Assembly (NCBI RefSeq): GCF_003852715.1
Contig: NZ_RIAV01000001.1
Coordinates: forward strand, 248,001-312,000
Length of the DNA stretch: 64,000 nucleotides
Direction: 5' to 3'
From: Ectobacillus antri
GTDB lineage: Bacteria > Bacillota > Bacilli > Bacillales > Bacillaceae_G
Shown here: positions 1 through 64,000 of the stretch, in pieces
How positions within the stretch are numbered: position 1 is the stretch's first letter
Layout of the letters: each line of letters begins with the position of its first letter
The notes under the pieces: generated by a model
What the model was told of the DNA's origin: nothing
Database searches by the model: none
What the model saw: the letters and a program-made list of their open reading frames with translations, nothing else
Program-made: the position numbers and the translations under genes

Positions 1-1
1 G

Positions 2-346
2 GGTACAAAGCCTATGGCATGGAGTAAGGAGGCATCTGCACGACATAAGGAGTTGGTTATGGGTAAAATGGTTACGCTTGTTTTTGATAAAGGAAATCAG
101 CAGGATCACTATGGTCGCTATCTCGCATATGTGTATGTGGATGGAAAGAGTGTAGGTGCACAGATGCTTCGCGAGGGTCTTGGGATTGTTCGCTATGTGG
201 AAACGGGCACAGATACATTATATAAGCAGTTTAAAGAAGCTGAGCAAGTAGCACGGGAGCAAAAGAAAGGTGTATGGAGTATTCCGGGTTATGTGAAGCA
301 AGGAAAGGGAAAAGAAGCCTACTATGATTTGAGAATGGCTTATTAG
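2..346 (+). CDS. Thermonuclease-family (SNase-like) nuclease, C-terminal part
   Basis: The reading frame is already open at the window edge (G-T-K-P before the first ATG at 14), so only the C-terminal half is visible. The protein shows the late SNase signature: D-x-x-GRYLAYVYVDGKSV, then a helix-rich tail with A-R-E-Q-K-K-G-VW. This matches the end of staphylococcal-nuclease-fold enzymes, which cut DNA/RNA with Ca2+ and are often secreted or membrane anchored. The N-terminal catalytic arginine/aspartate region and any signal peptide lie outside the window. The fold call is fairly secure; activity cannot be judged. Confidence 0.8.
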   Translation, partial: GTKPMAWSKEASARHKELVMGKMVTLVFDKGNQQDHYGRYLAYVYVDGKSVGAQMLREGLGIVRYVETGTDTLYKQFKEAEQVAREQKKGVWSIPGYVKQGKGKEAYYDLRMAY

Positions 347-456
347 ATAAGATGAAAGTTTAAGTAACATACAGATTTATATTGAAAATACAGAGGGTTT
401 ATTATATAATTTTGAAGATTTAAAATTATGAGTCATTAAAAAAGGGAGGGGTTCAC

Positions 457-546
457 ATGAAAATATATATCAAACGTTTGTTTTGTCGTCCCCTTTTCTA
501 TTTTAGGGCCAAAGCATTTTGCTTTGGTCCTTTTATTTATTGCTAA
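457..546 (+). CDS. Possible 29-aa leader peptide overlapping a terminator
   Basis: A 29-codon frame (MKIYIKRLFCRP...) starts 7 bases after a strong ribosome-binding site (AGGGAGGGG). Its second half is encoded by the hairpin and T-run of an intrinsic terminator (506-536). It could be a leader peptide of an attenuator or simply an open frame by chance. I know of no family for it. The good Shine-Dalgarno is the only support. Confidence 0.25.
   Translation: MKIYIKRLFCRPLFYFRAKAFCFGPFIYC
506..536 (+). terminator. Intrinsic terminator
   Basis: An 8-bp stem CCAAAGCA/TGCTTTGG, extended by G-C and G-T pairs, with a 3-base loop, is followed by TTTTATTTATT. It would end transcription coming from the nuclease gene or from a short leader starting near 440. 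Confidence 0.7.
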
Positions 547-547
547 T

Positions 548-676
548 CTTGTTGATAGGAGTGAAGGGGATGAGACTAAGTGAGTGCCCCGCAGGTGCAT
601 AACCCTGAGGAAGCTTCATGACTGCCTACAGATAGCGAATCCTCGTAATGTAAATGAACACAAACTTTAACAGAGC
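548..676. repeat. Degenerate copy of a Bacillus structured intergenic repeat
   Basis: This stretch resembles the better preserved element at 60850-61015. Shared order: TTGTTGAT, GATGAGACT, a GC-rich middle with GCAGGTGCATAACCCTGAGG (compare GTAGGCGCATAGCGCTGAGG), AGCGAA(T/C)CC, and the end AACTTTAACAGAG. Such elements with CCTGCGGG-type and GGAAAGCGAA motifs are common noncoding repeats in Bacillaceae. This copy is eroded and abuts the ribosome-binding site of the next gene. Confidence 0.6.
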
Positions 677-701
677 ATTTACTTCAAAGGAGGGAATTTT
701 G

Positions 702-1442
702 ATGAGAAAATACAAACGAGTTTTAATTAAACTGAGCGGCGGCGCGTTGGCAGATGAATTCGGCAACAGCTTTGGCACGGCAAATTTAGAGCATATCACG
801 GATGAGATTTTATCTCTTGTAGAAGAAGGTATAGAAATATCGGTTGTGATTGGCGGCGGCAATATTTTTCGCGGTAATTTAGCTCAAGAATGGGGTATCA
901 ATCGGGTAGAAGCCGATAATATTGGAACGCTCGGGACAATTATTAATAGTTTGATGCTAAGAGGGGTATTAACTGCTAAAACAGATAAAGAGGTAAGGGT
1001 CATGACGTCTGTTCCAACGCCGACTGTTGCTGAGCCGTATATTCGTTTGCGTGCTGTCCATCATTTGGAGAAAGGCTATATTGTCATCTTTGGCGGTGGG
1101 AACGGACAGCCATTTGTAACGACGGATTATCCGAGTGTACAGCGTGCAATTGAAACCGAGAGCGATGCTATTTTAGTCGCAAAGCAAGGTGTGGATGGCG
1201 TCTTCACTGCGGATCCAAAGCAAGATAGCAGTGCGAAAATGTATGAGCGATTGAATTATAATGATGTTGTACAAAACAATTTAAAAGCGATGGATCAATC
1301 CGCACTTTTGTTAGCAAGAGATTTTAATCTACCCGTACATGTGTTTAACTTCCTTGAAAAAGGTGCAATGAAGCGCATTTGTACCGGTGAAGCTATTGGT
1401 ACACTCATTCATGGTGGGCGAACAAAGGTTAAAGCTATGTAA
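702..1442 (+). CDS. UMP-kinase-like protein (PyrH family, probably a second copy)
   Basis: A 246-aa amino-acid-kinase-fold protein. It has KLSGGAL (residues 10-16; PyrH normally KLSGEAL), GGGNIFRG (51-58), VAEPYIRLRA, the TTD near 140 and VDGVFTADP (164-172), so the substrate and nucleotide sites look largely kept. UMP kinases phosphorylate UMP to UDP in the cytoplasm. The essential pyrH normally lies in the rpsB-tsf-frr cluster. Here there is no such neighbour and the gene stands alone behind a repeat, so a paralogue or acquired copy is likely. The start at ATG 702 is chosen over upstream in-frame codons because AAGGAGGG precedes it. Substrate preference is unknown. Confidence 0.75.
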   Translation: MRKYKRVLIKLSGGALADEFGNSFGTANLEHITDEILSLVEEGIEISVVIGGGNIFRGNLAQEWGINRVEADNIGTLGTIINSLMLRGVLTAKTDKEVRVMTSVPTPTVAEPYIRLRAVHHLEKGYIVIFGGGNGQPFVTTDYPSVQRAIETESDAILVAKQGVDGVFTADPKQDSSAKMYERLNYNDVVQNNLKAMDQSALLLARDFNLPVHVFNFLEKGAMKRICTGEAIGTLIHGGRTKVKAM

Positions 1443-1545
1443 ATTGTACAACAATCTGTAGTAAATTATTTCCAGGTGACAAGGAGATCTTTTTGGACGT
1501 AACGAATATCACAAAGAGATATCCAAACGTTGGGAGGAATGCGGT

Positions 1546-1746
1546 ATGACGTATCATTACTTTACATGCGAAGAAGTGAGACCCGGTGTATATGTGGGAC
1601 ACACTGCAATGGATTCCAAGTAAAACACCGCGCAAAACGGGGATAGAAGAAGGTCTTGGCTTAAACCGTTGGGGTATCACGGTACTAGATGATGAATCTG
1701 TTGAGAAAATAAGTAATATTTTATATTTATGGAGGATATTATTTAA
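1546..1746 (+). pseudogene. Unrecognised broken coding stretch
   Basis: A good ribosome-binding site (GGGAGG) precedes ATG 1546 and a 25-codon frame (MTYHYFTCEEVRPGVYVGHT...). After that the protein-like sequence appears to shift frame: another frame from about 1586 reads IPSKTPRKTGIEEGLGLNRW followed by GITVLDDESVEKISNIL. I suspect one short protein with one or two frameshifts, but I cannot name a family. The region lies between the UMP-kinase-like gene and an oxidoreductase fragment, in a zone of decay. Confidence 0.3.
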
Positions 1747-2049
1747 AATGTCCTCCCTCAACTTACACTTACTGGTGGTCTTATGTGGACAGAAGATGAG
1801 TTGGTGGAATACGAGCAACTGAAATTTCAACGAGAAGATGCGATGAAGGTAATGGAAAGTGGTGTTCCTTTGATTGCAATTGGACGAGAGTTAATCATTG
1901 ACCCGGACTGGGTAGAAAAGGTTCAGAACGGACGAGAGGATGAAATTGAAACAAAGCTGGATTTACGTGCACAGGAACGTCTTGTTGTACCTACGCCTCT
2001 TTGGCAAGCAATTGTAAGCCGACCGGACTGGTTTCCAGTTGCGGAATAA
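1747..2049 (+). pseudogene. C-terminal fragment of an NADH:flavin oxidoreductase (old yellow enzyme family)
   Basis: The open frame runs from about 1747 through ATG 1783. It reads LTLTGGLMWTEDELVEYEQ, then SGVPLIAIGRELIIDPDW and VEKVQNGREDEIETKLDL. This is the end of the TIM barrel of OYE/YqjM-like enzymes, with the phosphate-binding G-G and GRELI...DPDW segments. Full enzymes have about 340-370 residues, so some three quarters is missing and no catalytic N-terminal part is nearby. A non-functional remnant is the best reading. Confidence 0.75.
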
Positions 2050-2088
2050 AAACAGGCGACTCTATTAGAAGTCGCCTGTTTTTTATCA
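2049..2088. terminator. Bidirectional terminator
   Basis: Perfect stem ACAGGCGACT/AGTCGCCTGT with a short loop and T-run on the + strand; the A-run before it gives a T-run on the - strand. It separates the oxidoreductase fragment from the convergent DinB-family gene. Confidence 0.85.
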
Positions 2089-2547
2089 GCGTTTTACAAA
2101 CAAAGGAAGCTCTGTATGTCCCATTGCTCGAACATATACAAAAAGATTGCCTTTATGATGGATCTCGTGTTCGTATGCCATTTGTAACACATGTGCACCA
2201 GGTAGGTTTGCACCGAACACGCGCGTCAAGTCAATAACGCGATCAAAATCTTCTTCCGTTAAAGACTCTAATAGAGAAATTGTTTCGCTTGTATACTTAT
2301 CTGCAAGCTTTACAAGATTGGTTTCTGTATCTTCAATTGGTGCCATTAGCGGTGAAACATCACCTGCTTTTACAACCGTAGCAAATTTATAAAAAGACGT
2401 GAGCATATGTGTGACAAGCTGTTCTGCCGTCATAGAAGTTTCTGTAGGTTTAAAGTCGTAGTTACCTTGCTCAATTTTGTTGATTAAATCAATAGTTACG
2501 TTGCGGTGTGTCAAAAAGTTATGAATGAATTGCGATGCGCGATTCAT
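2086..2547 (-). CDS. DinB-family (YfiT/DinB four-helix) protein
   Basis: A 153-aa protein with the DinB fold pattern: a metal-ligand histidine at residue 47 (LVTHMLTSF) and the second motif with His127 and His130/131 (MAYEHEIHHKGN). DinB-superfamily proteins are small bundles that often bind a divalent metal; many act as thiol-dependent transferases with bacillithiol and some are DNA-damage induced. Length is typical. It is a single gene read toward the shared terminator. The exact substrate cannot be predicted. Confidence 0.85.
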   Translation of the reverse strand: MNRASQFIHNFLTHRNVTIDLINKIEQGNYDFKPTETSMTAEQLVTHMLTSFYKFATVVKAGDVSPLMAPIEDTETNLVKLADKYTSETISLLESLTEEDFDRVIDLTRVFGANLPGAHVLQMAYEHEIHHKGNLFVYVRAMGHTELPLFVKR

Positions 2548-2705
2548 AGTAATGCCTCCCTTTTACAAAAAGTATGTAGCTTACCTTTATGAATATATCG
2601 GATTGTGAGCTAAAAAGCTAGTGAAAACAATTAAGATATATATTTGAGTTTGTTAAATAGTTTTAGTCTTTTTAAGTCTAGTCGGAAAAAAAGGATGGGG
2701 TTAAG

Positions 2706-3575
2706 ATGAATGATTTTGTGATGATAGAAATAGATAATCAAAGATTTGCGTTACGTGAGCATCATGATTTTCAGTGGCTGGCACAGTTTGGAACCGTTTT
2801 CGCTGTATTTGCAGAACAAGATTCAGGGAATCTTTGTTTTGGTGTGACGAAGAATGGTGCCAAGCAGTTTGTGAAGTATGCTGGCGCCAAAACGGTGGTT
2901 TATGAGGGGAAACCAGCAGATGCAGTGGAAAGATTGAAGCAAGCCGTTTTGCGATACGAAGTATTACAGCATCCTCACTTGGTAACGCTACAGGATCACT
3001 TTTCAACTGAATACGGTTATGCTGCTATCTTTGATTGGTTTTCTGGAGAGTCGTTACATATGCCTCGTTCGTTTCTGGGTGAAAGTAAATATATGGAACC
3101 GAGATCGCCGTTTTATCGATATCGCAAGTTATCAGTGTCACAACGTCTTGCTTCCTTACACGCTTTATTTTCTTTTCATGTGCATGTTGAAGCAAAGGAT
3201 TATGTGGCAATTGATTTTTATGATGGGAGCATATTGTACAGCTTTGATAATCACATCACAAAAATGTGTGATATTGATTTGTACAGTCCTAAGCCATATG
3301 TGAATACAGTGGGGAGAATGTGGGGCTCATCACGCTTTATGGCACCGGAAGAATTTACCTTAGGTGCGCCCATTGATGAAAAAACCAATGTCTTCGCTAT
3401 GGGGGCTACAGCATTCGTGTTGTTAGGCGGAGGTCTAAATCGTTCATTTACATATTGGGAGGCAAACGAAAATTTGTATGAAGTTGCAAGAAAAGCAATA
3501 CAAGAGAAAAGGGAAGAGCGATATACTTCAGTGAAAGCTTTTTTTCAAGCATGGTGTGAAGCAGGCGGAGAGTGA
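2706..3575 (+). CDS. Protein-kinase-like protein (YbdM-like)
   Basis: A 289-aa cytoplasmic protein with a diverged Ser/Thr kinase fold. Visible: probable ATP lysine K57 (KQFVKYAG), a glutamate in RYEVLQHPHLV (about 85), a catalytic-loop equivalent VAIDFYDGSILY (167-178; the HRD histidine is absent and the usual Asn is Ser), CDID in place of DFG (188-191), and a clear activation-segment end GSSRFMAPEE (207-216). The catalytic Asp is present, so weak or altered activity is possible. It is monocistronic between its own ribosome-binding site (GGATGGGG, 2694-2701) and a terminator. Similar proteins exist in Bacillus; their targets are not known to me. Confidence 0.75.
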   Translation: MNDFVMIEIDNQRFALREHHDFQWLAQFGTVFAVFAEQDSGNLCFGVTKNGAKQFVKYAGAKTVVYEGKPADAVERLKQAVLRYEVLQHPHLVTLQDHFSTEYGYAAIFDWFSGESLHMPRSFLGESKYMEPRSPFYRYRKLSVSQRLASLHALFSFHVHVEAKDYVAIDFYDGSILYSFDNHITKMCDIDLYSPKPYVNTVGRMWGSSRFMAPEEFTLGAPIDEKTNVFAMGATAFVLLGGGLNRSFTYWEANENLYEVARKAIQEKREERYTSVKAFFQAWCEAGGE

Positions 3576-3594
3576 GGATCTCCGCTTTTTTGTC
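3562..3594 (+). terminator. Intrinsic terminator
   Basis: Stem GCGGAGA/TCTCCGC followed by TTTTTT; it overlaps the stop region of the kinase-like gene. Confidence 0.8.
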
Positions 3595-3752
3595 ATTTTG
3601 CAATATTTTTTTATTAGAATAAGTGCTCCTGCATTATACTTACCACTGTGCTGTGGGGAGTATATTTGGGGTATTAGTTGTCTAAAGATAGCATGGTTAA
3701 AAAAATGCCCCATATACTAATAAGGACACGCTGAACGGAAAGGAATGAGAAA

Positions 3753-4181
3753 ATGAATTATGGTATATCCGGTATACCTATACTATCTATTGTAATTGTA
3801 GTCAGTTTATTTTCTGTCTTGCTTGGTTACTTGTTATTTGCATTTAAAAAAGAAAAAGAAGAGATTGATGGACAAATCAAGAGAAAAAGCGAGCGACTGA
3901 CACATTTACAGGTGGAAAAGAAAAAGCTAGGCGATATGAGCTTATTAGTAGAATCAATTAATGCATCTGGAGGTAATACACAAAAACTAGATAACCGACT
4001 TGTAGAGATTGAAGAAGAAGCAGAGCGATTACAAGCGGACATTAAATGTTTAAAAGAAGAGTGGACAGGAAAGGGAAAGATGCAAAAACGACTAGAGCAA
4101 TTTACAAAGTGGGGATTTCGTGGTGTATTCTGTGTTTTTTTTCTTGTGACAGTATGGCGTTTGTTTATACTGTTTGTATAA
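3753..4181 (+). CDS. Small two-helix membrane protein with coiled coil
   Basis: 142 aa. A hydrophobic helix at residues 8-30 (PILSIVIVVSLFSVLLGYLL) is followed by a highly charged heptad-rich stretch (about 32-115, KEKEEIDGQIKRKSERL...EEEAERLQADI) and a second membrane helix at the C-terminus. The likely topology is a cytoplasmic or external coiled coil tethered at both ends. No family recognised. It has its own terminator and no operon partner. Confidence 0.65.
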   Translation: MNYGISGIPILSIVIVVSLFSVLLGYLLFAFKKEKEEIDGQIKRKSERLTHLQVEKKKLGDMSLLVESINASGGNTQKLDNRLVEIEEEAERLQADIKCLKEEWTGKGKMQKRLEQFTKWGFRGVFCVFFLVTVWRLFILFV

Positions 4182-4182
4182 A

Positions 4183-4219
4183 AAGTAAAAGAGTTACAAT
4201 TTCAAGATGTAACTCTTTA
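4183..4219 (+). terminator. Intrinsic terminator
   Basis: Stem AGAGTTACA/TGTAACTCT with a short loop, followed by a brief T-rich tail; it lies directly after the coiled-coil membrane protein gene. Confidence 0.6.
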
Positions 4220-4224
4220 TCTGA

Positions 4225-4625
4225 ACTTTTCCCCAATTGTATCGTTCTTTTGCCCTTTCTTTGAAGGAAGGGCTTTCTTGAAAAACCTGTTGTTCTTGAT
4301 GTTCTGTCGACTTAATGGTGACGGAATATGTTTTACTCTTAGTCCCTTCTTTGTAACATCCTGTTTAAAGCGGACACACTTTACACTTTTCAATATCAAA
4401 GTAATAGGCCTGACTCTAGTTCGGATTCGTTTTCTTTGTTCCGGTTCGCGCCTTGCGAACCGCCATATGCCCAGTCGGAAACACATACACTGCATCTTTG
4501 TTAACTACAAGCTCTTTTATCTGGCGAAGTATATTGTCTTTAGGTACTACAATATCATAGATAAAAAAATAGGGACTGGATTGAAGGCTTTGCGTTTTTA
4601 CTTTTTCAGTGGCCTCATTCACCAA
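4225..4625 (-). pseudogene. IS1182-type transposase remnant (C-terminal part)
   Basis: On the - strand one frame reads ...KVKTQSLQ...PKDNILRQIKELVVNKD and VFPTGHMAVRKARTG; after a frameshift another frame continues CKVCPL, a stop, TGCYKEGTKSKTYSVTIKST and EHQEQQVF. The paired cysteines and TGCYKEGTKSKTYSV match the zinc-ribbon-like tail of IS1182-family DDE transposases. At least one frameshift and one stop are present and the catalytic domain is missing, so this is a dead fragment. Confidence 0.7.
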
Positions 4626-4882
4626 TCCCCCTTTTTATGGAATTATTGCAAGTTATCTGTTAAAGTATGAAACAAGCGTTCAATCTGATTTCGTAGATTG
4701 AAAATGGTTGCCCCCATCGCTGTTTGTAAGAAATCTGACATCACACGGCCGTATCCATTTTTGCTTCAGCCCTTCCTTTCTAACGGGTTAATCATGGGGG
4801 TATTATCTCTATAGGATTGGAAAGAACGGTGAATTGGCAGCTTTATGAGCAAATAGAGAACTAAATAGCAAGAGCTCCATGG
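4626..4882. other. Decayed noncoding stretch
   Basis: On the - strand, 4643-4757 holds a 37-codon open fragment without a start (SKNGYGRVMSDFLQTAMGAT, then IFNLRNQIERLFHTLTDNL), which looks like the end of an unknown protein. On the + strand around 4812-4862 another fragment (GLERTVNWQLYEQIEN) ends in a stop. I recognise neither; both look like leftovers around the dead transposase. Confidence 0.3.
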
Positions 4883-4926
4883 AACAAACTGGACGAATCT
4901 AATTCGCCCAGTTTGTTTTTATATTT
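4883..4926 (+). terminator. Intrinsic terminator
   Basis: Stem AAACTGGaCGAA/TTCGcCCAGTTT with a 5-base loop, followed by GTTTTTATATTTT. Confidence 0.75.
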
Positions 4927-5040
4927 TATAAAAGATTCTTTAATTCGCAATATATAAAAATGATTTGTATGATAATTTGTGGGGAGTTCTAAACAAAGGG
5001 GGATTTTGATGAGGTGGAAGAATAAGGGGTTCGTGCGAAG

Positions 5041-5334
5041 CGGAATGATAACCTTGTTTTGTGGGGAGCTTTTTGTTCTGTTTAATTAGGTCTTATGTTA
5101 GGATGCCTAACAACAGCTGCAGCGTTTTTCGGTATTGTCATGAACTTTAGTTTTTTACTTGCTGGCACTATATCTCATAATCCAACTGACATTTTAATGG
5201 GCTTTATCATCCTTGCTGCTGGTTATAATGCAGGTCGCTATGGATTAGATTATTATGTACTACCGTTAATTCAAAAAGTTTTTAAAAAAGATAAGGTAGT
5301 TCGACAAAGAAAAGAAAGCTTAAATGGCGTTTAA
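5041..5334 (+). pseudogene. DoxX-family membrane protein, C-terminal remnant
   Basis: From ATG 5095 the frame reads MLGCLTTAAAFFGIVMNFSF and LLAGTISHNP...AAGYNAGRYGLDYYVLPLI, the last two membrane helices of DoxX proteins (small integral membrane proteins of the terminal oxidase/thiosulfate:quinone type). The same frame upstream still reads LWGAFCSV, a stop, then LGL, which aligns with the PWGEFLVGLGL expected there. A nonsense change and loss of the N-terminal half have therefore broken the gene. Confidence 0.7.
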
Positions 5335-5351
5335 TCAGGTGATAGATCTTC

Positions 5352-5398
5352 TTACAAAATGCGTTTTCTCATTTATGAGGAAGCACATTTTTTGTTTA
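5352..5398 (+). terminator. Probable terminator
   Basis: Imperfect stem AAAATGCGTTTTCTCAT/ATGAGGAAGCACATTTT followed by TTTGTTTATTTG, after the DoxX remnant. Confidence 0.55.
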
Positions 5399-5448
5399 TT
5401 TGTATAAAGATTTTGTATGTGTTAGCAAAAAATTGTATGGGTGTAAAA

Positions 5449-5497
5449 AAACACCCTCATGAATTCTGAACTAACAGAAGTTATGAGAGTGTTTTAA
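5449..5497. terminator. Probable terminator hairpin
   Basis: A long interrupted stem (ACACCCTCAT...TTCTG / CAGAA...ATGAGAGTGT) with A/T runs on both sides, just outside the left end of the island. Confidence 0.5.
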
Positions 5498-5560
5498 TCA
5501 AGGCGCAATTAATATACAAAGAGAGTTTTAATTGAGATGTTGTAGAACAATGCGTGTATA

Positions 5561-5608
5561 AAAGTATGGAGCATAGGGGGCTCGAACCCCTGACCTCTAC
5601 GCTGCCAG
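5561..5608. repeat. attL-like site: 48-bp copy of the tRNA-Ala 3' part
   Basis: These 48 bases are identical to 19543-19590, which includes the 3' half of the tRNA-Ala gene (T arm, variable loop and half of the anticodon arm) plus its 3' flank. After position 5608 the similarity stops abruptly. A tRNA 3'-end duplication with an integrase at the other end is the classic footprint of site-specific integration by a tyrosine recombinase. Confidence 0.9.
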
Positions 5609-6045
5609 AATAACAGGTGCATGTTCAATGCTATAAAATATGTTTAAATGCGTATAATGGAATTCAATAAACCCTTGGTACATCAGTGTTTGGAAGAGAC
5701 GTGTTTACTAATTACGTTAAATAAAGTAAATTAAGAAAAATATGTCTGTGCACATTTTGTGCAGATTTTATGTGTAAGCATGTGGTCGATTTAATTGTTT
5801 CATCATGCATCGCCTTTCCCTAGGTTTGTCTTAGGTCCAGCTCATAAATTTCATTATTAGTTCTATATAAGGAGAGCGCTGCTTTCCATATAAAATTCTA
5901 TTTCCACTATGTACTAATCAAAACGAAGGTTTTTAGCTGCTTTATCTAGAAATAGGTTAACATTAATCTATACGACAAGAGAAAGAAATATCAATTAGAA
6001 CGGAACAAGAAATAAATGAAATATTAAGAAGCGAGGGAGAAAGAG
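5609..6045. other. Noncoding left end of the island
   Basis: AT-rich, with no credible gene. The only thing I note is GTGCACATTTTGTGCAGATT at 5750-5769, nearly the same as a segment just behind the integrase stop (19439-19458); these may be integrase arm sites. Confidence 0.5.
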
Positions 6046-6183
6046 ATGGAAAAAGATAATAAAGATGCAAACCTAAAAAAACATGAGGAAGACAAGACAG
6101 TTCCTAATAAGGAAATTGAAGAGATTTTTCGTAGGATTATTGCCGAGCACGGTGAGGCATTAAAAATGCTAGGTAAGAGCTAG
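6046..6183 (+). CDS. Small charged protein, 45 aa
   Basis: MEKDNKDANLKKHEED...EIEEIFRRIIAEHGEALKML, preceded by GCGAGGGAGAAAGAG as ribosome-binding site. It is hydrophilic, with a predicted amphipathic helix in the second half, and has no membrane segment or signal peptide. It lies 130 bp before the TPR protein gene in the same direction. No family recognised; it could be a regulator or partner of the TPR protein, but this is only inferred from position. Confidence 0.45.
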   Translation: MEKDNKDANLKKHEEDKTVPNKEIEEIFRRIIAEHGEALKMLGKS

Positions 6184-6313
6184 TGATTAAATAGGTTTTA
6201 GTTAATAGTATTCTCGAAGTTTAAATACCGGTGAATTTATCTAAAGCAATACTAATTATTATGTTTTTTGATGCAATATATAATAGCTAGACGGATACAA
6301 AGGGGAAGAAAGT

Positions 6314-6838
6314 ATGGATAAATACAGGAAATATATTGCGAAGATTCAGGACTTTTATAATAATGAGGAGTATGCAAAAGCTGTGCGACTTTGCTGTAAA
6401 TTAATAAAAGAATATCCCAATTACCCTGACGCATATTTTGAACGCGCGATGGCACGTTTGAAACAAGATAAGGATAAGCAAGCTTTTCTAGATTTTGAAA
6501 AAGTATTAGAACTAGATCCTCATTATCCTGGAGCAAAAGAAGAGAAGGGCGACGTATTAGCATCAGCAGCACTTAATCTAACAAGAAGCAAAATAAAAGG
6601 ACTAAGTTATTTACAGCATAAGATTAGGGTTAACACATTAAATACAGAAAAGCAATTCACGCTATGTACAGAACAACAATTTCCAGATCAAGAGCTCCAC
6701 GAGTTATTTGAACAGTACAGTAAAAGAGCTCATGCTGTTCACGATGAATATTTGCCGTACAAAGGGAAGAAGCAATTATGGAATATGTTGATGAACGATA
6801 AGAGTGAGAAAGGTTGGAAGTTTAAAAATGAGCAATGA
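6314..6838 (+). CDS. Tetratricopeptide-repeat protein
   Basis: 174 aa. Two TPR units are clear in the first 75 residues: YNNEEYAKAVRLCCKLIKEY, then PNYPDAYFERAMARLKQDKD and KQAFLDFEKVLELDPHYPGA. The rest is mostly helical and charged, without a DNA-binding or phosphatase motif. TPR arrays mediate protein-protein contacts; this protein is too short to be a Rap or PlcR-type regulator. It has a GGGGAAGAAAGT ribosome-binding site. Island cargo of unknown function. Confidence 0.65.
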   Translation: MDKYRKYIAKIQDFYNNEEYAKAVRLCCKLIKEYPNYPDAYFERAMARLKQDKDKQAFLDFEKVLELDPHYPGAKEEKGDVLASAALNLTRSKIKGLSYLQHKIRVNTLNTEKQFTLCTEQQFPDQELHELFEQYSKRAHAVHDEYLPYKGKKQLWNMLMNDKSEKGWKFKNEQ

Positions 6839-6878
6839 TGAATTAAACCAAATAAAAGTAAGGTTTTTTCATAAATTG

Positions 6879-7505
6879 TAGTTATTGTAAATGGACTAGT
6901 AGACCTTATAATGGTTGTTTCATCAGATGTTGAAGACGCTATTATGGGATTAGAACAGATGGCAAGAACTGCTACATTTAATTATTGCCACACAACGTGC
7001 TTCTGTTGATGTAATTATGGGTGTAAATATTCCTTCTCGTATCGCATTTGCGGTATTTTCACAGACTGGTTCAAGAACAATATTGGATTCTTCTGGTGCT
7101 GAGAAGTTGCTTGGAAGGGGAGATATGTTATTTATGCCCGCGGGCTCTTCTAGGCCAACACGAGTGCAAGGTGCCTTTTTATCAGACGACGAAGTAAACC
7201 GAGTTGTTTCTCATGTCATTTCACAGCAAAAAGCGAACTACCAAGAAGAGATGATGAATTTGGAGGCCCATGTAAAAAAAGAAGAAAAGCAATCTGCTAA
7301 AGATGACTTATATGAGGAAGTCGTTGCATTTGTTATTCAAGCACAAAGTGCATCTACTTCTTCGTTGCAGCGTAAGTTTAGAATCGGCTATGCACGCGCA
7401 TCGAGACTTATTGACACATTGGAGGCAGATGGGGTAATTGGCCCTTACGAGGGAAGTAAGCCAAGAAAAGTATTACTAAAAGATGTAAAGCAAAAAACAT
7501 CCTAA
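6879..7505 (+). pseudogene. DNA translocase FtsK/SpoIIIE, C-terminal remnant
   Basis: The first piece reads VVIVNGLVDLIMVVSSDVED, then [12 protein letters not shown] (expected VVIVDELADLMMVAS...RLAQMARAA). A small deletion near 6985 shifts the frame to [20 protein letters not shown]. From there the frame is open to 7505: [51 protein letters not shown], and a complete winged-helix gamma domain (about 60 residues; [18 protein letters not shown]) that in intact proteins reads KOPS/SRS sites. Walker A is missing. The match is closer to SpoIIIE than to SftA by the [14 protein letters not shown] segment. It is a non-functional fragment inside the island. Confidence 0.85.
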
Positions 7506-7535
7506 GAGGCGCGACTATGCGTCTTTTTTTATTAT
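7505..7535 (+). terminator. Weak terminator
   Basis: Short stem AGGCGC...GCGTCT followed by TTTTTTTATT, directly after the translocase fragment. Confidence 0.45.
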
Positions 7536-7806
7536 GGATTTATATATGTAGAGGGTTTATTTACATAGATTACATTTTGTATTCTTTAATCAGGGGCTGA
7601 TACTGATACATTCGAGGAGGTAGGCAATGGCAAAGGGGATTGCACGTTGTTTATTGCAAAATGAAAATACATAGTATTGCAGAAAAGTTGTTCTGTAGCA
7701 ACTTTATATGGAGTGGTGGGCATGATAGCCTTGTTCGGCATGCCAGCCCCTTGATACAGCTGGGTTTCTGGCTCGACAGTCATGCCCACAGAGGCTCCAT
7801 GTCAAG
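7536..7806. other. Rearranged junction with foreign-looking palindromic segment
   Basis: A ribosome-binding site and 15-codon frame (7627-7674) ends quickly. The following 7700-7800 segment is clearly richer in G+C than its surroundings and contains an inverted repeat GTGGGCATGA (7716-7725)/TCATGCCCAC (7780-7789), with GGCATGCC and CAGC(C/T) motifs inside. It interrupts what should be the upstream part of the M23 peptidase. I cannot name its source. Confidence 0.4.
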
Positions 7807-7847
7807 TTGCAAACCTCTGCACTCGGCTCTGCACAACTCTGCATTTT

Positions 7848-8115
7848 TCATCTGCACAAAACATATGTCAATAACGGTGGCTTGGGTATTTACATTGATC
7901 ATTCAAATGGAGTTGTATCTCGATACATTCATTTAGATAAAATAGAAGTTACTCCTGGAACTACTGTTAAAAAAGGACAAAGAATTGGCACTATGGGTGG
8001 TAGCAATTACGTAAACGGAAAACTTATAAGGTTTGGTTACGCTGTTCACTTAGATTTCCAGATTAGAGTAAATGATGTACCAGTTGATCCACTTAAGTAT
8101 TATAATATTAAGTAA
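7848..8115 (+). pseudogene. M23-family peptidase, C-terminal remnant
   Basis: Protein-like sequence begins about 7861: YVNNGGLGIYIDHSNGVVSR, YIHLDKIEVTPGTTVKKGQR, IGTMGG...GYAVHLDFQIRVN. This is the end of a lysostaphin-type (M23) zinc endopeptidase beta core: the G-x-x-V-K-x-G-Q-x-I-G motif and a final H-L-D-F pair (canonical H-L-H-F, so the usual His is Asp). The N-terminal half with the first zinc ligands is missing and is replaced by the foreign segment upstream. Likely inactive. Confidence 0.7.
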
Positions 8116-8129
8116 CGGGAGAGAAATTC

Positions 8130-8486
8130 ATGAAGAAGTGGATAATTATTGGAATATCCCTATTTATCATCTTAGGGGCTCTGATTTTAAAAATCTACAT
8201 AGACTTGACCGGCATTCCTAAAGATAATGCACTAAAACCTCAAATTACAGAAGTTAAAAAGCCTCAAACTAAAGAAAAGAGGTTAGTAGCAAGAGATAAT
8301 GTGGTACAACAGCTATTGGTTATGTTATCTAATCAAGATTATCATGTCCCAAAATTATTTGACTCGACTGCTTTTAATAAGAACCCGAAAACAATGGGAG
8401 AACAGGAACGAATGAAAGCTGCCGAATTTGTATTTTGGTACTTTCTAAAAGGTCATCAAATGTATAATATTGGAAGTAATGTCTAA
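8130..8486 (+). CDS. Membrane-anchored hypothetical protein
   Basis: 118 aa, starting 15 bp after the peptidase remnant with a GGGAGAG ribosome-binding site. One N-terminal membrane helix (IIIGISLFIILGALILKIYI) is followed by a polar extracytoplasmic part (KPQITEVKKPQTKEKRLVAR and so on). No cysteine for lipid modification. Its closeness to the M23 gene suggests the two once formed a cell-wall or secretion unit, as in conjugative elements; this is inference. Confidence 0.5.
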   Translation: MKKWIIIGISLFIILGALILKIYIDLTGIPKDNALKPQITEVKKPQTKEKRLVARDNVVQQLLVMLSNQDYHVPKLFDSTAFNKNPKTMGEQERMKAAEFVFWYFLKGHQMYNIGSNV

Positions 8487-8573
8487 TGGCGGAAAATAGA
8501 GGGTTTTTAGGAAAGAAGTTTGGCGGTACAAATAGAAGAAAATATACGACAATAGAGCGAAGCGTAATCGCTA

Positions 8574-8672
8574 ATGACGGCAGGAGGACAAAATAAAAAC
8601 CCTAAAGAAGTTGGAGCTTCTCTAGGGCTAACACTTAACCAAATTCATGATTATGATAAAATATATAGCCAA
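8574..8672 (+). pseudogene. Truncated hypothetical gene interrupted by the transposon
   Basis: A short frame reading TAGGQNKNPKEVGASLGLTL, then NQIHDYDKIYSQ, looks like the start or middle of an unrelated protein. It continues only into transposon sequence, which suggests the left transposon end falls close to 8640-8680. No family recognised. Confidence 0.3.
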
Positions 8673-10542
8673 GAGTTGCAAGGCGTATGTGAGGCAGTTC
8701 CAAAAAATACCTCCGGTACTGGGAGAGGGCTGCTCGTCCTGTGGGGGAAAGCTACATCGTCATGGCAGCTATGTGAGAAGTGTCGTCACCAAGGTGGGAG
8801 TCTATTGGATCCCTATTTACCGGTGGCGCTGTTCATGTTGCCGTAAGACCTTTTCGCTGTTGCCAAGCTTCCTATTTCCATACAGAGTGCATTATACGCT
8901 GGTGTACGAACAGTTTTGGGTCTCCATATTTCTACGAAAGAGAAGCTACAGCCATATACAGAACATGTTTCAGTCCCCCACTACAGGGGGAATAGCAAGA
9001 CAAACATTAAAACGTTGGAAGAAAGAATGGAGAGGTAGAAATGAGGAAGTGAGCAAGTGGCTGGCAAGAACGCTTTTAAGCCTAGATCCTCTATCTCGCC
9101 CAAACCAGTACTTCCGGAAATATAATACAGAGCAAGTCGCGTACCTATTGACAGTGGAGCTCTGGAAAAAAATAAATGCTTCAGCTCCTCACCCTCTCTC
9201 CGGCCTGATATCAAGTGCAGTTTCCAGGGAGTTACAGCCCGGGGAGTTGGCACAATATCTACGGACGACAGCCAGTCAATTCCATCGCAATCCTCAGGGA
9301 GAATTACAGAAGGTGAGCATTAGAACATTAGAAAGATATATTCAGAACTATCGGAAAGACGGCTTTGAAGCATTAAAGCCAGCAGGAAGAACTCCAAGCT
9401 CGCCAAGAGCTATTTCAGAAGAAGTATTAGAAAAGGCAATTGAGCTAAAAACAGAGCGACCAGAGCGATCTGTCCAGCAAGTAATACGAATACTAGAGTT
9501 AGCCGGGCTCGCTGAGCCTGGGGGCGTTTCAGAAAGTACATTGTCCAAGCAGCTTCGCAAGAGAAATGTAACTCGCGCAGTGCTTCAAAAGCAGCCAGGC
9601 CGTCAGTACCGCCGCTTTGAAGCACCTCATCGGAATGCTTGTTGGCAGGGCGATGTACAGCATACCCTTTATCTGCCTGATCCGAAGGATCCGAACCGCC
9701 GACGTTTGGCGAAACTGTTCGCCTTTTTAGATGACTACTCCCGGCTTATTGTACATGGGGAGTTCCACTGGGAGGAACGCGGCCCACAGCTAGAGGATTG
9801 CTTACAGAAGGCCATACTGCGCCATGGCCAACCGGAGAAAATTTACGTAGATAACGGGTCCATTTACCGGGCGGATGTACTCAGATTGGCTTGTGCGAAG
9901 CTGGGCATCACTCTTACGCACTCTACTCCTGGGCGGCCGGAGGGACGCGGTAAATTGGAACGCTACTTCCGGTTTGTAGACACTTCTTTTAAGCCGGAGG
10001 CTTACGACCTGATTGAATCGGGAAAAATTCAAACTCTCGATGATCTTAACCGTTATTTTCAGATTTGGGTGGATACGATGTATCATGAGAGACGGCATGG
10101 AGAAACGAAGCAAACACCCCGGGAACGGTTTGAGAAGGATGAACACCCTCTTCACTACCCTACTATTGCCGACCTTCAAAGCGCATTTCTGTGGGAAGCT
10201 ACCCGGAAAGTGGACAAGACAGGATGTATTTCCTTTCAAGGGAACAAGTACGAAGTCGCTATTGAATTGGCACAGCAGCAAATTACTATTCGGTACGACC
10301 CCATTAACCTGGCTCACCTTGAGGTTTGGCATGAAAGCAAGCAGTATCCTAACGCAGTTCCGTTGGAACTCCAACGGTCTCGTGACCAAAAACTTGGGGA
10401 AGAAGACTATCCGCAGCCTTTGGCCGAAAAAACAGGCTTAAACTTCCTAGAATTGATGCAGCCGGAACACGAAAAACAAAGGCAAAAGAAGCTTGGTCGA
10501 ATGCGTTATGTGGATTTGATGGAGGGAAAGCAGCATGATTGA
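8647..10542 (+). CDS. Transposase: DUF6431-like zinc domain fused to a DDE (TniA/Mu-like) integrase
   Basis: 631 aa. Residues 13-130 match a DUF6431-type domain: C29/C32 (CSSCGGKLHRHGSY), C62-x-C64-C65 (RWRCSCCRKTF) and a helix-turn-helix-like GGIARQTLKRW (114-124). A second DNA-binding HTH region follows (about 222-310, RTLERYIQNYRKDGFEALKP) and then an rve-type catalytic core with candidate triad D336 (WQGDVQH), D402 (YVDNGS) and E438 (KLERYFR), then a Mu-C-like beta-barrel. It overlaps the ATPase gene by 8 bp, as in TniA/TniB-type pairs. In related elements the zinc protein is often, as I recall, a separate ORF; here it is one frame. It seems intact. Confidence 0.8.
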   Translation: MIMIKYIAKSCKAYVRQFQKIPPVLGEGCSSCGGKLHRHGSYVRSVVTKVGVYWIPIYRWRCSCCRKTFSLLPSFLFPYRVHYTLVYEQFWVSIFLRKRSYSHIQNMFQSPTTGGIARQTLKRWKKEWRGRNEEVSKWLARTLLSLDPLSRPNQYFRKYNTEQVAYLLTVELWKKINASAPHPLSGLISSAVSRELQPGELAQYLRTTASQFHRNPQGELQKVSIRTLERYIQNYRKDGFEALKPAGRTPSSPRAISEEVLEKAIELKTERPERSVQQVIRILELAGLAEPGGVSESTLSKQLRKRNVTRAVLQKQPGRQYRRFEAPHRNACWQGDVQHTLYLPDPKDPNRRRLAKLFAFLDDYSRLIVHGEFHWEERGPQLEDCLQKAILRHGQPEKIYVDNGSIYRADVLRLACAKLGITLTHSTPGRPEGRGKLERYFRFVDTSFKPEAYDLIESGKIQTLDDLNRYFQIWVDTMYHERRHGETKQTPRERFEKDEHPLHYPTIADLQSAFLWEATRKVDKTGCISFQGNKYEVAIELAQQQITIRYDPINLAHLEVWHESKQYPNAVPLELQRSRDQKLGEEDYPQPLAEKTGLNFLELMQPEHEKQRQKKLGRMRYVDLMEGKQHD

Positions 10543-11335
10543 GCAACACTTCGGTTGGAATGGCGTTCCCTTTCAACGGCATATTTCTACAAATAATCTG
10601 TATTTGTCTGAGCAATTTAAGGAGACACAAGCACGACTGCAGTTCATGATTCAGCAGCGGGAGTTTGGGATGCTTACCGGATATGTCGGTGCCGGAAAAA
10701 CAACAGCCATTCGAGCTTTGCGGGATAGTCTATCTTCCAGTGAGCATGTGTTTTTATATATGTCTGACTCTTCTCTCCAGCCAAGGGACTTCTATAGGGA
10801 GATGTTAATCCAATTAGGAATTGAACCGAAATTTCTTGTAAACGATGTAAAGCGGCAATTTAAAGCAGCTCTTATGGACATTTACGTTAACAAGGGACGA
10901 ACACCTATCGTTGTAATAGACGAGGCACATTTATTGTCAGCAACCATGTTGCAGGAAATACGTTTCTTAACTAATTTTCAAATTGATTCCTTATCTCCAC
11001 TGGCTCTTATTTTAGTTGGTCAGCCTGAGCTTCGTGAGAAGCTTAAAATTAGCAGCCTAGAAGCTATCTCTCAGCGGATTACAACCCGCTTTCACTTAAC
11101 TGGCTTAGGGGAGGAAGAACTGGCAAGCTATGTTTCTCACCAGCTGAAGGTCGTGGGAGAAGAGCAGCAGATATTTAGTACGGCAGCCTTGCGAGAAATT
11201 TACAAGCATACTAAGGGAATATTAAGGCTTACTAACCGCATGTGTACAGACTGTCTCTTAGACATAGTTATACAAAAGCAGAAGGTTGTTGATGCAGATA
11301 CCGTAGAACGGGTTTTAATAGACCAGAGTTACTAA
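10535..11335 (+). CDS. AAA+ transposition ATPase (TniB/ExeA-like)
   Basis: 266 aa. Walker A GYVGAGKTT (49-57), Walker B IVVIDEAH (125-132), sensor region LALILVGQPELREKL, and arginine-finger-like ITTRFHLTGL. ExeA/TniB/MuB-type ATPases bind target DNA and activate the partner transposase. Starts at ATG 10535 inside the transposase gene (AGGGAAAGCAGC ribosome-binding site), so the two are translationally coupled. No TniQ-like third protein follows; a terminator does. Appears intact. Confidence 0.85.
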   Translation: MIEQHFGWNGVPFQRHISTNNLYLSEQFKETQARLQFMIQQREFGMLTGYVGAGKTTAIRALRDSLSSSEHVFLYMSDSSLQPRDFYREMLIQLGIEPKFLVNDVKRQFKAALMDIYVNKGRTPIVVIDEAHLLSATMLQEIRFLTNFQIDSLSPLALILVGQPELREKLKISSLEAISQRITTRFHLTGLGEEELASYVSHQLKVVGEEQQIFSTAALREIYKHTKGILRLTNRMCTDCLLDIVIQKQKVVDADTVERVLIDQSY

Positions 11336-11361
11336 CAGACCCGCACGGGTCTTTTTCTAAT
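11336..11361 (+). terminator. Intrinsic terminator of the transposon operon
   Basis: Stem AGACCCG/CGGGTCT with a CA loop, followed by TTTTTCTAATTT. Confidence 0.8.
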
Positions 11362-11480
11362 TTCATGAATAGTATGTGAAGTCAGTTCTAACACAGTTGT
11401 AAGATTAATAAAGTGAAGAAGGTGGATGATTATGTAACACCAAGATATTAGGGTATTAAGGCAAAAGGAGGATGAATAGC

Positions 11481-12107
11481 TTGAAGAAGATTGTAGCATT
11501 TCTGTCTTTCCTGACACTCATGTTTTTAAGCCTAGGTGCAGGATTAAATACCTCGATAGCTTCAGCAGCTGAAGACCCTAGCACACCACCATTGGACATT
11601 CAAACAGCAGAGTTTATTTCCGCTTTACAGCAACAAGAGTTCCAATTTGACCTTTCTCGTTTAGAGAAGCAGGAAAAATCAGTATACAGCGAGAATGGAG
11701 AATACTTAGGTGTTGTTGGAATTGAACCGTTGGAACCAACGTCAACTCCCGTCATAAACCCTAAGGATCCAATTCAATACGGCCAGTACAACCTTGGCAA
11801 TGGCTCAAGCACTTGGAAAATTTATTGGTACTCAGCATCTGTGAACTTTAGTTATAAACTTGATCTTTATGTTAGCAGCAGCACAGGTAGAACTACTTTC
11901 AACCGAGTATACGAGAAGTGGAAGCTTGTAACCCCTCCCTACACAGTTCAAAGTGACTCGTTAAAAATTCTTACAACTACGGAAACAGCTGGCGCTCCTG
12001 CGGACTCCCGCTATACTTTAAATCTCACTTCCGTTTGGGGTGGTACTTGGAGCATTTATCTATATGCCCGAGCCTACAACAAGGTACTTTACACTGGAAC
12101 CAATTGA
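11481..12107 (+). CDS. Secreted protein of unknown function
   Basis: 208 aa from TTG 11481, chosen because AAAGGAGG lies 9-10 bases upstream (the ATG at 11472 is too close to it). A Sec signal peptide is clear (MKKIVAFLSFLTLMFLSLGA, cleavage after ...SIASAA). The mature part has an acidic/proline N-terminus and a C-terminal beta-rich domain dense in aromatic residues and Ser/Thr (STWKIYWYSASVNFSYKLDL, GGTWSIYLYARAYNK). No catalytic motif and no cysteine. A short membrane protein gene follows at once. A secreted toxin or bacteriocin-like role is possible but unproven. Confidence 0.6.
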   Translation: MKKIVAFLSFLTLMFLSLGAGLNTSIASAAEDPSTPPLDIQTAEFISALQQQEFQFDLSRLEKQEKSVYSENGEYLGVVGIEPLEPTSTPVINPKDPIQYGQYNLGNGSSTWKIYWYSASVNFSYKLDLYVSSSTGRTTFNRVYEKWKLVTPPYTVQSDSLKILTTTETAGAPADSRYTLNLTSVWGGTWSIYLYARAYNKVLYTGTN

Positions 12108-12131
12108 GTTTAAGCCGAAAGGTGGTGCAGT

Positions 12132-12230
12132 ATGATAACTCTGATGACCTCGGTCTTTGGTTGGCTATTTTGGATTCTCGTAATAGCAGCACTATTCTTC
12201 CTATATAGATGGATTAAGCGGAAGAAATAA
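12132..12230 (+). CDS. 32-aa single-helix membrane protein
   Basis: MITLMTSVFGWLFWILVIAA then LFFLYRWIKRKK: one membrane helix with a basic cytoplasmic tail, preceded by AGGTGGTGCAGT as ribosome-binding site and starting 24 bp after the secreted protein gene. The pair is closed by a terminator, so they form a two-gene unit. It may be an immunity or anchoring protein for its neighbour (inference from position only). Confidence 0.55.
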   Translation: MITLMTSVFGWLFWILVIAALFFLYRWIKRKK

Positions 12231-12253
12231 GGGGAACCTCTAGCCGAATAAAA

Positions 12254-12292
12254 GCATGCTTCCACTGTACATTGGGAAGTGTGCTTTTTGTT
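12254..12292 (+). terminator. Intrinsic terminator
   Basis: Stem AGCATGCTTCC/GGGAAGTGTGCT (two mismatched or wobble pairs) followed by TTTTTGTTTT. Confidence 0.75.
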
Positions 12293-12364
12293 TTAAGGCG
12301 AGAAAGAGCTTGGATGTATTTAACAAGCGGATAAACTAGTTATCCGTATAGCCAACGTTAATGG

Positions 12365-12628
12365 CGGTTCTGAATGTACTTAGGAAATGTCAGTGACGGT
12401 TCCGAAAGGAACGCTGTTGCAAATTACGTTTAACAGTATAACGGTCATATAGTTGCTGTAAAAAGAGATGCTGCTACTGAAACAGACGTATACACCATAC
12501 AGATAGAGTTTTATCAAAAGAATTTCATTGATACCAAAGTTATAGACGTCTCGGTCAATAAACAAGGTAAAATAGTAACCTATATATCAGATATACCTGA
12601 TATACCTGATCTTCCCGTTGAGGATTAA
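12365..12628 (+). pseudogene. Remnant of an unknown (probably extracytoplasmic) protein
   Basis: In one frame 12383-12430 reads GNVSDGSERNAVANYV, followed by a stop (12431-12433). The same frame then continues open for 64 codons (QYNGHIVAVKRDAATETDVY, TIQIEFYQKNFIDTKVIDVS, VNKQGKIVTYISDIPDIPD). The strand pattern vaguely recalls PepSY-like domains, but I would not assign it. There is no start codon with a ribosome-binding site, and a strong terminator follows. Confidence 0.45.
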
Positions 12629-12633
12629 AACAA

Positions 12634-12678
12634 TAAAGAAAGGCACTCTATGAATTTAAATAGAGTGCCTTTCTTATT
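12634..12678. terminator. Strong intrinsic terminator
   Basis: Stem AAGAAAGGCACTCTAT/AATAGAGTGCCTTTCTT with a short loop and a T-rich tail; works in either direction. Confidence 0.85.
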
Positions 12679-12711
12679 TTTATAATTTCATTAAATTTAA
12701 TGAAATTAATC

Positions 12712-12719
12712 ATTGCACC
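12712..12719. repeat. Left target-site duplication of the IS256-type element
   Basis: ATTGCACC here is repeated exactly at 14168-14175, directly outside the two inverted ends. Eight bases is the usual duplication length for IS256-family insertions. Confidence 0.85.
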
Positions 12720-12809
12720 GGGAGTGTCAATATTTTTGTGTAAATGACTTTAAGACCTTTTCAGGTAGGCGGTCACTTCGATATTCAATTGAACTTGTTC
12801 GGAGGTTTG

Positions 12810-12855
12810 ATTTTGGTTTCTAGGAAAGGGCTAGCCCTTTCCTAGAAACCAAAAT
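12810..12855. repeat. 46-bp perfect palindrome inside the IS256 element
   Basis: The two 23-base arms (from ATTTTGGTTTCTAGGAAAGG to the centre GCTAGC) are exactly complementary, with no loop. It lies downstream of the transposase stop. It could act as a terminator-like or cruciform-forming structure in the transposase transcript. Confidence 0.9.
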
Positions 12856-12887
12856 TGTGTGCCGATTTTTCGGGCTGCGAATGAATC

Positions 12888-14040
12888 CTATTTCAAATTT
12901 TCAAACATTTCTTCTAGTGCTGCACGAGCCTTGTTAAAGCCAATGTGACAACGTGTAGCGAAACGTTCGTTATAATCTTCAAACTGCGTCACTAAGAAGC
13001 GTTCCAGCGATTCCTCGTTCGGAAACTGCTCTTTGCGCTTTGTATGTTTCTTGATTTGTTTATTAAAAGACTCAATTAAATTCGTCGAATAAATGCTTCG
13101 CCAAATGTCTTTTGGGAACTGATAAAACGTTAGGAGATGTGGATTTTCAAGCAAGGATTGCGTGACTTTTTTATAAGATTTGCCCCATTTATCACAGAAT
13201 GCATCCAGAGCTTGCTTGGCTGTTTCTGCATCCATGGCTTGGTGGACTGTTTTGAAATCCTCGCCAATTTCTTGGCGATCTTCTACACGCACTTTATGGG
13301 CAATATTACGCCCAACATGTACAAGACACACTTGATATTTCGCTTTTGGAAACAGCGTCCGCCATACTTTTTAAACCATCTGAAACGAATAATAAAACGT
13401 CTTCAACGCCACGCTCCTTTAACTCTTCCAACAGCTCTTGCCAGTTGTAAGCAGATTCTGTTGGGGCAATTGTGTATGCCAGCACTTCTTTTGAGCCGTC
13501 TTCACGAATACCAACAGCGATATAAACAGCCTCCTTAGAAACCGTGTCACGGCGCACCGCAATATACGTCGCATCTAAATACACACATACGTAACGATTG
13601 TGCAGTGGGCGATTATTAAACGCTTCTACATTTTCAGAAACAGCTTTTGATATGTTCGAAATCGTTTGTGGCGTATAGTGATGCCCGTACATTTTCTCGA
13701 TTAAATGCGCGATTTCAGCCATCGTAATGCCCTTTTTAAATAGGTGGATGACGGTTGTTTCTAACGTGTCATTTGAACGCTTGTATGGTGCGATTGTCTG
13801 TTGTTTGAACTCGCCATTACGATCACGTGGAATCTGAATCGTTAAATCACCGTACTCCGTGTGAAGCGTGCGTGAATAAGACCCATTGCGGGAGTTGCCC
13901 GAGTGAAAGCCTGTACGATCATATTTTTCATAGTCTAGGAATTCTGTTAGTTCGGCCGCCAAAAGAGTATTTATAGCCATTTCAAGATGCGAGCGAAAAA
14001 CTTCTGTAATATCTTGTTTTTTCACTAGTGCATCGACCAT
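12888..14040 (-). pseudogene. IS256-family (Mutator-type) transposase, frameshifted
   Basis: The N-terminal part (14040 down to about 13340) includes LDATYIAVRRDT, TIAPTESAYNWQELLEELKE and VSDGLKSMADAV. The C-terminal part in another frame (from about 13335 down to 12888) includes CLVHVGRNIAHKV, IWRSIYSTNLIESFNKQIKK and ITE-like end residues. The expected bridge FPKAKYQVCLVHVG can be read only by combining both frames, so a short indel near 13340-13350 splits the enzyme. All three DDE residues are still encoded, but on separate pieces. IS256 transposases are normally one ORF, so this copy is probably inactive. Confidence 0.85.
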
Positions 14041-14167
14041 TTCTGTTGTAAACTAATTCATAGGAAGACCTCTTTTCTGGGATTAGTTGTGGTGACTTAA
14101 TTCTACCAAGAAAAGGTCTTCCTTTCTCTATGTTTACGGCTATTTACACAAAATATTTTATACTCTC

Positions 14168-14175
14168 ATTGCACC
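14168..14175. repeat. Right target-site duplication of the IS256-type element
   Basis: ATTGCACC, the partner of 12712-12719. Confidence 0.85.
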
Positions 14176-14229
14176 TCCTTGTTTTAAAGTATATAATCTA
14201 ACTATATAAATTTAACGGAGGAGACCAAC

Positions 14230-14622
14230 ATGAATGAACTATTTCGTTTAGCGCATGCGTATCAAATGTATAGACTTGGTAAAAGCACTGGATTAACAGG
14301 TCTTTTAGGGATTTTTGCTTCTATTGCTGTATTGTATTATCCGGTCAAGTATTGGAATGAGATTGTAAAATGGTTACATACATCTGAATTGATGGCTCCT
14401 ATCATGCAGAAAACTGCAAATGCAAGTGATTTAGCAGTATTCACAGCATTAATACTTACAGGTATCGTACTCATTTTTTTAGCAGTTATTGCTTTCTTTT
14501 TAGCTCTATACGTATTTGCTTTTATTGCTTTAACACTTCAAGTAGGATCTGTAATTCTAGCTAAAGTAATCATAAAAATTTTCAATATTCAACCCAAAAC
14601 AGTAATTTATAAAAAACGATGA
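14230..14622 (+). CDS. Small multi-spanning membrane protein
   Basis: 130 aa with a GGAGGAG ribosome-binding site. Hydrophobic stretches at about 24-41 ([18 protein letters not shown]) and at about 70-115 ([40 protein letters not shown]) suggest three membrane helices, with charged ends. No family recognised. It is followed by the broken DUF2325 gene after 13 bp, so they may have been co-transcribed. Confidence 0.55.
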
Positions 14623-14635
14623 GAGGAAATTACAT

Positions 14636-14943
14636 ATGAAAAAAACGATTTTTGTATTAGGTGGTTCACAAAAAAACACTCTTGAAAAATTAGCAGAAAA
14701 AAAGGGGGTAAATATTATTTTTCATGATGCGAAGAATAAAGGAGGTATTAAAAAAAGCTTTAAAAGTTTAATTAATAAGGCTGACGTTGTAGTATTTCAA
14801 TCTTAAGCTGGTGGACATGTTGCGATGGATGTAGCAAAAGAATTAGCTAAAAAAACGGGGTGCCTTTTCTGGTAAATAAAAGCTTTGGAGCAAGTTCAGC
14901 TATCGAATTAGGTGTTTCTTACCTTGAAAAAGCTATAGCTTAA
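14636..14943 (+). pseudogene. DUF2325-family protein, broken by a stop and a frameshift
   Basis: The frame begins [20 protein letters not shown] and contains [20 protein letters not shown] and DVVVFQS, which fits DUF2325 (small Rossmann-like proteins with a GG near the N-terminus). A TAA follows VVFQS (14803-14805), and about 60 bases later loss of one G in a G-run shifts the frame, after which VPFLVNKSFGASSAIELGVS continues to the natural end. Two independent lesions mean a dead gene. It has a GAGAGGAAATTAC ribosome-binding site. Confidence 0.7.
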
Positions 14944-14984
14944 GGAGTTTATGAATGATTATAATAACATACCAAATAAAAGAG

Positions 14985-15042
14985 TTCCATTCTAATTACG
15001 CAAGTAGTAGTAAACTTGTAGGTTAGAATGGCTTTTTTATTT
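14985..15042. terminator. Strong intrinsic terminator
   Basis: Long stem CCATTCTAA...CAAGT/ACTTG...TTAGAATGG followed by CTTTTTTATTTTTTT. Confidence 0.8.
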
Positions 15043-15066
15043 TTTTATCCGAAATAATCATCTATT

Positions 15067-15291
15067 CCAAATTTTCCCTATGTAACCGCAGGCTTGCACG
15101 ATCTGGAGAACCTTCAATGGCTAGGATGGTCACCAATTTTACAGGTATTACTAGTAGCTTTCATTTATCTATATTTGTCAAGCTTGGATAAACCTGTTTT
15201 AGGAAATCAAATAATAAAGATTGGCCTAATTGTATTTTTAGTAACGTATGGACTAACGTTCATCACACAGATGTTTATATTTACTGTGTGA
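15067..15291 (+). pseudogene. C-terminal end of a multi-spanning membrane protein
   Basis: The open frame reads PNFPYVTAGLHDLENLQWLG, WSPILQVLLVAFIYLYLSSL, then GNQIIKIGLIVFLVTYGLTF. There are two membrane helices and no good start with a ribosome-binding site (only TTG 15094). It looks like the last helices of a larger polytopic protein cut off on its 5' side. Family not assigned. Confidence 0.45.
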
Positions 15292-15324
15292 TTTAAATAA
15301 TCTTAAAAGAGGTGTCACGGCGAT

Positions 15325-15438
15325 ATGGAAAAGGAATTCAAGAAAAAAGCAATCATTATGGTCGTAATTGGGGTTGTAATCGCGTTACTTGGATTTACGA
15401 GCTTAATAAAGAGTGTTATAAATTTACTAGGGAATTAA
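15325..15438 (+). CDS. 37-aa single-helix membrane protein
   Basis: MEKEFKKKAIIMVVIGVVIA, then LLGFTSLIKSVINLLGN. A lysine-rich N-terminus precedes one membrane helix; AAAAGAGGTG serves as ribosome-binding site. It is the first of a run of very small genes, 5 bp before the next. Unknown function; small hydrophobic proteins in islands may be toxins or membrane modulators. Confidence 0.5.
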   Translation: MEKEFKKKAIIMVVIGVVIALLGFTSLIKSVINLLGN

Positions 15439-15443
15439 GAAAG

Positions 15444-15557
15444 ATGAAGTACTTTAAATTTAAACGGTTAACGAAAAAGAGAAAAGAATTTGCAAATATG
15501 GAGATGTTATTTGGGGGATTCCTGAATAAGTTTGCTGCTAGCGATTCCAAACGATAA
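15444..15557 (+). CDS. 37-aa basic protein
   Basis: MKYFKFKRLTKKRKEFANME, then MLFGGFLNKFAASDSKR; strongly basic N-terminus, no membrane helix. It begins 5 bp after the preceding small gene, so likely coupled to it. Just after it a start-less frame (VASLPVLAGAAIGYAYLCRQ) suggests a third, decayed member. Confidence 0.4.
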   Translation: MKYFKFKRLTKKRKEFANMEMLFGGFLNKFAASDSKR

Positions 15558-15708
15558 GCATCAAAGAGAATGGCTTGAAAATATGTAGCATCATTACCTG
15601 TATTAGCAGGAGCAGCAATAGGCTATGCATATTTATGTCGGCAAAAAGAACCAAAAAAATAGGATTTAGAGACTGAATTGAAAACTAGCTTTAGTTGAAT
15701 AAGAATTC

Positions 15709-15744
15709 GTCAAGGTTGTCTAATTAGACAGCCTCTTTTTCGGT
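15709..15744 (+). terminator. Intrinsic terminator
   Basis: Stem AGGTTGTCT/AGACAGCCT with an AATT loop and CTTTTT tail; ends the small-gene cluster. Confidence 0.8.
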
Positions 15745-15869
15745 TCAAAAATCAACATTTTAATTTAACAGAGCTCTTATTTATTATCTTTTTAGCCCCC
15801 TAATGAACTTGGACACTCTAAGGTGAGATTTTTTATACTTAGAGTAACAAGTGTCAGGGGGATTTTTTG

Positions 15870-16181
15870 ATGAAACGAAATAAATACTCGAAGGAATTTA
15901 AGTTACAAGTTGTTCGAGAAGCAAAAGAAGTTGGCAATTACGCAGCTGTCGCAAGACGTTATGAAATTCATACGAATCTCATTTATAAATGGGTAAAAGA
16001 ATTTGAACAAGATGTTGAAACGATTCTATCAGAAGATGTTCCTTCTCCTGTAGAAGTGAAACAGTTGGAACAAGAGAATGATCAACTGAAGAAACTTCTG
16101 GGTGAGAAAGATTTAGAGATTTCCATCTTGCGCGATTTACTAAAAAAGAAGAACCCTCATTTACGGAAAAGCTGGAAGTAG
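15870..16181 (+). CDS. IS3-family OrfA (HTH/leucine-zipper protein)
   Basis: 103 aa from ATG 15870 (AGGGGGATTTTTTG upstream). A helix-turn-helix of the IS3 OrfA type (YSKEFKLQVVREAKEVGNYA, AVARRYEIHTNLIYKWVKEF) is followed by a heptad-leucine region (VKQLEQENDQLKKLLGEKDL). OrfA binds the terminal repeats and can repress transposition. The last codons contain the frameshift signal that makes the OrfAB transposase. Confidence 0.9.
   Translation: MKRNKYSKEFKLQVVREAKEVGNYAAVARRYEIHTNLIYKWVKEFEQDVETILSEDVPSPVEVKQLEQENDQLKKLLGEKDLEISILRDLLKKKNPHLRKSWK
16142..16148 (+). promoter_or_regulatory. Programmed -1 frameshift heptamer
   Basis: In the OrfA frame the sequence reads CTA AAA AAG, i.e. A-AAA-AAG. 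Slipping back one base continues into KEEPSFTEKLEVAKSWIDKG and the OrfB frame without a stop. This is the standard IS3-family arrangement for producing OrfAB. Confidence 0.85.
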
Positions 16182-16219
16182 CGAAAAGTTGGATTGACAA
16201 AGGCTATCCAAAACAACAA

Positions 16220-17098
16220 GTGTTACGGATTTTGGGGATTTCTCGCTCTACCTATTACTATCAAGAGCGTACAGAGGATTCCGTCCAAACGGTAAGTGAG
16301 GGCCGACCAGCACCAGGATTTTCTTTGACAACCGATAAAAAGCGAATTGGTGACGAACAAATCAAAGAGTGGTTGTCCGAACTAATAGCCGGAGATGGTT
16401 ATGTATACGGCTATCGAAAAATCACGTATGCGCTCAGACGAGAGTACCAACTGATTGTGAACCACAAAAAGGTATATCGCTTATGTAAGGAACTCAACCT
16501 CCTTCGCCCACAGCGTCGTTTGCGCCTTCGGCACAAGAAACGTCTCGCACGTAACCGAGTGATTACAAACTCCAATGAATTGTGGGAAATGGATATCAAA
16601 TACGGTTACATAGAAGGAGAAGATCGTTTTTTCTTTATTCTCTCTGTCATTGATGTGTATGACCGTGCAATTATCGCTTATTACATTGGAACATCTTGTA
16701 CAGCACATGATGCCGTACATACTGTGCAACACGCATTATGGAAACGTCGCCAATTTGAAGAAAAGCACAAACCCGTCATTCGAACAGACAATGGTCCTCA
16801 GTTCGTCTCTCGTGCCTTTGAAGAAGCCTGCGAAAATGTTGGTGTAGAACACGAGAGAATTCCACCTCGTACACCGAATATGAATGCACATATTGAGGCA
16901 TTTCACAGTATTTTAGAAGAAGAATGTATGAAGAGACATGTGTTTGGGACGTATCGTGAAGCATACGAAACTGTAAGCCAGTTTATGCATTTCTATAACG
17001 AACGTCGGATTCATGCCAGTATTGGATATCGGCCGCCTAAAGAATTTTATGAATTAAGAAGGCAAGGAAACGCTGATACGGCTCAAGTTCGTGTGTAA
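16220..17098 (+). CDS. IS3-family OrfB, DDE transposase (integrase core)
   Basis: 292 aa if initiated at GTG 16220; in vivo mostly expected as an OrfAB fusion, since the frame is open upstream to the slippery site. HTH_21-like region (GYVYGYRKITYALRREYQLI), then rve core with candidate triad D in WEMDIKYGY, D in RTDNGPQF and E in HIEAFHSILEEECM. The catalytic residues and the C-terminal YNERRIHASIGYRPPKEFYE are complete. Confidence 0.9.
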   Translation: MLRILGISRSTYYYQERTEDSVQTVSEGRPAPGFSLTTDKKRIGDEQIKEWLSELIAGDGYVYGYRKITYALRREYQLIVNHKKVYRLCKELNLLRPQRRLRLRHKKRLARNRVITNSNELWEMDIKYGYIEGEDRFFFILSVIDVYDRAIIAYYIGTSCTAHDAVHTVQHALWKRRQFEEKHKPVIRTDNGPQFVSRAFEEACENVGVEHERIPPRTPNMNAHIEAFHSILEEECMKRHVFGTYREAYETVSQFMHFYNERRIHASIGYRPPKEFYELRRQGNADTAQVRV

Positions 17099-17231
17099 GT
17101 AGTGAGGTAATCATCATTTGATTGCCTCACCAATAAAAACGAAGGAATTTGTAGGAATTTTGAGATTAGGTGAGATTTTAACTGGAAAGTGTCCAAATTC
17201 AGGGGGTTAACCCGCGCTCCTGTTGTTTTAG

Positions 17232-17397
17232 GTTACACCATGTATAGGTGTATGGATTGAAATATGGTCAAATTCCTTTTAGGAAATCCCGAATGTCAAG
17301 TTACACCTTGTATAGGTGTATGGATTGAAATAATTGCGCGCTCACTCATAAAAATGTTTTGGATGGTTACACCTTGTATAGGTGTATGGATTGAAAT
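17232..17397 (+). CRISPR. Three-repeat CRISPR remnant without cas genes
   Basis: Three 32-bp repeats at 17232-17263, 17300-17331 and 17366-17397, each GTTACACC(A/T)TGTATAGG...TGGATTGAAAT. Copies two and three are identical; copy one differs at one base. Unique spacers of 36 bp (17264-17299) and 34 bp (17332-17365) separate them. The 3' end ATTGAAAT resembles the 5'-handle-forming end of type I-B/III-type repeats. No cas gene is in the window. The left side is cut about 20 bases before the first repeat by the IS3 element; on the right the ISL3 inverted repeat begins at the very next base. Confidence 0.85.
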
Positions 17398-19268
17398 GAA
17401 AAATGGTTCTTTCCAAAGATGGTTGAAATTCTAACAATTTGTCCATACTGTTCCTAATTATTTAAGTGAAGGATGGTGCCGTAAAGTGGACGATGTGGTG
17501 AAACTGTTAGATGAAAATCTTAGCTATATCTCGCATGAAATCATAGAAGATACACTATTTATTCGGGTTGCCTCGGAGAAGTTATCAGTAATATGCCCTT
17601 CCTGTAATACAGCTTCTACTAAAGTTCATTCTCGCTATGAAAGAACGTTTCATGATTTGCCCATGCAAGGAAAGAAAGTTGTATATGTAATCCATAACCG
17701 CAAAATGTTCTGTCACAATGTGCGATGCCACCGCAAAACGTTTGCCGAACCCTTTTTATTTTTGCCCTATAAAGCGAAAAAATCCACTCGCTTGGAACAA
17801 GAAATCATAAAAGTCGCTCAACATGTCAGTTCGCTCACAGCTGAAAGGATATTGAACTGCGGTATTGCGAAGGTTGGAAAAAGCACGATTTGCAGTTTGC
17901 TAAAAAAAACAATCACAATTGATAAAATCCATGTAAAAAGAGTCTGCATTGATGATTTTGCTTTAAAAAAAAGACGTACCTACGGTACGATTATGGTCGA
18001 TTTAGATACACATCGAGTGGTGGACTTAATTCCTTCTAGAGACGGCGAAGACGTGATAAATTGGCTGAAGACTTTTCCAAATCTAGAAATCGTCTCTAGA
18101 GATGGTTCTATTACGTATGCACATTCCATTACAGAGGCCCATCCGAAGGCGATTCAAATAAGTGATCGGTTTCACTTGCTTCAAAATCTGACAAGGTATT
18201 GTATAGAATTCTTCAAATCTGTCGTAAAGACGAACATCAAAATCCCAGTGACGACTTTAAAGGAAGCACCTCCTGTGAATGTGAATCATCTAAATATACC
18301 GTTCGCAGAAAAGGTCAAAGCAGCGAATGGCTTACTAGATAACGGCTATACATTTCATCAAATAGCGAAAGTTTTACAAATGGATATTAGAACAGTGAAA
18401 AAGATTGTATCCATGAGCTTACACGAACAGGAAGAATATCTGATGGGTACAATGAAACAATCTCATGCATACAAAATGTTACAAAAAGAGAAACAGATAT
18501 CTGAAGTACGGCAACTGTATAAACAAGGGAACTCCAAGCGGAGTATCGCACGTCAACTCGGGTTAGATCCTAGGACCATCTCCAACTATTTGAATCCGGA
18601 AACAACAGGAACGCATGCAAGCTTAGGGCAAACAAGACCAAGCATATTAGATCCCTATGCAGAAGAAATCAAACGGTATGTCACCAATCGATATACAGCT
18701 ATTCAGATTGATGCCATACTTCGAACGAAAGGGTATAAAGGTTCTGTCTCTACTGTGGGTCATTATATTTCCAAACTGAAAAAATCCTTATTTGAAGACC
18801 GTCAATTATTACAGAATGCGGAGTTTGAATTTGTGAAACGAAAAGAGATTATCCCTCTTTTGTTCCATTCAAAGAAAACAAAGACCAAATTATCTGAAAA
18901 ACAATTATAGGAGGTTTACAAGTTGCATCCGAAAATCGAATCTATCATAGATTTGGTGGATGACTTTAGAGACATCTTGAGACAAAAAAGAAATGATGCG
19001 CTGCAGAGCTGGATGGACCGAGCTACTGCGCTGGATGCTCAACTGCTTAACAGCTTTATCAATGGAATCGAAAGGGACTTGACAGCTGTGAAAAATGCCA
19101 TCACTTATGAATACAACAATGGTCTAGCCGAAGGGGAAATTAATAAATTAAAGTTGGTGAAGCGCACCATGTATGGTCGGTGTCTGTTCGATTTGTTGAG
19201 AAACAAAATTTTATTACTTGAATAGGAAAAAAGTTCTTTTCAACCAACTTTGGAAAGAACCATTTTTC
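17398..19268 (+). mobile_element. ISL3-family insertion sequence
   Basis: Terminal inverted repeats: left from 17398 GAAAAATGGTTCTTTCCAAA, right (other strand, ending at 19268) identical over the first 21 bases and then nearly so (...G(A/T)TGGTTGAAA). It encodes a DDE transposase interrupted by an amber codon. No 8-bp duplication is seen: the left flank is CRISPR repeat and the right flank is integrase, so the borders have been rearranged by deletion or recombination. Confidence 0.85.
17486..19225 (+). pseudogene. ISL3-family transposase split by an in-frame TAG
   Basis: The first part (17486-18907, 474 aa) has the N-terminal zinc-finger pattern C-P-S-C...C-H-N-V-R-C-H, the HTH and the core with D in CIDDFALKKRRTYG and D in VSRDGS. 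A TAG at 18908-18910 interrupts it; the same frame then continues through QSWMDRATALDAQLLNSFIN and ends with NGLAEGEINKLKLVKRTMYG, which carries the catalytic Glu. A restart is possible at TTG 18923 (AGGAGG just before), but it would yield only a 100-aa tail. Unless the stop is read through, the enzyme is inactive. Confidence 0.85.
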
Positions 19269-19269
19269 G

Positions 19270-19422
19270 CTTGCAAAAAACACAGGGATAAATGCTAAGG
19301 TAGTAGCTGATCGTTTGGGGCATTCCCGCGTACAGATTACTCTAGATTATTATACACACACGGATGAAGAAGTGCAGAAGCAAACATCAGAGATATTAGC
19401 AGGCTTTCTACACAATGAATAA
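19270..19422 (+). pseudogene. Tyrosine recombinase (integrase), C-terminal remnant
   Basis: The frame reads NTGINAKVVADRLGHSRVQI, TLDYYTHTDEEVQKQTSEIL, AGFLHNE. It contains the conserved LGH (second catalytic His box) and the TLDYYTH with the nucleophilic tyrosine. The preceding 300 or so residues, including both arginines, are missing; the ISL3 element sits exactly at the break. Its position beside the tRNA-borne att site identifies it as the island's own integrase. Confidence 0.85.
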
Positions 19423-19438
19423 AAAACGAAATAGAGAC

Positions 19439-19460
19439 GTGCAGATTTTGTGCAGATTTT
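19439..19460. repeat. Possible integrase arm site (matches 5750-5771)
   Basis: GTGCAGATTTTGTGCAGATT (19439-19458) contains a tandem GTGCAGATTTT motif and matches 5750-5769 at all but one position. One copy lies inside each end of the island, in the same orientation, about 80 and 140 bp from the att repeats. Integrase arm-type sites have this sort of placement. Confidence 0.45.
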
Positions 19461-19502
19461 TAAAATGCAGACAGATCAGCGCGGCGTCTAAAAAAATAAA
19501 AA

Positions 19503-19540
19503 AAGCCAAAACCCTTATATATCAAGGATTTTGACCTCTT
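19503..19540. terminator. Probable terminator of the integrase gene
   Basis: Stem CAAAACCCTT/AAGGATTTTG (one bulge) around an ATATATC loop, with a T-rich tail after it. Confidence 0.5.
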
Positions 19541-19542
19541 TG

Positions 19543-19590
19543 AAAGTATGGAGCATAGGGGGCTCGAACCCCTGACCTCTACGCTGCCAG
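19543..19590. repeat. attR-like site within the tRNA-Ala gene
   Basis: Identical to 5561-5608. It covers the 3' flank and 3' half of the tRNA gene up to the anticodon loop. Confidence 0.9.
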
Positions 19591-19621
19591 CGTAGCGCTC
19601 TCCCAGCTGAGCTAATGCCCC
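19549..19621 (-). tRNA. tRNA-Ala (anticodon GGC)
   Basis: Read on the - strand from 19621: acceptor GGGGCAT pairs with ATGCTCC, D arm GCTCAGCTGGGAGAGC, anticodon arm CTACG-CTGGCAG-CGTAG with anticodon GGC, and T arm AGGGG-TTCGAGC-CCCCT. 73 nt with discriminator A; CCA is not encoded. All stems are complete, so integration of the island has preserved the gene. Confidence 0.95.
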
Positions 19622-19855
19622 GTTTGTGTCATGATATTATTGTACACGGTTTCATGCAGAAATACAATAAAAATTTTCATAATTTTAAATATATAAGTGT
19701 GTTTGCGAATGTATGGTATGGGTATTAACTTTTCCAAAATTTTAAAAATACAGTTTTTTCTCTGCAACGTTATGATAGAATATAAGAATAAAAATAGAGT
19801 GTGAGGCGAATAGATTCGCTATCTGATCCATGTTACATAAGGGAGAGGTTTTAAC

Positions 19856-20353
19856 ATGAAGGCAAAGCTTCTTTGGGGAATCATCTGGTTTGTCATTATA
19901 TGCGGTGCTGGTGCCATCGGTTATTTTGGTGCGCCGTATATTATGGATAAGAAACAAATCGGTATCAAGAAAGAAACAGCATCGGCACCAATCGAGGAAG
20001 CAACACCCGCGGGTATTAGTGACAGTGTATATGCATTTGTAAGTACATATCATAAGACGTTAAATGATCTAACAGGTTGGGGGCAAATTAATTCTCCGGA
20101 ATGGACTACTGTACATACGTATGCGGGAGAAATTGTAAAAAAAGTTGATGAGATGCAATATGCGGGGGATGCAAACTTAGAACAAGATTTAAAAGCAATT
20201 CGTCAGCTTGCAGCAGATTTACAGCGAAGTAAAAGTAAGCGTGATTTAACAAAATTACATCGTTACTTTCATGATTTGGATGTGGTAATGAATCGGGCGA
20301 ATGGAGACGGGAATTACTATAAAGTATCAAAGTGGGGGAATGCGCATAAATAG
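19856..20353 (+). CDS. Membrane-anchored Bacillus protein of unknown function
   Basis: 165 aa. N-terminal membrane helix (LLWGIIWFVIICGAGAIGYF), a short linker with acidic and proline residues, and a helical extracytoplasmic domain (ISDSVYAFVSTYHKTLNDLT...KVDEMQYAGDANLEQDLKAI). GGGAGAGG serves as ribosome-binding site. No motif for an enzyme. It is the first gene on the core side of the tRNA and probably a conserved chromosomal gene. Confidence 0.6.
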   Translation: MKAKLLWGIIWFVIICGAGAIGYFGAPYIMDKKQIGIKKETASAPIEEATPAGISDSVYAFVSTYHKTLNDLTGWGQINSPEWTTVHTYAGEIVKKVDEMQYAGDANLEQDLKAIRQLAADLQRSKSKRDLTKLHRYFHDLDVVMNRANGDGNYYKVSKWGNAHK

Positions 20354-20451
20354 GAAGATGTTATACGTTCTTTTAATTTTTAAAACGATACATATGCTAG
20401 GGAGAACTTCATTTAGGTTTGTTAGTATCTAATAGAGGTAAAGGAGAAAAC

Positions 20452-21006
20452 ATGATAACAGACAATATATTTGAAGGAACATATGTAAGACTTGGGATGG
20501 CAAGATCGGAAGATGTGGAAGTGATGGCAAAGTGGGGTGAATCTTCAGTGTATTTGCGCCATGTTGATACAGATATTGCTTTCCCGGGTGGTAGAGAATT
20601 TACGGGGGGATTAAAGTCAAACAGTGTTTCATTTCGTTTACGCAGCAAAGAAACTGATATGTTAGTTGGATTTGTTGCTCTTCACGGTATTGAATGGAAC
20701 AATCGAACAGGTTTATTGGCGATTGGAATCGGTGAAGAGCATTTAAGAAATAAAGGGTACGGTACAGATGCCTTACAATTGATCTTGCGTTATGCATTTT
20801 ACGAATTAAATCTTGATCGTGTGGGTTTAGACGTTATTTCATATAACCAGCGCGCAATTCGTACATATGAAAAAGTAGGTTTTATCGTTGAGGGGGCGAT
20901 GAGATCAGCTGTATATCGAGATGGTAAACGGTACGATCGAATTATTATGGGTATATTAAAATCTGAATGGGAAGCAAAGCTAACGAATACTATGCATAAA
21001 ATATAA
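20452..21006 (+). CDS. GNAT-family N-acetyltransferase (RimJ/RimL-like)
   Basis: 184 aa from ATG 20452 (AAAGGAGAAAAC upstream). The acetyl-CoA loop is visible as EEHLRNKGYGTDALQLILRY (the R/Q-x-x-G-x-G/A type), and the C-terminal NQRAIRTYEKVGFIVEGAMR is typical of RimJ/RimL-type acetyltransferases acting on amines or protein N-termini. Complete in length. The acceptor cannot be told from the sequence. Confidence 0.85.
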   Translation: MITDNIFEGTYVRLGMARSEDVEVMAKWGESSVYLRHVDTDIAFPGGREFTGGLKSNSVSFRLRSKETDMLVGFVALHGIEWNNRTGLLAIGIGEEHLRNKGYGTDALQLILRYAFYELNLDRVGLDVISYNQRAIRTYEKVGFIVEGAMRSAVYRDGKRYDRIIMGILKSEWEAKLTNTMHKI

Positions 21007-21051
21007 GCTCCGCCACACACTAATGACAAAAGGTGAGGTAGGTGACTTATA

Positions 21052-21231
21052 ATGAACATCAATGATAACGATAAAGCGATTATTGAACAGGCGCTAAAAG
21101 CAGCCGCTGCGAATACAACAGATTATCAGGAAATTTATCAATATGAAAGCGTACTAGAAAAGATGGGAAAGAAGTCAAAAGCGCAAACAGATGGCTTTCG
21201 CTACGATTATGACGACTCCTCAAATGTATAA
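21052..21231 (+). CDS. Small conserved hypothetical protein, 59 aa
   Basis: MNINDNDKAIIEQALKAAAA...YQYESVLEKMGKKSKAQTDG. Starts 45 bp after the acetyltransferase with an AAAGGTGAGGTAGG ribosome-binding site, and ends at a terminator. Soluble, helical, Ala/Lys rich at the start and acidic at the end. No family named. Probably co-transcribed with the acetyltransferase. Confidence 0.55.
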   Translation: MNINDNDKAIIEQALKAAAANTTDYQEIYQYESVLEKMGKKSKAQTDGFRYDYDDSSNV

Positions 21232-21264
21232 AAGCTGATGCGAAGGCATCAGCTTTTGTTTTTT
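21231..21264 (+). terminator. Intrinsic terminator
   Basis: Stem AAGCTGATGC/GCATCAGCTT with loop GAAG, followed by TTGTTTTTTG. Confidence 0.85.
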
Positions 21265-21500
21265 GTGCAATACATCATACTTGTGTTCATCATGGCTGGG
21301 AAAGGATTGCTTTGATGTAATAAGGTAGCTTGCACTTTACTGTTGTATGGGTCTTTTTGTTCTCGATAGTAACGGCTACAAGTGGCTTTAGGCTTTCCAC
21401 GCGCATTGTGCTTGCTGCATTTTGGGCAAATGACCGTGCGAATTGGATTGCTATGAATGTCCCTTTCATAGAAGAAATACATGCCACCATTCGAATTCAC
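21249..21500 (-). other. Doubtful small reading frame, possible degenerate gene
   Basis: From GTG 21500 on the - strand one frame encodes MYFFYERDIHSNPIRTVICP then KCSKHNARGKPKATCSRYYR, with a C-x2-C and a third cysteine recalling a zinc ribbon. An overlapping frame (LDGKSIDQGTSNSIVASFM, a stop, then IRMVACISSMKGTFIAIQFA...) also looks protein-like. No clear ribosome-binding site supports either. I list it because the stretch from 21265 to 21585 otherwise holds nothing I can name. Confidence 0.2.
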
Positions 21501-21585
21501 ATGAAAGAAGCCACTATTGAATTAGATGTACCTTGGTCAATAGATTTACCATCTAGTTGCAGAGTGCCGAAAAAAGTGAAGAAAA

Positions 21586-21645
21586 CAAAAAGTAACTCCA
21601 AAATCAACTTTTATTGTATATTTTGGAGTTACTTGACGTTTACGA
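21586..21645 (-). terminator. Terminator-like hairpin, oriented to the - strand
   Basis: Perfect 14-bp stem AGTAACTCCAAAAT/ATTTTGGAGTTACT; on the - strand it is followed by TTTTTGTTTTCTTC. No - strand gene precedes it within the gap, so what it serves is unclear. Confidence 0.55.
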
Positions 21646-21753
21646 TTAATCAGTAAATTTGATAAAATTTATAATATACTTAATATTGAGATTTATATAG
21701 CAATTTTGTTTAAATAAGATATGTAAAAATATTTCTATGGGGGTATATAACTA

Positions 21754-22110
21754 ATGTCTAAGCCGATAATCAGAAAATCTTTATTAATGATTTTTGTAGC
21801 CTTTTACTTTTTAACATCAGTCTTATTTTTACTTAGATTTTCTTTAACAAATCTCTTCTTAATTGAATCTACACCAAAACCTTTAGTTGTTATTAGTTTT
21901 ATAGTTTCAGCAATTCTTCTAGCTTTTTTCCCTGAGATTAAGCAGTTTTTTAGTAGACATAAATATTTTTTAATGTATATTTATACTTTTTACCTTATTA
22001 TTATATTAATTCTTTTCCTATTTGCAAAAGATCATTTAGTTCTTTATTTTGCTTCAATAACACTTTTATTTGCTTTAATGCGAGAGTTTAAAAATAAAAA
22101 AAGAGAATGA
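21754..22110 (+). CDS. Four-helix membrane protein, unknown
   Basis: 118 aa, almost entirely hydrophobic with probable helices at 7-28, 42-62, 70-90 and 92-108 and a basic tail (REFKNKKRE). ATGGGGGTATATAACTA holds the ribosome-binding site. Strongly AT-rich codons compared with flanking core genes. Convergent with the secreted-protein gene 22139-22777 and sharing a terminator with it. No family recognised. Confidence 0.55.
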   Translation: MSKPIIRKSLLMIFVAFYFLTSVLFLLRFSLTNLFLIESTPKPLVVISFIVSAILLAFFPEIKQFFSRHKYFLMYIYTFYLIIILILFLFAKDHLVLYFASITLLFALMREFKNKKRE

Positions 22111-22140
22111 GATACTATTATCTCATTCTCTTTTTTCTTT
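22098..22140. terminator. Bidirectional terminator
   Basis: Perfect stem AGAGAATGAGAT/ATCTCATTCTCT with an ACTATT loop and T-runs on both strands. Confidence 0.85.
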
Positions 22141-22777
22141 AGTCTAAAGGTCGAGTTTGTACACTTACAGGACTTGTGTAATTTCCATATTTATAACGAA
22201 CCAATGTACCGTAAATTCTGTATCGACCATTATAGCTATCATACGCTCTATATGTCCAAGTGCTTATATAGTTAGGTGCAGCAATTTCTCCCGCCCAAAA
22301 AGTAGCACTAGCTATAGCCCAAGAAATTGCTCCAGGAATTCTTGGGATTTTGGAAGTTACCCACTGAGCTGCTGCACTAATTAGTATTCTTGTTTCCAGG
22401 TTACTGAAAGTCGTATATCTTGGTGGATCAACTACTTGACCACCATCACCAGGATTCACTACTACATATGCACTTATACCATTTGCTTTATTTAGCAACG
22501 GGTTGCTAACTTGATTTACAACAGGACTGTTATTAGGAGAAAGAGTGCTATACAGAAATTTTAAATGATCTTCACTTAAAGGTTCTGAACTAGAAATAGG
22601 GATTCCATTATATACGTAGGAATACTCTTTTTTTTCTTGTTCTTTTTGTTTTACAGAGGCAACCTTTGAAGTTTGAGGAATACTAGATTCATCATTTTGG
22701 AAAGCAAAAGCTGTATTTGTACCTAAGCTTGTAACTAATAAGGCTGTAGTTACCCCGCCCACAAGTAATTTTCTCAT
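22139..22777 (-). CDS. Secreted protein of unknown function
   Basis: 212 aa from ATG 22777, chosen because AAAAGGGA lies 8 bases upstream (a GTG further up lacks a site). Signal peptide MRKLLVGGVTTALLVTSLGT with cleavage near NTAFA-F. A charged linker follows (SVKQKEQEKKEYSYVYNGIP), then a hydrophobic amphipathic stretch (ILISAAAQWVTSKIPRIPGA, ISWAIASATFWAGEIAAP) and a Tyr-rich beta tail (YRAYDSYNGRYRIYGTLVRY). The hydrophobic centre would suit membrane insertion, as in bacteriocins or pore formers. That is inference; I cannot assign a family. Confidence 0.55.
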   Translation of the reverse strand: MRKLLVGGVTTALLVTSLGTNTAFAFQNDESSIPQTSKVASVKQKEQEKKEYSYVYNGIPISSSEPLSEDHLKFLYSTLSPNNSPVVNQVSNPLLNKANGISAYVVVNPGDGGQVVDPPRYTTFSNLETRILISAAAQWVTSKIPRIPGAISWAIASATFWAGEIAAPNYISTWTYRAYDSYNGRYRIYGTLVRYKYGNYTSPVSVQTRPLD

Positions 22778-22970
22778 TATTGTATCCCTTTTCACTTTAT
22801 ATCTACTTACAATAAGTATTTTAACTTAATATTAAGATAATTACTATAATTTTTATAAAATTTCGATTTTTATTTCTGTAGAGGTAGCGTCACATAGTCA
22901 TCAACCTAATTAAAGTAAACTACCCTAAAACAAGAGCAATAAGCAAATGACCCCAATTTTCGTTTTGGGT

Positions 22971-23162
22971 TCATTTTATCTCTTTAGCTTGATGGGCATG
23001 CGTCAGAACCCCTGTAACTTCTTCTTCAGCTACCTCGGCTGACTCCTCGCCGTAGCTATAATCCTCCCTCAGCTTTGTATTTTGAATTACTTTAAACACA
23101 CTGAAACCTATAACCATTATCATAAAGACCCCAATACACACTTGATTGAATAGTAACCTCAA
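22971..23162 (-). CDS. 63-aa single-pass membrane protein
   Basis: Starts at TTG 23162 with AGGGGGT upstream. One membrane helix near the N-terminus (VCIGVFMIMVIGFSVFKVIQ) and an acidic C-terminal tail (SYGEESAEVAEEEVTGVLTH). A hairpin follows on the - strand (CCCAAAA...CATTTG). No recognised function. Confidence 0.4.
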   Translation of the reverse strand: MRLLFNQVCIGVFMIMVIGFSVFKVIQNTKLREDYSYGEESAEVAEEEVTGVLTHAHQAKEIK

Positions 23163-23210
23163 GCTTTTGATTACCCCCTATTACAACTTGTTTTTCTTTC
23201 GTTTTCTATA

Positions 23211-23505
23211 ACTGGATAGGCTACACTTAGTTGGACAGAAAAATTAAGGTCAAGTAGACTGGAGATATTATAATTGAGGAGAATCTACAATGACCAAACG
23301 AGAAAGACGAACGTTTACAGACGAGTTCAAGCACCAGATTGTTCAACTGTATCTAAGTGGCAAGCCGAGAAAAGAAATCATCCGTGAGTATGATCTGACA
23401 CCTTCTTCTTTAGATAAATGGATCAATTGTAGTCAAGCGACCGGATCTTTCAAGGAAAAAGATAACCTGACAGAGGAACAAGCAGAGCTCATCAAATTAC
23501 GTAAA
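23211..23505 (+). pseudogene. Truncated IS3-family element (left end and orfA start)
   Basis: An IS150-like left end (GGCTACACTTAGTTGGACAG at 23219-23238) precedes orfA from ATG 23290 (MTKRERRTFTDEFKHQIVQL, YLSGKPRKEIIREYDLTPSS, LDKWINCSQATGSFKEKDNL). After QAELIKLRK (about 23505) the sequence departs from the expected leucine-zipper and no orfB follows. A deletion therefore removed most of the element. Confidence 0.75.
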
Positions 23506-23635
23506 CATTCTATCCATTTTCATCTGATTTTGCATAGTATTCCTTTAATAATTTTTAACATATTTCAGTATGTAGGCAGGGAAGCGGACTAATAGTGCAA
23601 ATCTATTCATATAGTCATACAAAAAGGAGGTAGGT

Positions 23636-23938
23636 ATGATGTCTAATACAGTAGGACTGTTACTAACAATTTTATTACAAGTAGGTATATTCAGTTTGGC
23701 AAACTTTTTAGCATTTAAATATTCTATAAATGATATAAAGAGAAGGATTGTAGCTGGTGTTCTATTTTTACTGTGTACACCTATTGTATACGTCATTACT
23801 TTTTTCTTTGTTCTTATATACGATAACAGCGGCTGGGGTGCAGGTATATTGACGGTCATTTTCAGTGGGCTTTATATGATTAATGGCGTTATTATTGTAT
23901 TGTCGGCACTTCATTTATATATGAAAAACCTTAAGTAA
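23636..23938 (+). CDS. Small polytopic membrane protein
   Basis: 100 aa, strong AAAAAGGAGGTAGGT ribosome-binding site. Three hydrophobic helices (GLLLTILLQVGIFSLANFLA, IVAGVLFLLCTPIVYVITFF, ILTVIFSGLYMINGVIIVLS). It lies directly behind the IS fragment. No family assigned; recalls YesK-type small membrane proteins, but weakly. Confidence 0.5.
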   Translation: MMSNTVGLLLTILLQVGIFSLANFLAFKYSINDIKRRIVAGVLFLLCTPIVYVITFFFVLIYDNSGWGAGILTVIFSGLYMINGVIIVLSALHLYMKNLK

Positions 23939-24015
23939 CATGTTATGAAATTGTTAAAATGGAAGTAAAGGTTTACTTTTGTTTAAGATATAATAGAGGG
24001 AGAGGAGGGAAGCAT

Positions 24016-24513
24016 GTGCGCAATAGACCGACACTGCCCGTCCAAAAGACAGTGATAGAAAGAGTTCTCAATATCATTTCTATCATTCTATTAGTTGGAA
24101 TGATTGGTTACGTTGCTACGATGTGGGGAAGTATTGGTGATCGAGTTCCTATCCACTTTAACGCAGTTGGTGAACCTGACGCATGGAGCGGGAAATTTTC
24201 TATCATTGGTATTTTGATTGTACCTGTTGCTTTATATATGTTCTTAACGTTTCTTGGGAATCGTCCGCATACACATAATTATTTGGTGGAAATTACCGAG
24301 GAGAATGCACAGCGTCAATATAAAAATTCATGTTTGATGCTAAGTTGGCTAAAAATAATTTTAATAGCAACCTTTGCGTATGATACATGGCGTACAGTAG
24401 ACATTTCACTTGACCGTGCAAATGGTTTAGGAACATATAGTGCAGTTGTATTTATAGGTTTATTGTTTGGGACCATTGCTATTTTTATCTTTCGAAGCAT
24501 ACGTTTAAAATGA
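24016..24513 (+). CDS. DUF1648-domain membrane protein
   Basis: 165 aa from GTG 24016 (GAGGAGGGAAGC just upstream). The DUF1648 signature is clear: a first membrane helix, then GDRVPIHFNAVGEPDAWSGK (about 50-70), then further helices (three to four in total). Such proteins are common in Firmicutes next to regulators or SdpI-like immunity proteins; their biochemical role is poorly known. It ends at a terminator shared with the MATE gene. Confidence 0.75.
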   Translation: MRNRPTLPVQKTVIERVLNIISIILLVGMIGYVATMWGSIGDRVPIHFNAVGEPDAWSGKFSIIGILIVPVALYMFLTFLGNRPHTHNYLVEITEENAQRQYKNSCLMLSWLKIILIATFAYDTWRTVDISLDRANGLGTYSAVVFIGLLFGTIAIFIFRSIRLK

Positions 24514-24549
24514 AGAAGCTGCAGTTTTTATGCTGCAGCTTCTTTTGGT
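24513..24549. terminator. Bidirectional terminator
   Basis: Stem AGAAGCTGCAG/CTGCAGCTTCT with a TTTTTATG loop; overlaps the last codons of the MATE gene. Confidence 0.8.
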
Positions 24550-25886
24550 GTTTTTTTCTGTACATAAAGTAGGCGCATGGAGAGAAAAAGGGCGCCAAAT
24601 GCGAGTCCGGAAATGAGACCGACCCAGTAGCCTTTTGCGGCTAAATCCGTTTGTATTGCAAGGAGATGGCCGAGCGGTAAGCCGATGACCCAATAGGCGA
24701 TGAGCGTCATAATCAGCGCCGCATTTACATCTTTGTAGCCACGCAACGCTCCTTGTACAGGTGTTGCAATTGCGTCTGAGATTTGAAACAAAATGGCATA
24801 CAATAAAAATTGCTGCGCCAATTCACGAACGACAGGGTCAGTTGTGTAAATGGCTGCGACTTGTTCGCCAAAAACAAAAATAACAACAGAGTAAAGCAGG
24901 GCAAACACAAGTGCAATCCCAATCCCAAGCCAGCTATACACTTTTGCGTCATGAAGGCGATTTGCACCTACTTCAAATCCAACAGCAATTGTCATTGCCA
25001 TGGCTAAGCTAAGCGGTGTCATATAGAGCATAGAAGCAAAATTCAGTGCAGCTTGATGCGCTGCGATTGTATTAGTATCAAAGCTACTCATCAGCAGCGT
25101 AACTGCGGCGAAAATGCTAGTTTCAAAGAAAATAGCAAAACCAATCGGTACACCAAGTTTCAGAAGTTCCTTCCACTTGGCAAACGAAACGCGATATAAA
25201 CGTTTAAAAATACCAAACGGTGCGAAGGGGTGTTTGGTATGAATCATGTAAGTGGCAATTAATAAAATACACCAATACGTAACAGCGGAAGCAATCCCGG
25301 CACCAACACCGCCGAGACGTGGAAAGCCGAACTTTCCAAAAATGAGTACGAAGTTTAACAAAATATTGATCGGTAACGATAATAGTGTAATAAACATTGT
25401 CACCCTTGTTTTTCCAAGAGCGTCAATAAAGCAGCGCAAAACAGTATATACAAACAATGGTACAATCCCAAACGAAAGAGCGAGTAAAAAGTTTGCAGCT
25501 ATGGTCCGAACGTTGGACTCTAATTTCATATGATTGAGAATCGGAGAAACAGCAAAAATACCAATCAAAATCACAAGAAGTGCGGCAGCAATAGCAAGAT
25601 AGATTGCTTGCATAATAACTGGAGCCACTTCATGTTCTCTCTTTGCTCCTTTTAACTGTGCGACAGTTGGCGTGACTGCCAGTAAAATTCCTGTTAAACC
25701 AGTGCTGGCTGGAATCCAAATGCTTGTTCCAATTGCCACGCCCGCTAAATCTGCTGAGCTAGCACGACCGGACATCATTGTGTCAAAAAAGCTCATGGAA
25801 AACAAGGTAATTTGCGTAACAAAAACTGGGAAAAACAAAATGAAAAATTGCTTTAATTTTTGAGTGAAGGTAGTAGTTTGTATCAT
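24528..25886 (-). CDS. MATE-family multidrug/Na+(H+) antiporter
   Basis: 452 aa from ATG 25886 (AGGAAAGGAGCTGCC upstream; longer in-frame starts lack a site). Twelve membrane helices are expected. Typical NorM features: [20 protein letters not shown] in helix 1-2, [20 protein letters not shown] and [12 protein letters not shown] in the N-lobe, and [20 protein letters not shown] plus the repeat-like [13 protein letters not shown] in the C-lobe. It would export cationic compounds from the cytoplasmic membrane. Monocistronic. Confidence 0.9.
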
Positions 25887-26002
25887 GGCAGCTCCTTTCC
25901 TGTAGCAAAATACGTTCATTATAACACACGGATCTGTGTTTGGGTGAAAGAAAAATAAAAAAGAAGCTTCTAAATGAATAGAAACTTCTCGCACTAACGG
26001 TA

Positions 26003-26036
26003 AGAGGGCCTAGTTAGATAGGTCCTCTTTTCTATT
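26003..26036. terminator. Terminator
   Basis: Stem AGAGGgCCTA/TAGGtCCTCT with T-run, downstream of the Spo0M-like gene on the - strand. Confidence 0.65.
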
Positions 26037-26421
26037 GTACATGAATCAGCACTTTTTTACGGGTATCAATGCCGGCATCAATATCAACTTTAATCAAAAA
26101 ATACACATCTTTTTCTGGATCATGTTCGCTTGCTGGATACAAGGTATGTGTGAATGGGAAGCTTCTTGTTTCATTCGGTGCAATTATAAATGCTTCCTTT
26201 GTTATAGAAGTAGCAGAGAGCAACTCTTTTTCACTCATCGGTAAGTCAGCAAAACCGCGGTACAATTCTAAATTCACTGCGCTGATATGTTGTTTGGTTT
26301 TCCCACCCTTGACAATAACTTCACCGTGAATTTGCTCGCCTGACTTGTATATATCTTTGGGTATATGTAAATGTACTTCAGCTGCGCCTTTCCCAAGCTT
26401 GGCCATAAAACGTTTTAGCAT
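26032..26421 (-). CDS. spo0M: Spo0M (SpoOM)-family sporulation control protein, short form
   Basis: 129 aa beginning MLKRFMAKLGKGAAEVHLHI. The arrestin-like beta fold of the family is visible (IPKDIYKSGEQIHGEVIVKG then FPFTHTLYPASEHDPEKDVY). B. subtilis Spo0M is about 250 aa and modulates sporulation; this protein covers only the N-terminal arrestin lobe, which is a common short variant or may be a paralogue. Ribosome-binding site CAGGAGCGTGACAGC on the - strand. Confidence 0.7.
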   Translation of the reverse strand: MLKRFMAKLGKGAAEVHLHIPKDIYKSGEQIHGEVIVKGGKTKQHISAVNLELYRGFADLPMSEKELLSATSITKEAFIIAPNETRSFPFTHTLYPASEHDPEKDVYFLIKVDIDAGIDTRKKVLIHVQ

Positions 26422-26650
26422 GCTGTCACGCTCCTGGTTGCATAAGATAGATAAAGCTCTGTCATAAGACTGTGGCTAGTATACCAAAAAAAGAAAGAGG
26501 CTGCGCAGGTGTTACCTAACTGTGATAATTTTGTAATACCTTTATGACATTTGCAACAGGATTTGCTTTTCTAATGTTAGAAAAAACGATGCGGTTTTTG
26601 TCAAAATGAGGTATGATGGATAAGTATGCTTTGTAAGGGAGGTTTCTGGT

Positions 26651-27445
26651 TTGGCGGATTGGTTAATTGGATTAATAATGGGAATCGTGGAGGGACTTAC
26701 CGAGTTTTTACCGGTATCTTCGACGGGCCATATGATTTTAGTAGGACATTTAATTGGATTTGAAGGCGAACGAGCAAAAACATTTGAGGTTGTCGTACAA
26801 CTCGGCTCTATTATGGCGGTCGTTGTTGTGTTTTGGAAGCGTCTTTGGACATTGGTTGGTGTCGGTCGCAAAAAGAGCGGTGCATCTTTGAATTTAATTC
26901 ATATTTTACTTGGTATGCTCCCTGCGGCAGTACTCGGCTTTTTATTTCATGACGTAATTAAAGAAATATTATTTGGACCAGGTCCGGTCGTGATTAGCTT
27001 AATTGCTGGTGGTATTTTAATGATTGTAGCGGAAAAGTTTTCGAAAAGCAGCACGGCACAAACTCTAGATGAGATTACGTATAAACAGGCATTTTACATT
27101 GGTTTATTTCAATGTTTAGCGCTGTGGCCGGGCTTTTCACGATCTGGTTCAACAATTGCCGGTGGTCTTTTATGCCGTGTATCTCACACGACAGCAGCAG
27201 AATTCACATTTATTTTAGCGGTACCGATGATGCTTGGCGCTTCTGGTTTAGACTTAATTAAAAACTGGGACATACTATCAGCTGCGGATTTACCGTTGTT
27301 TGTAACGGGGTTTGTCACGGCATTTGTTGTAGCAATGCTTGCGATTGTATCGTTTTTAAAACTGTTAGCACGCGTAAAACTTACGCCGTTTGCATACTAT
27401 CGCTTTGCGTTGGCGGCACTGTTTTATATTTTCGTTATGATGTAA
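26651..27445 (+). CDS. uppP: Undecaprenyl-diphosphatase (BacA/UppP type)
   Basis: 264 aa from TTG 26651 (GGGAGGTTTCTGG upstream). Both catalytic signatures are present: [14 protein letters not shown] (about 14-27) and PGFSRSGST (about 160-168). The enzyme is an integral membrane protein that dephosphorylates C55-PP to recycle the lipid carrier for peptidoglycan and teichoic acids, and it confers bacitracin tolerance. Complete, seven to eight helices. Followed by its own terminator. Confidence 0.95.
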
Positions 27446-27475
27446 GGAGCCGAATGTGCTCCTTTTAATATAAAT
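27446..27475 (+). terminator. Terminator of uppP
   Basis: Stem AAGGAGC/GCTCCTT and TTAATAT tail. Confidence 0.65.
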
Positions 27476-27516
27476 GGGCGGAAGTACAACAGAACTGTTG
27501 AGGAAATACATTAACA

Positions 27517-27562
27517 TAGCAAAAGCTAACTCATTGCGATGCAGTGAGTTAGCTTTTTGTCA
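27517..27562. terminator. Bidirectional terminator
   Basis: Stem AAAGCTAACTCA...GC/GC...TGAGTTAGCTTT with T-run; downstream of the PCYCGC gene on the - strand. Confidence 0.8.
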
Positions 27563-27570
27563 TTTATGAA

Positions 27571-28020
27571 CTATTCTGGCATAGGTGTTGGTGTTGGTTT
27601 TGCATAAGCATTTGTGTATTTTCCATCGATATGGCGACGAATAAAAAGCGTGCTTTTTCCTTGTTCAGCAAGTAAAGAAGCTTCACGGGCGATTTCGAGG
27701 CAATTGATGCAGTGTGCCGCATGCGTATCCCACACAACCTCCCCATTTGCTCGTATCTCTCGTACAAAGCAATCTTTATTGTTTTCATGTTTGGCGCGTT
27801 GACCGCATCCGCAGTAGCAAGGAATCCACTTAAGTACATCTGTATGTGCACTTGCAAGCTTATAAACCGCTTTTACCTCTGGTTCATAGGCATCTAGAAA
27901 AGAAGGCAGAACATTTAAGCTTGTTGTTGTTTCAGTATAATTACCGGGAAAACAGTAATAATCTTGTGAAGCGGGGGTACTGAACGTGAGCATTGCTGCG
28001 ATAAGATAGGTAAGCATCAT
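27571..28020 (-). CDS. PCYCGC-motif extracytoplasmic protein
   Basis: 149 aa from ATG 28020 (AAAGGAGTTGT upstream). N-terminal signal sequence (MMLTYLIAAMLTFSTPASQD), then the family motif WIPCYCGCGQRAKHENNKDC (about residues 79-98), further cysteines in HCINCLEIAREASLLAEQGK, and a Pro/Thr tail. Cysteine-rich PCYCGC proteins are secreted or lipid-anchored Bacillus proteins of unknown biochemistry, often thought to bind metal or heme. No lipobox is obvious here. Downstream of a thioredoxin-like gene on the same strand, so a thiol/redox link is possible. Confidence 0.8.
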   Translation of the reverse strand: MMLTYLIAAMLTFSTPASQDYYCFPGNYTETTTSLNVLPSFLDAYEPEVKAVYKLASAHTDVLKWIPCYCGCGQRAKHENNKDCFVREIRANGEVVWDTHAAHCINCLEIAREASLLAEQGKSTLFIRRHIDGKYTNAYAKPTPTPMPE

Positions 28021-28055
28021 ACAACTCCTTTCTCTTTTGAGATGCCCAAAAGAAA

Positions 28056-28092
28056 GATCCTTCATACGTATGAAGGATCGTTCCTTTATACC
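28056..28092 (-). terminator. Terminator of the thioredoxin-like gene
   Basis: Perfect palindrome GATCCTTCATAC/GTATGAAGGATC, followed on the - strand by TTTCTTTTGGG. Confidence 0.75.
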
Positions 28093-28106
28093 TGAGGCAC
28101 TGCAAG

Positions 28107-28637
28107 CTATGACAAACGTTCTGTTACACTTTCGATAACACTGTTCCAAATCGTTGTGTCTGTGGAAAGTTTATGGCGAAACGTTGCATACATTGCTTTT
28201 TGTTTGTCTTCAAATGTCGGATCTTCCTTCGTAGGCAACTGGGCACGCTCGGTTGTAATAAAGTCTTGTACCAGTTGTGAACGTGGTCCCCACACTGCAT
28301 GTTCTTCCCAATTTTCATTTAGAAAAATAAAGATTGGAATGGCTCTAGATGTTCCATTTGTTAAATATTGATCCATGAGTTCTAAGTTTTCATCTCGGAT
28401 CAAAAAGCGCGATTCTACGCCATGTTGTTCGCACATACGCTGAATAATCGGTACACACAGCATGGCATCACCACACCAATCTGCAGTTAACACAACAACG
28501 CGGGTTCCTATATTAAGCTCTAACTTAGGTAATTCAATCGTGTTATAAATGTGCAATAATTCCTTGCGATGTACACTCATGCTATCTACATATGTAGCAA
28601 ATGTCATGCCCTTTTCGAACCAATCTTGTAACTTCAC
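28107..28637 (-). CDS. Thioredoxin-fold protein (WCGD motif)
   Basis: 176 aa from GTG 28637, chosen because AGGGGGT precedes it. VVVLTADWCGDAMLCVPIIQ carries the thioredoxin-like active site with a single resolving cysteine replaced by Asp (W-C-G-D), a known variant of Bacillus thioredoxin-family proteins. SRAIPIFIFLNENWEEHAVW contains the cis-proline loop. Probably cytoplasmic (no signal). The substrate is unknown; it may be a monothiol reductase or a bacillithiol-linked enzyme. Confidence 0.8.
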   Translation of the reverse strand: MKLQDWFEKGMTFATYVDSMSVHRKELLHIYNTIELPKLELNIGTRVVVLTADWCGDAMLCVPIIQRMCEQHGVESRFLIRDENLELMDQYLTNGTSRAIPIFIFLNENWEEHAVWGPRSQLVQDFITTERAQLPTKEDPTFEDKQKAMYATFRHKLSTDTTIWNSVIESVTERLS

Positions 28638-28799
28638 GTCAATACCCCCTATGTTAAAAGTATCTTTATTATACCATGAAGTGATTACAAACAAAGGCTG
28701 TGTTACAGATTGATATGAATTGGCACTTATTGATTGAAGTGAACAGTGCACATCTGTAGTAGAAATCAACAAAAAATTTTAAGGGAGCCTAAATAAAAA

Positions 28800-28826
28800 A
28801 AGAAGGGTGCAGTGCACCCTTTTATT
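28800..28826. terminator. Palindromic terminator-like hairpin
   Basis: AAGGGTGCA/TGCACCCTT with little or no loop and TTTTATTGG after it. Confidence 0.5.
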
Positions 28827-28902
28827 GGCAGAACACCAATGAAAGCAACTGTTATAGGTATTGACAACTTTTGTGCAATTCATGCTGTCTGCATTTATTT
28901 TT

Positions 28903-28942
28903 TCACAAAAATAGTGACAGATTTGTGATTTAGGTGTATATT
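28903..28942 (+). promoter_or_regulatory. Promoter with overlapping inverted repeat for the MarR-MFS operon
   Basis: A sigma-A-like promoter: GTGACA (28914-28919), 17 bp, TATATT (28937-28942). The inverted repeat TCACAAA (28903-28909)/TTTGTGA (28922-28928) straddles the -35 box. It is well placed to be the operator of the MarR-type repressor encoded next. Confidence 0.6.
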
Positions 28943-28990
28943 TAAGTATGTTTTTATTTCATAAAGTTAAGTATTTGAAGAGGTGACAAT

Positions 28991-29401
28991 TTGAACGATG
29001 TAAAAGAGGAGTTATCGCTGTTCATGTTTGATGTGTTTCGAAGTTTTCGTATAGATATTCGAAAGCGATTCGAAGATTACTTACCTATTAATGAGTTCAC
29101 TGTACTCCGTGTCTTAAAAGAACAGGGAAAGAAAAAAGTATCCCATGTTGCAACTGAATTACAAGTTTCAAGCAGTCATATTACTGCGGCTTCTGAAAAG
29201 CTTATTGATAAAGGGCTAGCAACAAGAAGCCGCTGTGATACTGATAGGCGTGTTGTATTTTTAGAAGTAACCGAAGCCGGTGCATTGCTTGTAGAAAAAA
29301 TGGAGGCTTTAAAGAGAGATTACGTAAAAGAGAAATTTTCCGTGCTTACGGATGAAGAGTTAAACATGATGCTACTTGCGTATCGCAAGCTGAAAGGATG
29401 A
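28991..29401 (+). CDS. MarR-family transcriptional regulator
   Basis: 136 aa from TTG 28991 (AGAGGTGAC upstream). Winged HTH is clear: FTVLRVLKEQGKKKVSHVAT, ELQVSSSHITAASEKLIDKG, LATRSRCDTDRRVVFLEVTE (the wing with the DxRR motif). Such proteins bind inverted repeats as dimers and release on binding phenolic or drug ligands. It is immediately upstream of an MFS exporter (4 bp gap), so it very likely represses this operon. Confidence 0.9.
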   Translation: MNDVKEELSLFMFDVFRSFRIDIRKRFEDYLPINEFTVLRVLKEQGKKKVSHVATELQVSSSHITAASEKLIDKGLATRSRCDTDRRVVFLEVTEAGALLVEKMEALKRDYVKEKFSVLTDEELNMMLLAYRKLKG

Positions 29402-29405
29402 GGAG

Positions 29406-30989
29406 ATGGAACATCTTGATATGAGACGGAAAATGATTATTATGGCGTCTATTATGGTCGCTATGTTTTTTGCTTCTGTCAATCAAACAATTGTAGGAAA
29501 TGCTTTACCACGCATTATTGCGGTACTCGGTGGCATGGATTATTACAGCTGGGTATTTACGATTTACATGCTAACATCAGCTGTCACCACAATTTTAGTG
29601 GGACGTTTATCTGATATGTATGGACGTAAACCATTTTTGTTGATTGGTATATTTGTGTTTACAGTTGGAGCGTTTTTGGCTGGGCTATCAAAAGATATTT
29701 ATCAACTAATCGCGTTTCGAGGCTTTCAAGGTTTAGGAGCCGGTCTTATTATGTCTTCTGCGTTTACCGCTGTTGGCGATTTATTTTCTCCTCGCGAACG
29801 AGGAAAGTGGAATGGACTCATGAGTTCTGTTTTTGGATTATCAAGTGTGTTCGGTCCAACGATGGGTGGCTATATTGTAGATCACTTCGACTGGCATTGG
29901 GTATTCTGGGTGTTTTTGCCGCTTGGTATTGTTGCATTTGTATTAATTTGGGTGTTTTTTCCACGAGTGGAACGAGCAAAAGGACAACGAATTGATTATC
30001 TTGGTGCTTTGTTATTAACAGCTACAATCGTACCGATGTTATTGGCTTTTTCTTGGGCAGGTACCAAATATGACTGGTCGTCTATGTGCATTGTTGGTTT
30101 GTTCATTGGTGCTGCTGTAGCACTCGTGCTGTTTGTTATAGTGGAGAAGAGAGCAGAAAATCCAATTTTGCCGTTATATTTATTCCGCAACTCTGTGTTC
30201 ACAATCTCAAATTTGGTCGGATTTACACTCGGAGTAGGAATGTTTGGAGCAGCGATGTACATTCCATTTTTTATTCAAGGGGTTCTTGGTTTTAGTGCTA
30301 CACATTCTAGCTATATTACAATGACGTTAACATTGAGTCTTGTGGCTGCAAGTGCTGTGAGCGGACAAATGATTTCTAAAACGGGAAAGTATAAAACGTT
30401 ATCGTTTATCGGATTGTTCATTACAGTTACAGGGCTATTCGGAATGAGTACCATGGATATTTACACAAGTCAATGGACTATTATTTTATATTTGATTGCG
30501 GTTGGTTTTGGACTTGGTATTGCGATGCCAGTGTTTACCTTGACAGTACAAAATGCGGTGGAATATGACTCACTGGGTGTAGCTACTGCTTCTGTCCAAC
30601 TATTCCGCTCACTTGGAGGTACGGTTGGTGTTGCGATTATGGGAACCGTGTTAAGTACGCGTATGCAGGATAGACTTAGTACTTTCAGTGGTACTGCAGC
30701 GCAAATACCACAGGACCTTGCTAGTAAATTAGAAGCGCTGAAAAACCCACAAATCTTGTTGGACCCAGAAAAACTTTCACAGGTTGGTCGTTCTTTACCA
30801 GAGCAGATGCAACCAATGTTTACTGAGATTGTTGCACATTTGCGAGATGCGATGAGCTATGCTTTATCTGGTGTGTTCTTAACAGGTATGGTAATTATGA
30901 TGTTAGCAATAGCCATTAATATATTTTTAAAAGAAGTACCTTTGCGCAGTGTAGCCCGTGGGACAGAACAATTACGAAAAGCAGATTAA
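29406..30989 (+). CDS. MFS multidrug exporter, DHA2 (14-TM) family
   Basis: 527 aa. Motif A is present as GRLSDMYGRKPF after helix 2 and motif C-like GPTMGGYIVDHFDWHWVFWV in helix 5. VNQTIVGNALPRI in helix 1 is typical of EmrB/QacA-type transporters. Length and hydropathy fit 14 helices. The helix 13-14 loop is long and polar (QDRLSTFSGTAAQIPQDLAS). Second gene of the MarR operon; substrates are probably hydrophobic drugs or toxic compounds. Confidence 0.9.
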   Translation: MEHLDMRRKMIIMASIMVAMFFASVNQTIVGNALPRIIAVLGGMDYYSWVFTIYMLTSAVTTILVGRLSDMYGRKPFLLIGIFVFTVGAFLAGLSKDIYQLIAFRGFQGLGAGLIMSSAFTAVGDLFSPRERGKWNGLMSSVFGLSSVFGPTMGGYIVDHFDWHWVFWVFLPLGIVAFVLIWVFFPRVERAKGQRIDYLGALLLTATIVPMLLAFSWAGTKYDWSSMCIVGLFIGAAVALVLFVIVEKRAENPILPLYLFRNSVFTISNLVGFTLGVGMFGAAMYIPFFIQGVLGFSATHSSYITMTLTLSLVAASAVSGQMISKTGKYKTLSFIGLFITVTGLFGMSTMDIYTSQWTIILYLIAVGFGLGIAMPVFTLTVQNAVEYDSLGVATASVQLFRSLGGTVGVAIMGTVLSTRMQDRLSTFSGTAAQIPQDLASKLEALKNPQILLDPEKLSQVGRSLPEQMQPMFTEIVAHLRDAMSYALSGVFLTGMVIMMLAIAINIFLKEVPLRSVARGTEQLRKAD

Positions 30990-31061
30990 ATGGAAAATGT
31001 CATGCATGCGCACACGAGAAGTGGAAAAACTAGTGATAGTTTTTCTATAAGGAGGGATTGT

Positions 31062-31223
31062 ATGACGAGCAAAAACGGTAGTAAAGGAAGCGGCAATCAA
31101 GGTACACCGAAAAAAGGAACGTATCAAATGGAGTTCGGCTCTGAGCTAAGTGGAAACGACAATAAAGGCAAAGAGTATCGTTCTCATAAAGGAAGCAAAT
31201 CTAAACAAAATTACGAAGATTGA
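31062..31223 (+). CDS. Small hydrophilic Bacillus protein, 53 aa
   Basis: From ATG 31062 with a strong AAGGAGG: MTSKNGSKGSGNQGTPKKGT, YQMEFGSELSGNDNKGKEYR, SHKGSKSKQ. Rich in Gly, Ser, Lys and Asn with no hydrophobic core, a composition like that of minor small acid-soluble spore proteins, though I cannot place it in a named SASP class. It ends at its own terminator. Confidence 0.55.
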   Translation: MTSKNGSKGSGNQGTPKKGTYQMEFGSELSGNDNKGKEYRSHKGSKSKQNYED

Positions 31224-31250
31224 GCGGGCAACCGCTCTTTTTTATTTGCG
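31224..31250 (+). terminator. Terminator
   Basis: Stem GAGCGG/CCGCTC and TTTTTTATTTG. Confidence 0.75.
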
Positions 31251-31279
31251 TTCAGTTACAAAAGGAAAAATATAAAAAA

Positions 31280-31306
31280 ACTCCTTGCCGATTGGCAAGG
31301 AGCAAG
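31280..31306. other. Isolated hairpin
   Basis: CTCCTTGCC/GGCAAGGAG with an ATT loop and no T-run. Function unknown; it lies in the gap before fabL. Confidence 0.4.
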
Positions 31307-31441
31307 GGAAGGGGGGCAGTTTATATGAAAAAGGTGCGGTTCACGCGTTAGGGATCATGAACTACCTTACTTATACTATAGTGGTATGGTGTGAAATCTG
31401 TGTGAACTTCGTGTGACAGAAACAAGAACTTTGTAGTTTGA

Positions 31442-32236
<795 letters not shown>

Positions 32237-32313
32237 GAAAAATTTATGTTGCAAAGATAGTGAAATAGACTTATGCTCAGATGTGGAATTAGCACACAAT
32301 AAGGAGCAATTAT

Positions 32314-33657
32314 ATGGTAAAAAGAAACAAAGCAAAATGGAAAAATAAATTTATTCATTTAAGTCCACCGCAAATTTTAGCGGTTGGTTTTTTCTGTTTA
32401 ATTGTAATTGGCGGAATACTACTTAAACTACCGATGGCGACAAATCAATCCATTAGCTGGGTAGACGCATTTTTCACTGCAACATCAGCTGCGACTGTAA
32501 CGGGTCTTAGTGTAGTAGATACAGGAACAACATTTACTGCTTTTGGCCAAGTTATCATTATGCTGTTGATTCAAGCCGGTGGGCTTGGCTTTATGACACT
32601 AGCTATTTTAATCGTTATGGTGTTAGGGAAACGAATTGGTCTTCGACAACGATTATTAATTGGAGAAGCGTTGAACCAAACAAATATTGGAGGCCTGTTG
32701 GTTTTAGTAAAACGAGTGCTGTACTTTTCGCTTTGTATTGAAGCAATTGGCGTAGTTTTTTTATCAATACGGTGGATTCCGGAGCTAGGATTTGTCAAAG
32801 GATTACATTATAGCGTTTTTCATGTAGTGGCAGCATATAATAATGCAGGATTTGCACTTTGGCCTGACAATTTAACGAGATATGTTGGTGATCCTATTGT
32901 TAATCTTGGTATTTGTTTTTTAATTATTACTGGGGGAATTGGTTTTACTGTTTTAATTGATATATGGTACAGCCGTAAGTTCAGTAAACTTTCTCTGCAT
33001 TCTAAAATTATGATTGTTGGTACAATTGTACTTACAATACTGTCAATTTTGACAATTTTTGTGTTGGAGTACACAAATCCAAAGACACTTGGAGCTTTAA
33101 ATAGTATTGAAAAGTTTTGGGCATCATTCTTTCAAGGTATTACACCGCGTACTGCAGGGTTTAATACGATGGATTACGGGAGTATGAGAGAACCAACCTT
33201 ACTTGTTACGATGGTACTTATGTTTATTGGTGCTGGAAGTGTATCAACAGGTGGTGGAATTAAGCTAACAACATTTGTGATTTTGTTGTTTTCTGTGTTG
33301 GCTTTTTTTAAGAGGAAAGAAGAGCTCGTTTTATTTAAGCGTACGATTAAAATAGCAACGGTAACACGTGCATTGGCGATTGCAGTTGCGAGTCAACTTT
33401 TAATTTTCATTGTTGTATTTTTATTGATGATTACTGAAAACTTTACGTTTATGCAGCTATTGTTTGAAACTATTTCTGCATTTGGGACGGTAGGGTTATC
33501 AATGGGAATTACAGCGGGGCTATCGTCAATAGGGAAATGCATCGTTATGTTCGTTATGTTTTGTGGTCTCATCGGCCCCTTAACATTGGTCTTTTCATTA
33601 GCTCGTCCTGATAAAGAACGAATCCGTTATCCGGGCGAGGATGTATTTACAGGATAA
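32314..33657 (+). CDS. ktrB: Potassium uptake protein, KtrB/TrkH family
   Basis: 447 aa. Four pore-loop repeats are recognisable, e.g. TATSAATVTGLSVVDTG (first), YNNAGFALWPDN (second), TPRTAGFNT (third), and SAFGTVGLSMGIT (fourth, with the selectivity glycine), plus the gating-loop region GAGSVSTGGGIK. These membrane proteins work with a cytoplasmic KtrA/KtrC RCK subunit that is not encoded nearby, so it could equally be KtrD. Monocistronic with AAGGAGC as ribosome-binding site and its own terminator. Confidence 0.9.
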   Translation: MVKRNKAKWKNKFIHLSPPQILAVGFFCLIVIGGILLKLPMATNQSISWVDAFFTATSAATVTGLSVVDTGTTFTAFGQVIIMLLIQAGGLGFMTLAILIVMVLGKRIGLRQRLLIGEALNQTNIGGLLVLVKRVLYFSLCIEAIGVVFLSIRWIPELGFVKGLHYSVFHVVAAYNNAGFALWPDNLTRYVGDPIVNLGICFLIITGGIGFTVLIDIWYSRKFSKLSLHSKIMIVGTIVLTILSILTIFVLEYTNPKTLGALNSIEKFWASFFQGITPRTAGFNTMDYGSMREPTLLVTMVLMFIGAGSVSTGGGIKLTTFVILLFSVLAFFKRKEELVLFKRTIKIATVTRALAIAVASQLLIFIVVFLLMITENFTFMQLLFETISAFGTVGLSMGITAGLSSIGKCIVMFVMFCGLIGPLTLVFSLARPDKERIRYPGEDVFTG

Positions 33658-33658
33658 C

Positions 33659-33692
33659 AGAAGCCGGGATATGGTATCCCGGCTTTTTGGTA
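33659..33692 (+). terminator. Terminator
   Basis: Stem AGCCGGGATA/TATCCCGGCT and TTTTTGG. Confidence 0.85.
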
Positions 33693-33718
33693 TAACATGG
33701 AGAATGAGTTGGTTTTAC

Positions 33719-34045
33719 TTAAAATAGTGATAACAAGAAGCTCAGCACAGCCACACGGAATACGAGCGCCATAACGGCTGCTACAGCTCCTAAAATAATG
33801 GCGATGCGCCCTGTTGTGCGTGCACCTTTACTTGCAGCGTATAAGCCGATTAGTACAGCAGTAATTCCAAAGAAAACCGGAAATGTGAAAAACGATAAAA
33901 TCCCAAGTGCTAAAGCGACAAAGCCAAAAATGGCACCACCGGATGTTGGTTCAGCAACGGTATGTTTTATGCGAGCAGGAGCAACTTCAGCAGCATACTC
34001 TTCATCTGTGTGATCGCGCAAGCGTTCATAATCTCTGTCTGCCAT
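33719..34045 (-). CDS. Small membrane protein with two hydrophobic segments
   Basis: 108 aa; ribosome-binding site AAGGAGGAATGTAC on the - strand. A soluble acidic/basic N-terminus (MADRDYERLRDHTDEEYAAE) is followed by glycine-rich membrane helices (GFVALALGILSFFTFPVFFG, AIILGAVAAVMALVFRVAVL). It resembles DUF4190/YtzI-like small membrane proteins of Bacillus. Function unknown. Confidence 0.6.
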   Translation of the reverse strand: MADRDYERLRDHTDEEYAAEVAPARIKHTVAEPTSGGAIFGFVALALGILSFFTFPVFFGITAVLIGLYAASKGARTTGRIAIILGAVAAVMALVFRVAVLSFLLSLF

Positions 34046-34195
34046 TGTACATTCCTCCTTACGAGATTTGTCTCTTCATGAGACTACTTTTAGTATGTCT
34101 GTTATATATGTCTTTCATTTGAACAACACATTGAAAAAAGTTGGTATGCTTATGTTATTTTTGGAAAACATAGGAGAGATAAAAAGTGAAAGCGA

Positions 34196-34627
34196 GTGAT
34201 TGTCAGTATGCAACATCCTATTGAGGATTTAATGAAAACGGCAATGCATAACTTAAAAGAAATGGTGGATGTGAATACAATACTGGGTAAGCCTGTTTCT
34301 ACAAAGGACGGCAGTGTCATCTTAACGGTATCTAAAGTCGCATTCGGTTTTGGTGCGGGGGGCAGCGACTTCGGTTCTACGTCTAAAAAGGTAAGTCGTC
34401 CGCATAACGGTCATCGCATGCCTGAAAAGCCAGAACATGAAGATGCTTATCCGTTTGGAGGAGGAAGTGGTGCTGGTGTGTCTATTGATCCTGTTGCATT
34501 TTTAGTGGTGGGCTCAAAAGGGGTACAAGTGATGCATTTGCATAGCAACACCCACTTGATTGAAAAAGCGATGGATGCAGCACCGCAAGCCCTACAATCT
34601 GTACAAAATATGATCAATAAACAGTAA
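34196..34627 (+). CDS. gerW: Sporulation protein GerW/YtfJ family
   Basis: 143 aa. The family core is clear: HPIEDLMKTAMHNLKEMVDV then NTILGKPVSTKDGSVILTVS, the Gly-rich loop FGFGAGGSDFG and GGGSGAGVSIDPVAFLVVGS. YtfJ/GerW is made in the forespore and is needed for proper L-alanine germination in B. subtilis. GTG 34196 and ATG 34208 are both possible starts, since GGAGAG is rather far upstream; the second fits homologues well. Confidence 0.85.
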   Translation: MIVSMQHPIEDLMKTAMHNLKEMVDVNTILGKPVSTKDGSVILTVSKVAFGFGAGGSDFGSTSKKVSRPHNGHRMPEKPEHEDAYPFGGGSGAGVSIDPVAFLVVGSKGVQVMHLHSNTHLIEKAMDAAPQALQSVQNMINKQ

Positions 34628-34800
34628 AGAGGCCGGGACATAACTGAATCATGTAACTTTAAAGACGAGAGAATAGAGAATAACTGATACTAATAAAGGA
34701 AAAATCCGAACTAAATCGAATTTTGTGTGTAGAATTCCGACTAATAGTTCGGTTTTTTCTTTGGCTGAAAATCTTTTGTCCCATCTTCTTTTATATAAAC
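34626..34800. repeat. Structured intergenic repeat (GAGGCCGGGACATAA type)
   Basis: AAGAGGCCGGGACATAACTG (34627-34646) begins an element whose far end contains ...CTTTGGCTG and TTTTGTCCCATCTT (about 34780-34793). GGGACA thus pairs with TGTCCC, and inside it CCGAACT pairs with AGTTCGG plus a T-run (34706-34755). A partial copy with about 85% identity over 50 bp lies at 55557-55610. Confidence 0.6.
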
Positions 34801-34802
34801 AT

Positions 34803-35534
34803 TCAATTCGCAACATAATCGTCAATTTTGTGAGTTGTACTTCTTCGTGTTTCTTGTTTTTGATAACTAAGAGCTTGGCGACCCATTTGAATCCATGTTT
34901 GTTCAAATTGGGAACGTTTGATACGTTTGTTAGGCATGTGATAAAGCGGATCATTAATATATACATATTGACGGGAATAGCCGGTAAGCAAGACGCTATG
35001 CATGGCATACGTTACATGCATGGGCCCTTCGTTTGTAAACCAAGTTTCAAATCGTTCATCTGGAAGAGGTGCGAATGTATCGTTGACAATTGTCCATACT
35101 GGAACGCCCTGGTCGAGTTTACGGTATAAATCTTCAGGATCGCCTCCAGTTAAGTTGTTGACGGTATGTAAGTAAGAAAAAGCAAGTTTATAAATAGGCT
35201 CTATATAGACGCCAAGTCCAGGTCTACTGAAGGAATACATATCTCCCACAAAACCTTCTTTCATGTTGCCGTGCAAGTTATGTTCCTCAAAAGCGACTTT
35301 GTCAATTTTAGAAGCTAATTCCATTTTATCTACATCAATTCCAGCGTGACAAAGTAGCATGGCAAGGCTTGTCACTTCACACCCGCGTGGGAGTTCTGGG
35401 TTTTGTTCAATATGGGGAGCGTGGATTAACACAGTATGATGATATCTTTTCTTCCAACCGTAATAGGAAATAGCAGCTAACACAGGAAGTGAAAGCAATA
35501 CTTTCTTTTTGTGATTCTTTACAATTTGCAACAA
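34803..35534 (-). CDS. C39-family (papain-like) peptidase, membrane anchored
   Basis: 243 aa. N-terminal hydrophobic anchor (KKVLLSLPVLAAISYYGW), then the C39-like domain: catalytic Cys52 in LPRGCEVTSLAMLLCHAG, His in YAMHSVLLTGY and Asp in YVYINDPLYHMPNKRI. This matches the YvpB-like C39 family of Bacillus, extracytoplasmic cysteine peptidases of unknown substrate; no ABC transporter domain is attached. Start is TTG 35534 after GGAGGCTGTTTCTG. Confidence 0.8.
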   Translation of the reverse strand: MLQIVKNHKKKVLLSLPVLAAISYYGWKKRYHHTVLIHAPHIEQNPELPRGCEVTSLAMLLCHAGIDVDKMELASKIDKVAFEEHNLHGNMKEGFVGDMYSFSRPGLGVYIEPIYKLAFSYLHTVNNLTGGDPEDLYRKLDQGVPVWTIVNDTFAPLPDERFETWFTNEGPMHVTYAMHSVLLTGYSRQYVYINDPLYHMPNKRIKRSQFEQTWIQMGRQALSYQKQETRRSTTHKIDDYVAN

Positions 35535-35960
35535 CAGAAACAGCCTCCTTTGCCTACTTGCTTTTCAAAAAAAGTACGAAATAGTGAAAAAGTATGCGTA
35601 TGGACATATATTTCGTGATGATTACCAGGTTTCCTTTCATTAGCTAAAAATTATTAATTGAAAACATCCTTATCTTTTGGAAAGTTTTTATTTATGTATT
35701 TTCAGTTTAGGGGCTATGGTATTGGTGTAAAGTGAGATCTACAATGCAAAACCTACTATTCCGTTACTTAAGTGGTAAAAATCAAAACATATAATGTAAG
35801 AAAAAAAGCCGATAATGACAAAAACCTTCTATATAATATAAATGAAACGGCAGAAGCAATATAGGTGTAGAATACTTCCGAATCACTTGTATGATGAATA
35901 TCCCCAGTAGAAATTAACAGCTTCGTGAACAGGAATTAATGTTAAAACTATGTATTTTTA
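35535..35960. other. Noncoding AT-rich gap
   Basis: No credible gene, hairpin with T-run or known regulatory RNA is visible between the C39 peptidase start and the promoter at 35962. Confidence 0.5.
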
Positions 35961-35961
35961 G

Positions 35962-35990
35962 TTGACGTATATTTTTTAATAGTATATAAT
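35962..35990 (+). promoter_or_regulatory. Strong sigma-A promoter
   Basis: TTGACG (35962-35967), exactly 17 bp, TATAAT (35985-35990). A transcript would start about 35997 and would meet no gene before the terminator at 36242-36276. Confidence 0.8.
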
Positions 35991-35996
35991 TTAATT

Positions 35997-36276
35997 TCGT
36001 GTCTCAGTTTCATTTACTTTACTTGAAAAAAAGTCGATATATATTAAGTATGCAACAGAAATTAGGGGGTAAGATTGGTGAAAGATCGGGCTGATTGCTA
36101 ACAACTTTTACCATCTTGGGAGAAAACGCGTACTGACTGAAAGATCGGCTGATATGGAGCGGTCCTGGAGCCGTAGTGGTGAAAGAGAGGTAGGGCTTTC
36201 ATCCGTAGAGTACAAAATAGTTACTTTCCCGTTACAGGTAAGAGCTCTCCGAAAAGGAGAGCTCTTTTTGTTTTTA
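35997..36276 (+). ncRNA. Candidate structured noncoding RNA, about 280 nt
   Basis: Bounded by the promoter above and a strong terminator (AGAGCTCTCC/GGAGAGCTCT, then TTTTTGTTTTT). No gene of useful length inside; only a 7-codon frame (MKDRADC, GTG 36078) after AGGGGGTAAG. Two near-identical segments TGAAAGATCGGgCTGAT (36079-36095) and TGAAAGATCGGCTGAT (36138-36153) are spaced 59 bp apart. Further stems include CGG/CCG around 36160-36173 and GTGAAAG/CTTTCAT (36178-36201). The downstream gene is on the other strand, so this is not a leader. I do not match it to any RNA family I know. Confidence 0.5.
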
Positions 36277-36325
36277 CTATGTCCAAACGCAATGTTCATA
36301 GGCGCAGGTAACTGTAGTATATTTT

Positions 36326-36541
36326 TTAATCGTTATATACCCCAGTGAGCATGCGACTTACAAGTGCATCATTCCACTCATTTTGTGACTGTACATCAAT
36401 ATAAGCTGTGAAGGCTAATTCATCTGCACTTAGCTTCGCCATTTCCTGCAATTTACACATGCCCTGCTCGTTCATAAAGTCAAACAATTGTAACATTTCC
36501 ATTACTTCTTGACGCGTTCCTTTAATTTGTAATGTAGCCAT
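36326..36541 (-). CDS. Small conserved hypothetical protein, 71 aa
   Basis: MATLQIKGTRQEVMEMLQLF, DFMNEQGMCKLQEMAKLSAD...; AAAGGAGGAATAG ribosome-binding site on the - strand. The start (short beta strand then a helix after G-T-R-x-E) recalls DUF3970-like small Bacillus proteins, but the C-terminal half is not familiar. Soluble. Monocistronic. Confidence 0.5.
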   Translation of the reverse strand: MATLQIKGTRQEVMEMLQLFDFMNEQGMCKLQEMAKLSADELAFTAYIDVQSQNEWNDALVSRMLTGVYND

Positions 36542-36861
36542 TTCTATTCCTCCTTTAAAGTGTAGTGCTTTTTGAAAATAGGATTATGAGCAGAATGCGT
36601 TGGATATGTCTGTAATTTTATGCATTCACCATGTCCTGATTTTCTTTAGTTTGTCTTCGTATCCTTGTTGCAAAGCTTTTTATAACTTTCTGTATGAGAT
36701 AATGGTGACGAATTATATTCGAACAATAACACACAAATCCTCTTTCTACAAAAACATTTTTAGTGAAAAAAATGTCGAAAAATTTTTGGGTAATATTTGT
36801 AAACGCTACCATCATTGATATATCAGTACTTGTAGCAATTGTAACAAATTTTAATATTTAA

Positions 36862-36876
36862 AATATTCTAAAAATT
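36862..36876 (+). promoter_or_regulatory. Probable CodY box upstream of ilvE
   Basis: AATATTCTAAAAATT differs from the CodY consensus AATTTTCWGAAAATT at two of 15 positions. CodY represses ilv-leu genes in Bacillus when GTP and branched-chain amino acids are plentiful, so the site is where one would expect it, about 94 bp before ilvE. Confidence 0.55.
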
Positions 36877-36969
36877 GTTTTGATTATTTTGAAAGAGAAG
36901 CGTAAACTAGAAAACAACCAAGGAAGCGGGAAGGTTTCCCGCAAAACATAAGCAAATGGGGGATCACTG

Positions 36970-37863
36970 GTGAGCGAGCAATGGATCTATTTGAATGGGA
37001 AATTCGTGCCAAAACAAGAGGCGAAAGTTTCTGTATATGATCATGGCTATTTGTACGGAGACGGTATTTTTGAAGGCATTCGAGTATACAGTGGCAACGT
37101 GTTTCGGTTAAAGGAGCATCTTGTACGTCTGTATGAGTCAGCAAAATCCATTTTGCTTGACATTCCATACTCTTTGGCTGAAATGACAGAAATTGTGGCT
37201 GAAACAATTAGACGTAATCATCTTTCTGATGGTTATATTCGCTTAGTTGTATCAAGGGGAGAAGGTAACCTTGGACTAGACCCAGCATCTTGCTTGAGAC
37301 CAAATATTGTTGTAATTGCTGAGCAACTGGCCTTATTTCCGGCTGAATATTATAAAACGGGAATTCCAATTATTACTGTAGCAACAAGACGCAACCGACC
37401 GGACGTGTTAAGTCCACAAGTAAAATCACTTAATTACTTGAACAATATTTTGGTACGTATTGAGGCAAAACTCGCGGGTGTGCAAGAAGCGCTTATGCTG
37501 AATGAACAAGGATATGTAGCAGAAGGATCTGGAGATAACGTATTTATTATAAAAGGGAATAGACTCATTACACCACCTAGTTCTGCAGGAGCACTAGAAG
37601 GCATTACACGAAATGCCATTATGGAAATTGGTGCTGCGCTTGGTTATGACGTTAGGGAAGAATTGTTTACACGTCATGATGTATATGTGGCTGATGAAGT
37701 CTTTTTAACCGGTACTGCGGCGGAAGTGATGCCGGTAACAAAAGTAGATGGCAGAGTCATTGGAGATGGTGCACCGGGTGTACATACAAATCGACTTCTT
37801 GCTGAATTTAGAGCACTTGTTGTAAAAGACGGAGAAAAAATTTATGCCGATAAAGTGAGTTGA
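36970..37863 (+). CDS. ilvE: Branched-chain-amino-acid aminotransferase
   Basis: 297 aa from GTG 36970 (ATGGGGGATCACTG upstream). Class IV PLP fold: [14 protein letters not shown] (about 27-40), Lys152 in [10 protein letters not shown] as the PLP Schiff-base residue, and [27 protein letters not shown]. It carries out the last step of Ile, Val and Leu synthesis with glutamate as amino donor. The stop overlaps the start region of ilvD, so the two are one transcript. A GCGGGAA/TTCCCGC hairpin lies in the leader. Confidence 0.93.
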
Positions 37864-37865
37864 TA

Positions 37866-39536
37866 ATGTTGCGAAGCAATATGATTAAAAAAGGAATTGA
37901 CCGTGCCCCGCACCGTAGTTTGTTATATGCGGCGGGTGTAAAAGAAGAAGATTTTGACAAACCATTTATTGCAATCTGTAATTCATATATTGATATCGTA
38001 CCGGGACATATTCATCTACGCGATTTAGCTGATGTAGCAAAAGCAGCAATTCGTGCAGCAGGTGGCGTACCATTCGAGTTTAACACAATAGGTGTAGACG
38101 ATGGTATCGCGATGGGGCATGTAGGTATGCGATATTCACTCCCGAGTCGTGAAATTATAGCCGATGCTGCTGAAACGGTTATTAACGCACACTGGTTTGA
38201 TGGCGTATTTTATATGCCAAACTGTGATAAAATCACGCCTGGTATGCTAATGGCCGCAGTTCGTACGAATGTACCGTGTGTATTTGTATCAGGTGGACCG
38301 ATGGAAGCGGGGGTATCTAAAGATGGCAAGCCGCTCAATCTAGTGTCTATGTTTGAAGGCGTGGGTGCTGTAAAGGCAGGGAAGCTCAGTGTAGAAGACT
38401 TAATTGCAATGGAACAAGCAGCGTGTCCAACTTGCGGATCATGCTCTGGTATGTTCACCGCAAACTCAATGAATACCATTATGGAAATGTTGGGCGTTGC
38501 ACTTCCGGGAAACGGTACAATGGTTGCGACGAGTAAAGAGCGTCATGAATTGATTTATAAAGCTGCATTTCATCTCATGGATTTGATTAAGAAAGATATT
38601 AAGCCAAGAGATATTATTACAAAAGAAGCGATTGATGATGCATTTGCACTTGACATGGCAATGGGTGGGTCAACAAACACGGTGCTTCACATGTTGGCGA
38701 TTGCGAATGAAGCCGGCATAGAATACGATCTCAGTCGCATTAACGAAGTCGCAAATCGTGTGCCGTATTTAGCTAAAATTAGCCCTGCCTCCGACTATTC
38801 TATGCACGATGTACATTTGGCTGGCGGTGTGTCTGCAATTATCAAAGAACTTGCCTATATTCCAGGAGCTATTCATCATGAACGTATTACCATTACAGGA
38901 AAAACGCTTCTTGACAATGTGGAAGACGCGGAAATCATAAATACTAATGTTATTCGCAGAAAGGAGAATCCTTATAGTAAAACTGGTGGTCTAGCAATTC
39001 TTTTTGGTAATATCGCACCTGACGGTGGAGTTGTTAAGGTTGGAGCAGTTGATCCTTCCATTGAAACATTCACTGGTGAAGCCATTTGTTTTGACTCACA
39101 TGATGAAGCAGTAGCTGCAATACACAGTGGCATTGTAAGAGAAGGACATGTGGTTGTCATTCGTTATGAAGGGCCTAAAGGTGGACCTGGCATGCCAGAA
39201 ATGCTAGCACCAACATCAGCCATTGTAGGCCGTGGTCTTGGCAAAAAGGTAGCCCTCATTACAGATGGACGCTTTTCTGGTGCAACACGCGGTATTGCAA
39301 TTGGACATATTTCACCCGAAGCAGCCGATGGTGGTCCCATTGCTTATGTGGAAGATGGAGATGTTATCACAATTCAGCTTCGCAATAATCGTATTCACTG
39401 GGATATTACAAAGGAAGAGCTAGAAAGAAGACAGCAAAGCAAGAGTTTACCAGAGCCAAAGGTAAAGAGTGGTTATCTAGCTCGCTATGCGAAACTTGTA
39501 ACCTCTGCAAATACAGGAGGAATTTTAAAGGTGTAA
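37866..39536 (+). CDS. ilvD: Dihydroxy-acid dehydratase
   Basis: 556 aa, start ATG 37866 (a TTG 6 bases earlier is less likely). Fe-S ligands in [12 protein letters not shown] and [36 protein letters not shown] near the C-terminus is the family signature. It dehydrates dihydroxy-isovalerate/methylvalerate to the 2-oxo acids, the third common step of Val/Ile synthesis. It lies upstream of the T-box leader, so T-box control applies only to the genes after it. Confidence 0.95.
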
Positions 39537-39540
39537 AGCG

Positions 39541-39788
39541 ATGACGGGGAGGAGTAGTTGTACGTGAAGCCTCACAGAGAGTCGGTGGCTGGTGGAAACC
39601 GACGGTTCACACAATGAACATCGCCCCTGAGTGCCGGATTGAATAGGTAGGTTCGGACGGTAGCCGCGTTATAGGCTTGACTCTAAGTAGTCTCTGAGGC
39701 AAGGATATTCCTTGTGAAGAAGGGTGGTACCGCGGAAATCTTTCGCCCCTTTAAGCTGTATTAGGCTTGGGCGAGAGATTTTTTATTG
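39541..39788 (+). promoter_or_regulatory. T-box leader RNA (probable Ile specifier) before ilvB
   Basis: The T-box core AAGGGTGGTACCGCGG is at 39719-39734 and is followed by a terminator stem AAATCTTTCGCCC (39736-39748)/GGGCGAGAGATTT (39769-39781) with T-run. Stem I carries AGAGAGTCGGTGGCTGGTG. The specifier loop segment GAACATCGCCCC suggests codon ATC (39620-39622), i.e. isoleucine. Uncharged tRNA-Ile would stabilise the antiterminator and allow transcription of ilvBNC-leuABCD. Confidence 0.9.
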
Positions 39789-39815
39789 GAAAAATTTCAA
39801 GTAGGGGGGTTAAAC

Positions 39816-41509
39816 ATGTCTTGGCAAACGCAAGAAAAGAAGGCGACGGGGGCAGCGCTTTTGTTGGAGGCGTTACAGCGAGAAGGAACAGAAATTATCT
39901 TCGGATATCCAGGCGGTGCAGTATTGCCGCTATATGATGCGCTATATGATTGCGATATTCCTCATATATTAACGAGACATGAGCAAGGTGCGATTCATGC
40001 TGCGGAAGGATATGCGCGTATTACAGGTAAACCAGGTGTTGTAATCGCAACAAGCGGTCCTGGTGCAACTAATGTGATTACAGGGCTTGCAGATGCGATG
40101 ATGGATTCATTGCCGCTTGTTGTATTTACAGGACAGGTTGCAACAACCGTAATTGGAACGGATGCCTTTCAAGAAGCAGATGTAATCGGTCTTACTATGC
40201 CGGTAACTAAGCATAATTATCAAGTGCGTCATGTGTCCGATTTGCCACGCATCGTGAAAGAAGCATTTCATATTGCTTCTACAGGTAGACCAGGACCAGT
40301 TGTAATTGATTTACCAAAAAACATGATTGTAGAAACCGGGGATGTTACAGATATAGCTGAAATGGATTTGCCTGGCTATCAGCCAAATTATGAACCAAAT
40401 CGCTTGCAAATTGCAAAGCTTCTCACAGCAATAGAGGAGGCAGAAAAGCCTGTTATTCTAGCAGGAGCAGGGGTGCTGCATGCGAAAGCCTCACAGGAAC
40501 TCATTACCTTTGCACGTATGTATCAACTGCCGGTGGTTCATACCTTACTTGGTCTGGGAGCGTTCCCTGCTGATGATTCCTTATTTCTTGGAATGGGCGG
40601 TATGCATGGCTCTTATACAGCTAATATGGCACTGTATGAGTGTGATTTGCTTATTAATATTGGAGCGCGATTTGATGACAGGTTAACAGGGAATTTACAG
40701 CATTTTGCTAAGTATGCAACGGTGGCACATATTGATATTGACCCTGCTGAAATTGGGAAGAACGTTCCCACAGCAATTCCTATTGTTGCTTCTGCAAAGC
40801 GCGCATTGCATGTCATTTTAGAGAAAAGTGGTAAAAAGCTAAATCATATGGAATGGCTTGTGGAATTGCAAAAAAGAAAGGAAAGATATCCGTTTTCTTA
40901 TAAGAAAAACAATGAAGCCATTCAACCACAATACGCAATGGAATTGCTTTATGAAGTAACAGGTGGCAATGCCATCATTACAACAGATGTAGGACAGCAT
41001 CAAATGTGGGCCGCACAATATTACGGCTTGCAGGCGCCAGATCGATGGGTTACTTCAGGTGGACTCGGTACGATGGGATTTGGCTTTCCGGCAGCAATTG
41101 GCGCCCAATTCGCAAAACCGGATGAACTGGTCATCGCTGTTGTTGGTGATGCAGGATTTCAAATGACCTTGCAGGAGCTTAGTGTTTTGAAAGAACACGA
41201 CTTGCCGGTAAAGATATTTATTGTCAACAATGAAGCGCTTGGTATGGTAAGGCAATGGCAGGAGTCATTTTATGCAAAGCGCTACTCGCACTCGTTGCTT
41301 CATTGTCAACCTGATTTTGTTGCACTTGCCGCAGCGTACGGTATAAAGGGGGTTCGTATCGAAAATCCGGAAACAGCGAAAGAGGAATTGGCTGCAGCCA
41401 TCGCATATGATGGACCAGTTGTGATTGATTGCCGTGTGGTACAGTCTGAGAAGGTGTTGCCGATGATTGCGCCCGGAAAAGGTGTGCATGAAATGGAGGG
41501 GGTGGAGTG

Positions 41510-41510
<1 letters not shown>
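39816..41510 (+). CDS. ilvB: Acetolactate synthase, large (catalytic) subunit
   Basis: 564 aa from ATG 39816 (TAGGGGGGTTAAAC). ThDP-dependent enzyme: [14 protein letters not shown] and catalytic Glu in [15 protein letters not shown] at the N-terminus, FAD/ThDP regions, and the ThDP-Mg motif [12 protein letters not shown]...[13 protein letters not shown]. It condenses pyruvate with pyruvate or 2-oxobutyrate. The stop overlaps the ilvN start (ATGA), so it is coupled to its regulatory subunit. Confidence 0.95.
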
Positions 41511-43046
<1,536 letters not shown>

Positions 43047-43047
43047 T

Positions 43048-44589
43048 ATGAAACACATCCAATTCATGGACACGACATTACGAGACGGGGAACAATCAGC
43101 CGGTGTGAATTTGAATCCACAAGAAAAGCTGCAGATTGCAAAGCAGCTTGAGCGACTGGGTATACATGTGATGGAGGCGGGTTTCGCCTCCGCCTCTCTT
43201 GGTGATTTTCAGTCGGTCCAAGAGATTGGTAGAGTCATTCAACATGCATCTGTTATGAGTTTGGCTCGAGCGAAGGAATCAGATATACGTGAAGCTTATG
43301 AAGCACTGAAGGGGGCTGTAGCACCCCGGTTGCATATTTTTATTGCCACTAGCGACATTCATTTAAAATATAAATTGCGTATGTCGAGATTGGAGGTTCT
43401 GGCATCTATCAGGGAATCTGTGAAGCTTGCAAAATCATTGTTCCCGACTGTGCAGTTTTCAGCCGAAGACGCTACAAGAACTGAACATGCTTTTTTAGCA
43501 CAAGCATTAGAGGAAGCAATTCGCTGCGGAGCGGACGTGGTAAATATTCCGGATACAGTGGGGTACACCAATCCACAAGAGTACCTTTCTCTGTTTCGCT
43601 ATATGCAGCAACATGTTCCATCGTATGAAAAGGCAATCTTCTCTTGTCATTGTCATGATGATTTGGGATTAGCGGTAGCCAACTCACTTGCAGCCATTGA
43701 GGGCGGGGCTTTGCAGGTAGAAGGAACAATTAACGGTATTGGAGAACGAGCAGGTAATGCAGCACTTGAAGAGGTTGCGGTTGCCTTGCGTATACGTGAA
43801 GATCATTACAAGGCACAAACAAATTTGGTATTGAAAGAGATTAAAGCAACAAGCGCGCTAGTAAGTCGCTTAACTGGAATGGTTGTACCAAAAAACAAGG
43901 CAATTGTAGGGGCAAATGCATTTGCACATGAGTCAGGTATTCATCAAGACGGCGTATTAAAGGAAGCGTCGACCTATGAGATTATCTCACCGCAGCTTGT
44001 AGGTGAAGAACAAAATAAGTTGGTACTTGGTAAGCACTCTGGTCGTCATGCCTTTACCGAGCGTATGAAAGAAATTGGCTACGAGCTTACAGAGGAAGAG
44101 AGAGATCGTGCATTTCGTACATTTAAACAGCTAGCTGATCGTAAAAAAGAAGTAACAGAAGAAGATTTACACGCTCTTATTTTAGGAGAAACATCTCTTG
44201 TGCATCAGCCTTATGAAGTTAAACATTTGCAAGCACATTTTATCTCAAACGGTACGCAATCCGCAACAGTCGTAATCGAGGATGCAAATGGTAATGTGCT
44301 AGAAGATGCTGCAACAGGAGCGGGCAGTATCGAAGCCATTTACAATGCAATTGATCGCATTTTACAACTGAATTGCAAGCTTGTAGATTACCGCATTCAA
44401 TCCATTACACAAGGCCAAGATGCATTAGCGCACGTACATGTGGAATTGGAAGGAGTTACTCGGGTCACAGGGTTCGGCGTTGCACAAGATGTGTTAGAAG
44501 CATCGGCACGAGCCTATGTGCATGCCGCAGGAAAACTACTTAAAAGGAGTGAAATGGATGGAAAAACGAATCGTATGCTTAGCAGGTGA
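43048..44589 (+). CDS. leuA: 2-Isopropylmalate synthase
   Basis: 513 aa. DRE-TIM metallolyase motif [20 protein letters not shown] at the start, metal ligands in [20 protein letters not shown], and [20 protein letters not shown]. The C-terminal LeuA dimer domain (about 380-500) is the leucine feedback site. First committed step to leucine. It starts one base after the ilvC stop and overlaps leuB. Confidence 0.95.
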
Positions 44590-45628
44590 TGGGATTGGTC
44601 CAGAAGTGATGGCTGCCGGAAAACGTGTTTTACACATGATTGAACGTTTATACCAGCATAAGTTTCACTTACAGGATGAGTTGTTTGGCGGAGCGGCCAT
44701 CGATGCATATGGAAACCCGCTGCCTGCTCGTACATTAGCTGCTTGTCTGGCAAGTGATGCTGTATTGCTTGCTGCAGTCGGTGGTCCGCGTTGGGATACA
44801 GCGCCCGAACGCCCAGAAAAAGGGTTACTTGCACTTCGCAAGGCACTTGGAGTATATGCAAATGTTCGTCCGGTTACAGTAGATGAAGCTACTTTGCATT
44901 TATCACCGTTAAAAGAAGAGTGTGCAAAGAATGTAGATTTCGTTGTAGTGAGAGAGCTAACAGGCGGTATCTATTTTTCGTATCCAAAGCATCGAACAAG
45001 AGAACAAGCAACGGATACATTGACTTATAGCAGAAGAGAAGTAGAACGCATTGTAGAATATGCATTTAGATTGGCAGCAACAAGAAGAAAAAAGGTGACG
45101 AGTATTGATAAAGCCAATGTACTGGAGTCTAGCAAACTATGGCGTGAGGTAACAGAAGAAGTAGCTCTGCGTTATCAAGGTATTGCGCTTGAGCATTTAC
45201 TTGTGGATGCCGCGGCGATGGAAATGATTAAAAACCCAGGGCGCTTTGATGTGATTGTGACAGAAAACTTATTTGGAGATATTTTAAGCGATGAAGCATC
45301 GGTTTTAAGTGGGTCTTTAGGGATGCTACCGTCTGCGAGTCATGCTGAGCAGGGCCCTTCTTTATATGAACCAATTCATGGTTCTGCTCCTGATTTAGAA
45401 GCGGATCGAGCAAATCCGATTGCGATGATGCGCTCTGTTGCAATGATGCTGCAACAATCCTTTGGTTTGTCGGCAGAAGCAAATGCGATTGAACAGGCAA
45501 TTCAAAATGTACTAAAGACGGGGAAAGCAACGAGTGATTTGGGAGGGAAAGAAACAACCTCTTCGTTTACAAATTATGTGTTGCAAGAGTTAGAAGCGCA
45601 GGTTTTGGTAGGGAGGGGTCGTGCATGA
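44558..45628 (+). CDS. leuB: 3-Isopropylmalate dehydrogenase
   Basis: 356 aa; ATG 44558 has AAAAGGAGTG upstream and makes a 32-bp overlap with leu[19 protein letters not shown] is the N-terminal signature; metal/substrate residues in [35 protein letters not shown] binds NAD+. It oxidises and decarboxylates 3-isopropylmalate. Confidence 0.95.
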
Positions 45629-46992
45629 AGACTTTGCTAGATAAGCTTTGGGAGCGTCATGTTGTGGCAAGTAGAAACGGATATGATTTACTATACATCG
45701 ATTTACATCTCGTGCATGAGGTTACTTCACCGCAAGCCTTTGAAGGCTTGCGGTTAAACGATAGAAAAGTTCGTCGACCGGACTTAACCTTTGCCACAAT
45801 GGATCATAATGTACCTACAAGAGAAATCTGGAATGTGACTGATCAAATCGCTCAAAAACAAATGGATACACTTCGTATGAATTGTAAAGAGTTTGGAATT
45901 GAGCTTGCCGATTTGGACGATGAAAGACAAGGTATTGTACATGTCATTGGTCCCGAGCTGGGATTAACACAGCCGGGGAAAACCATTGTATGTGGTGATA
46001 GTCACACCTCAACGCACGGTGCGTTTGGTGCGTTAGCGTTCGGTATTGGTACAAGCGAAGTAGAGCATGTGTTAGCCACACAGACATTGTGGCAGAAAAA
46101 GCCCAAATCTATGGGGGTCGAAATCAGCGGTGTATTGCCTAAAGGGGTATATGCAAAAGATATTATTTTGCACCTTTTAAAAACGTATGGTGTTGCAATG
46201 GGATCTGGGCATATTATCGAATTTTACGGAGAGGCAGTTAGCCGTCTTTCTATGGAAGAGAGAATGACGCTGTGTAACATGGCAATTGAGGGAGGTGCTA
46301 AGGCTGGATTAATCGCACCGGATGAAACCACGTGGTTATATCTACAAAATAGACATTATACATCACCAAAAGTCACCGATTTATTTACGGATAAAGGCGC
46401 ATCTTATGATACGTCCATTCATATTGACGTATCCCATCTAGCTCCTTATGTAACATGGGGAACAAATCCTGGTATGGGCGTACGTGTTGATGAGGTATTG
46501 CCACCGGTTACAGATGAGAATGAAGATCGTGCTTATGTATATATGGGTTTGAAACCTGGTCAATCCGTTTCAGATATTCCGGTGCAACATGTATTCATTG
46601 GTTCTTGTACAAATTCAAGGTTATCTGATTTGGAGGAGGCAGCGCTTTATATTAAAGGTAAAAAGGTAAGAGAGGGTGTTAGAGCGCTGGTTGTACCTGG
46701 ATCAAAAGCAGTGCGCAACGCTGCAATGGCAAAAGGATTACATACCATTTTTATTGAGGCTGGTTTTGAATGGCGCGAGGCTGGTTGCTCGATGTGTCTT
46801 GGTATGAATCCTGATCAAGTACCAAATGGAGAGCATTGTGCCTCTACGTCTAATCGAAACTTTGAAGGGCGTCAAGGTAAAGGAGCACGTACACATTTAG
46901 TCAGCCCGGCAATGGCTGCCGCCGCCGCTGTATATGGCAAGTTTGTCGATATTCGAAAGGAGGAATACCGTGAAGCCGTTTCGTACGCATAA
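45625..46992 (+). CDS. leuC: 3-Isopropylmalate dehydratase, large subunit
   Basis: 455 aa, overlapping the leuB stop by 4 bases. Aconitase-fold 4Fe-4S ligands in [16 protein letters not shown] and [40 protein letters not shown] near residue 130. Works with LeuD to convert 2- to 3-isopropylmalate. Confidence 0.95.
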
Positions 46993-47533
46993 GGGAAAAG
47001 CAGTCGCATTACTTCGTGACAATATTGATACAGATCAAATTATTCCTAAACAATATTTAAAGCGCATTGAACGAACGGGATTTGGTGAATTTTTGTTTGA
47101 TGAGTGGCGTTACAAGGAAGATAGAACAGAAAATCCAAAATTTCCACTCAACCAAAAAAAAGATGCGACAATTTTAATTGTAGGTGACAACTTTGGATGT
47201 GGTTCCTCGCGAGAACATGCGCCATGGGCATTAGATGATTATGGCTTTCGCGCTATTATTGCAGGAAGTTTTGCTGACATTTTTTATATGAATTGTACAA
47301 AAAATGGACTGCTTCCGTTAGTACTTGATGAAGAAAGTCGCCACATACTTTCTAGTGTACAAGAGGAAATCATAATTAATCTGGAGGTACAAGAAGTACG
47401 TACGTCAGAACATATCTTTAGATTTGATATTGATCCGATTTGGAAAGAAAAATTGCTCGGTGGCTTGGATGATATCGCTACGACCCTTCAATATGAAAAA
47501 GAAATTTCTTTATATGAAGCAACGCGTGCATAA
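46970..47533 (+). CDS. leuD: 3-Isopropylmalate dehydratase, small subunit
   Basis: 187 aa from GTG 46970 (AAGGAGGAATACC upstream), overlapping leuC by 23 bp. Swivel-domain motifs [17 protein letters not shown] and [20 protein letters not shown] are complete. Last gene of the ilv-leu transcript; a terminator follows. Confidence 0.95.
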
Positions 47534-47564
47534 TCTCCGAAATACATTTCGGAGTTTTTTTGTT
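47533..47564 (+). terminator. Terminator of the ilv-leu operon
   Basis: Stem CTCCGAAAT/ATTTCGGAG with an ACA loop and TTTTTTTG. Confidence 0.85.
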
Positions 47565-47795
47565 TGATGGAAAATCTCTTCTATAAAGTTGTCATTGTAT
47601 AAGTACAACTAAAAAACTGACATTTTTTTGTGGGAAACAAGAACGGGCAATGTATGGTTGCGGTCAGTGCTTAAGAGATACGCTTGTCAAGTAAGAACAT
47701 ACACACGTAGCGAGGCGTTCTGGAACGGTGATTTTCTTGTCGTTTATATGTCGAAAAAACTATGTAGACGTATACAGTTCAGTTGCCGAAAAAAT

Positions 47796-47824
47796 TTGAC
47801 AGATGAAATCTTACTATGTATCTT
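47796..47824 (+). promoter_or_regulatory. Promoter of the his operon
   Basis: TTGACA (47796-47801), 17 bp, TATCTT (47819-47824), giving a short leader of about 26 nt before hisZ. The 230 bp between the leu terminator and this promoter hold nothing I recognise; no T-box or his leader peptide is seen. Confidence 0.65.
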
Positions 47825-47856
47825 GTAAACAAACAACTTACAAGAAGGTGTGAAAT

Positions 47857-49119
47857 ATGACAAAATGGAAGCGAGCAAACCCGACTGGTACACGGGATTT
47901 GTTTTTTGCAGATAGTACGCTACAGGAAGAAGTAGAGCAGCGTTTGCGCCGTGTGTTCATATCACGCGGATATGAAGAAATTCGAACACCTACAATTGAA
48001 TTTTATGATGTGTTTTCGTTTCAAAATCGACCAATTGATGAAGAACGTATGTATAAGTTTTTTGATCATCGTGGACGGATTTTAGTATTGCGTCCTGATA
48101 TGACAATCCCGATTGCGCGGGTTGTCGGTACAACCATGATGAAACCACCGCTTAAGCTTACATATAGCGGTAATATTTTCCGTTCCAATAAAAGCCTGGC
48201 TGGTAAATACAATGAGTTAACACAAGCGGGGATTGAAATCATTGGTATAGATAATTTGCGTGCTGAGGTAGAGTGTATTGTCAGTGCGATTACCGCACTA
48301 CAGGCAATTGGTGTGAGTCAGTTTAAAATTGAAATTGGCCAAGTGGAGCTATATAAGTCCATCATTAAAAAGTTATCGTTAACAGAAGAAGATGAGATCG
48401 TGTTGCGTAGTTATATTGAGAACAAAAGCTACACAGGATTGACTGAATTTTTAAAGAGAAAGAATTTTGATGAAAAAGATGCGACAATTCGCTTGCTACA
48501 AAGGTTGCCACGTTTGTTTGGTGGTATAGAAATTGTAGAGGAAGCCGAGCGCTTAGCTACAAATAAAGAAATGAAGCAAGCGGTTGTGCGTGTACGACAA
48601 ATTTATGAAACCATTGCGAGACTGGGCTACGGAAATTATGTGTCTGTAGATCTTGGAATGGTACAAAATCTACAGTATTACACAGGTGTTATTTTTAGAG
48701 GCTATGCAAATGATGTTGGTGAAGAAATCGTAAGTGGCGGCCGTTATGATGATTTGATGGGGCATTTTGGTGAGCCTCTTCCAGCAGTAGGTCTTGCGCT
48801 TCAAGTCGATCAAATTGTGCGTGTTTTAAAAGAACAAACGCCACCTGCTGAGATTGAATCAGCGGCAGTGTTGATTCATTATGCGTTAGAAACGATTGAA
48901 GAAGCAGAACGTCTGCGTTGCTTGCTCGGAAAAGACGGTGTGAAAGCAGAATTATCGATGTGCGAAACATTGCAAGAATCCTTTCACTTTGCAAGAAAGC
49001 ATGGAATTCAACGAGTTATAGATACAGCTGGCGATCGATTGGCTGAATATGAGTGGAAAGAGAAGTGGCAGCTTATGAAGGAAGGAGAAACATCATGCGT
49101 CACATTCAAATTGCGTTAA
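47857..49119 (+). CDS. hisZ: ATP phosphoribosyltransferase regulatory subunit
   Basis: 420 aa, a histidyl-tRNA-synthetase paralogue. Motif 2-like [20 protein letters not shown] and [17 protein letters not shown], and the HisRS-type [13 protein letters not shown] and [14 protein letters not shown]; the HisRS anticodon-binding domain is reduced. It is required with the short HisG that follows, forming the hetero-octameric first enzyme of histidine synthesis. Overlaps hisG by 25 bp. Confidence 0.93.
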
Positions 49120-49730
49120 CAAAGGGAAGACTTGAAAAGCAAGTTGTGCCGCTTCTTGAGAAAATCGGAATTGATTGCACTGAACTAAAGGATAAGGGAC
49201 GTAAACTTGTTTTTAAAAGTCATAACACGAATGTTAGTTTTATTTTGGTGAAAGCCGTCGATGTACTAACGTATGTGGAGCACGGTGTTGCAGATATTGG
49301 CATCGTTGGAAAAGATGTATTGCTTGAAAACGAAAAAGAACTCTACGAAATGATTGATTTAGGAATTGGGAAATGCAAGTTTGCAGTAGCGTCTATCCCG
49401 ACATATGACCCAAGTAGCTATAAAAAGAAAACCATTGCTACAAAATATCCAAATGTTGCTTCAGCATATTTTCGCCAAAAAGGTGAAGATGTTGAGATCA
49501 TTAAAATAGAAGGTTCGGTTGAAATTGCACCACTTTTAGGTTTAGCAGATGCAATTGTTGATATTGTTGAAACAGGACAAACTTTGAAAGAGAACGGCTT
49601 AATTGTATTTGAAGATATGCATGATATTTCAGCTAGATTAATTGCCAATAAAGCTTCTCTTAAAATGAAGAAAGAAGAAATGTTCGCTATTATTGACCTT
49701 GTCGAACAAGTTGTAAAGGAGGGTGAGTAA
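49095..49730 (+). CDS. hisG: ATP phosphoribosyltransferase, short catalytic form
   Basis: 211 aa from ATG 49095 (GAAGGAGAAACATC upstream). Short HisG lacks the C-terminal regulatory domain and therefore depends on His[14 protein letters not shown] and the PRPP-binding region [20 protein letters not shown] are present. It condenses ATP and PRPP, the committed step. Confidence 0.95.
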
Positions 49731-51019
49731 TGAAAGTATTATACGGAAAGCAAGACGAAATCATTGCAGGTATGGAAACGTTACGAGAAGAGGCGAAGCA
49801 GTTTGAAAAAGAAGCAACGCATGTTGTCGAGCGCATTGTGACAGATGTAAAGGCCCGTGGTGATGAGGCGCTTCGGTTTTATACGGAAACCTTTGATAAA
49901 GTAACTTTAGAGTCGTTCCGCATTCCTGCCGTGCAGTTGGAAGAAGCTCTTGCATCAGTAGAAGTGTCATTTATAGAAGCTTTAGAAGGTGCGAAACGAA
50001 ATATTGTATCATATCACGAAAAACAAAAGCGTTACGGGTTTTTAGAGGCTGAACAAGACGGTATTATACGGGGGCAATTGATTCGTCCGCTGGATACGGT
50101 TGGTGTATATGTGCCGGGTGGAACGGCGGCGTATCCCTCATCCGTATTAATGAACGTATTACCAGCCAAAATTGCTGGTGTCAAGAGAATTGTAATGGTA
50201 ACCCCACCTCATCCAAGTGGTGTAAATCCTTACATTTTGGCTGCAGCCAAAATTGCGGGAGTAGATGAAATATACAGCATTGGGGGTGCGCAAGCTGTCG
50301 CCGCATTAGCATATGGGACAGAGAGTATTCCACGCGTTGACAAAATTGTGGGACCAGGAAACTTGTATGTGGCACTTGCAAAACGTGCCGTGTTTGGTGA
50401 TGTTAATATTGATATGATAGCAGGGCCGTCTGATATCTTGGTTATTGCAGATGAAACAGGGGATGCGCGCTATATTGCAGCAGACTTGCTGTCTCAAGCT
50501 GAGCATGATGTGAATTCTGCAGCCATTTTGGTCACAACGGACCAAACCTTGGCAGAAGCTGTGCAGCGTGAAGTGAAAATACAGCTACAACAGTTACCAC
50601 GAAAGGAGATTGCACAAGCATCCGTGGCGCGAAACGGCGCGATCATTGTTGTAGATTCTTTGGAAGAAGCGTTCGAAACAGCCAATCGCATTGCCCCTGA
50701 ACATTTGGAACTACATGTAAAAGAACCAATGATGGCATTATCACAAGTGAAGCATGCTGGCTCCATTTTCCTAGGACCATATGCCCCAGAACCGCTTGGG
50801 GATTATTATGCTGGGCCAAATCATGTGCTTCCGACAAGTGGCACGGCCCGTTTTTTCTCAGCGCTTTCTGTGGATGATTTTATTAAAAAGTCAAGTATTC
50901 TTTCGTATACGAGAGAAGCGTTATATAAAGTAAGAGATCACATCACTATTTTGGCGGAAAAAGAGGGCTTACACGCACATGCGAAGTCCATCAACATTCG
51001 ATTTGAGGAGGAAAAATAA
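49730..51019 (+). CDS. hisD: Histidinol dehydrogenase
   Basis: 429 aa; 1-base overlaps at both ends. [20 protein letters not shown] and [20 protein letters not shown] are the family blocks; Zn ligands and catalytic His in [16 protein letters not shown] and [11 protein letters not shown], and [20 protein letters not shown] near the end. It oxidises histidinol to histidine in two NAD+ steps. Confidence 0.95.
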
Positions 51020-51606
51020 TGAGCCGTACAGCAACGCTATCACGTACAACAACAGAAACAGATATTTCCGTTTGGGTCGATTTAGATTATCAAGAGGAAG
51101 TAAGTATTGATACAGGTGTAGGTTTCTTTGATCACATGCTTACCTTGTTTGCAAGACATGGACGTATCGGTTTAAAAGTAAAGGCAGTAGGGGATTTACA
51201 TATTGATTCTCATCATACGGTAGAGGATGTTGGCATTGCAATAGGAGCTTGTATCAAAGAAGCTCTTGGCGATAAAAAACAAATCAATCGTTATGGTACG
51301 AGCTATGTACCGATGGATGAGGCACTCGGATTTGTATCGCTTGATATTAGCGGTCGCCCATTCTTAGTATTTGATGCTGAATTGAAGGCCGATACGCTAG
51401 GAAATTATGATACAGAGCTTACAGAGGAGTTTTTCCGTGCTATTAGCTTTAATGCAGGAATCACGCTGCATGCGCGTGTATTATATGGAAGAAACACACA
51501 TCACAAAATTGAAGCGCTCTTTAAAGCGTTTGGACGTGCACTACGCGAAGCAATAGAAATAAATGGAAACATCATCGGAATCAATTCCACGAAAGGAATG
51601 TTGTAA
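51019..51606 (+). CDS. hisB: Imidazoleglycerol-phosphate dehydratase
   Basis: 195 aa, the monofunctional form without phosphatase domain. Metal-binding His clusters [34 protein letters not shown] and the second-repeat [20 protein letters not shown] are intact. The missing phosphatase activity is presumably supplied by HisJ at the operon end. Confidence 0.95.
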
Positions 51607-52212
51607 ATGATTGCAATCATTGATTACGGCATGGGGAATTTACGCAGTGTATCAAAAGCGCTTGAGCATGTAGGTGTAGAGTATGTTATCACCGATAATG
51701 CCGATGTTATCCAAGATAGCACGGCCATCTTGCTACCAGGGGTAGGCGCTTTTCCAAAGGCAATGAAAGAATTACATGATAGAGGGCTTATTACATTGAT
51801 TCGTGAGCAAGCACACATGGGTAAACCGATTCTAGGAATCTGTCTTGGCATGCAATTGCTGTTTGAGAGCAGCGAAGAAATTGAACCAACAGAAGGACTT
51901 GGGTTGCTTCCGGGAACGATTCGTAAAATTCCCGCAGGGCGCAAAATTCCGCATATGGGCTGGAACAATCTCCAGAAACGGAAAGACTCACCGCTATTAA
52001 AGAATGTACAGGATGGGGCGTACGTATATTATGTTCATTCTTTTTATGCAGATTGTCCTGAAGAGGTCATTGATGCCGGTAGTGAATATGGTGTATTTGC
52101 ACCAGGTGTGGTATCTAAGGGCAATATTTTCGGTGCTCAGTTTCATCCGGAAAAAAGCAGTGAAATTGGTTTGAAAATGCTACAAAATTTTAAGGAGTTG
52201 GTCACATGTTGA
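51607..52212 (+). CDS. hisH: Imidazole glycerol phosphate synthase, glutaminase subunit
   Basis: 201 aa, class I amidotransferase. Nucleophile Cys in [18 protein letters not shown] and His-x-Glu in [26 protein letters not shown] at the N-terminus. Provides ammonia to HisF. Follows hisB directly and overlaps hisA by 7 bp. Confidence 0.95.
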
Positions 52213-52925
52213 TTTTCCCGGCAATCGATTTAAAAAATGGGCGCTGTGTTCGCTTGTATCAAGGGCAATTTGAACAAGAAACAGTGGTGAACGAGAATCC
52301 ACTTCAGCAGGCACTACGCTTTGAACAACTAGGTGCAAAAGTCCTTCATTTGGTAGACTTAGACGGCGCTCTAGATGGAACACCGACGAATTTGCCGGTT
52401 ATTGAACAAATTGCTAAGACGCTTCGGATACCTGTTCAAGTAGGTGGCGGTATTCGCTCATTAGAAACAATTGCAACGTTGCTTTCTGTAGGTGTAGATC
52501 GAGTGATTATTGGAACGGCAGCACTGTTAGATCCCGCATTCTTACGAGCAGCTTTGGCAGCATATGGTGAAAAAATTGTAGTTGGTATTGATGCGAAAGA
52601 AGAATATGTGGCAACACGCGGCTGGCTCGATGTATCGGATGTGCATTATATTACACTTGCCAAACAGATGGAGGAGATGGGTGTAAAAACGATTGTGTTC
52701 ACTGACATTTCTAGGGACGGCACATTGGCTGGACCAAATTTTGAACAATTAGCATCTTTGCAAAGCGCGGTTGCAGTTAACATTGTTGCATCAGGCGGGG
52801 TGAGCTCACTAGCAGATATTGAAAAACTCAATCGTATGAATTTGTACGGTGTTATCACTGGAAAAGCGTTATATGACGGTAAGGTTGTATTAGAAGAAGC
52901 ACTTGAGGCGGTGAAAACATGCTAA
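52206..52925 (+). CDS. hisA: ProFAR isomerase
   Basis: 239 aa TIM barrel. Catalytic Asp in [17 protein letters not shown] and the second Asp in [13 protein letters not shown]; phosphate loops VGGGIRS and ASGGVSS. An Amadori rearrangement of ProFAR to PRFAR. Overlaps hisF by 7 bp. Confidence 0.95.
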
Positions 52926-53677
52926 CAAAACGCATTGTACCATGTTTAGATGTAAAAGATGGTCGCGTTGTAAAGGGTGTAAATTTCGTTGGATTAGCAG
53001 ATGTTGGCGATCCAGTAGCTATAGCAGCTGCCTACAATGAAGCAGGCGCCGATGAACTGGTATTTTTGGACATCACGGCAACACATGAAGGCCGCCGCAC
53101 GATGATTGATGTGGTAGAACGCACGGCTGCTGAGGTATTTATTCCTCTTACAGTAGGGGGAGGTATCAGCAGTGTGGAAGACATGTATAATATGCTGCGC
53201 GCTGGTGCAGACAAAATTTCTGTGAATTCAGCAGCTATTCGTAACCCGCAGCTAATCGCAGATGGGGCAGCGCGTTTTGGGGCACAGTGTATTGTTGTAG
53301 CCATTGATGCCAAACGAGTAGGTGACAGGAAGTGGCACGTCTTTATAAATGGTGGTCGTATCGATACAGGATTGGATGCTGTAGAGTGGGCGCAAAAAGC
53401 AGAAGCACTTGGGGCAGGAGAAATTTTGCTCACTAGCATGGATGCAGATGGTACGAAAGAGGGATATGACTTAGAGCTAACAGAAGCTGTATCCAATGCG
53501 GTTACTATTCCAGTCATCGCATCAGGTGGGTGCGGGAACAACATGCATATTGTAGAGGTATTTGAGAAAACGTCCGCATCAGCCGCTCTAGCTGCCTCTA
53601 TTTATCATTATGGTGAAACTACCATTATGGAAACGAAACAAGAGATGAGAAAAGCCAATATTGAGGTGAGATTATGA
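52919..53677 (+). CDS. hisF: Imidazole glycerol phosphate synthase, cyclase subunit
   Basis: 252 aa TIM barrel. Catalytic Asp in [15 protein letters not shown] and in [12 protein letters not shown], with phosphate loops [11 protein letters not shown] and [10 protein letters not shown]. Pairs with HisH to form IGP and AICAR. Overlaps hisI by 4 bp. Confidence 0.95.
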
Positions 53678-53979
53678 AGCCAGATTTTAGTAAAGGCTTA
53701 CTACCTGCCGTTGTTATTGATGATACGACGCAAGATGTGCTTATGCTTGGTTATATGAATGAAGAGTCTTATGCCAAAACATTGGAGACGAAAACAACGT
53801 GGTTTTTCTCGCGCTCCCGCAATAAACTCTGGAATAAAGGGGAAACATCCGGTCACTTTCAGCACGTCAAGGAAATCTTTTTAGATTGTGACCAAGACAC
53901 TATTTTAGTTCGTGTTAACCAAATTGGACCTGCTTGTCATACAGGCAGTCAAAGCTGCTTTTTTACAAAGGTATTGTGA
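53674..53979 (+). CDS. hisI: Phosphoribosyl-AMP cyclohydrolase
   Basis: 101 aa, stand-alone form. Metal-binding residues in [20 protein letters not shown] (then H-T-G-S-Q-S-C-F), and the N-terminal [20 protein letters not shown]. The zinc cysteines are all present. HisI and HisE, fused in many bacteria, are separate here. Confidence 0.93.
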
Positions 53980-53992
53980 GAGGAGAAGAGCA

Positions 53993-54313
53993 ATGAGTAT
54001 ACTGCGTGAACTGTATGAAGATATTCAAAATCGAAAAAAGAATCCGCAAGACGGTTCTTATACAAATTACTTGTTTACAAAAGGTGAAGATAAGATTTTA
54101 AAAAAAATTGGTGAAGAATGTACAGAAGTAGTCATTGCTTCCAAACGTGATAACCATACAGAGCTGGTTAGTGAGCTCATGGATTTAACTTATCACTGCC
54201 TTGTACTTATGGCAGAAAAGGATGTCTCCTTAGAGGAGCTTGAGGAAGAAGCAAAGCGGAGAAGAGGAAAGTTATCTAAGGTGGGAGACAGAAAAGAAAT
54301 CGATACGCTATAG
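53993..54313 (+). CDS. hisE: Phosphoribosyl-ATP pyrophosphatase
   Basis: 106 aa from ATG 53993 (AGAGGAGAAGAGC upstream). The MazG-like helical pattern with metal ligands [16 protein letters not shown] and [13 protein letters not shown] is complete. It hydrolyses PR-ATP to PR-AMP. The gene starts 13 bp after hisI. Confidence 0.93.
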
Positions 54314-54325
54314 GAGGGGGAAACG

Positions 54326-55327
54326 ATGAGGGTAGATTATCACCTGCATTTGGAGGAAGGACCATATTCACTACGTTGGCTTGATCGCATAAATGTAGCA
54401 TTGCAGCATTTTGTACCGGTAGCAGCCCCGAAGCATTCGTTAGATTGGCTTAAGCAATCACAAGCGCTATTGCAAGAACGCTTAGAAAAAGGAGCATTCT
54501 CGCCGTTTTGGATTGATTTATACTTAGAAGAAGCAGAGCGTAAAGGCTTGCAAGAAGTAGGGATTGTAGATCATCTCTACCGTTTTACAGAAGCGCGCGA
54601 CTATTATTATCGTCATGTCGACATTAGTGATAGCGATTTAGGCCGTTTACAAAAGGAATGGCTTGATCAAGTAATGATTGAATCTATTCATCATTTTACA
54701 GCGGCGATTGAAGAAGCGAAGGAAAGATGGGCCAAACGCGGCATAACGCTCCGCCTTGGGCTAGAGGCCGATTACTTTGCTGATGGTGAAGAAGAGCTAC
54801 GAGAACTGCTGAAGCTGGGGAATTGGGACTATGTAATCGGCTCTGTACATTTTACAGAAGGCTGGGGATTTGATAATCCAGACACACAAACGCGTTTTCA
54901 AACACAGGATGTACCAGCTTTATATGAGAAACATTTTGCGCTAATTGAGCGTGAAATTCGATCTGGTTTATTTGATTTTGTTGCCCATATCGACAATATG
55001 AAGGTCTTTAATTATCGACCTGATGAAAATCATTTGCTTCACTACTATGAGCACATTGCTCGTGTACTGAAGGAATGTGACGTGGCAACAGAGATTAACG
55101 CAGGTTTATATTATCGTTATCCGGTCAAAGAAATGTGTCCGAGCCCGTTGTTTTTAAGTGTACTGGCTCGTCACCGTGTACCTATTACGATTTCATCTGA
55201 TTCCCATTATCCTGACGACATTGGTAGCTATGTGGCTCAAAATGTAGAAACACTACTTCGTCACGGTTATACTGAAGTAGCTACTTTCGCAAAGCGCCAA
55301 CGCATTATGAAACCGCTACAAGGATAA
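54326..55327 (+). CDS. hisJ: Histidinol-phosphatase, PHP family
   Basis: 333 aa, start ATG 54326 after ATAGGAGGGGGAAACG. PHP-domain metal ligands: DYHLHLEEG at the N-terminus, GIVDHLYRFTEARDYYYRH, LGLEADYFADGEEELRELLK, YVIGSVHFTEGWGFDNPD, VAHIDNMKVFN and SSDSHYPDDIG. This completes the his operon and would supply the phosphatase missing from HisB. Histidinol-phosphate aminotransferase (hisC) is not in the window. Slightly longer than B. subtilis HisJ, with an inserted helical segment. Confidence 0.88.
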   Translation: MRVDYHLHLEEGPYSLRWLDRINVALQHFVPVAAPKHSLDWLKQSQALLQERLEKGAFSPFWIDLYLEEAERKGLQEVGIVDHLYRFTEARDYYYRHVDISDSDLGRLQKEWLDQVMIESIHHFTAAIEEAKERWAKRGITLRLGLEADYFADGEEELRELLKLGNWDYVIGSVHFTEGWGFDNPDTQTRFQTQDVPALYEKHFALIEREIRSGLFDFVAHIDNMKVFNYRPDENHLLHYYEHIARVLKECDVATEINAGLYYRYPVKEMCPSPLFLSVLARHRVPITISSDSHYPDDIGSYVAQNVETLLRHGYTEVATFAKRQRIMKPLQG

Positions 55328-55393
55328 ATATGTTAATACTGAAAGACTTTATTTTGCTCACACTAATAGTGAACTTAATTCAAGGAGGCGCTT

Positions 55394-55546
55394 ATGATGA
55401 GCAAAGAACAATATAAGGATACAGGGAAATTAACTAACAAGCATTATGGTGAAGCCAGGGAACAAAGTAATCAGTCGCTTACACAGGAACAAGTACAAAA
55501 TACATTAACAGAAGGAACCATCGATCAACAGGTAAAGCGACATTAA
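55394..55546 (+). CDS. Small hydrophilic protein, 50 aa
   Basis: MMSKEQYKDTGKLTNKHYGE, AREQSNQSLTQEQVQNTLTE...; ribosome-binding site AAGGAGGCG. Gln/Asn/Thr/Lys rich, no hydrophobic core; composition suits a minor spore protein, but I cannot assign a family. It stands between hisJ and a repeat fragment. Confidence 0.5.
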   Translation: MMSKEQYKDTGKLTNKHYGEAREQSNQSLTQEQVQNTLTEGTIDQQVKRH

Positions 55547-55556
55547 AGGCTATAGC

Positions 55557-55615
55557 AAAGAGGCCTGGATATAACTGAATCATGTAACTCTAAAGCCAAA
55601 AGAATAGGGACTCAC
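55557..55615. repeat. Partial copy of the GAGGC-type structured repeat
   Basis: AAGAGGCCTGGATATAACTG then AATCATGTAACTCTAAAGCC matches 34627-34666 at most positions. Only the first third of the element is present; the remainder has diverged or been lost. Confidence 0.6.
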
Positions 55616-55644
55616 TTACTCCTGTTAAAAAGATTGTGATGAAA

Positions 55645-55685
55645 GAAAAAGAATAACCGTTCGGTTATTCTTTTTCTTTTTCATT
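55645..55685. terminator. Bidirectional terminator
   Basis: AAGAATAACCG/CGGTTATTCTT with a TT loop and T-runs on both strands; overlaps the end of pssA. Confidence 0.8.
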
Positions 55686-56372
55686 TTTCTTATCAAAATG
55701 TCGTTGACGCAAGAATTGAGACAACATATACATAATGTAAAGCGGAATTGCGATAAATAAAAATTCTGGTATGCTTCCAAAATTGCGTTGATACATGGTT
55801 ATGATAACTGCGATTAAAAATAATGTAACAATAATGCTGTACTTTGGAAGAGGAACATCTTTGAGACTTGGAATTTGAATGCGACTAACCATTAAAAAGG
55901 CAAACCCAACAAATAGTGTGATGAGTATAATGTTAGGAATTTTATTCGAGAACAGTGTTAAAAATGCCATGATACCACCTGCTGCAGTAATTGGGACGCC
56001 TGTAAAGTACTTGAGTGACGTAGAAGAAGGCGTTACATTAAAGCGCGCTAGGCGATAAGCGCCGAACAATGGAAATAATGCCGCTATGTACAGCCCAATA
56101 AAGCCGTATTGCGAAAAGGAAGTATAATACATTAAAAGTGCAGGTGCGGCTCCAAAAGTAACAATGTCAGCGAGAGAATCGAGTTCTTTTCCCATTTGAG
56201 AATCAACGCGCAATAAGCGGGCAATTCGTCCATCGAGACTGTCAAGCATCATCCCGATTAGAACAAGAATGGCAGCAGATTTATAGTGTCCCATAGAAGC
56301 ATAACCAATTGATAAAAATCCGCTATAAAGGTTTCCTAAGGTAAATAAGTTTGGAATGGCTGCTCTGTACAA
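55665..56372 (-). CDS. pssA: CDP-diacylglycerol-serine O-phosphatidyltransferase
   Basis: 235 aa from TTG 56372 (AAGGGATCTTAAC upstream). The CDP-alcohol phosphotransferase motif DSLDGRIARLLRVDSQMGKE then LDSLAD (D-x2-D-G-x2-A-R-x8-G-x3-D-x3-D) is complete. About seven membrane helices and an acidic/basic C-terminus (FDKKNEKEKE). Makes phosphatidylserine, the precursor of phosphatidylethanolamine. In B. subtilis it is followed by psd; here no psd is seen. Confidence 0.92.
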   Translation of the reverse strand: MYRAAIPNLFTLGNLYSGFLSIGYASMGHYKSAAILVLIGMMLDSLDGRIARLLRVDSQMGKELDSLADIVTFGAAPALLMYYTSFSQYGFIGLYIAALFPLFGAYRLARFNVTPSSTSLKYFTGVPITAAGGIMAFLTLFSNKIPNIILITLFVGFAFLMVSRIQIPSLKDVPLPKYSIIVTLFLIAVIITMYQRNFGSIPEFLFIAIPLYIMYMLSQFLRQRHFDKKNEKEKE

Positions 56373-56613
56373 GTTAAGATCCCTTACTTTCTGTTAAAAT
56401 TCTTTCTTAGTGTGTGAAAGTACTTGTTTTTTATCATACCATAAAATGCTAAAGGTGTTGAGTGTATTATAAAAAATAGGTGTTGTTAAAGTTCCTGAGC
56501 CATTTCTGTTAGTGTGTTTACTTGGTCAGGTAGCTTTTTAGACGCGCCTGCAGGTTCTTTCTTGGATTTTCTCCCAGGTGATGATTATAAACATTAAGCT
56601 ATAACATAGCTGA

Positions 56614-56643
56614 AAATAAGCCGGAGAAAGTCCGGCTTTACTG
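56614..56643. terminator. Terminator of the LTA-synthase-family gene
   Basis: Stem AAGCCGGA/TCCGGCTT; overlaps the stop on the - strand and has T-rich flanks. The gap 56373-56613 otherwise holds only a start-less frame fragment (KKEPAGASKKLPDQVNTLTE) that I do not recognise. Confidence 0.75.
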
Positions 56644-58518
56644 AAATGAAGTGGTCATTGTGCCTGTTTTACGTTTGTTATGAGCATCAAAGCGAAGTAA
56701 ATCACCATAAATTAATCTATCCGATAAACTAAGCTCTGTTTTTGCCTTTTCTGCATAAGGAGCACAAAGTGCGCGATCTACGATAGTACCATTTTTGTTA
56801 TAGCAGATGCCTTTGGTATATGCGTAGTTTTCGGTAATAAAGCTACCGTCTCGCAAAACTGTCATTGCTTCTTGTTCAGCTACGAATAAATCTGTACCAA
56901 ACTCCATATGATCTTTTGTTTTAATGCCTAGCAGGTGCAAAAGAGTTGGTTTTACATCAATTTGTCCAGACACCTTTGAAATGGTTCGTCCCCTCTGTCC
57001 TGGTATATGAATCACAAGTGGAACCCGCTGCAGTGTCAATGTGTCAAATGGTGTAATCTCTTCTTTGCCCAATACTTGAGCCATTGCTGTATTATGGTTT
57101 TCTGAAATGCCGTAATGATCACCATAAATGACTATCATGGTGTTATTGTATAGTCCTTCTTCTTTTAATCGCTGTACAAAATATTTAATTGCTTCGTCGG
57201 TGTAGCGAACTGTTGGAAAATAGCGGTTTACAATGTCGCTTTCTGAATTATATTCGTCTATATAACGGTCTTTCGATTCTAAAATGAACGGAAAGTGGTT
57301 AGTGAGCGTTAAAAATTTTGTATAAAAAGGCTGTGGTAATTCCTTTAAATAGCGTATAGATTGCTCAAAAAAGTCTTTGTCCTTTAAACCCCAACCGACG
57401 GAATTTTGCTGTGTTCCTGTAAAATCAGTCTGATTAAAAAAACGATCGTAACCTAGTGCTGGATACATGATGTCGCGATTCCAGAATGTTTTATCATTAG
57501 AATGAAATACAGCGGAATAATAACCGTAATCTTTTAACAGCTCCGGCGTTGCCATGTATTCATTGTTAGCATGAGTAAAAAAAACAGATCCTCTGTCGAG
57601 CGGATATAAGGAATTTTCAATAATAAATTCCGCATCGGATGTCTTTCCCTGTCCTGTTTGATGGTAGAAATGGTCAAAGTAGTAGCTTTCTTTGATAAAA
57701 TCGTTTAAAAAGGGAGTCACTTCTTTCCCGTTAATCTTTCTACCGATCACAAAGTTTTGTGTGGATTCCATTGAGATAACAATGACATTTTTTCCTTTGG
57801 CTATACCAAATAAGGATTCATCCATATGCTTATCTCGTGCACGAATATAATTTTCAATCTCTACATAGCTATTTGTACTTGCAAACGCGCGTTGTGCTGA
57901 GGATCTTGATTGAAGCACGATATCATACAAGTGATAATTATAGAGTCCTAAATTCTTCACCACCATTTCACGATCAAATGAACGAGTAAACAGTGAAGGT
58001 TTGTAAAGCTCCGCTGCGGAAACCGTAAGAACACATAATGTAATTACACTGGCAAAATAAGATGTTTTTTCTCGCTTTGTTAGAGGGTCTGTGGAAAAAT
58101 AATTTGGAAAACTACGAAGTAGCACAAATAAGAGAATAAGATCGCCAAACATCAAAAAGGTTTTATATGTTAGCAGTTCTCGTATGCTTGTGCCTAAATC
58201 AGCCATGTTATTTGTTTGAAATAAGACTGGTAACGTGACAAAATCATTGAAAAAGCCGTAAAATATAGCGTTTCCAAATAGTACAAAAGAAAGCAAAGCA
58301 CTTATGCCCAATATAAAGCGATTACGATGTTTGGTTTGAAACAAGGCAAGGCCAATAAAGAAGAGTAAAGAACTTACAGGGCTAAACAGCAAAATCAGTT
58401 CATCCCAGTTGTTTTCAATTTTAATATCAAATGCCAATTTGTATACCACGTATGTTTTAATCCATAATAGAACAACCGCCAAAAGTGTAAACTTTAATTT
58501 TGGAAGTAGTCTGTTCAT
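56638..58518 (-). CDS. Lipoteichoic-acid-synthase-family membrane sulfatase-fold enzyme
   Basis: 626 aa from ATG 58518 (AGGGGGAGTTTACAT upstream). Five N-terminal membrane helices (to about residue 170), then the extracellular LtaS domain: metal/catalytic Glu251 in VISMESTQNF, nucleophile Thr293 in GQGKTSDAEF, and metal ligands in YGDHYGISENHN. It transfers glycerol phosphate from phosphatidylglycerol to build or prime lipoteichoic acid. Bacillus has several paralogues (LtaS, YfnI, YqgS, YvgJ) and I cannot say which this is. Confidence 0.88.
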   Translation of the reverse strand: MNRLLPKLKFTLLAVVLLWIKTYVVYKLAFDIKIENNWDELILLFSPVSSLLFFIGLALFQTKHRNRFILGISALLSFVLFGNAIFYGFFNDFVTLPVLFQTNNMADLGTSIRELLTYKTFLMFGDLILLFVLLRSFPNYFSTDPLTKREKTSYFASVITLCVLTVSAAELYKPSLFTRSFDREMVVKNLGLYNYHLYDIVLQSRSSAQRAFASTNSYVEIENYIRARDKHMDESLFGIAKGKNVIVISMESTQNFVIGRKINGKEVTPFLNDFIKESYYFDHFYHQTGQGKTSDAEFIIENSLYPLDRGSVFFTHANNEYMATPELLKDYGYYSAVFHSNDKTFWNRDIMYPALGYDRFFNQTDFTGTQQNSVGWGLKDKDFFEQSIRYLKELPQPFYTKFLTLTNHFPFILESKDRYIDEYNSESDIVNRYFPTVRYTDEAIKYFVQRLKEEGLYNNTMIVIYGDHYGISENHNTAMAQVLGKEEITPFDTLTLQRVPLVIHIPGQRGRTISKVSGQIDVKPTLLHLLGIKTKDHMEFGTDLFVAEQEAMTVLRDGSFITENYAYTKGICYNKNGTIVDRALCAPYAEKAKTELSLSDRLIYGDLLRFDAHNKRKTGTMTTSFQ

Positions 58519-58720
58519 ATGTAAACTCCCCCTGCATGGCCTGTTTCTGGACAAGCTATTTGTATAGAGTATTAAGCTTTGAAACAGGATATTCTTCTTT
58601 ATTCAGTATAGTAGGAAATCTTCTGTATTGCATTATTTTTCTTTACATCGCCTGAGAAGAAATACATATAAGGAGTGAAAGGATAGCAAGGGGTTAAAAT
58701 AAAAGGGGGGGTTTGAAGTG

Positions 58721-59101
58721 ATGAAGCGATTAACAATTTTATTGTGTATGTGTTTGTATAGTATACCGCTACAAGTAAATGCTGATGCGATGCTTGAAGA
58801 TGCATTCTTTTCGGTGTTGTTCCCAAAAATAAATGGGGCGCTGGAAAAGCGGTTTGGTGTGCTTAAAAAATATGATTGTCCGAAAATCGTTAGTATGAAC
58901 AAAATGGTTAACGGTACCTACTTATTTCGTGCAACGCTAGAAGTGATTGTATATGAGCAACAGCCTGGTCAAGAACCAAAACCGCCATTTCAAAAAGTTA
59001 GTATAAATTTTAATAATGAGGATGGAGAGTGGGAGGCCAAGGAGCTACAAGTAACAAGCCTTCCTAATTCAACTAAGTTGACTTGTCGTAAGCCTGTATA
59101 A
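58721..59101 (+). CDS. Secreted DUF3888-domain protein
   Basis: 126 aa from ATG 58721 (AGGGGGGGTTTGAAGTG upstream). Signal peptide MKRLTILLCMCLYSIPLQVN with cleavage after ADA or nearby. The mature part LEDAFFSVLFPKINGALEKR, FGVLKKYDCPKIVSMNKMVN and YLFRATLEVIVYEQQPGQEP fits DUF3888, a family of secreted Bacillus proteins of unknown role, with two cysteines (in KKYDCPK and KLTCRK) that may form a disulfide. Confidence 0.75.
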   Translation: MKRLTILLCMCLYSIPLQVNADAMLEDAFFSVLFPKINGALEKRFGVLKKYDCPKIVSMNKMVNGTYLFRATLEVIVYEQQPGQEPKPPFQKVSINFNNEDGEWEAKELQVTSLPNSTKLTCRKPV

Positions 59102-59108
59102 AAAAGAT

Positions 59109-59138
59109 TTGACAAACTGATTTTCTATCTGTTATTGT
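59109..59138 (+). promoter_or_regulatory. Promoter of lysA
   Basis: TTGACA (59109-59114), 18 bp, TATTGT (59133-59138), placed just before the lysine riboswitch. Confidence 0.6.
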
Positions 59139-59171
59139 AGGAAGCATCATAAAACAAAATATAACCCTCAT

Positions 59172-59422
59172 CTGATCTCGAAATAGAGGTTGCGACATTT
59201 AAGAGTAGTTTGTGTGAGATTTTGTGGAATCGAAGACCGCAGCATGAAAGGAAATGTCGCCGAAGTAAAATGGTTGCCTCAACAACATTTTGCTGGGACT
59301 GCATTGAATAAATGTAGGACTGTCACAAGCAATTGTGGAGAACTATGGAGATGTTGATGCGGTTTCTTGTAATAATGATAAGAAACGCGTGTGAACATTG
59401 TTCCGCGCGTTTTTTGTTTTAT
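59172..59422 (+). promoter_or_regulatory. Lysine riboswitch (L box) with terminator
   Basis: The aptamer shows AGAGGTTGCGAC, AAGAGTAG, GAAAGGAAATGTCGCCGAAG, TGGTTGCC, GCTGGGACTGCATTG and ACTGTCACAAGC. It is followed by a GTTTCTT/AAGAAAC antiterminator-like stem and an intrinsic terminator AACGCG...CGCGTT with TTTTTTG (59391-59418). High lysine would terminate transcription before lysA. Confidence 0.92.
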
Positions 59423-59525
59423 AAAAGAATGATATCGAGTATGACCATGTTTAAATATCCGCATCTTAGTCTGTGGAGCCGAACGAACTGCTTTTGCTTT
59501 TCTTACAAAAAAGGGGGAACAACAT

Positions 59526-60842
59526 ATGTATTTACACGGAACAAGTAGAGTGAATGAAAAAGGACATTTAGAAATTGGTGGTTGTGATACAACGGAATTG
59601 GCAAAAGCCTATGGTACGCCTCTTTACATATACGATGAGGCGTTAATTCGTCAAAAATGCCGAGCATACCACGAAGCGTTTCGCCAAAGTGGTTTTTCTT
59701 ATCAAGTTGCATATGCGAGCAAAGCATTTTTATGTATGGAGATGTGCCGCTTGGTAGCAGAAGAAAATATGTCTCTTGACGTTGTGTCAGGTGGAGAATT
59801 ATATACAGCCTTGCAAGCGGGCTTTCCGGCAGAACGTATCCATTTCCATGGTAACAACAAAACAGAAGCTGAGCTTGTGATGGCACTTGAAGCAGGAATT
59901 GGTTGTTTTGTAGTAGATAACTTTTTTGAACTGGAAGTACTTCACGATTTAGCCAAAGAGCGTGCTCTCACAGTAAACATTTTATTGCGTGTAACACCAG
60001 GGGTCGAAGCTCATACACATGAGTATATCACAACAGGTCAAGACGATTCTAAATTTGGGTTCGGTATTTCAAGTAACCAAGCTTTGCAAGCTATGAAAAT
60101 GGCCATACTGAAACCCCATTACCATGTCATAGGTATACACTCTCATATTGGATCCCAAATCTTTGAAACCGAGGGGTTTGTAAGAGCGATTGAAGTACTA
60201 AGTGCATTTTTGAATATCGTACGTGAGGAAACGGGACATACGATGCAAGTGTTGAATCTGGGCGGTGGATTTGGTATTCGTTATACAGAAGGTGACACAC
60301 CACTGCCAGTTGCGAGCTATATTCAAGAAGTAACTGATGCAGTTAGAGAACAGTGTACAGCATACAATTATCCATTGCCTGAAATTTGGATTGAACCAGG
60401 GCGCAGTATTGTAGGGGACGCAGGAACAACATTATACACAGTCGGCTCTATTAAAGAAGTACCAGGGATTCGAAAATATGTCGCTGTAGATGGTGGCATG
60501 ACAGATAATATTCGCCCTGCTTTATACAATGCATCATATGAAGCTATGCTTGCCAACCGTGCCAACGAAGCACCAACAGAAACGGTATCTATCGCCGGGA
60601 AATGCTGTGAAAGCGGCGATATGCTCATTTGGGACATTCAGCTCCCAACTGTTGCATCTTGGGATTTGTTAGCTGTATCTTGTACAGGAGCATACGGTTA
60701 TTCTATGGCAAACAATTATAACCGCATTACACGACCAGGCGTAGTGTTTGTAAAAGATGGGAGTGCCCAGGTTGTTGTGGAACGAGAATCATTTGCTGAT
60801 TTAATTAAAAATGACCGCGTCCGTACACGCGAATTTGTTTAA
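59526..60842 (+). CDS. lysA: Diaminopimelate decarboxylase
   Basis: 438 aa with AAAAAGGGGGAACAACAT upstream. Fold III PLP enzyme: Lys66 in VAYASKAFLC, HFHGNNKTEAEL, HSHIGSQIF, GGGFGIRYTE, EPGRSIVGDAGTTLY and the catalytic Cys in GKCCESGDML. It converts meso-DAP to lysine, the last step of lysine synthesis. Monocistronic and under lysine riboswitch control. Confidence 0.95.
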   Translation: MYLHGTSRVNEKGHLEIGGCDTTELAKAYGTPLYIYDEALIRQKCRAYHEAFRQSGFSYQVAYASKAFLCMEMCRLVAEENMSLDVVSGGELYTALQAGFPAERIHFHGNNKTEAELVMALEAGIGCFVVDNFFELEVLHDLAKERALTVNILLRVTPGVEAHTHEYITTGQDDSKFGFGISSNQALQAMKMAILKPHYHVIGIHSHIGSQIFETEGFVRAIEVLSAFLNIVREETGHTMQVLNLGGGFGIRYTEGDTPLPVASYIQEVTDAVREQCTAYNYPLPEIWIEPGRSIVGDAGTTLYTVGSIKEVPGIRKYVAVDGGMTDNIRPALYNASYEAMLANRANEAPTETVSIAGKCCESGDMLIWDIQLPTVASWDLLAVSCTGAYGYSMANNYNRITRPGVVFVKDGSAQVVVERESFADLIKNDRVRTREFV

Positions 60843-60849
60843 TATATGG

Positions 60850-61015
60850 CTGTGTTAAAGCCTAATGTTGATAATGGGTACTTGTTGATGTGAGACTCCT
60901 GCGGGAAAAGCGAGTCAAAGGGAGGTCACGTAGGCGCATAGCGCTGAGGAGGCTCCTTGACCGCCCGTGGAAAGCGAACCCTGTAACGGAAATCAACAAT
61001 GAACTTTAACAGAGT
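60850..61015. repeat. MITE-like structured intergenic repeat
   Basis: About 166 bp with imperfect terminal inverted repeats: left CTGTGTTAAAGCCTAATGTT (60850-60869), right on the other strand CTCTGTTAAAGTTCATTGTT. Inside are GAGACTCCTGCGGGAAAAGC, GTAGGCGCATAGCGCTGAGG and AGGCTCCTTGACCGCCC, with GC-rich complementary parts that would fold into a long hairpin. No ORF. It belongs to a repeat type widespread in Bacillaceae; a worn copy is at 548-676. Confidence 0.75.
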
Positions 61016-61027
61016 CTAATATGTAAT

Positions 61028-61063
61028 AGAAGAAAGCTTGCGCAAATGCGCAAGCTTTTAGTA
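61028..61063. terminator. Terminator hairpin
   Basis: AAAGCTTGCGCA/TGCGCAAGCTTT with an AA loop and TTTTAG; between the repeat and the pseudogene. Confidence 0.75.
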
Positions 61064-61115
61064 TGCTCCGGAAGAGTATGTCATTTCGTAGCTATTTAAA
61101 GCTACCCCATCCAGG

Positions 61116-61568
61116 TCAAAGTGCATCGTTACGAAGCGCATACTTATTAAATGGTCTATGTTTAATGGAAAAAAGCAATGCTCCGGTTACCATCCCTACG
61201 CCTTGTGGTAAAATAGCAGACCAACCGTCAATTTCAAACCAGCGTATGATTACGAAATATGCCAAAAATCCGACTGTAGAAAATAGTAGGAGAAGCAACC
61301 CTTTTTTTCGATCACCGCTCTTATTTTTAGGTTTTTCTTTCACTGTAAAAAGTACTTCGATAATAATCAGTGCACTGGCAATACAGCCGATAAAAAAGAT
61401 AAACCAGGATAGATCTCGTGTTTTGTATAGATATATAACAACGGAAAACAAAAAAGCACCGGATGCTGTACCAAGCAGTTGAGAGCGAGAGTCGCCACCA
61501 AGCTTAGTACTGGGCAAAACAAGACTGCCCCAACAAAGAGCTGAAAGCAAAGTCAACAGAAGATCCAT
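61116..61568 (-). pseudogene. GRP-family sugar (glucose/ribose) transporter with internal deletion
   Basis: The start (MDLLLTLLSALCWGSLVLPS) matches GlcU/RbsU-type transporters of about 285 aa. Around residue 65-72 the sequence jumps from FFIGCIASALIII to VLFTVKEKPKNKSGDRKKGL, so helices 3-5 with the family Q-V-N-Q region are missing. It then follows the family again (STVGFLAYFVIIRWFEIDGW, SAILPQGVGMVTGALLFSIK) but stops after YALRNDAL, where four more helices are expected. A two-site lesion; non-functional. Confidence 0.75.
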
Positions 61569-61719
61569 AGTGTAAATCTTTTCTTTTTAGTATTAGTTTG
61601 ACCTAGTGCATATATTTTTTATATGTAGAATGGTATGACATGCCGTATCATCCGTTTATTTCGTTATTACTTACAAGTGTATAAACTGCAAAAATATAAA
61701 ACTTATCAGAAAAGTTGGA

Positions 61720-61747
61720 TTGCAAAAATTTAGAATTGTGTTACAAT
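61720..61747 (+). promoter_or_regulatory. Promoter of the SAM-riboswitch transcript
   Basis: TTGCAA (61720-61725), 16 bp, TACAAT (61742-61747), a few bases before the aptamer. Confidence 0.5.
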
Positions 61748-61758
61748 AAACTAAATCA

Positions 61759-61908
61759 CTTATCCAGAGAGGCGAAGGGAACTGGCCCGATGAAGCCCGG
61801 CAACCTGCGAAAAGCAAGGTGCTACTTCCAGCAAAATGGTACCCATTTTGAAAGATAAGGTAAAATAGTTACCTCAACAGTCTTTTCGAAATGGAAAGAT
61901 TTTTTTGT
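61759..61908 (+). promoter_or_regulatory. SAM riboswitch (S box) with terminator
   Basis: Aptamer 61759-61860: CTTATCCAGAGAGGCGAAGG, ACTGGCCCGATGAAGCCCGG, CAACCTGCG, GGTGCTACTTCCAGC and closing GAAAGATAAGG. The expression platform ends in a CTTTTC/GGAAAG hairpin with TTTTTTT (61880-61908). High SAM should shut off the sulfate-assimilation genes downstream. Confidence 0.95.
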
Positions 61909-61934
61909 TTATTATGGGAAAAGGGGGGGCTGTT

Positions 61935-62078
61935 TTGGTAGCAGAAGAACAGTATCGAGTGATTATGGAAAAAATTAAATTAATGCTCGACGATATGAAA
62001 TTCGGATCCATTACACTCATCGTACAAGATGGCAAAGTTATTCAGCTTGAGAAAAACGAAAAAGTTCGCTTGAAGTAA
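61935..62078 (+). CDS. yezD: YezD-family small protein (DUF2292)
   Basis: 47 aa from TTG 61935 (AAGGGGGGGCTGTT upstream): VAEEQYRVIMEKIKLMLDDM, KFGSITLIVQDGKVIQLEKN, EKVRLK. DUF2292 proteins bind unknown partners and are regularly found at the head of sulfur-assimilation operons in Bacillus. First gene behind the SAM riboswitch. A hairpin terminator separates it from cysH. Confidence 0.85.
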   Translation: MVAEEQYRVIMEKIKLMLDDMKFGSITLIVQDGKVIQLEKNEKVRLK

Positions 62079-62094
62079 AAGCGCTGACTAGAGA

Positions 62095-62142
62095 AACTAG
62101 AGGCGGTTTTAACCTAAGGGTTAAGACTGCCTCTTTTTTTAT
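62095..62142 (+). terminator. Terminator/attenuator between yezD and cysH
   Basis: Stem AGAGGCGGTTTTAACC/GGTTAAGACTGCCTCT followed by TTTTTTTATAT. Full read-through is needed for cysH unless cysH has its own promoter, so it may set the yezD:cysH ratio. Confidence 0.75.
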
Positions 62143-62161
62143 ATAAAAGGAGGAAGGACGC

Positions 62162-62845
62162 ATGATTACGTATGAAACGTGGGGAAAGCTCCCTTCGTTT
62201 TCGGAGGATGATGGTGCAAAAGGAGCACTTTCCGTACTGCGCTGGGCGTATGAAGAATATGGTGAGGATATTGTGTATGCCTGTAGCTTCGGTATAGAAG
62301 GAATGGTACTCATTGATCTTATCAGCAAGGTAAAACCGGACGCTAACATTGTTTTTCTTGATACGAATCTTCATTTTAAAGAGACATATGATGTGATTGC
62401 AAAAGTAAAGGAGAGATTTCCAAAACTGCGTATCGAGATGAAGCAACCTGCGCTGAACTTACAAGAGCAAGAAGATGCGTACGGACCAAAGTTATGGCAA
62501 CGTAATCCGAATGCATGCTGTAACATTCGAAAAGTAAAGCCGTTACATGAAGCACTGAGTCAGGGAAAGGCATGGATTTCAGGTTTACGTCGTGAGCAGT
62601 CGCCAACGCGAAAAAATACAGAATTTCTCAATCAAGATCATAAGTTTCAGTCCATCAAGGTTTGTCCGCTCATTCATTGGACATGGAAGGACATATGGCG
62701 TCATGTACACCGTGAAAATTTGCCTTATAATACATTGCATGATCAGGGGTATTCAAGCATTGGTTGTGAAATGTGTACGCTACCTGCACAAGGAAGAGAT
62801 GGCAGATGGTCAGGTACGAATAAAACGGAGTGTGGTTTACATTAG
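62162..62845 (+). CDS. cysH: Phosphoadenylyl-sulfate (PAPS/APS) reductase
   Basis: 227 aa with AAAAGGAGGAAGGACGC upstream. ATP-PPase-like fold with [13 protein letters not shown] as phosphate loop and [11 protein letters not shown]. Cys pairs [12 protein letters not shown] and [10 protein letters not shown] indicate a 4Fe-4S cluster, and the catalytic Cys is in TECGLH at the C-terminus. The two Cys pairs suggest it can use APS, as in B. subtilis. It reduces activated sulfate to sulfite with thioredoxin. Confidence 0.93.
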
Positions 62846-62973
62846 AAAACCAAGTAAAACAATTTGAAAACTGTATAAATAAAAAGACTGACATACTTTT
62901 CGCATTAGAAAAGAGTGTGTGCAGATGCGTTCAGTACCCAATCGAGGTGCGTGTCTTGTGGGCTAAAAGTTTT

Positions 62974-63002
62974 TTGTGATTTCGTGATTCTGCTGTTATC
63001 AT
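62974..63002 (+). promoter_or_regulatory. Possible promoter of sat
   Basis: TTGTGA (62974-62979), 17 bp, TATCAT (62997-63002), 44 bp before sat. The gap of 200 bp between cysH and sat is unusually long for one operon, which supports a separate start. Confidence 0.45.
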
Positions 63003-63045
63003 GTCGGAAAAAATCTGCTGTATATGAATAAAGGAGCGAAAAAAG

Positions 63046-64000
63046 ATGAGTCAGATTCTCCCGCACGGCGGTACATTAATTCAATTAGTGGATGAAACGT
63101 ATGATACGTTTCATATTGAAAAAGAAGTTGAGTTAGATTCAGTGGCACTCAGCGATTTAGAATTAATTGCAACAGGTGCTTATAGCCCGTTGACTGGATT
63201 TTTAACGAAAAAGGACTATGACACAGTCGTCAACCATACTCGTCTTGCCAATGGTACTGTTTGGAGTATTCCCATCACGTTGGCTGTTACTCAGGAAAAA
63301 GCAGATGAACTACGTGTAGGTGAGCATGTTCGCCTTATAAAAGATGGAATAACATATGGCGTTCTTCAAATCGAAGATATATATACACCGGATAAATTAA
63401 AAGAAGCACATTATGTGTATGGAACAAGGGACGAGGCACACCCGGGTGTAAAGCGTGTGTTTAATCGACCTGATGTTAATTTGGGTGGTCGTATCACGCT
63501 TGTAAAGCGCGTTCCAAAAGATCAATTTGCATCATATCGATTCGATCCTATTGAAACAAGACAAAAGTTTGCCGAGTTAGGCTGGAGAACAGTGGTAGGG
63601 TTTCAAACACGAAATCCGGTACATCGTGCGCATGAATATATTCAAAAGACAGCATTAGAAACAGTAGACGGTCTATTCTTAAATCCACTTGTTGGTGAAA
63701 CAAAGTCCGACGATATTCCGGCTGATGTTCGTATGGAGAGCTATGAAGTGTTATTGCAAAAGTATTATCCGAAATCTCGTGTGTTTTTAGGAGTGTTTCC
63801 AGCAGCTATGCGGTATGCAGGCCCACGTGAAGCAATTTTTCATGCACTTGTGCGTAAAAATTTTGGCTGTACCCATTTTATTGTAGGCCGTGATCACGCA
63901 GGAGTTGGTGATTATTATGGCACATACGATGCGCAAAAAATCTTTAGTAATTTTACAGCAGAGGAGATCGGGATTACGACATTGTTCTTTGAAAATAGCT
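63046..64000 (+). CDS. sat: Sulfate adenylyltransferase (ATP sulfurylase), 5' part
   Basis: Starts at ATG 63046 (AAAGGAGCGAAAAAAG) and runs off the window after 318 codons of about 380. [15 protein letters not shown], the PUA-like N-terminal domain, then the catalytic motifs [20 protein letters not shown] (Q-x-R-N-P-x-H-x-x-H), the [12 protein letters not shown] loop and [20 protein letters not shown]. It makes APS from sulfate and ATP, the step before CysH. The 3' end is outside the window. Confidence 0.95.

What the first reader, a model, noticed from the sequence alone, without database searches (positions are those of the whole stretch)
17232..17397. Orphan three-repeat CRISPR remnant wedged between IS3 and ISL3
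Three 32-bp repeats (ending ATTGAAAT) with 36- and 34-bp spacers are directly abutted by the ISL3 inverted repeat on the right and cut about 20 bases upstream on the left by IS3. No cas gene is in 64 kb. CRISPR is uncommon in B. cereus-like genomes, so this may be the last trace of a system carried by the island and destroyed by insertion sequences. Spacer 1 is an open frame in phase +1, as expected for a protospacer from coding DNA.
Basis: partly seen in the sequence, partly recalled or inferred. Interest (0 to 1): 0.65.

Follow-up and report, generated by a model that had tools for sequence, protein, structure and literature searches.

The report
Stray array of a Cas12f1 CRISPR
The three repeats are a real CRISPR fragment, but not the last trace of a lost system: the same genome still holds an intact-looking miniature Cas12f1 CRISPR locus with the same repeat about 197 kb away, whose array looks as if another CRISPR type's spacer-adding machinery could have filled it.

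Summary
In detail: three 32-bp repeats (17232-17263, 17300-17331, 17366-17397), spacers of 36 and 34 nt, a 21-nt spacer stub on the left and an ISL3 inverted repeat directly on the right. The reading "last trace of a destroyed system" is not. The same repeat forms a 16-repeat array 197 kb away on the same contig, downstream of an intact-looking 493-aa Cas12f1 (type V-F1, formerly V-U3) and a structured RNA, presumably the tracrRNA, supported by paired changes. The window array is a satellite of that system without leader or tracrRNA, bounded by two insertion sequences inside a tRNA-Ala integrative site whose integrase is truncated. It could work only in trans; transcription is unproven and no protospacer was found. 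The main array and its Priestia endophytica relative have type I-C-like repeats and leader ends, although no cas1 or cas8c was found in this genome. A Bacillus arachidis Cas12f1 repeat and one Clostridium novyi V-U repeat resemble a type I-B repeat instead; two further repeats resemble neither. This suggests, without proving, that some V-F1 arrays are filled by a host's type I adaptation proteins, which is testable. The array itself is ordinary.

The parts
17211..17231 (+). 21-nt remnant of a spacer, cut by IS3
   Evidence: IS3 right inverted-repeat end at about 17210; no match to the 15 inter-repeat main-array spacers tested (its last 20 nt)
17232..17263 (+). CRISPR repeat 1 (one loop difference from the main-array consensus)
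17264..17299 (+). spacer 1, 36 nt; no protospacer found
17300..17331 (+). CRISPR repeat 2, identical to the Cas12f1 array consensus
17332..17365 (+). spacer 2, 34 nt; no protospacer found
17366..17397 (+). CRISPR repeat 3, identical to the Cas12f1 array consensus
15792..17210 (+). IS3-family element, ends approximate; no clear target-site duplication
   Evidence: Pfam HTH_Tnp_1, rve; ends by inverted-repeat alignment
17398..19268 (+). ISL3-family element, transposase frame interrupted by a stop at 18908-18910; right end may reach about 19281; no clear 8-bp duplication
   Evidence: Pfam DDE_Tnp_ISL3
19283..19422 (+). last 44 codons of a tyrosine integrase, truncated at the ISL3 junction
   Evidence: 98.8% collinear with G003, which has a 378-aa copy; Pfam Phage_integrase on the fragment is below its cut-off (17.1 of 27.1 bits), on the G003 copy 8.5e-29
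19549..19621 (-). tRNA-Ala (GGC), integration site
   Evidence: ARAGORN
19543..19590 (.). 48-bp att-like direct repeat at the tRNA 3' end
   Evidence: 100% identical to 5561-5608
5561..5608 (.). other copy of the 48-bp att-like direct repeat

Best explanation
The feature is a detached satellite array of a type V-F1 (Cas12f1, V-U3) CRISPR system whose effector gene, presumed tracrRNA and main array lie about 197 kb away (C1:64915-67798). Shown by sequence: the same repeat, an intact-looking effector, one conserved structured RNA beside it, no leader and no such RNA at the window array, both array ends bordered by insertion sequences. Inferred: if transcribed, its two crRNAs would join the tracrRNA made at the main locus and guide Cas12f1 in trans to cut DNA matching the spacers; without a leader it should not gain spacers, so it is at best a frozen memory. 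Also inferred: the arrays of this system were filled by type I-C adaptation proteins (Cas1-Cas2-Cas4) that recognise their I-C-like leader end and repeat, and that are no longer detectable in this genome.
For: Same repeat: a 22-nt repeat pattern with up to 3 mismatches hits the genome 20 times, 19 in the two arrays and one lone look-alike; 2 of 3 window repeats are 32/32. Effector: PADLOC Cas12f 7.9e-140, Cas12u3 8.8e-135; PDB 8hr5 2.3e-116, named CnCas12f1 in PMC13186708 (passage); D280, E378, D455 and the zinc cysteines align (roles recalled). tracrRNA: 22 consensus pairs, 8 with changes on both sides, in 4 sequences of 3 organisms; one hit in the genome, C1:66437-66559, which is a training sequence, and none in the window. 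The main array is also cut, inside its 17th repeat. I-C link: V-F1 leader ends aaaaaatcgct and aaaaatcgca; 10 of 13 I-C-like arrays (12 genomes) end in TCGC[TA]; mean leader match 12.4 of 20 against 6.2 at null positions; repeat 23 of 32 to the B. halodurans I-C repeat, 0 of 1000 shuffles.
Against: No transcription data. A terminator-like match ends 10 nt before repeat 1 and no forward promoter-like match lies in 16900-17500. No spacer is shared with the main array and no protospacer was found, so targeting is unshown. tracr-repeat pairing is not settled: the best predicted duplex (-25.9 kcal/mol, 0 of 300 mononucleotide shuffles as low) uses L009:11451-11484, which overlaps the RNA's own consensus helices; the expected 3' segment gives -16.4, and window repeat 1 gives -21.7, reached by 11 of 300 shuffles. 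How the fragment came here is open: no clear target duplications, yet no second full ISL3 copy, and no second IS3 left end, in the genome as recombination partner. The repeat comparison with I-C arrays is partly circular, as the pattern was the repeat's 3' half; the leader was not selected. I-C cas genes were checked for 1 of 13 arrays.
Confidence: 0.8

Rival explanations
1. Remnant of a former type I-C system: the repeats are I-C repeats and the I-C cas genes were lost.
For: I-C-like repeat (22-25 of 32 identical to 13 I-C-like arrays) and, at the main array, leader end; a lone repeat GTCGCACCCC...GTGTATGGATTGAAAT at C1:421381-421412.
Against: Identity with the Cas12f1 array is 32/32 for two of three repeats. 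The first repeats of the multi-copy I-C-like arrays printed with 3 or more tail hits have TGCGTGG where this one has TGTATGG (single TGCATGG and TGTGTGG copies do occur in the list). No Cas1 or Cas8c.
Confidence: 0.06
2. Dead relic: same identity as in the best explanation, but the scrap is not transcribed and does nothing.
For: No leader, no tracrRNA, IS on both sides, terminator-like match before repeat 1.
Against: Repeats 2 and 3 are unmutated, and the IS3 genes read towards the array, so read-through is possible (inference).
Confidence: 0.5
3. The array arrived as cargo of the tRNA-Ala integrative element rather than from the main locus.
For: It lies between the two att-like repeats, next to the truncated integrase; V-U arrays are reported on a phage-satellite-like island in Clostridium novyi (PMC8473940, sections 11 and 15).
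Against: G003 has the same site and an intact integrase with different cargo and no such repeat; the same repeat lies on the same contig.
Confidence: 0.2
4. Regulatory mini-array that guides Cas12f1 to the cell's own genes.
For: Short arrays with such roles exist (CreA; search listing and abstract start of PMC8501985 only).
Against: Outside the arrays and the lone repeat the own genome gave only two 19-nt stretches with one mismatch, at the repeat end and start of spacer 1, E 0.3.
Confidence: 0.03
5. Assembly artefact joining unrelated pieces at insertion sequences.
For: Draft genome in 74 contigs; IS at both borders.
Against: The IS3 left end (to 15860; the rest of IS3 was not queried) gives one match in the genome and ISL3 one full copy, inside a 479-kb contig; the right flank is 98.8% collinear with G003.
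Confidence: 0.04

Closest known systems
Type V-F1 CRISPR-Cas12f1 (V-U3), e.g. CnCas12f1 (PDB 8HR5)
   Same: Effector alignable over 473 residues; structured RNA between gene and array; no Cas1, as V-U3 systems are said to lack adaptation proteins (PMC7229846, passages)
   Different: Repeat and leader are I-C-like; a second array lies 197 kb away without leader or tracrRNA
Priestia endophytica DSM 13796 cas12f1 locus (NZ_FOXX01000019.1)
   Same: Cas12f1 71% identical, tracrRNA region conserved, I-C-like repeats and leader end; L062 matches this named record
   Different: Array repeats strongly diverged from each other; a second array was not looked for
Clostridium novyi V-U (Cas14a) island with two arrays (PMC8473940, sections 11 and 15)
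   Same: V-U effectors and two arrays, in an integrative element
   Different: Two effectors with different repeats; one repeat matches a C. difficile I-B repeat (26 of 29), the other neither I-B nor I-C
Bacillus halodurans type I-C array (PMC6519985)
   Same: Leader end TCGCT and 32-bp repeat ending TGGATTGAAAT (passages)
   Different: Own type I-C cas genes, effector not Cas12f1 (gene set recalled)

Membership tests
Type V-F1 (main locus) | Cas12f1-family effector with complete RuvC motifs | tested here: met
   residue roles recalled
Type V-F1 (main locus) | tracrRNA-like structured RNA encoded beside the effector | tested here: met
   (computed; expression not tested)
Type V-F1 (main locus) | tracrRNA pairs with the repeat | tested here: inconclusive
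   strong duplex predicted, but with a segment that overlaps the RNA's own helices; expected 3' segment weaker
Type V-F1 (main locus) | adjacent CRISPR array with variable spacers | tested here: met
   16 repeats, 16 full spacers of 33-36 nt
Type V-F1 (main locus) | no adaptation genes (V-U3 form) | tested here: met
   no Cas1 in genome; Cas2 and Cas4 not searched
Type V-F1 (main locus) | PAM-dependent DNA cleavage | not testable with these tools
   needs an experiment; no protospacers found, so no PAM inferred
Array of the V-F1 system (window) | repeat as in the effector's array | tested here: met
   2 of 3 repeats 32/32, one 31/32
Array of the V-F1 system (window) | leader upstream of the first repeat | tested here: not met
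   spacer stub and IS3 instead
Array of the V-F1 system (window) | tracrRNA close by | tested here: not met
   no hit in window up to E 10
Type I-C | cas8c and cas1 present | tested here: not met
Type I-C | I-C repeat and leader end | tested here: inconclusive
   similar but distinct repeat; same leader end at the main array only

The most novel reading that the evidence does not exclude
Cas12f1 (V-F1) systems, which lack Cas1, keep their arrays as adaptation substrates for whatever type I machinery their hosts tend to carry, by matching its repeat and, where looked at, its leader end: I-C in this genome and Priestia endophytica, I-B in Bacillus arachidis and one Clostridium novyi array. Here the donor machinery is gone and the arrays are stranded and being broken up by insertion sequences.
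Probability: 0.4. Interest if true: 0.68.

Novelty: new member of a known kind. Interest (0 to 1): 0.42.

Why it matters
As a remnant it is ordinary. As a pointer it is useful: it leads to a Cas12f1 locus with a predicted tracrRNA, and to a concrete, testable answer to how V-F1 systems without cas1 obtain spacers, namely through type I adaptation proteins that see a matching leader end and repeat. [quoted passage not shown] I did not see the V-F1/I-C leader and repeat match in what the searches showed; of their listings I opened only PMC13186708, PMC7229846, PMC8473940, PMC8616872, PMC12814883 and PMC12669027, as passages or single sections. Subscription papers are mostly not in that library.

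Tried and rejected
Protospacers: the window array against phage and plasmid records (none); the main array likewise (11 and 12 records, nothing better than E 0.3); the window array against 19 genomes of the family at E up to 1 (17 of 19 have some match; outside the arrays the best is E 0.005, and ten of the loci were re-aligned and judged chance); five patterns in viral contigs (none). There only 4 of 18 full spacers were tried, by exact 18-20 nt ends, one also as a degenerate peptide pattern. The repeat and Cas12f1 in viral contigs: none.

Type I-C origin: rejected as main explanation (see rivals). Rfam gave only two sub-threshold matches at the main locus, taken as chance. A target-site duplication was sought for both elements: best 3 nt for IS3 and 5 nt for ISL3; of 400 random boundary pairs 384 reach 3 and 101 reach 5. 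The true right end of ISL3 stays uncertain because a remnant on C16 shares about 14 nt beyond the symmetrical part.

Dropped before counts: arrays with fewer than 3 tail hits, less than 100 nt upstream sequence, N in the leader, or a repeated leader; 13 arrays of 12 genomes remained, out of the loci given for (61 of 397 genomes matched) and the stretches. 3 of the 13 do not end in TCGC[TA]. Against the general model: the second C. novyi V-U repeat and the G269 repeat match neither B. halodurans I-C nor C. difficile I-B clearly (the G269 repeat reaches 17 of 32 to I-C on one strand, 3 of 1000 shuffles as high). L031 was fetched and not used; L139 entered only the scripts.

Full report
Observation. 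The window holds three 32-bp repeats at 17232-17263, 17300-17331 and 17366-17397 with spacers of 36 and 34 nt. In 20 first-order Markov windows the best 32-mer self-match at offset 60-75 was 19-23; here it is 32. Left of repeat 1 there is a 21-nt stub and then the right end of an IS3-type element; right of repeat 3 the inverted repeat of an ISL3-type element begins at once.

The system it belongs to. A search of the own genome (3,490,928 bases, 74 contigs; the window is C1:248001-312000) found the same repeat in a second array. That array, C1:66726-67798 (L009:11727-12799), has 16 full repeats (15 identical to the consensus, one with a terminal change), 16 full spacers of 33-36 nt, and a 17th repeat cut after 14 nt, followed by DNA of a transposase element. 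Upstream lies a 493-aa protein, C1:64915-66396, whose best PADLOC models are Cas12f (7.9e-140) and Cas12u3 (8.8e-135) and whose best solved relative is 8hr5 (2.3e-116), which PMC13186708 names CnCas12f1. The RuvC and zinc motif residues align with it (their roles are recalled).

tracrRNA. Between gene and array, C1:66437-66559 is conserved with Priestia endophytica and with two copies on a Bacillus arachidis plasmid. RNAalifold gives 22 pairs, 8 of them with changes on both sides. A covariance model built from these four finds one copy in the own genome (150 of 278 first-look candidates were scored) and none in the window. Pairing with the repeat is less clear. The best duplex is -25.9 kcal/mol, 0 of 300 shuffles as stable, but it uses L009:11451-11484, which overlaps the RNA's own consensus helices. 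The 3' segment with CCATAC, complementary to GTATGG of the repeat, gives -16.4; window repeat 1 gives -21.7, which 11 of 300 shuffles reach.

What this makes of the finding. The window array has no leader, no tracrRNA and no effector of its own. It could act only through the Cas12f1 and tracrRNA of the main locus (inference). Transcription is unproven: no forward promoter-like match lies in 16900-17500 and a terminator-like match ends 10 nt before repeat 1, though IS3 genes read towards it. No spacer is shared between the arrays, and no protospacer was found in the collections tried, a search that for viral contigs covered 4 of 18 spacers.

The place. A 48-bp copy of the tRNA-Ala(GGC) 3' end is repeated at 5561-5608 and 19543-19590, so this is an integrative site. 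G003, a one-contig genome of the same genus, has the site with a 378-aa integrase; in the window only its last 44 codons remain, to the right of ISL3. The G003 site has no DNA matching this IS3, the array or ISL3, and the other three genus genomes have no match to the array better than E 0.07. The DNA left of IS3 (14041-15790) is absent from them; G002 matches only the IS3 end. Neither element has a clear duplication. ISL3 has one full copy and the IS3 left end one match in the genome (the rest of IS3 was not queried), so a misassembly is unlikely, but the route by which the fragment came is open.

Distribution. A Cas12f1 match at E up to 1e-40 occurs in 3 of 397 genomes of the order: this one, P. 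endophytica (71%) and G269 (36%); the other three genus genomes have only matches of 7e-19 or weaker, which I take for TnpB relatives without having tested it. At the same limit one plasmid record of 72,556 has a relative, B. arachidis at 49%, and no phage record of 50,697 does.

Link to type I adaptation. The genome has no Cas1 and no Cas8c match. Yet the last bases of the main array's leader, ttattaaaaaatcgct, match those of I-C arrays. Of 13 I-C-like arrays (12 genomes of the order) with usable leaders, 10 end in TCGC[TA]; the mean match over the last 20 nt is 12.4 against 6.2 at null positions for this genome, and 11.2 against 5.8 for P. endophytica. That such arrays are I-C was checked for L138 (Pfam Cas1 and Csd1), and the 42-nt leader-repeat of L141 equals the published B. 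halodurans I-C substrate (PMC6519985, passages). The repeat comparison with these arrays is partly circular because the search pattern was its 3' half; the leader comparison is not.

Repeats across Cas12f1 systems. Against the B. halodurans I-C repeat the own repeat scores 23 of 32 and a P. endophytica copy 25 of 32 (0 of 1000 shuffles each); against a C. difficile I-B repeat (PMC7064742, passages) they do not stand out (64 and 89 of 1000). The B. arachidis repeat and one C. novyi V-U repeat (PMC8473940) score 25 and 26 of 29 against I-B (0 of 1000 each) and do not stand out against I-C. The second C. novyi repeat and that of G269 match neither clearly. So 4 of 6 repeats follow a type I repeat. 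That spacers are in fact inserted by type I proteins is inference.

Verdict. A real but ordinary satellite array of a known kind of system, wrongly read as the last trace of a lost one; the interesting part lies in the main locus and in how such Cas1-less systems get their spacers.

Noticed in passing
L064:4290-4391 (-), 4483-4648, 6584-6742, 6811-6912 (+) (Bacillus arachidis plasmid NZ_CP127374.1): cas12f1 (annotated 'transposase') is flanked on both sides by three-repeat arrays and tracrRNA copies in inverted orientation, a palindromic locus.
   Followed up: partly
L062:3464-4071 (Priestia endophytica): About ten strongly diverged repeats at mostly 61-66-nt spacing; some keep a perfect hairpin by paired changes (e.g. 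CACATCC/GGATGTG, ATATCC/GGATAT), others do not fold that way.
   Followed up: partly
L030:4382-4413 (G000:C1:421381-421412): A lone CRISPR-like repeat GTCGCACCCCGAGTGGGTGTATGGATTGAAAT with a type I-C-like start and the V-F1 tail, perhaps beside an insertion-sequence end: a third CRISPR trace in this genome.
   Followed up: no
L103:2287-2359 (G000:C16): A small palindrome of the ISL3 tail (GGTTCTTTCC...GAAAAGAACC) without the element; shares about 14 nt beyond the inverted repeat with the window copy.
   Followed up: no
L009:1496-3750 and 15146-17398: The main Cas12f1 locus lies between an ORF6N-like plus AAA_15 ATPase pair and two cytosine methylase-like ORFs (recalled, not scanned), with several transposase-like blocks between (one scanned): possibly a defence-rich island.
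   Followed up: no
window 14636-14943: A small ORF resembling DUF2325 (recalled) is broken by several stops, next to a 130-aa membrane-like protein; the stretch is absent from the other three genus genomes.
   Followed up: no
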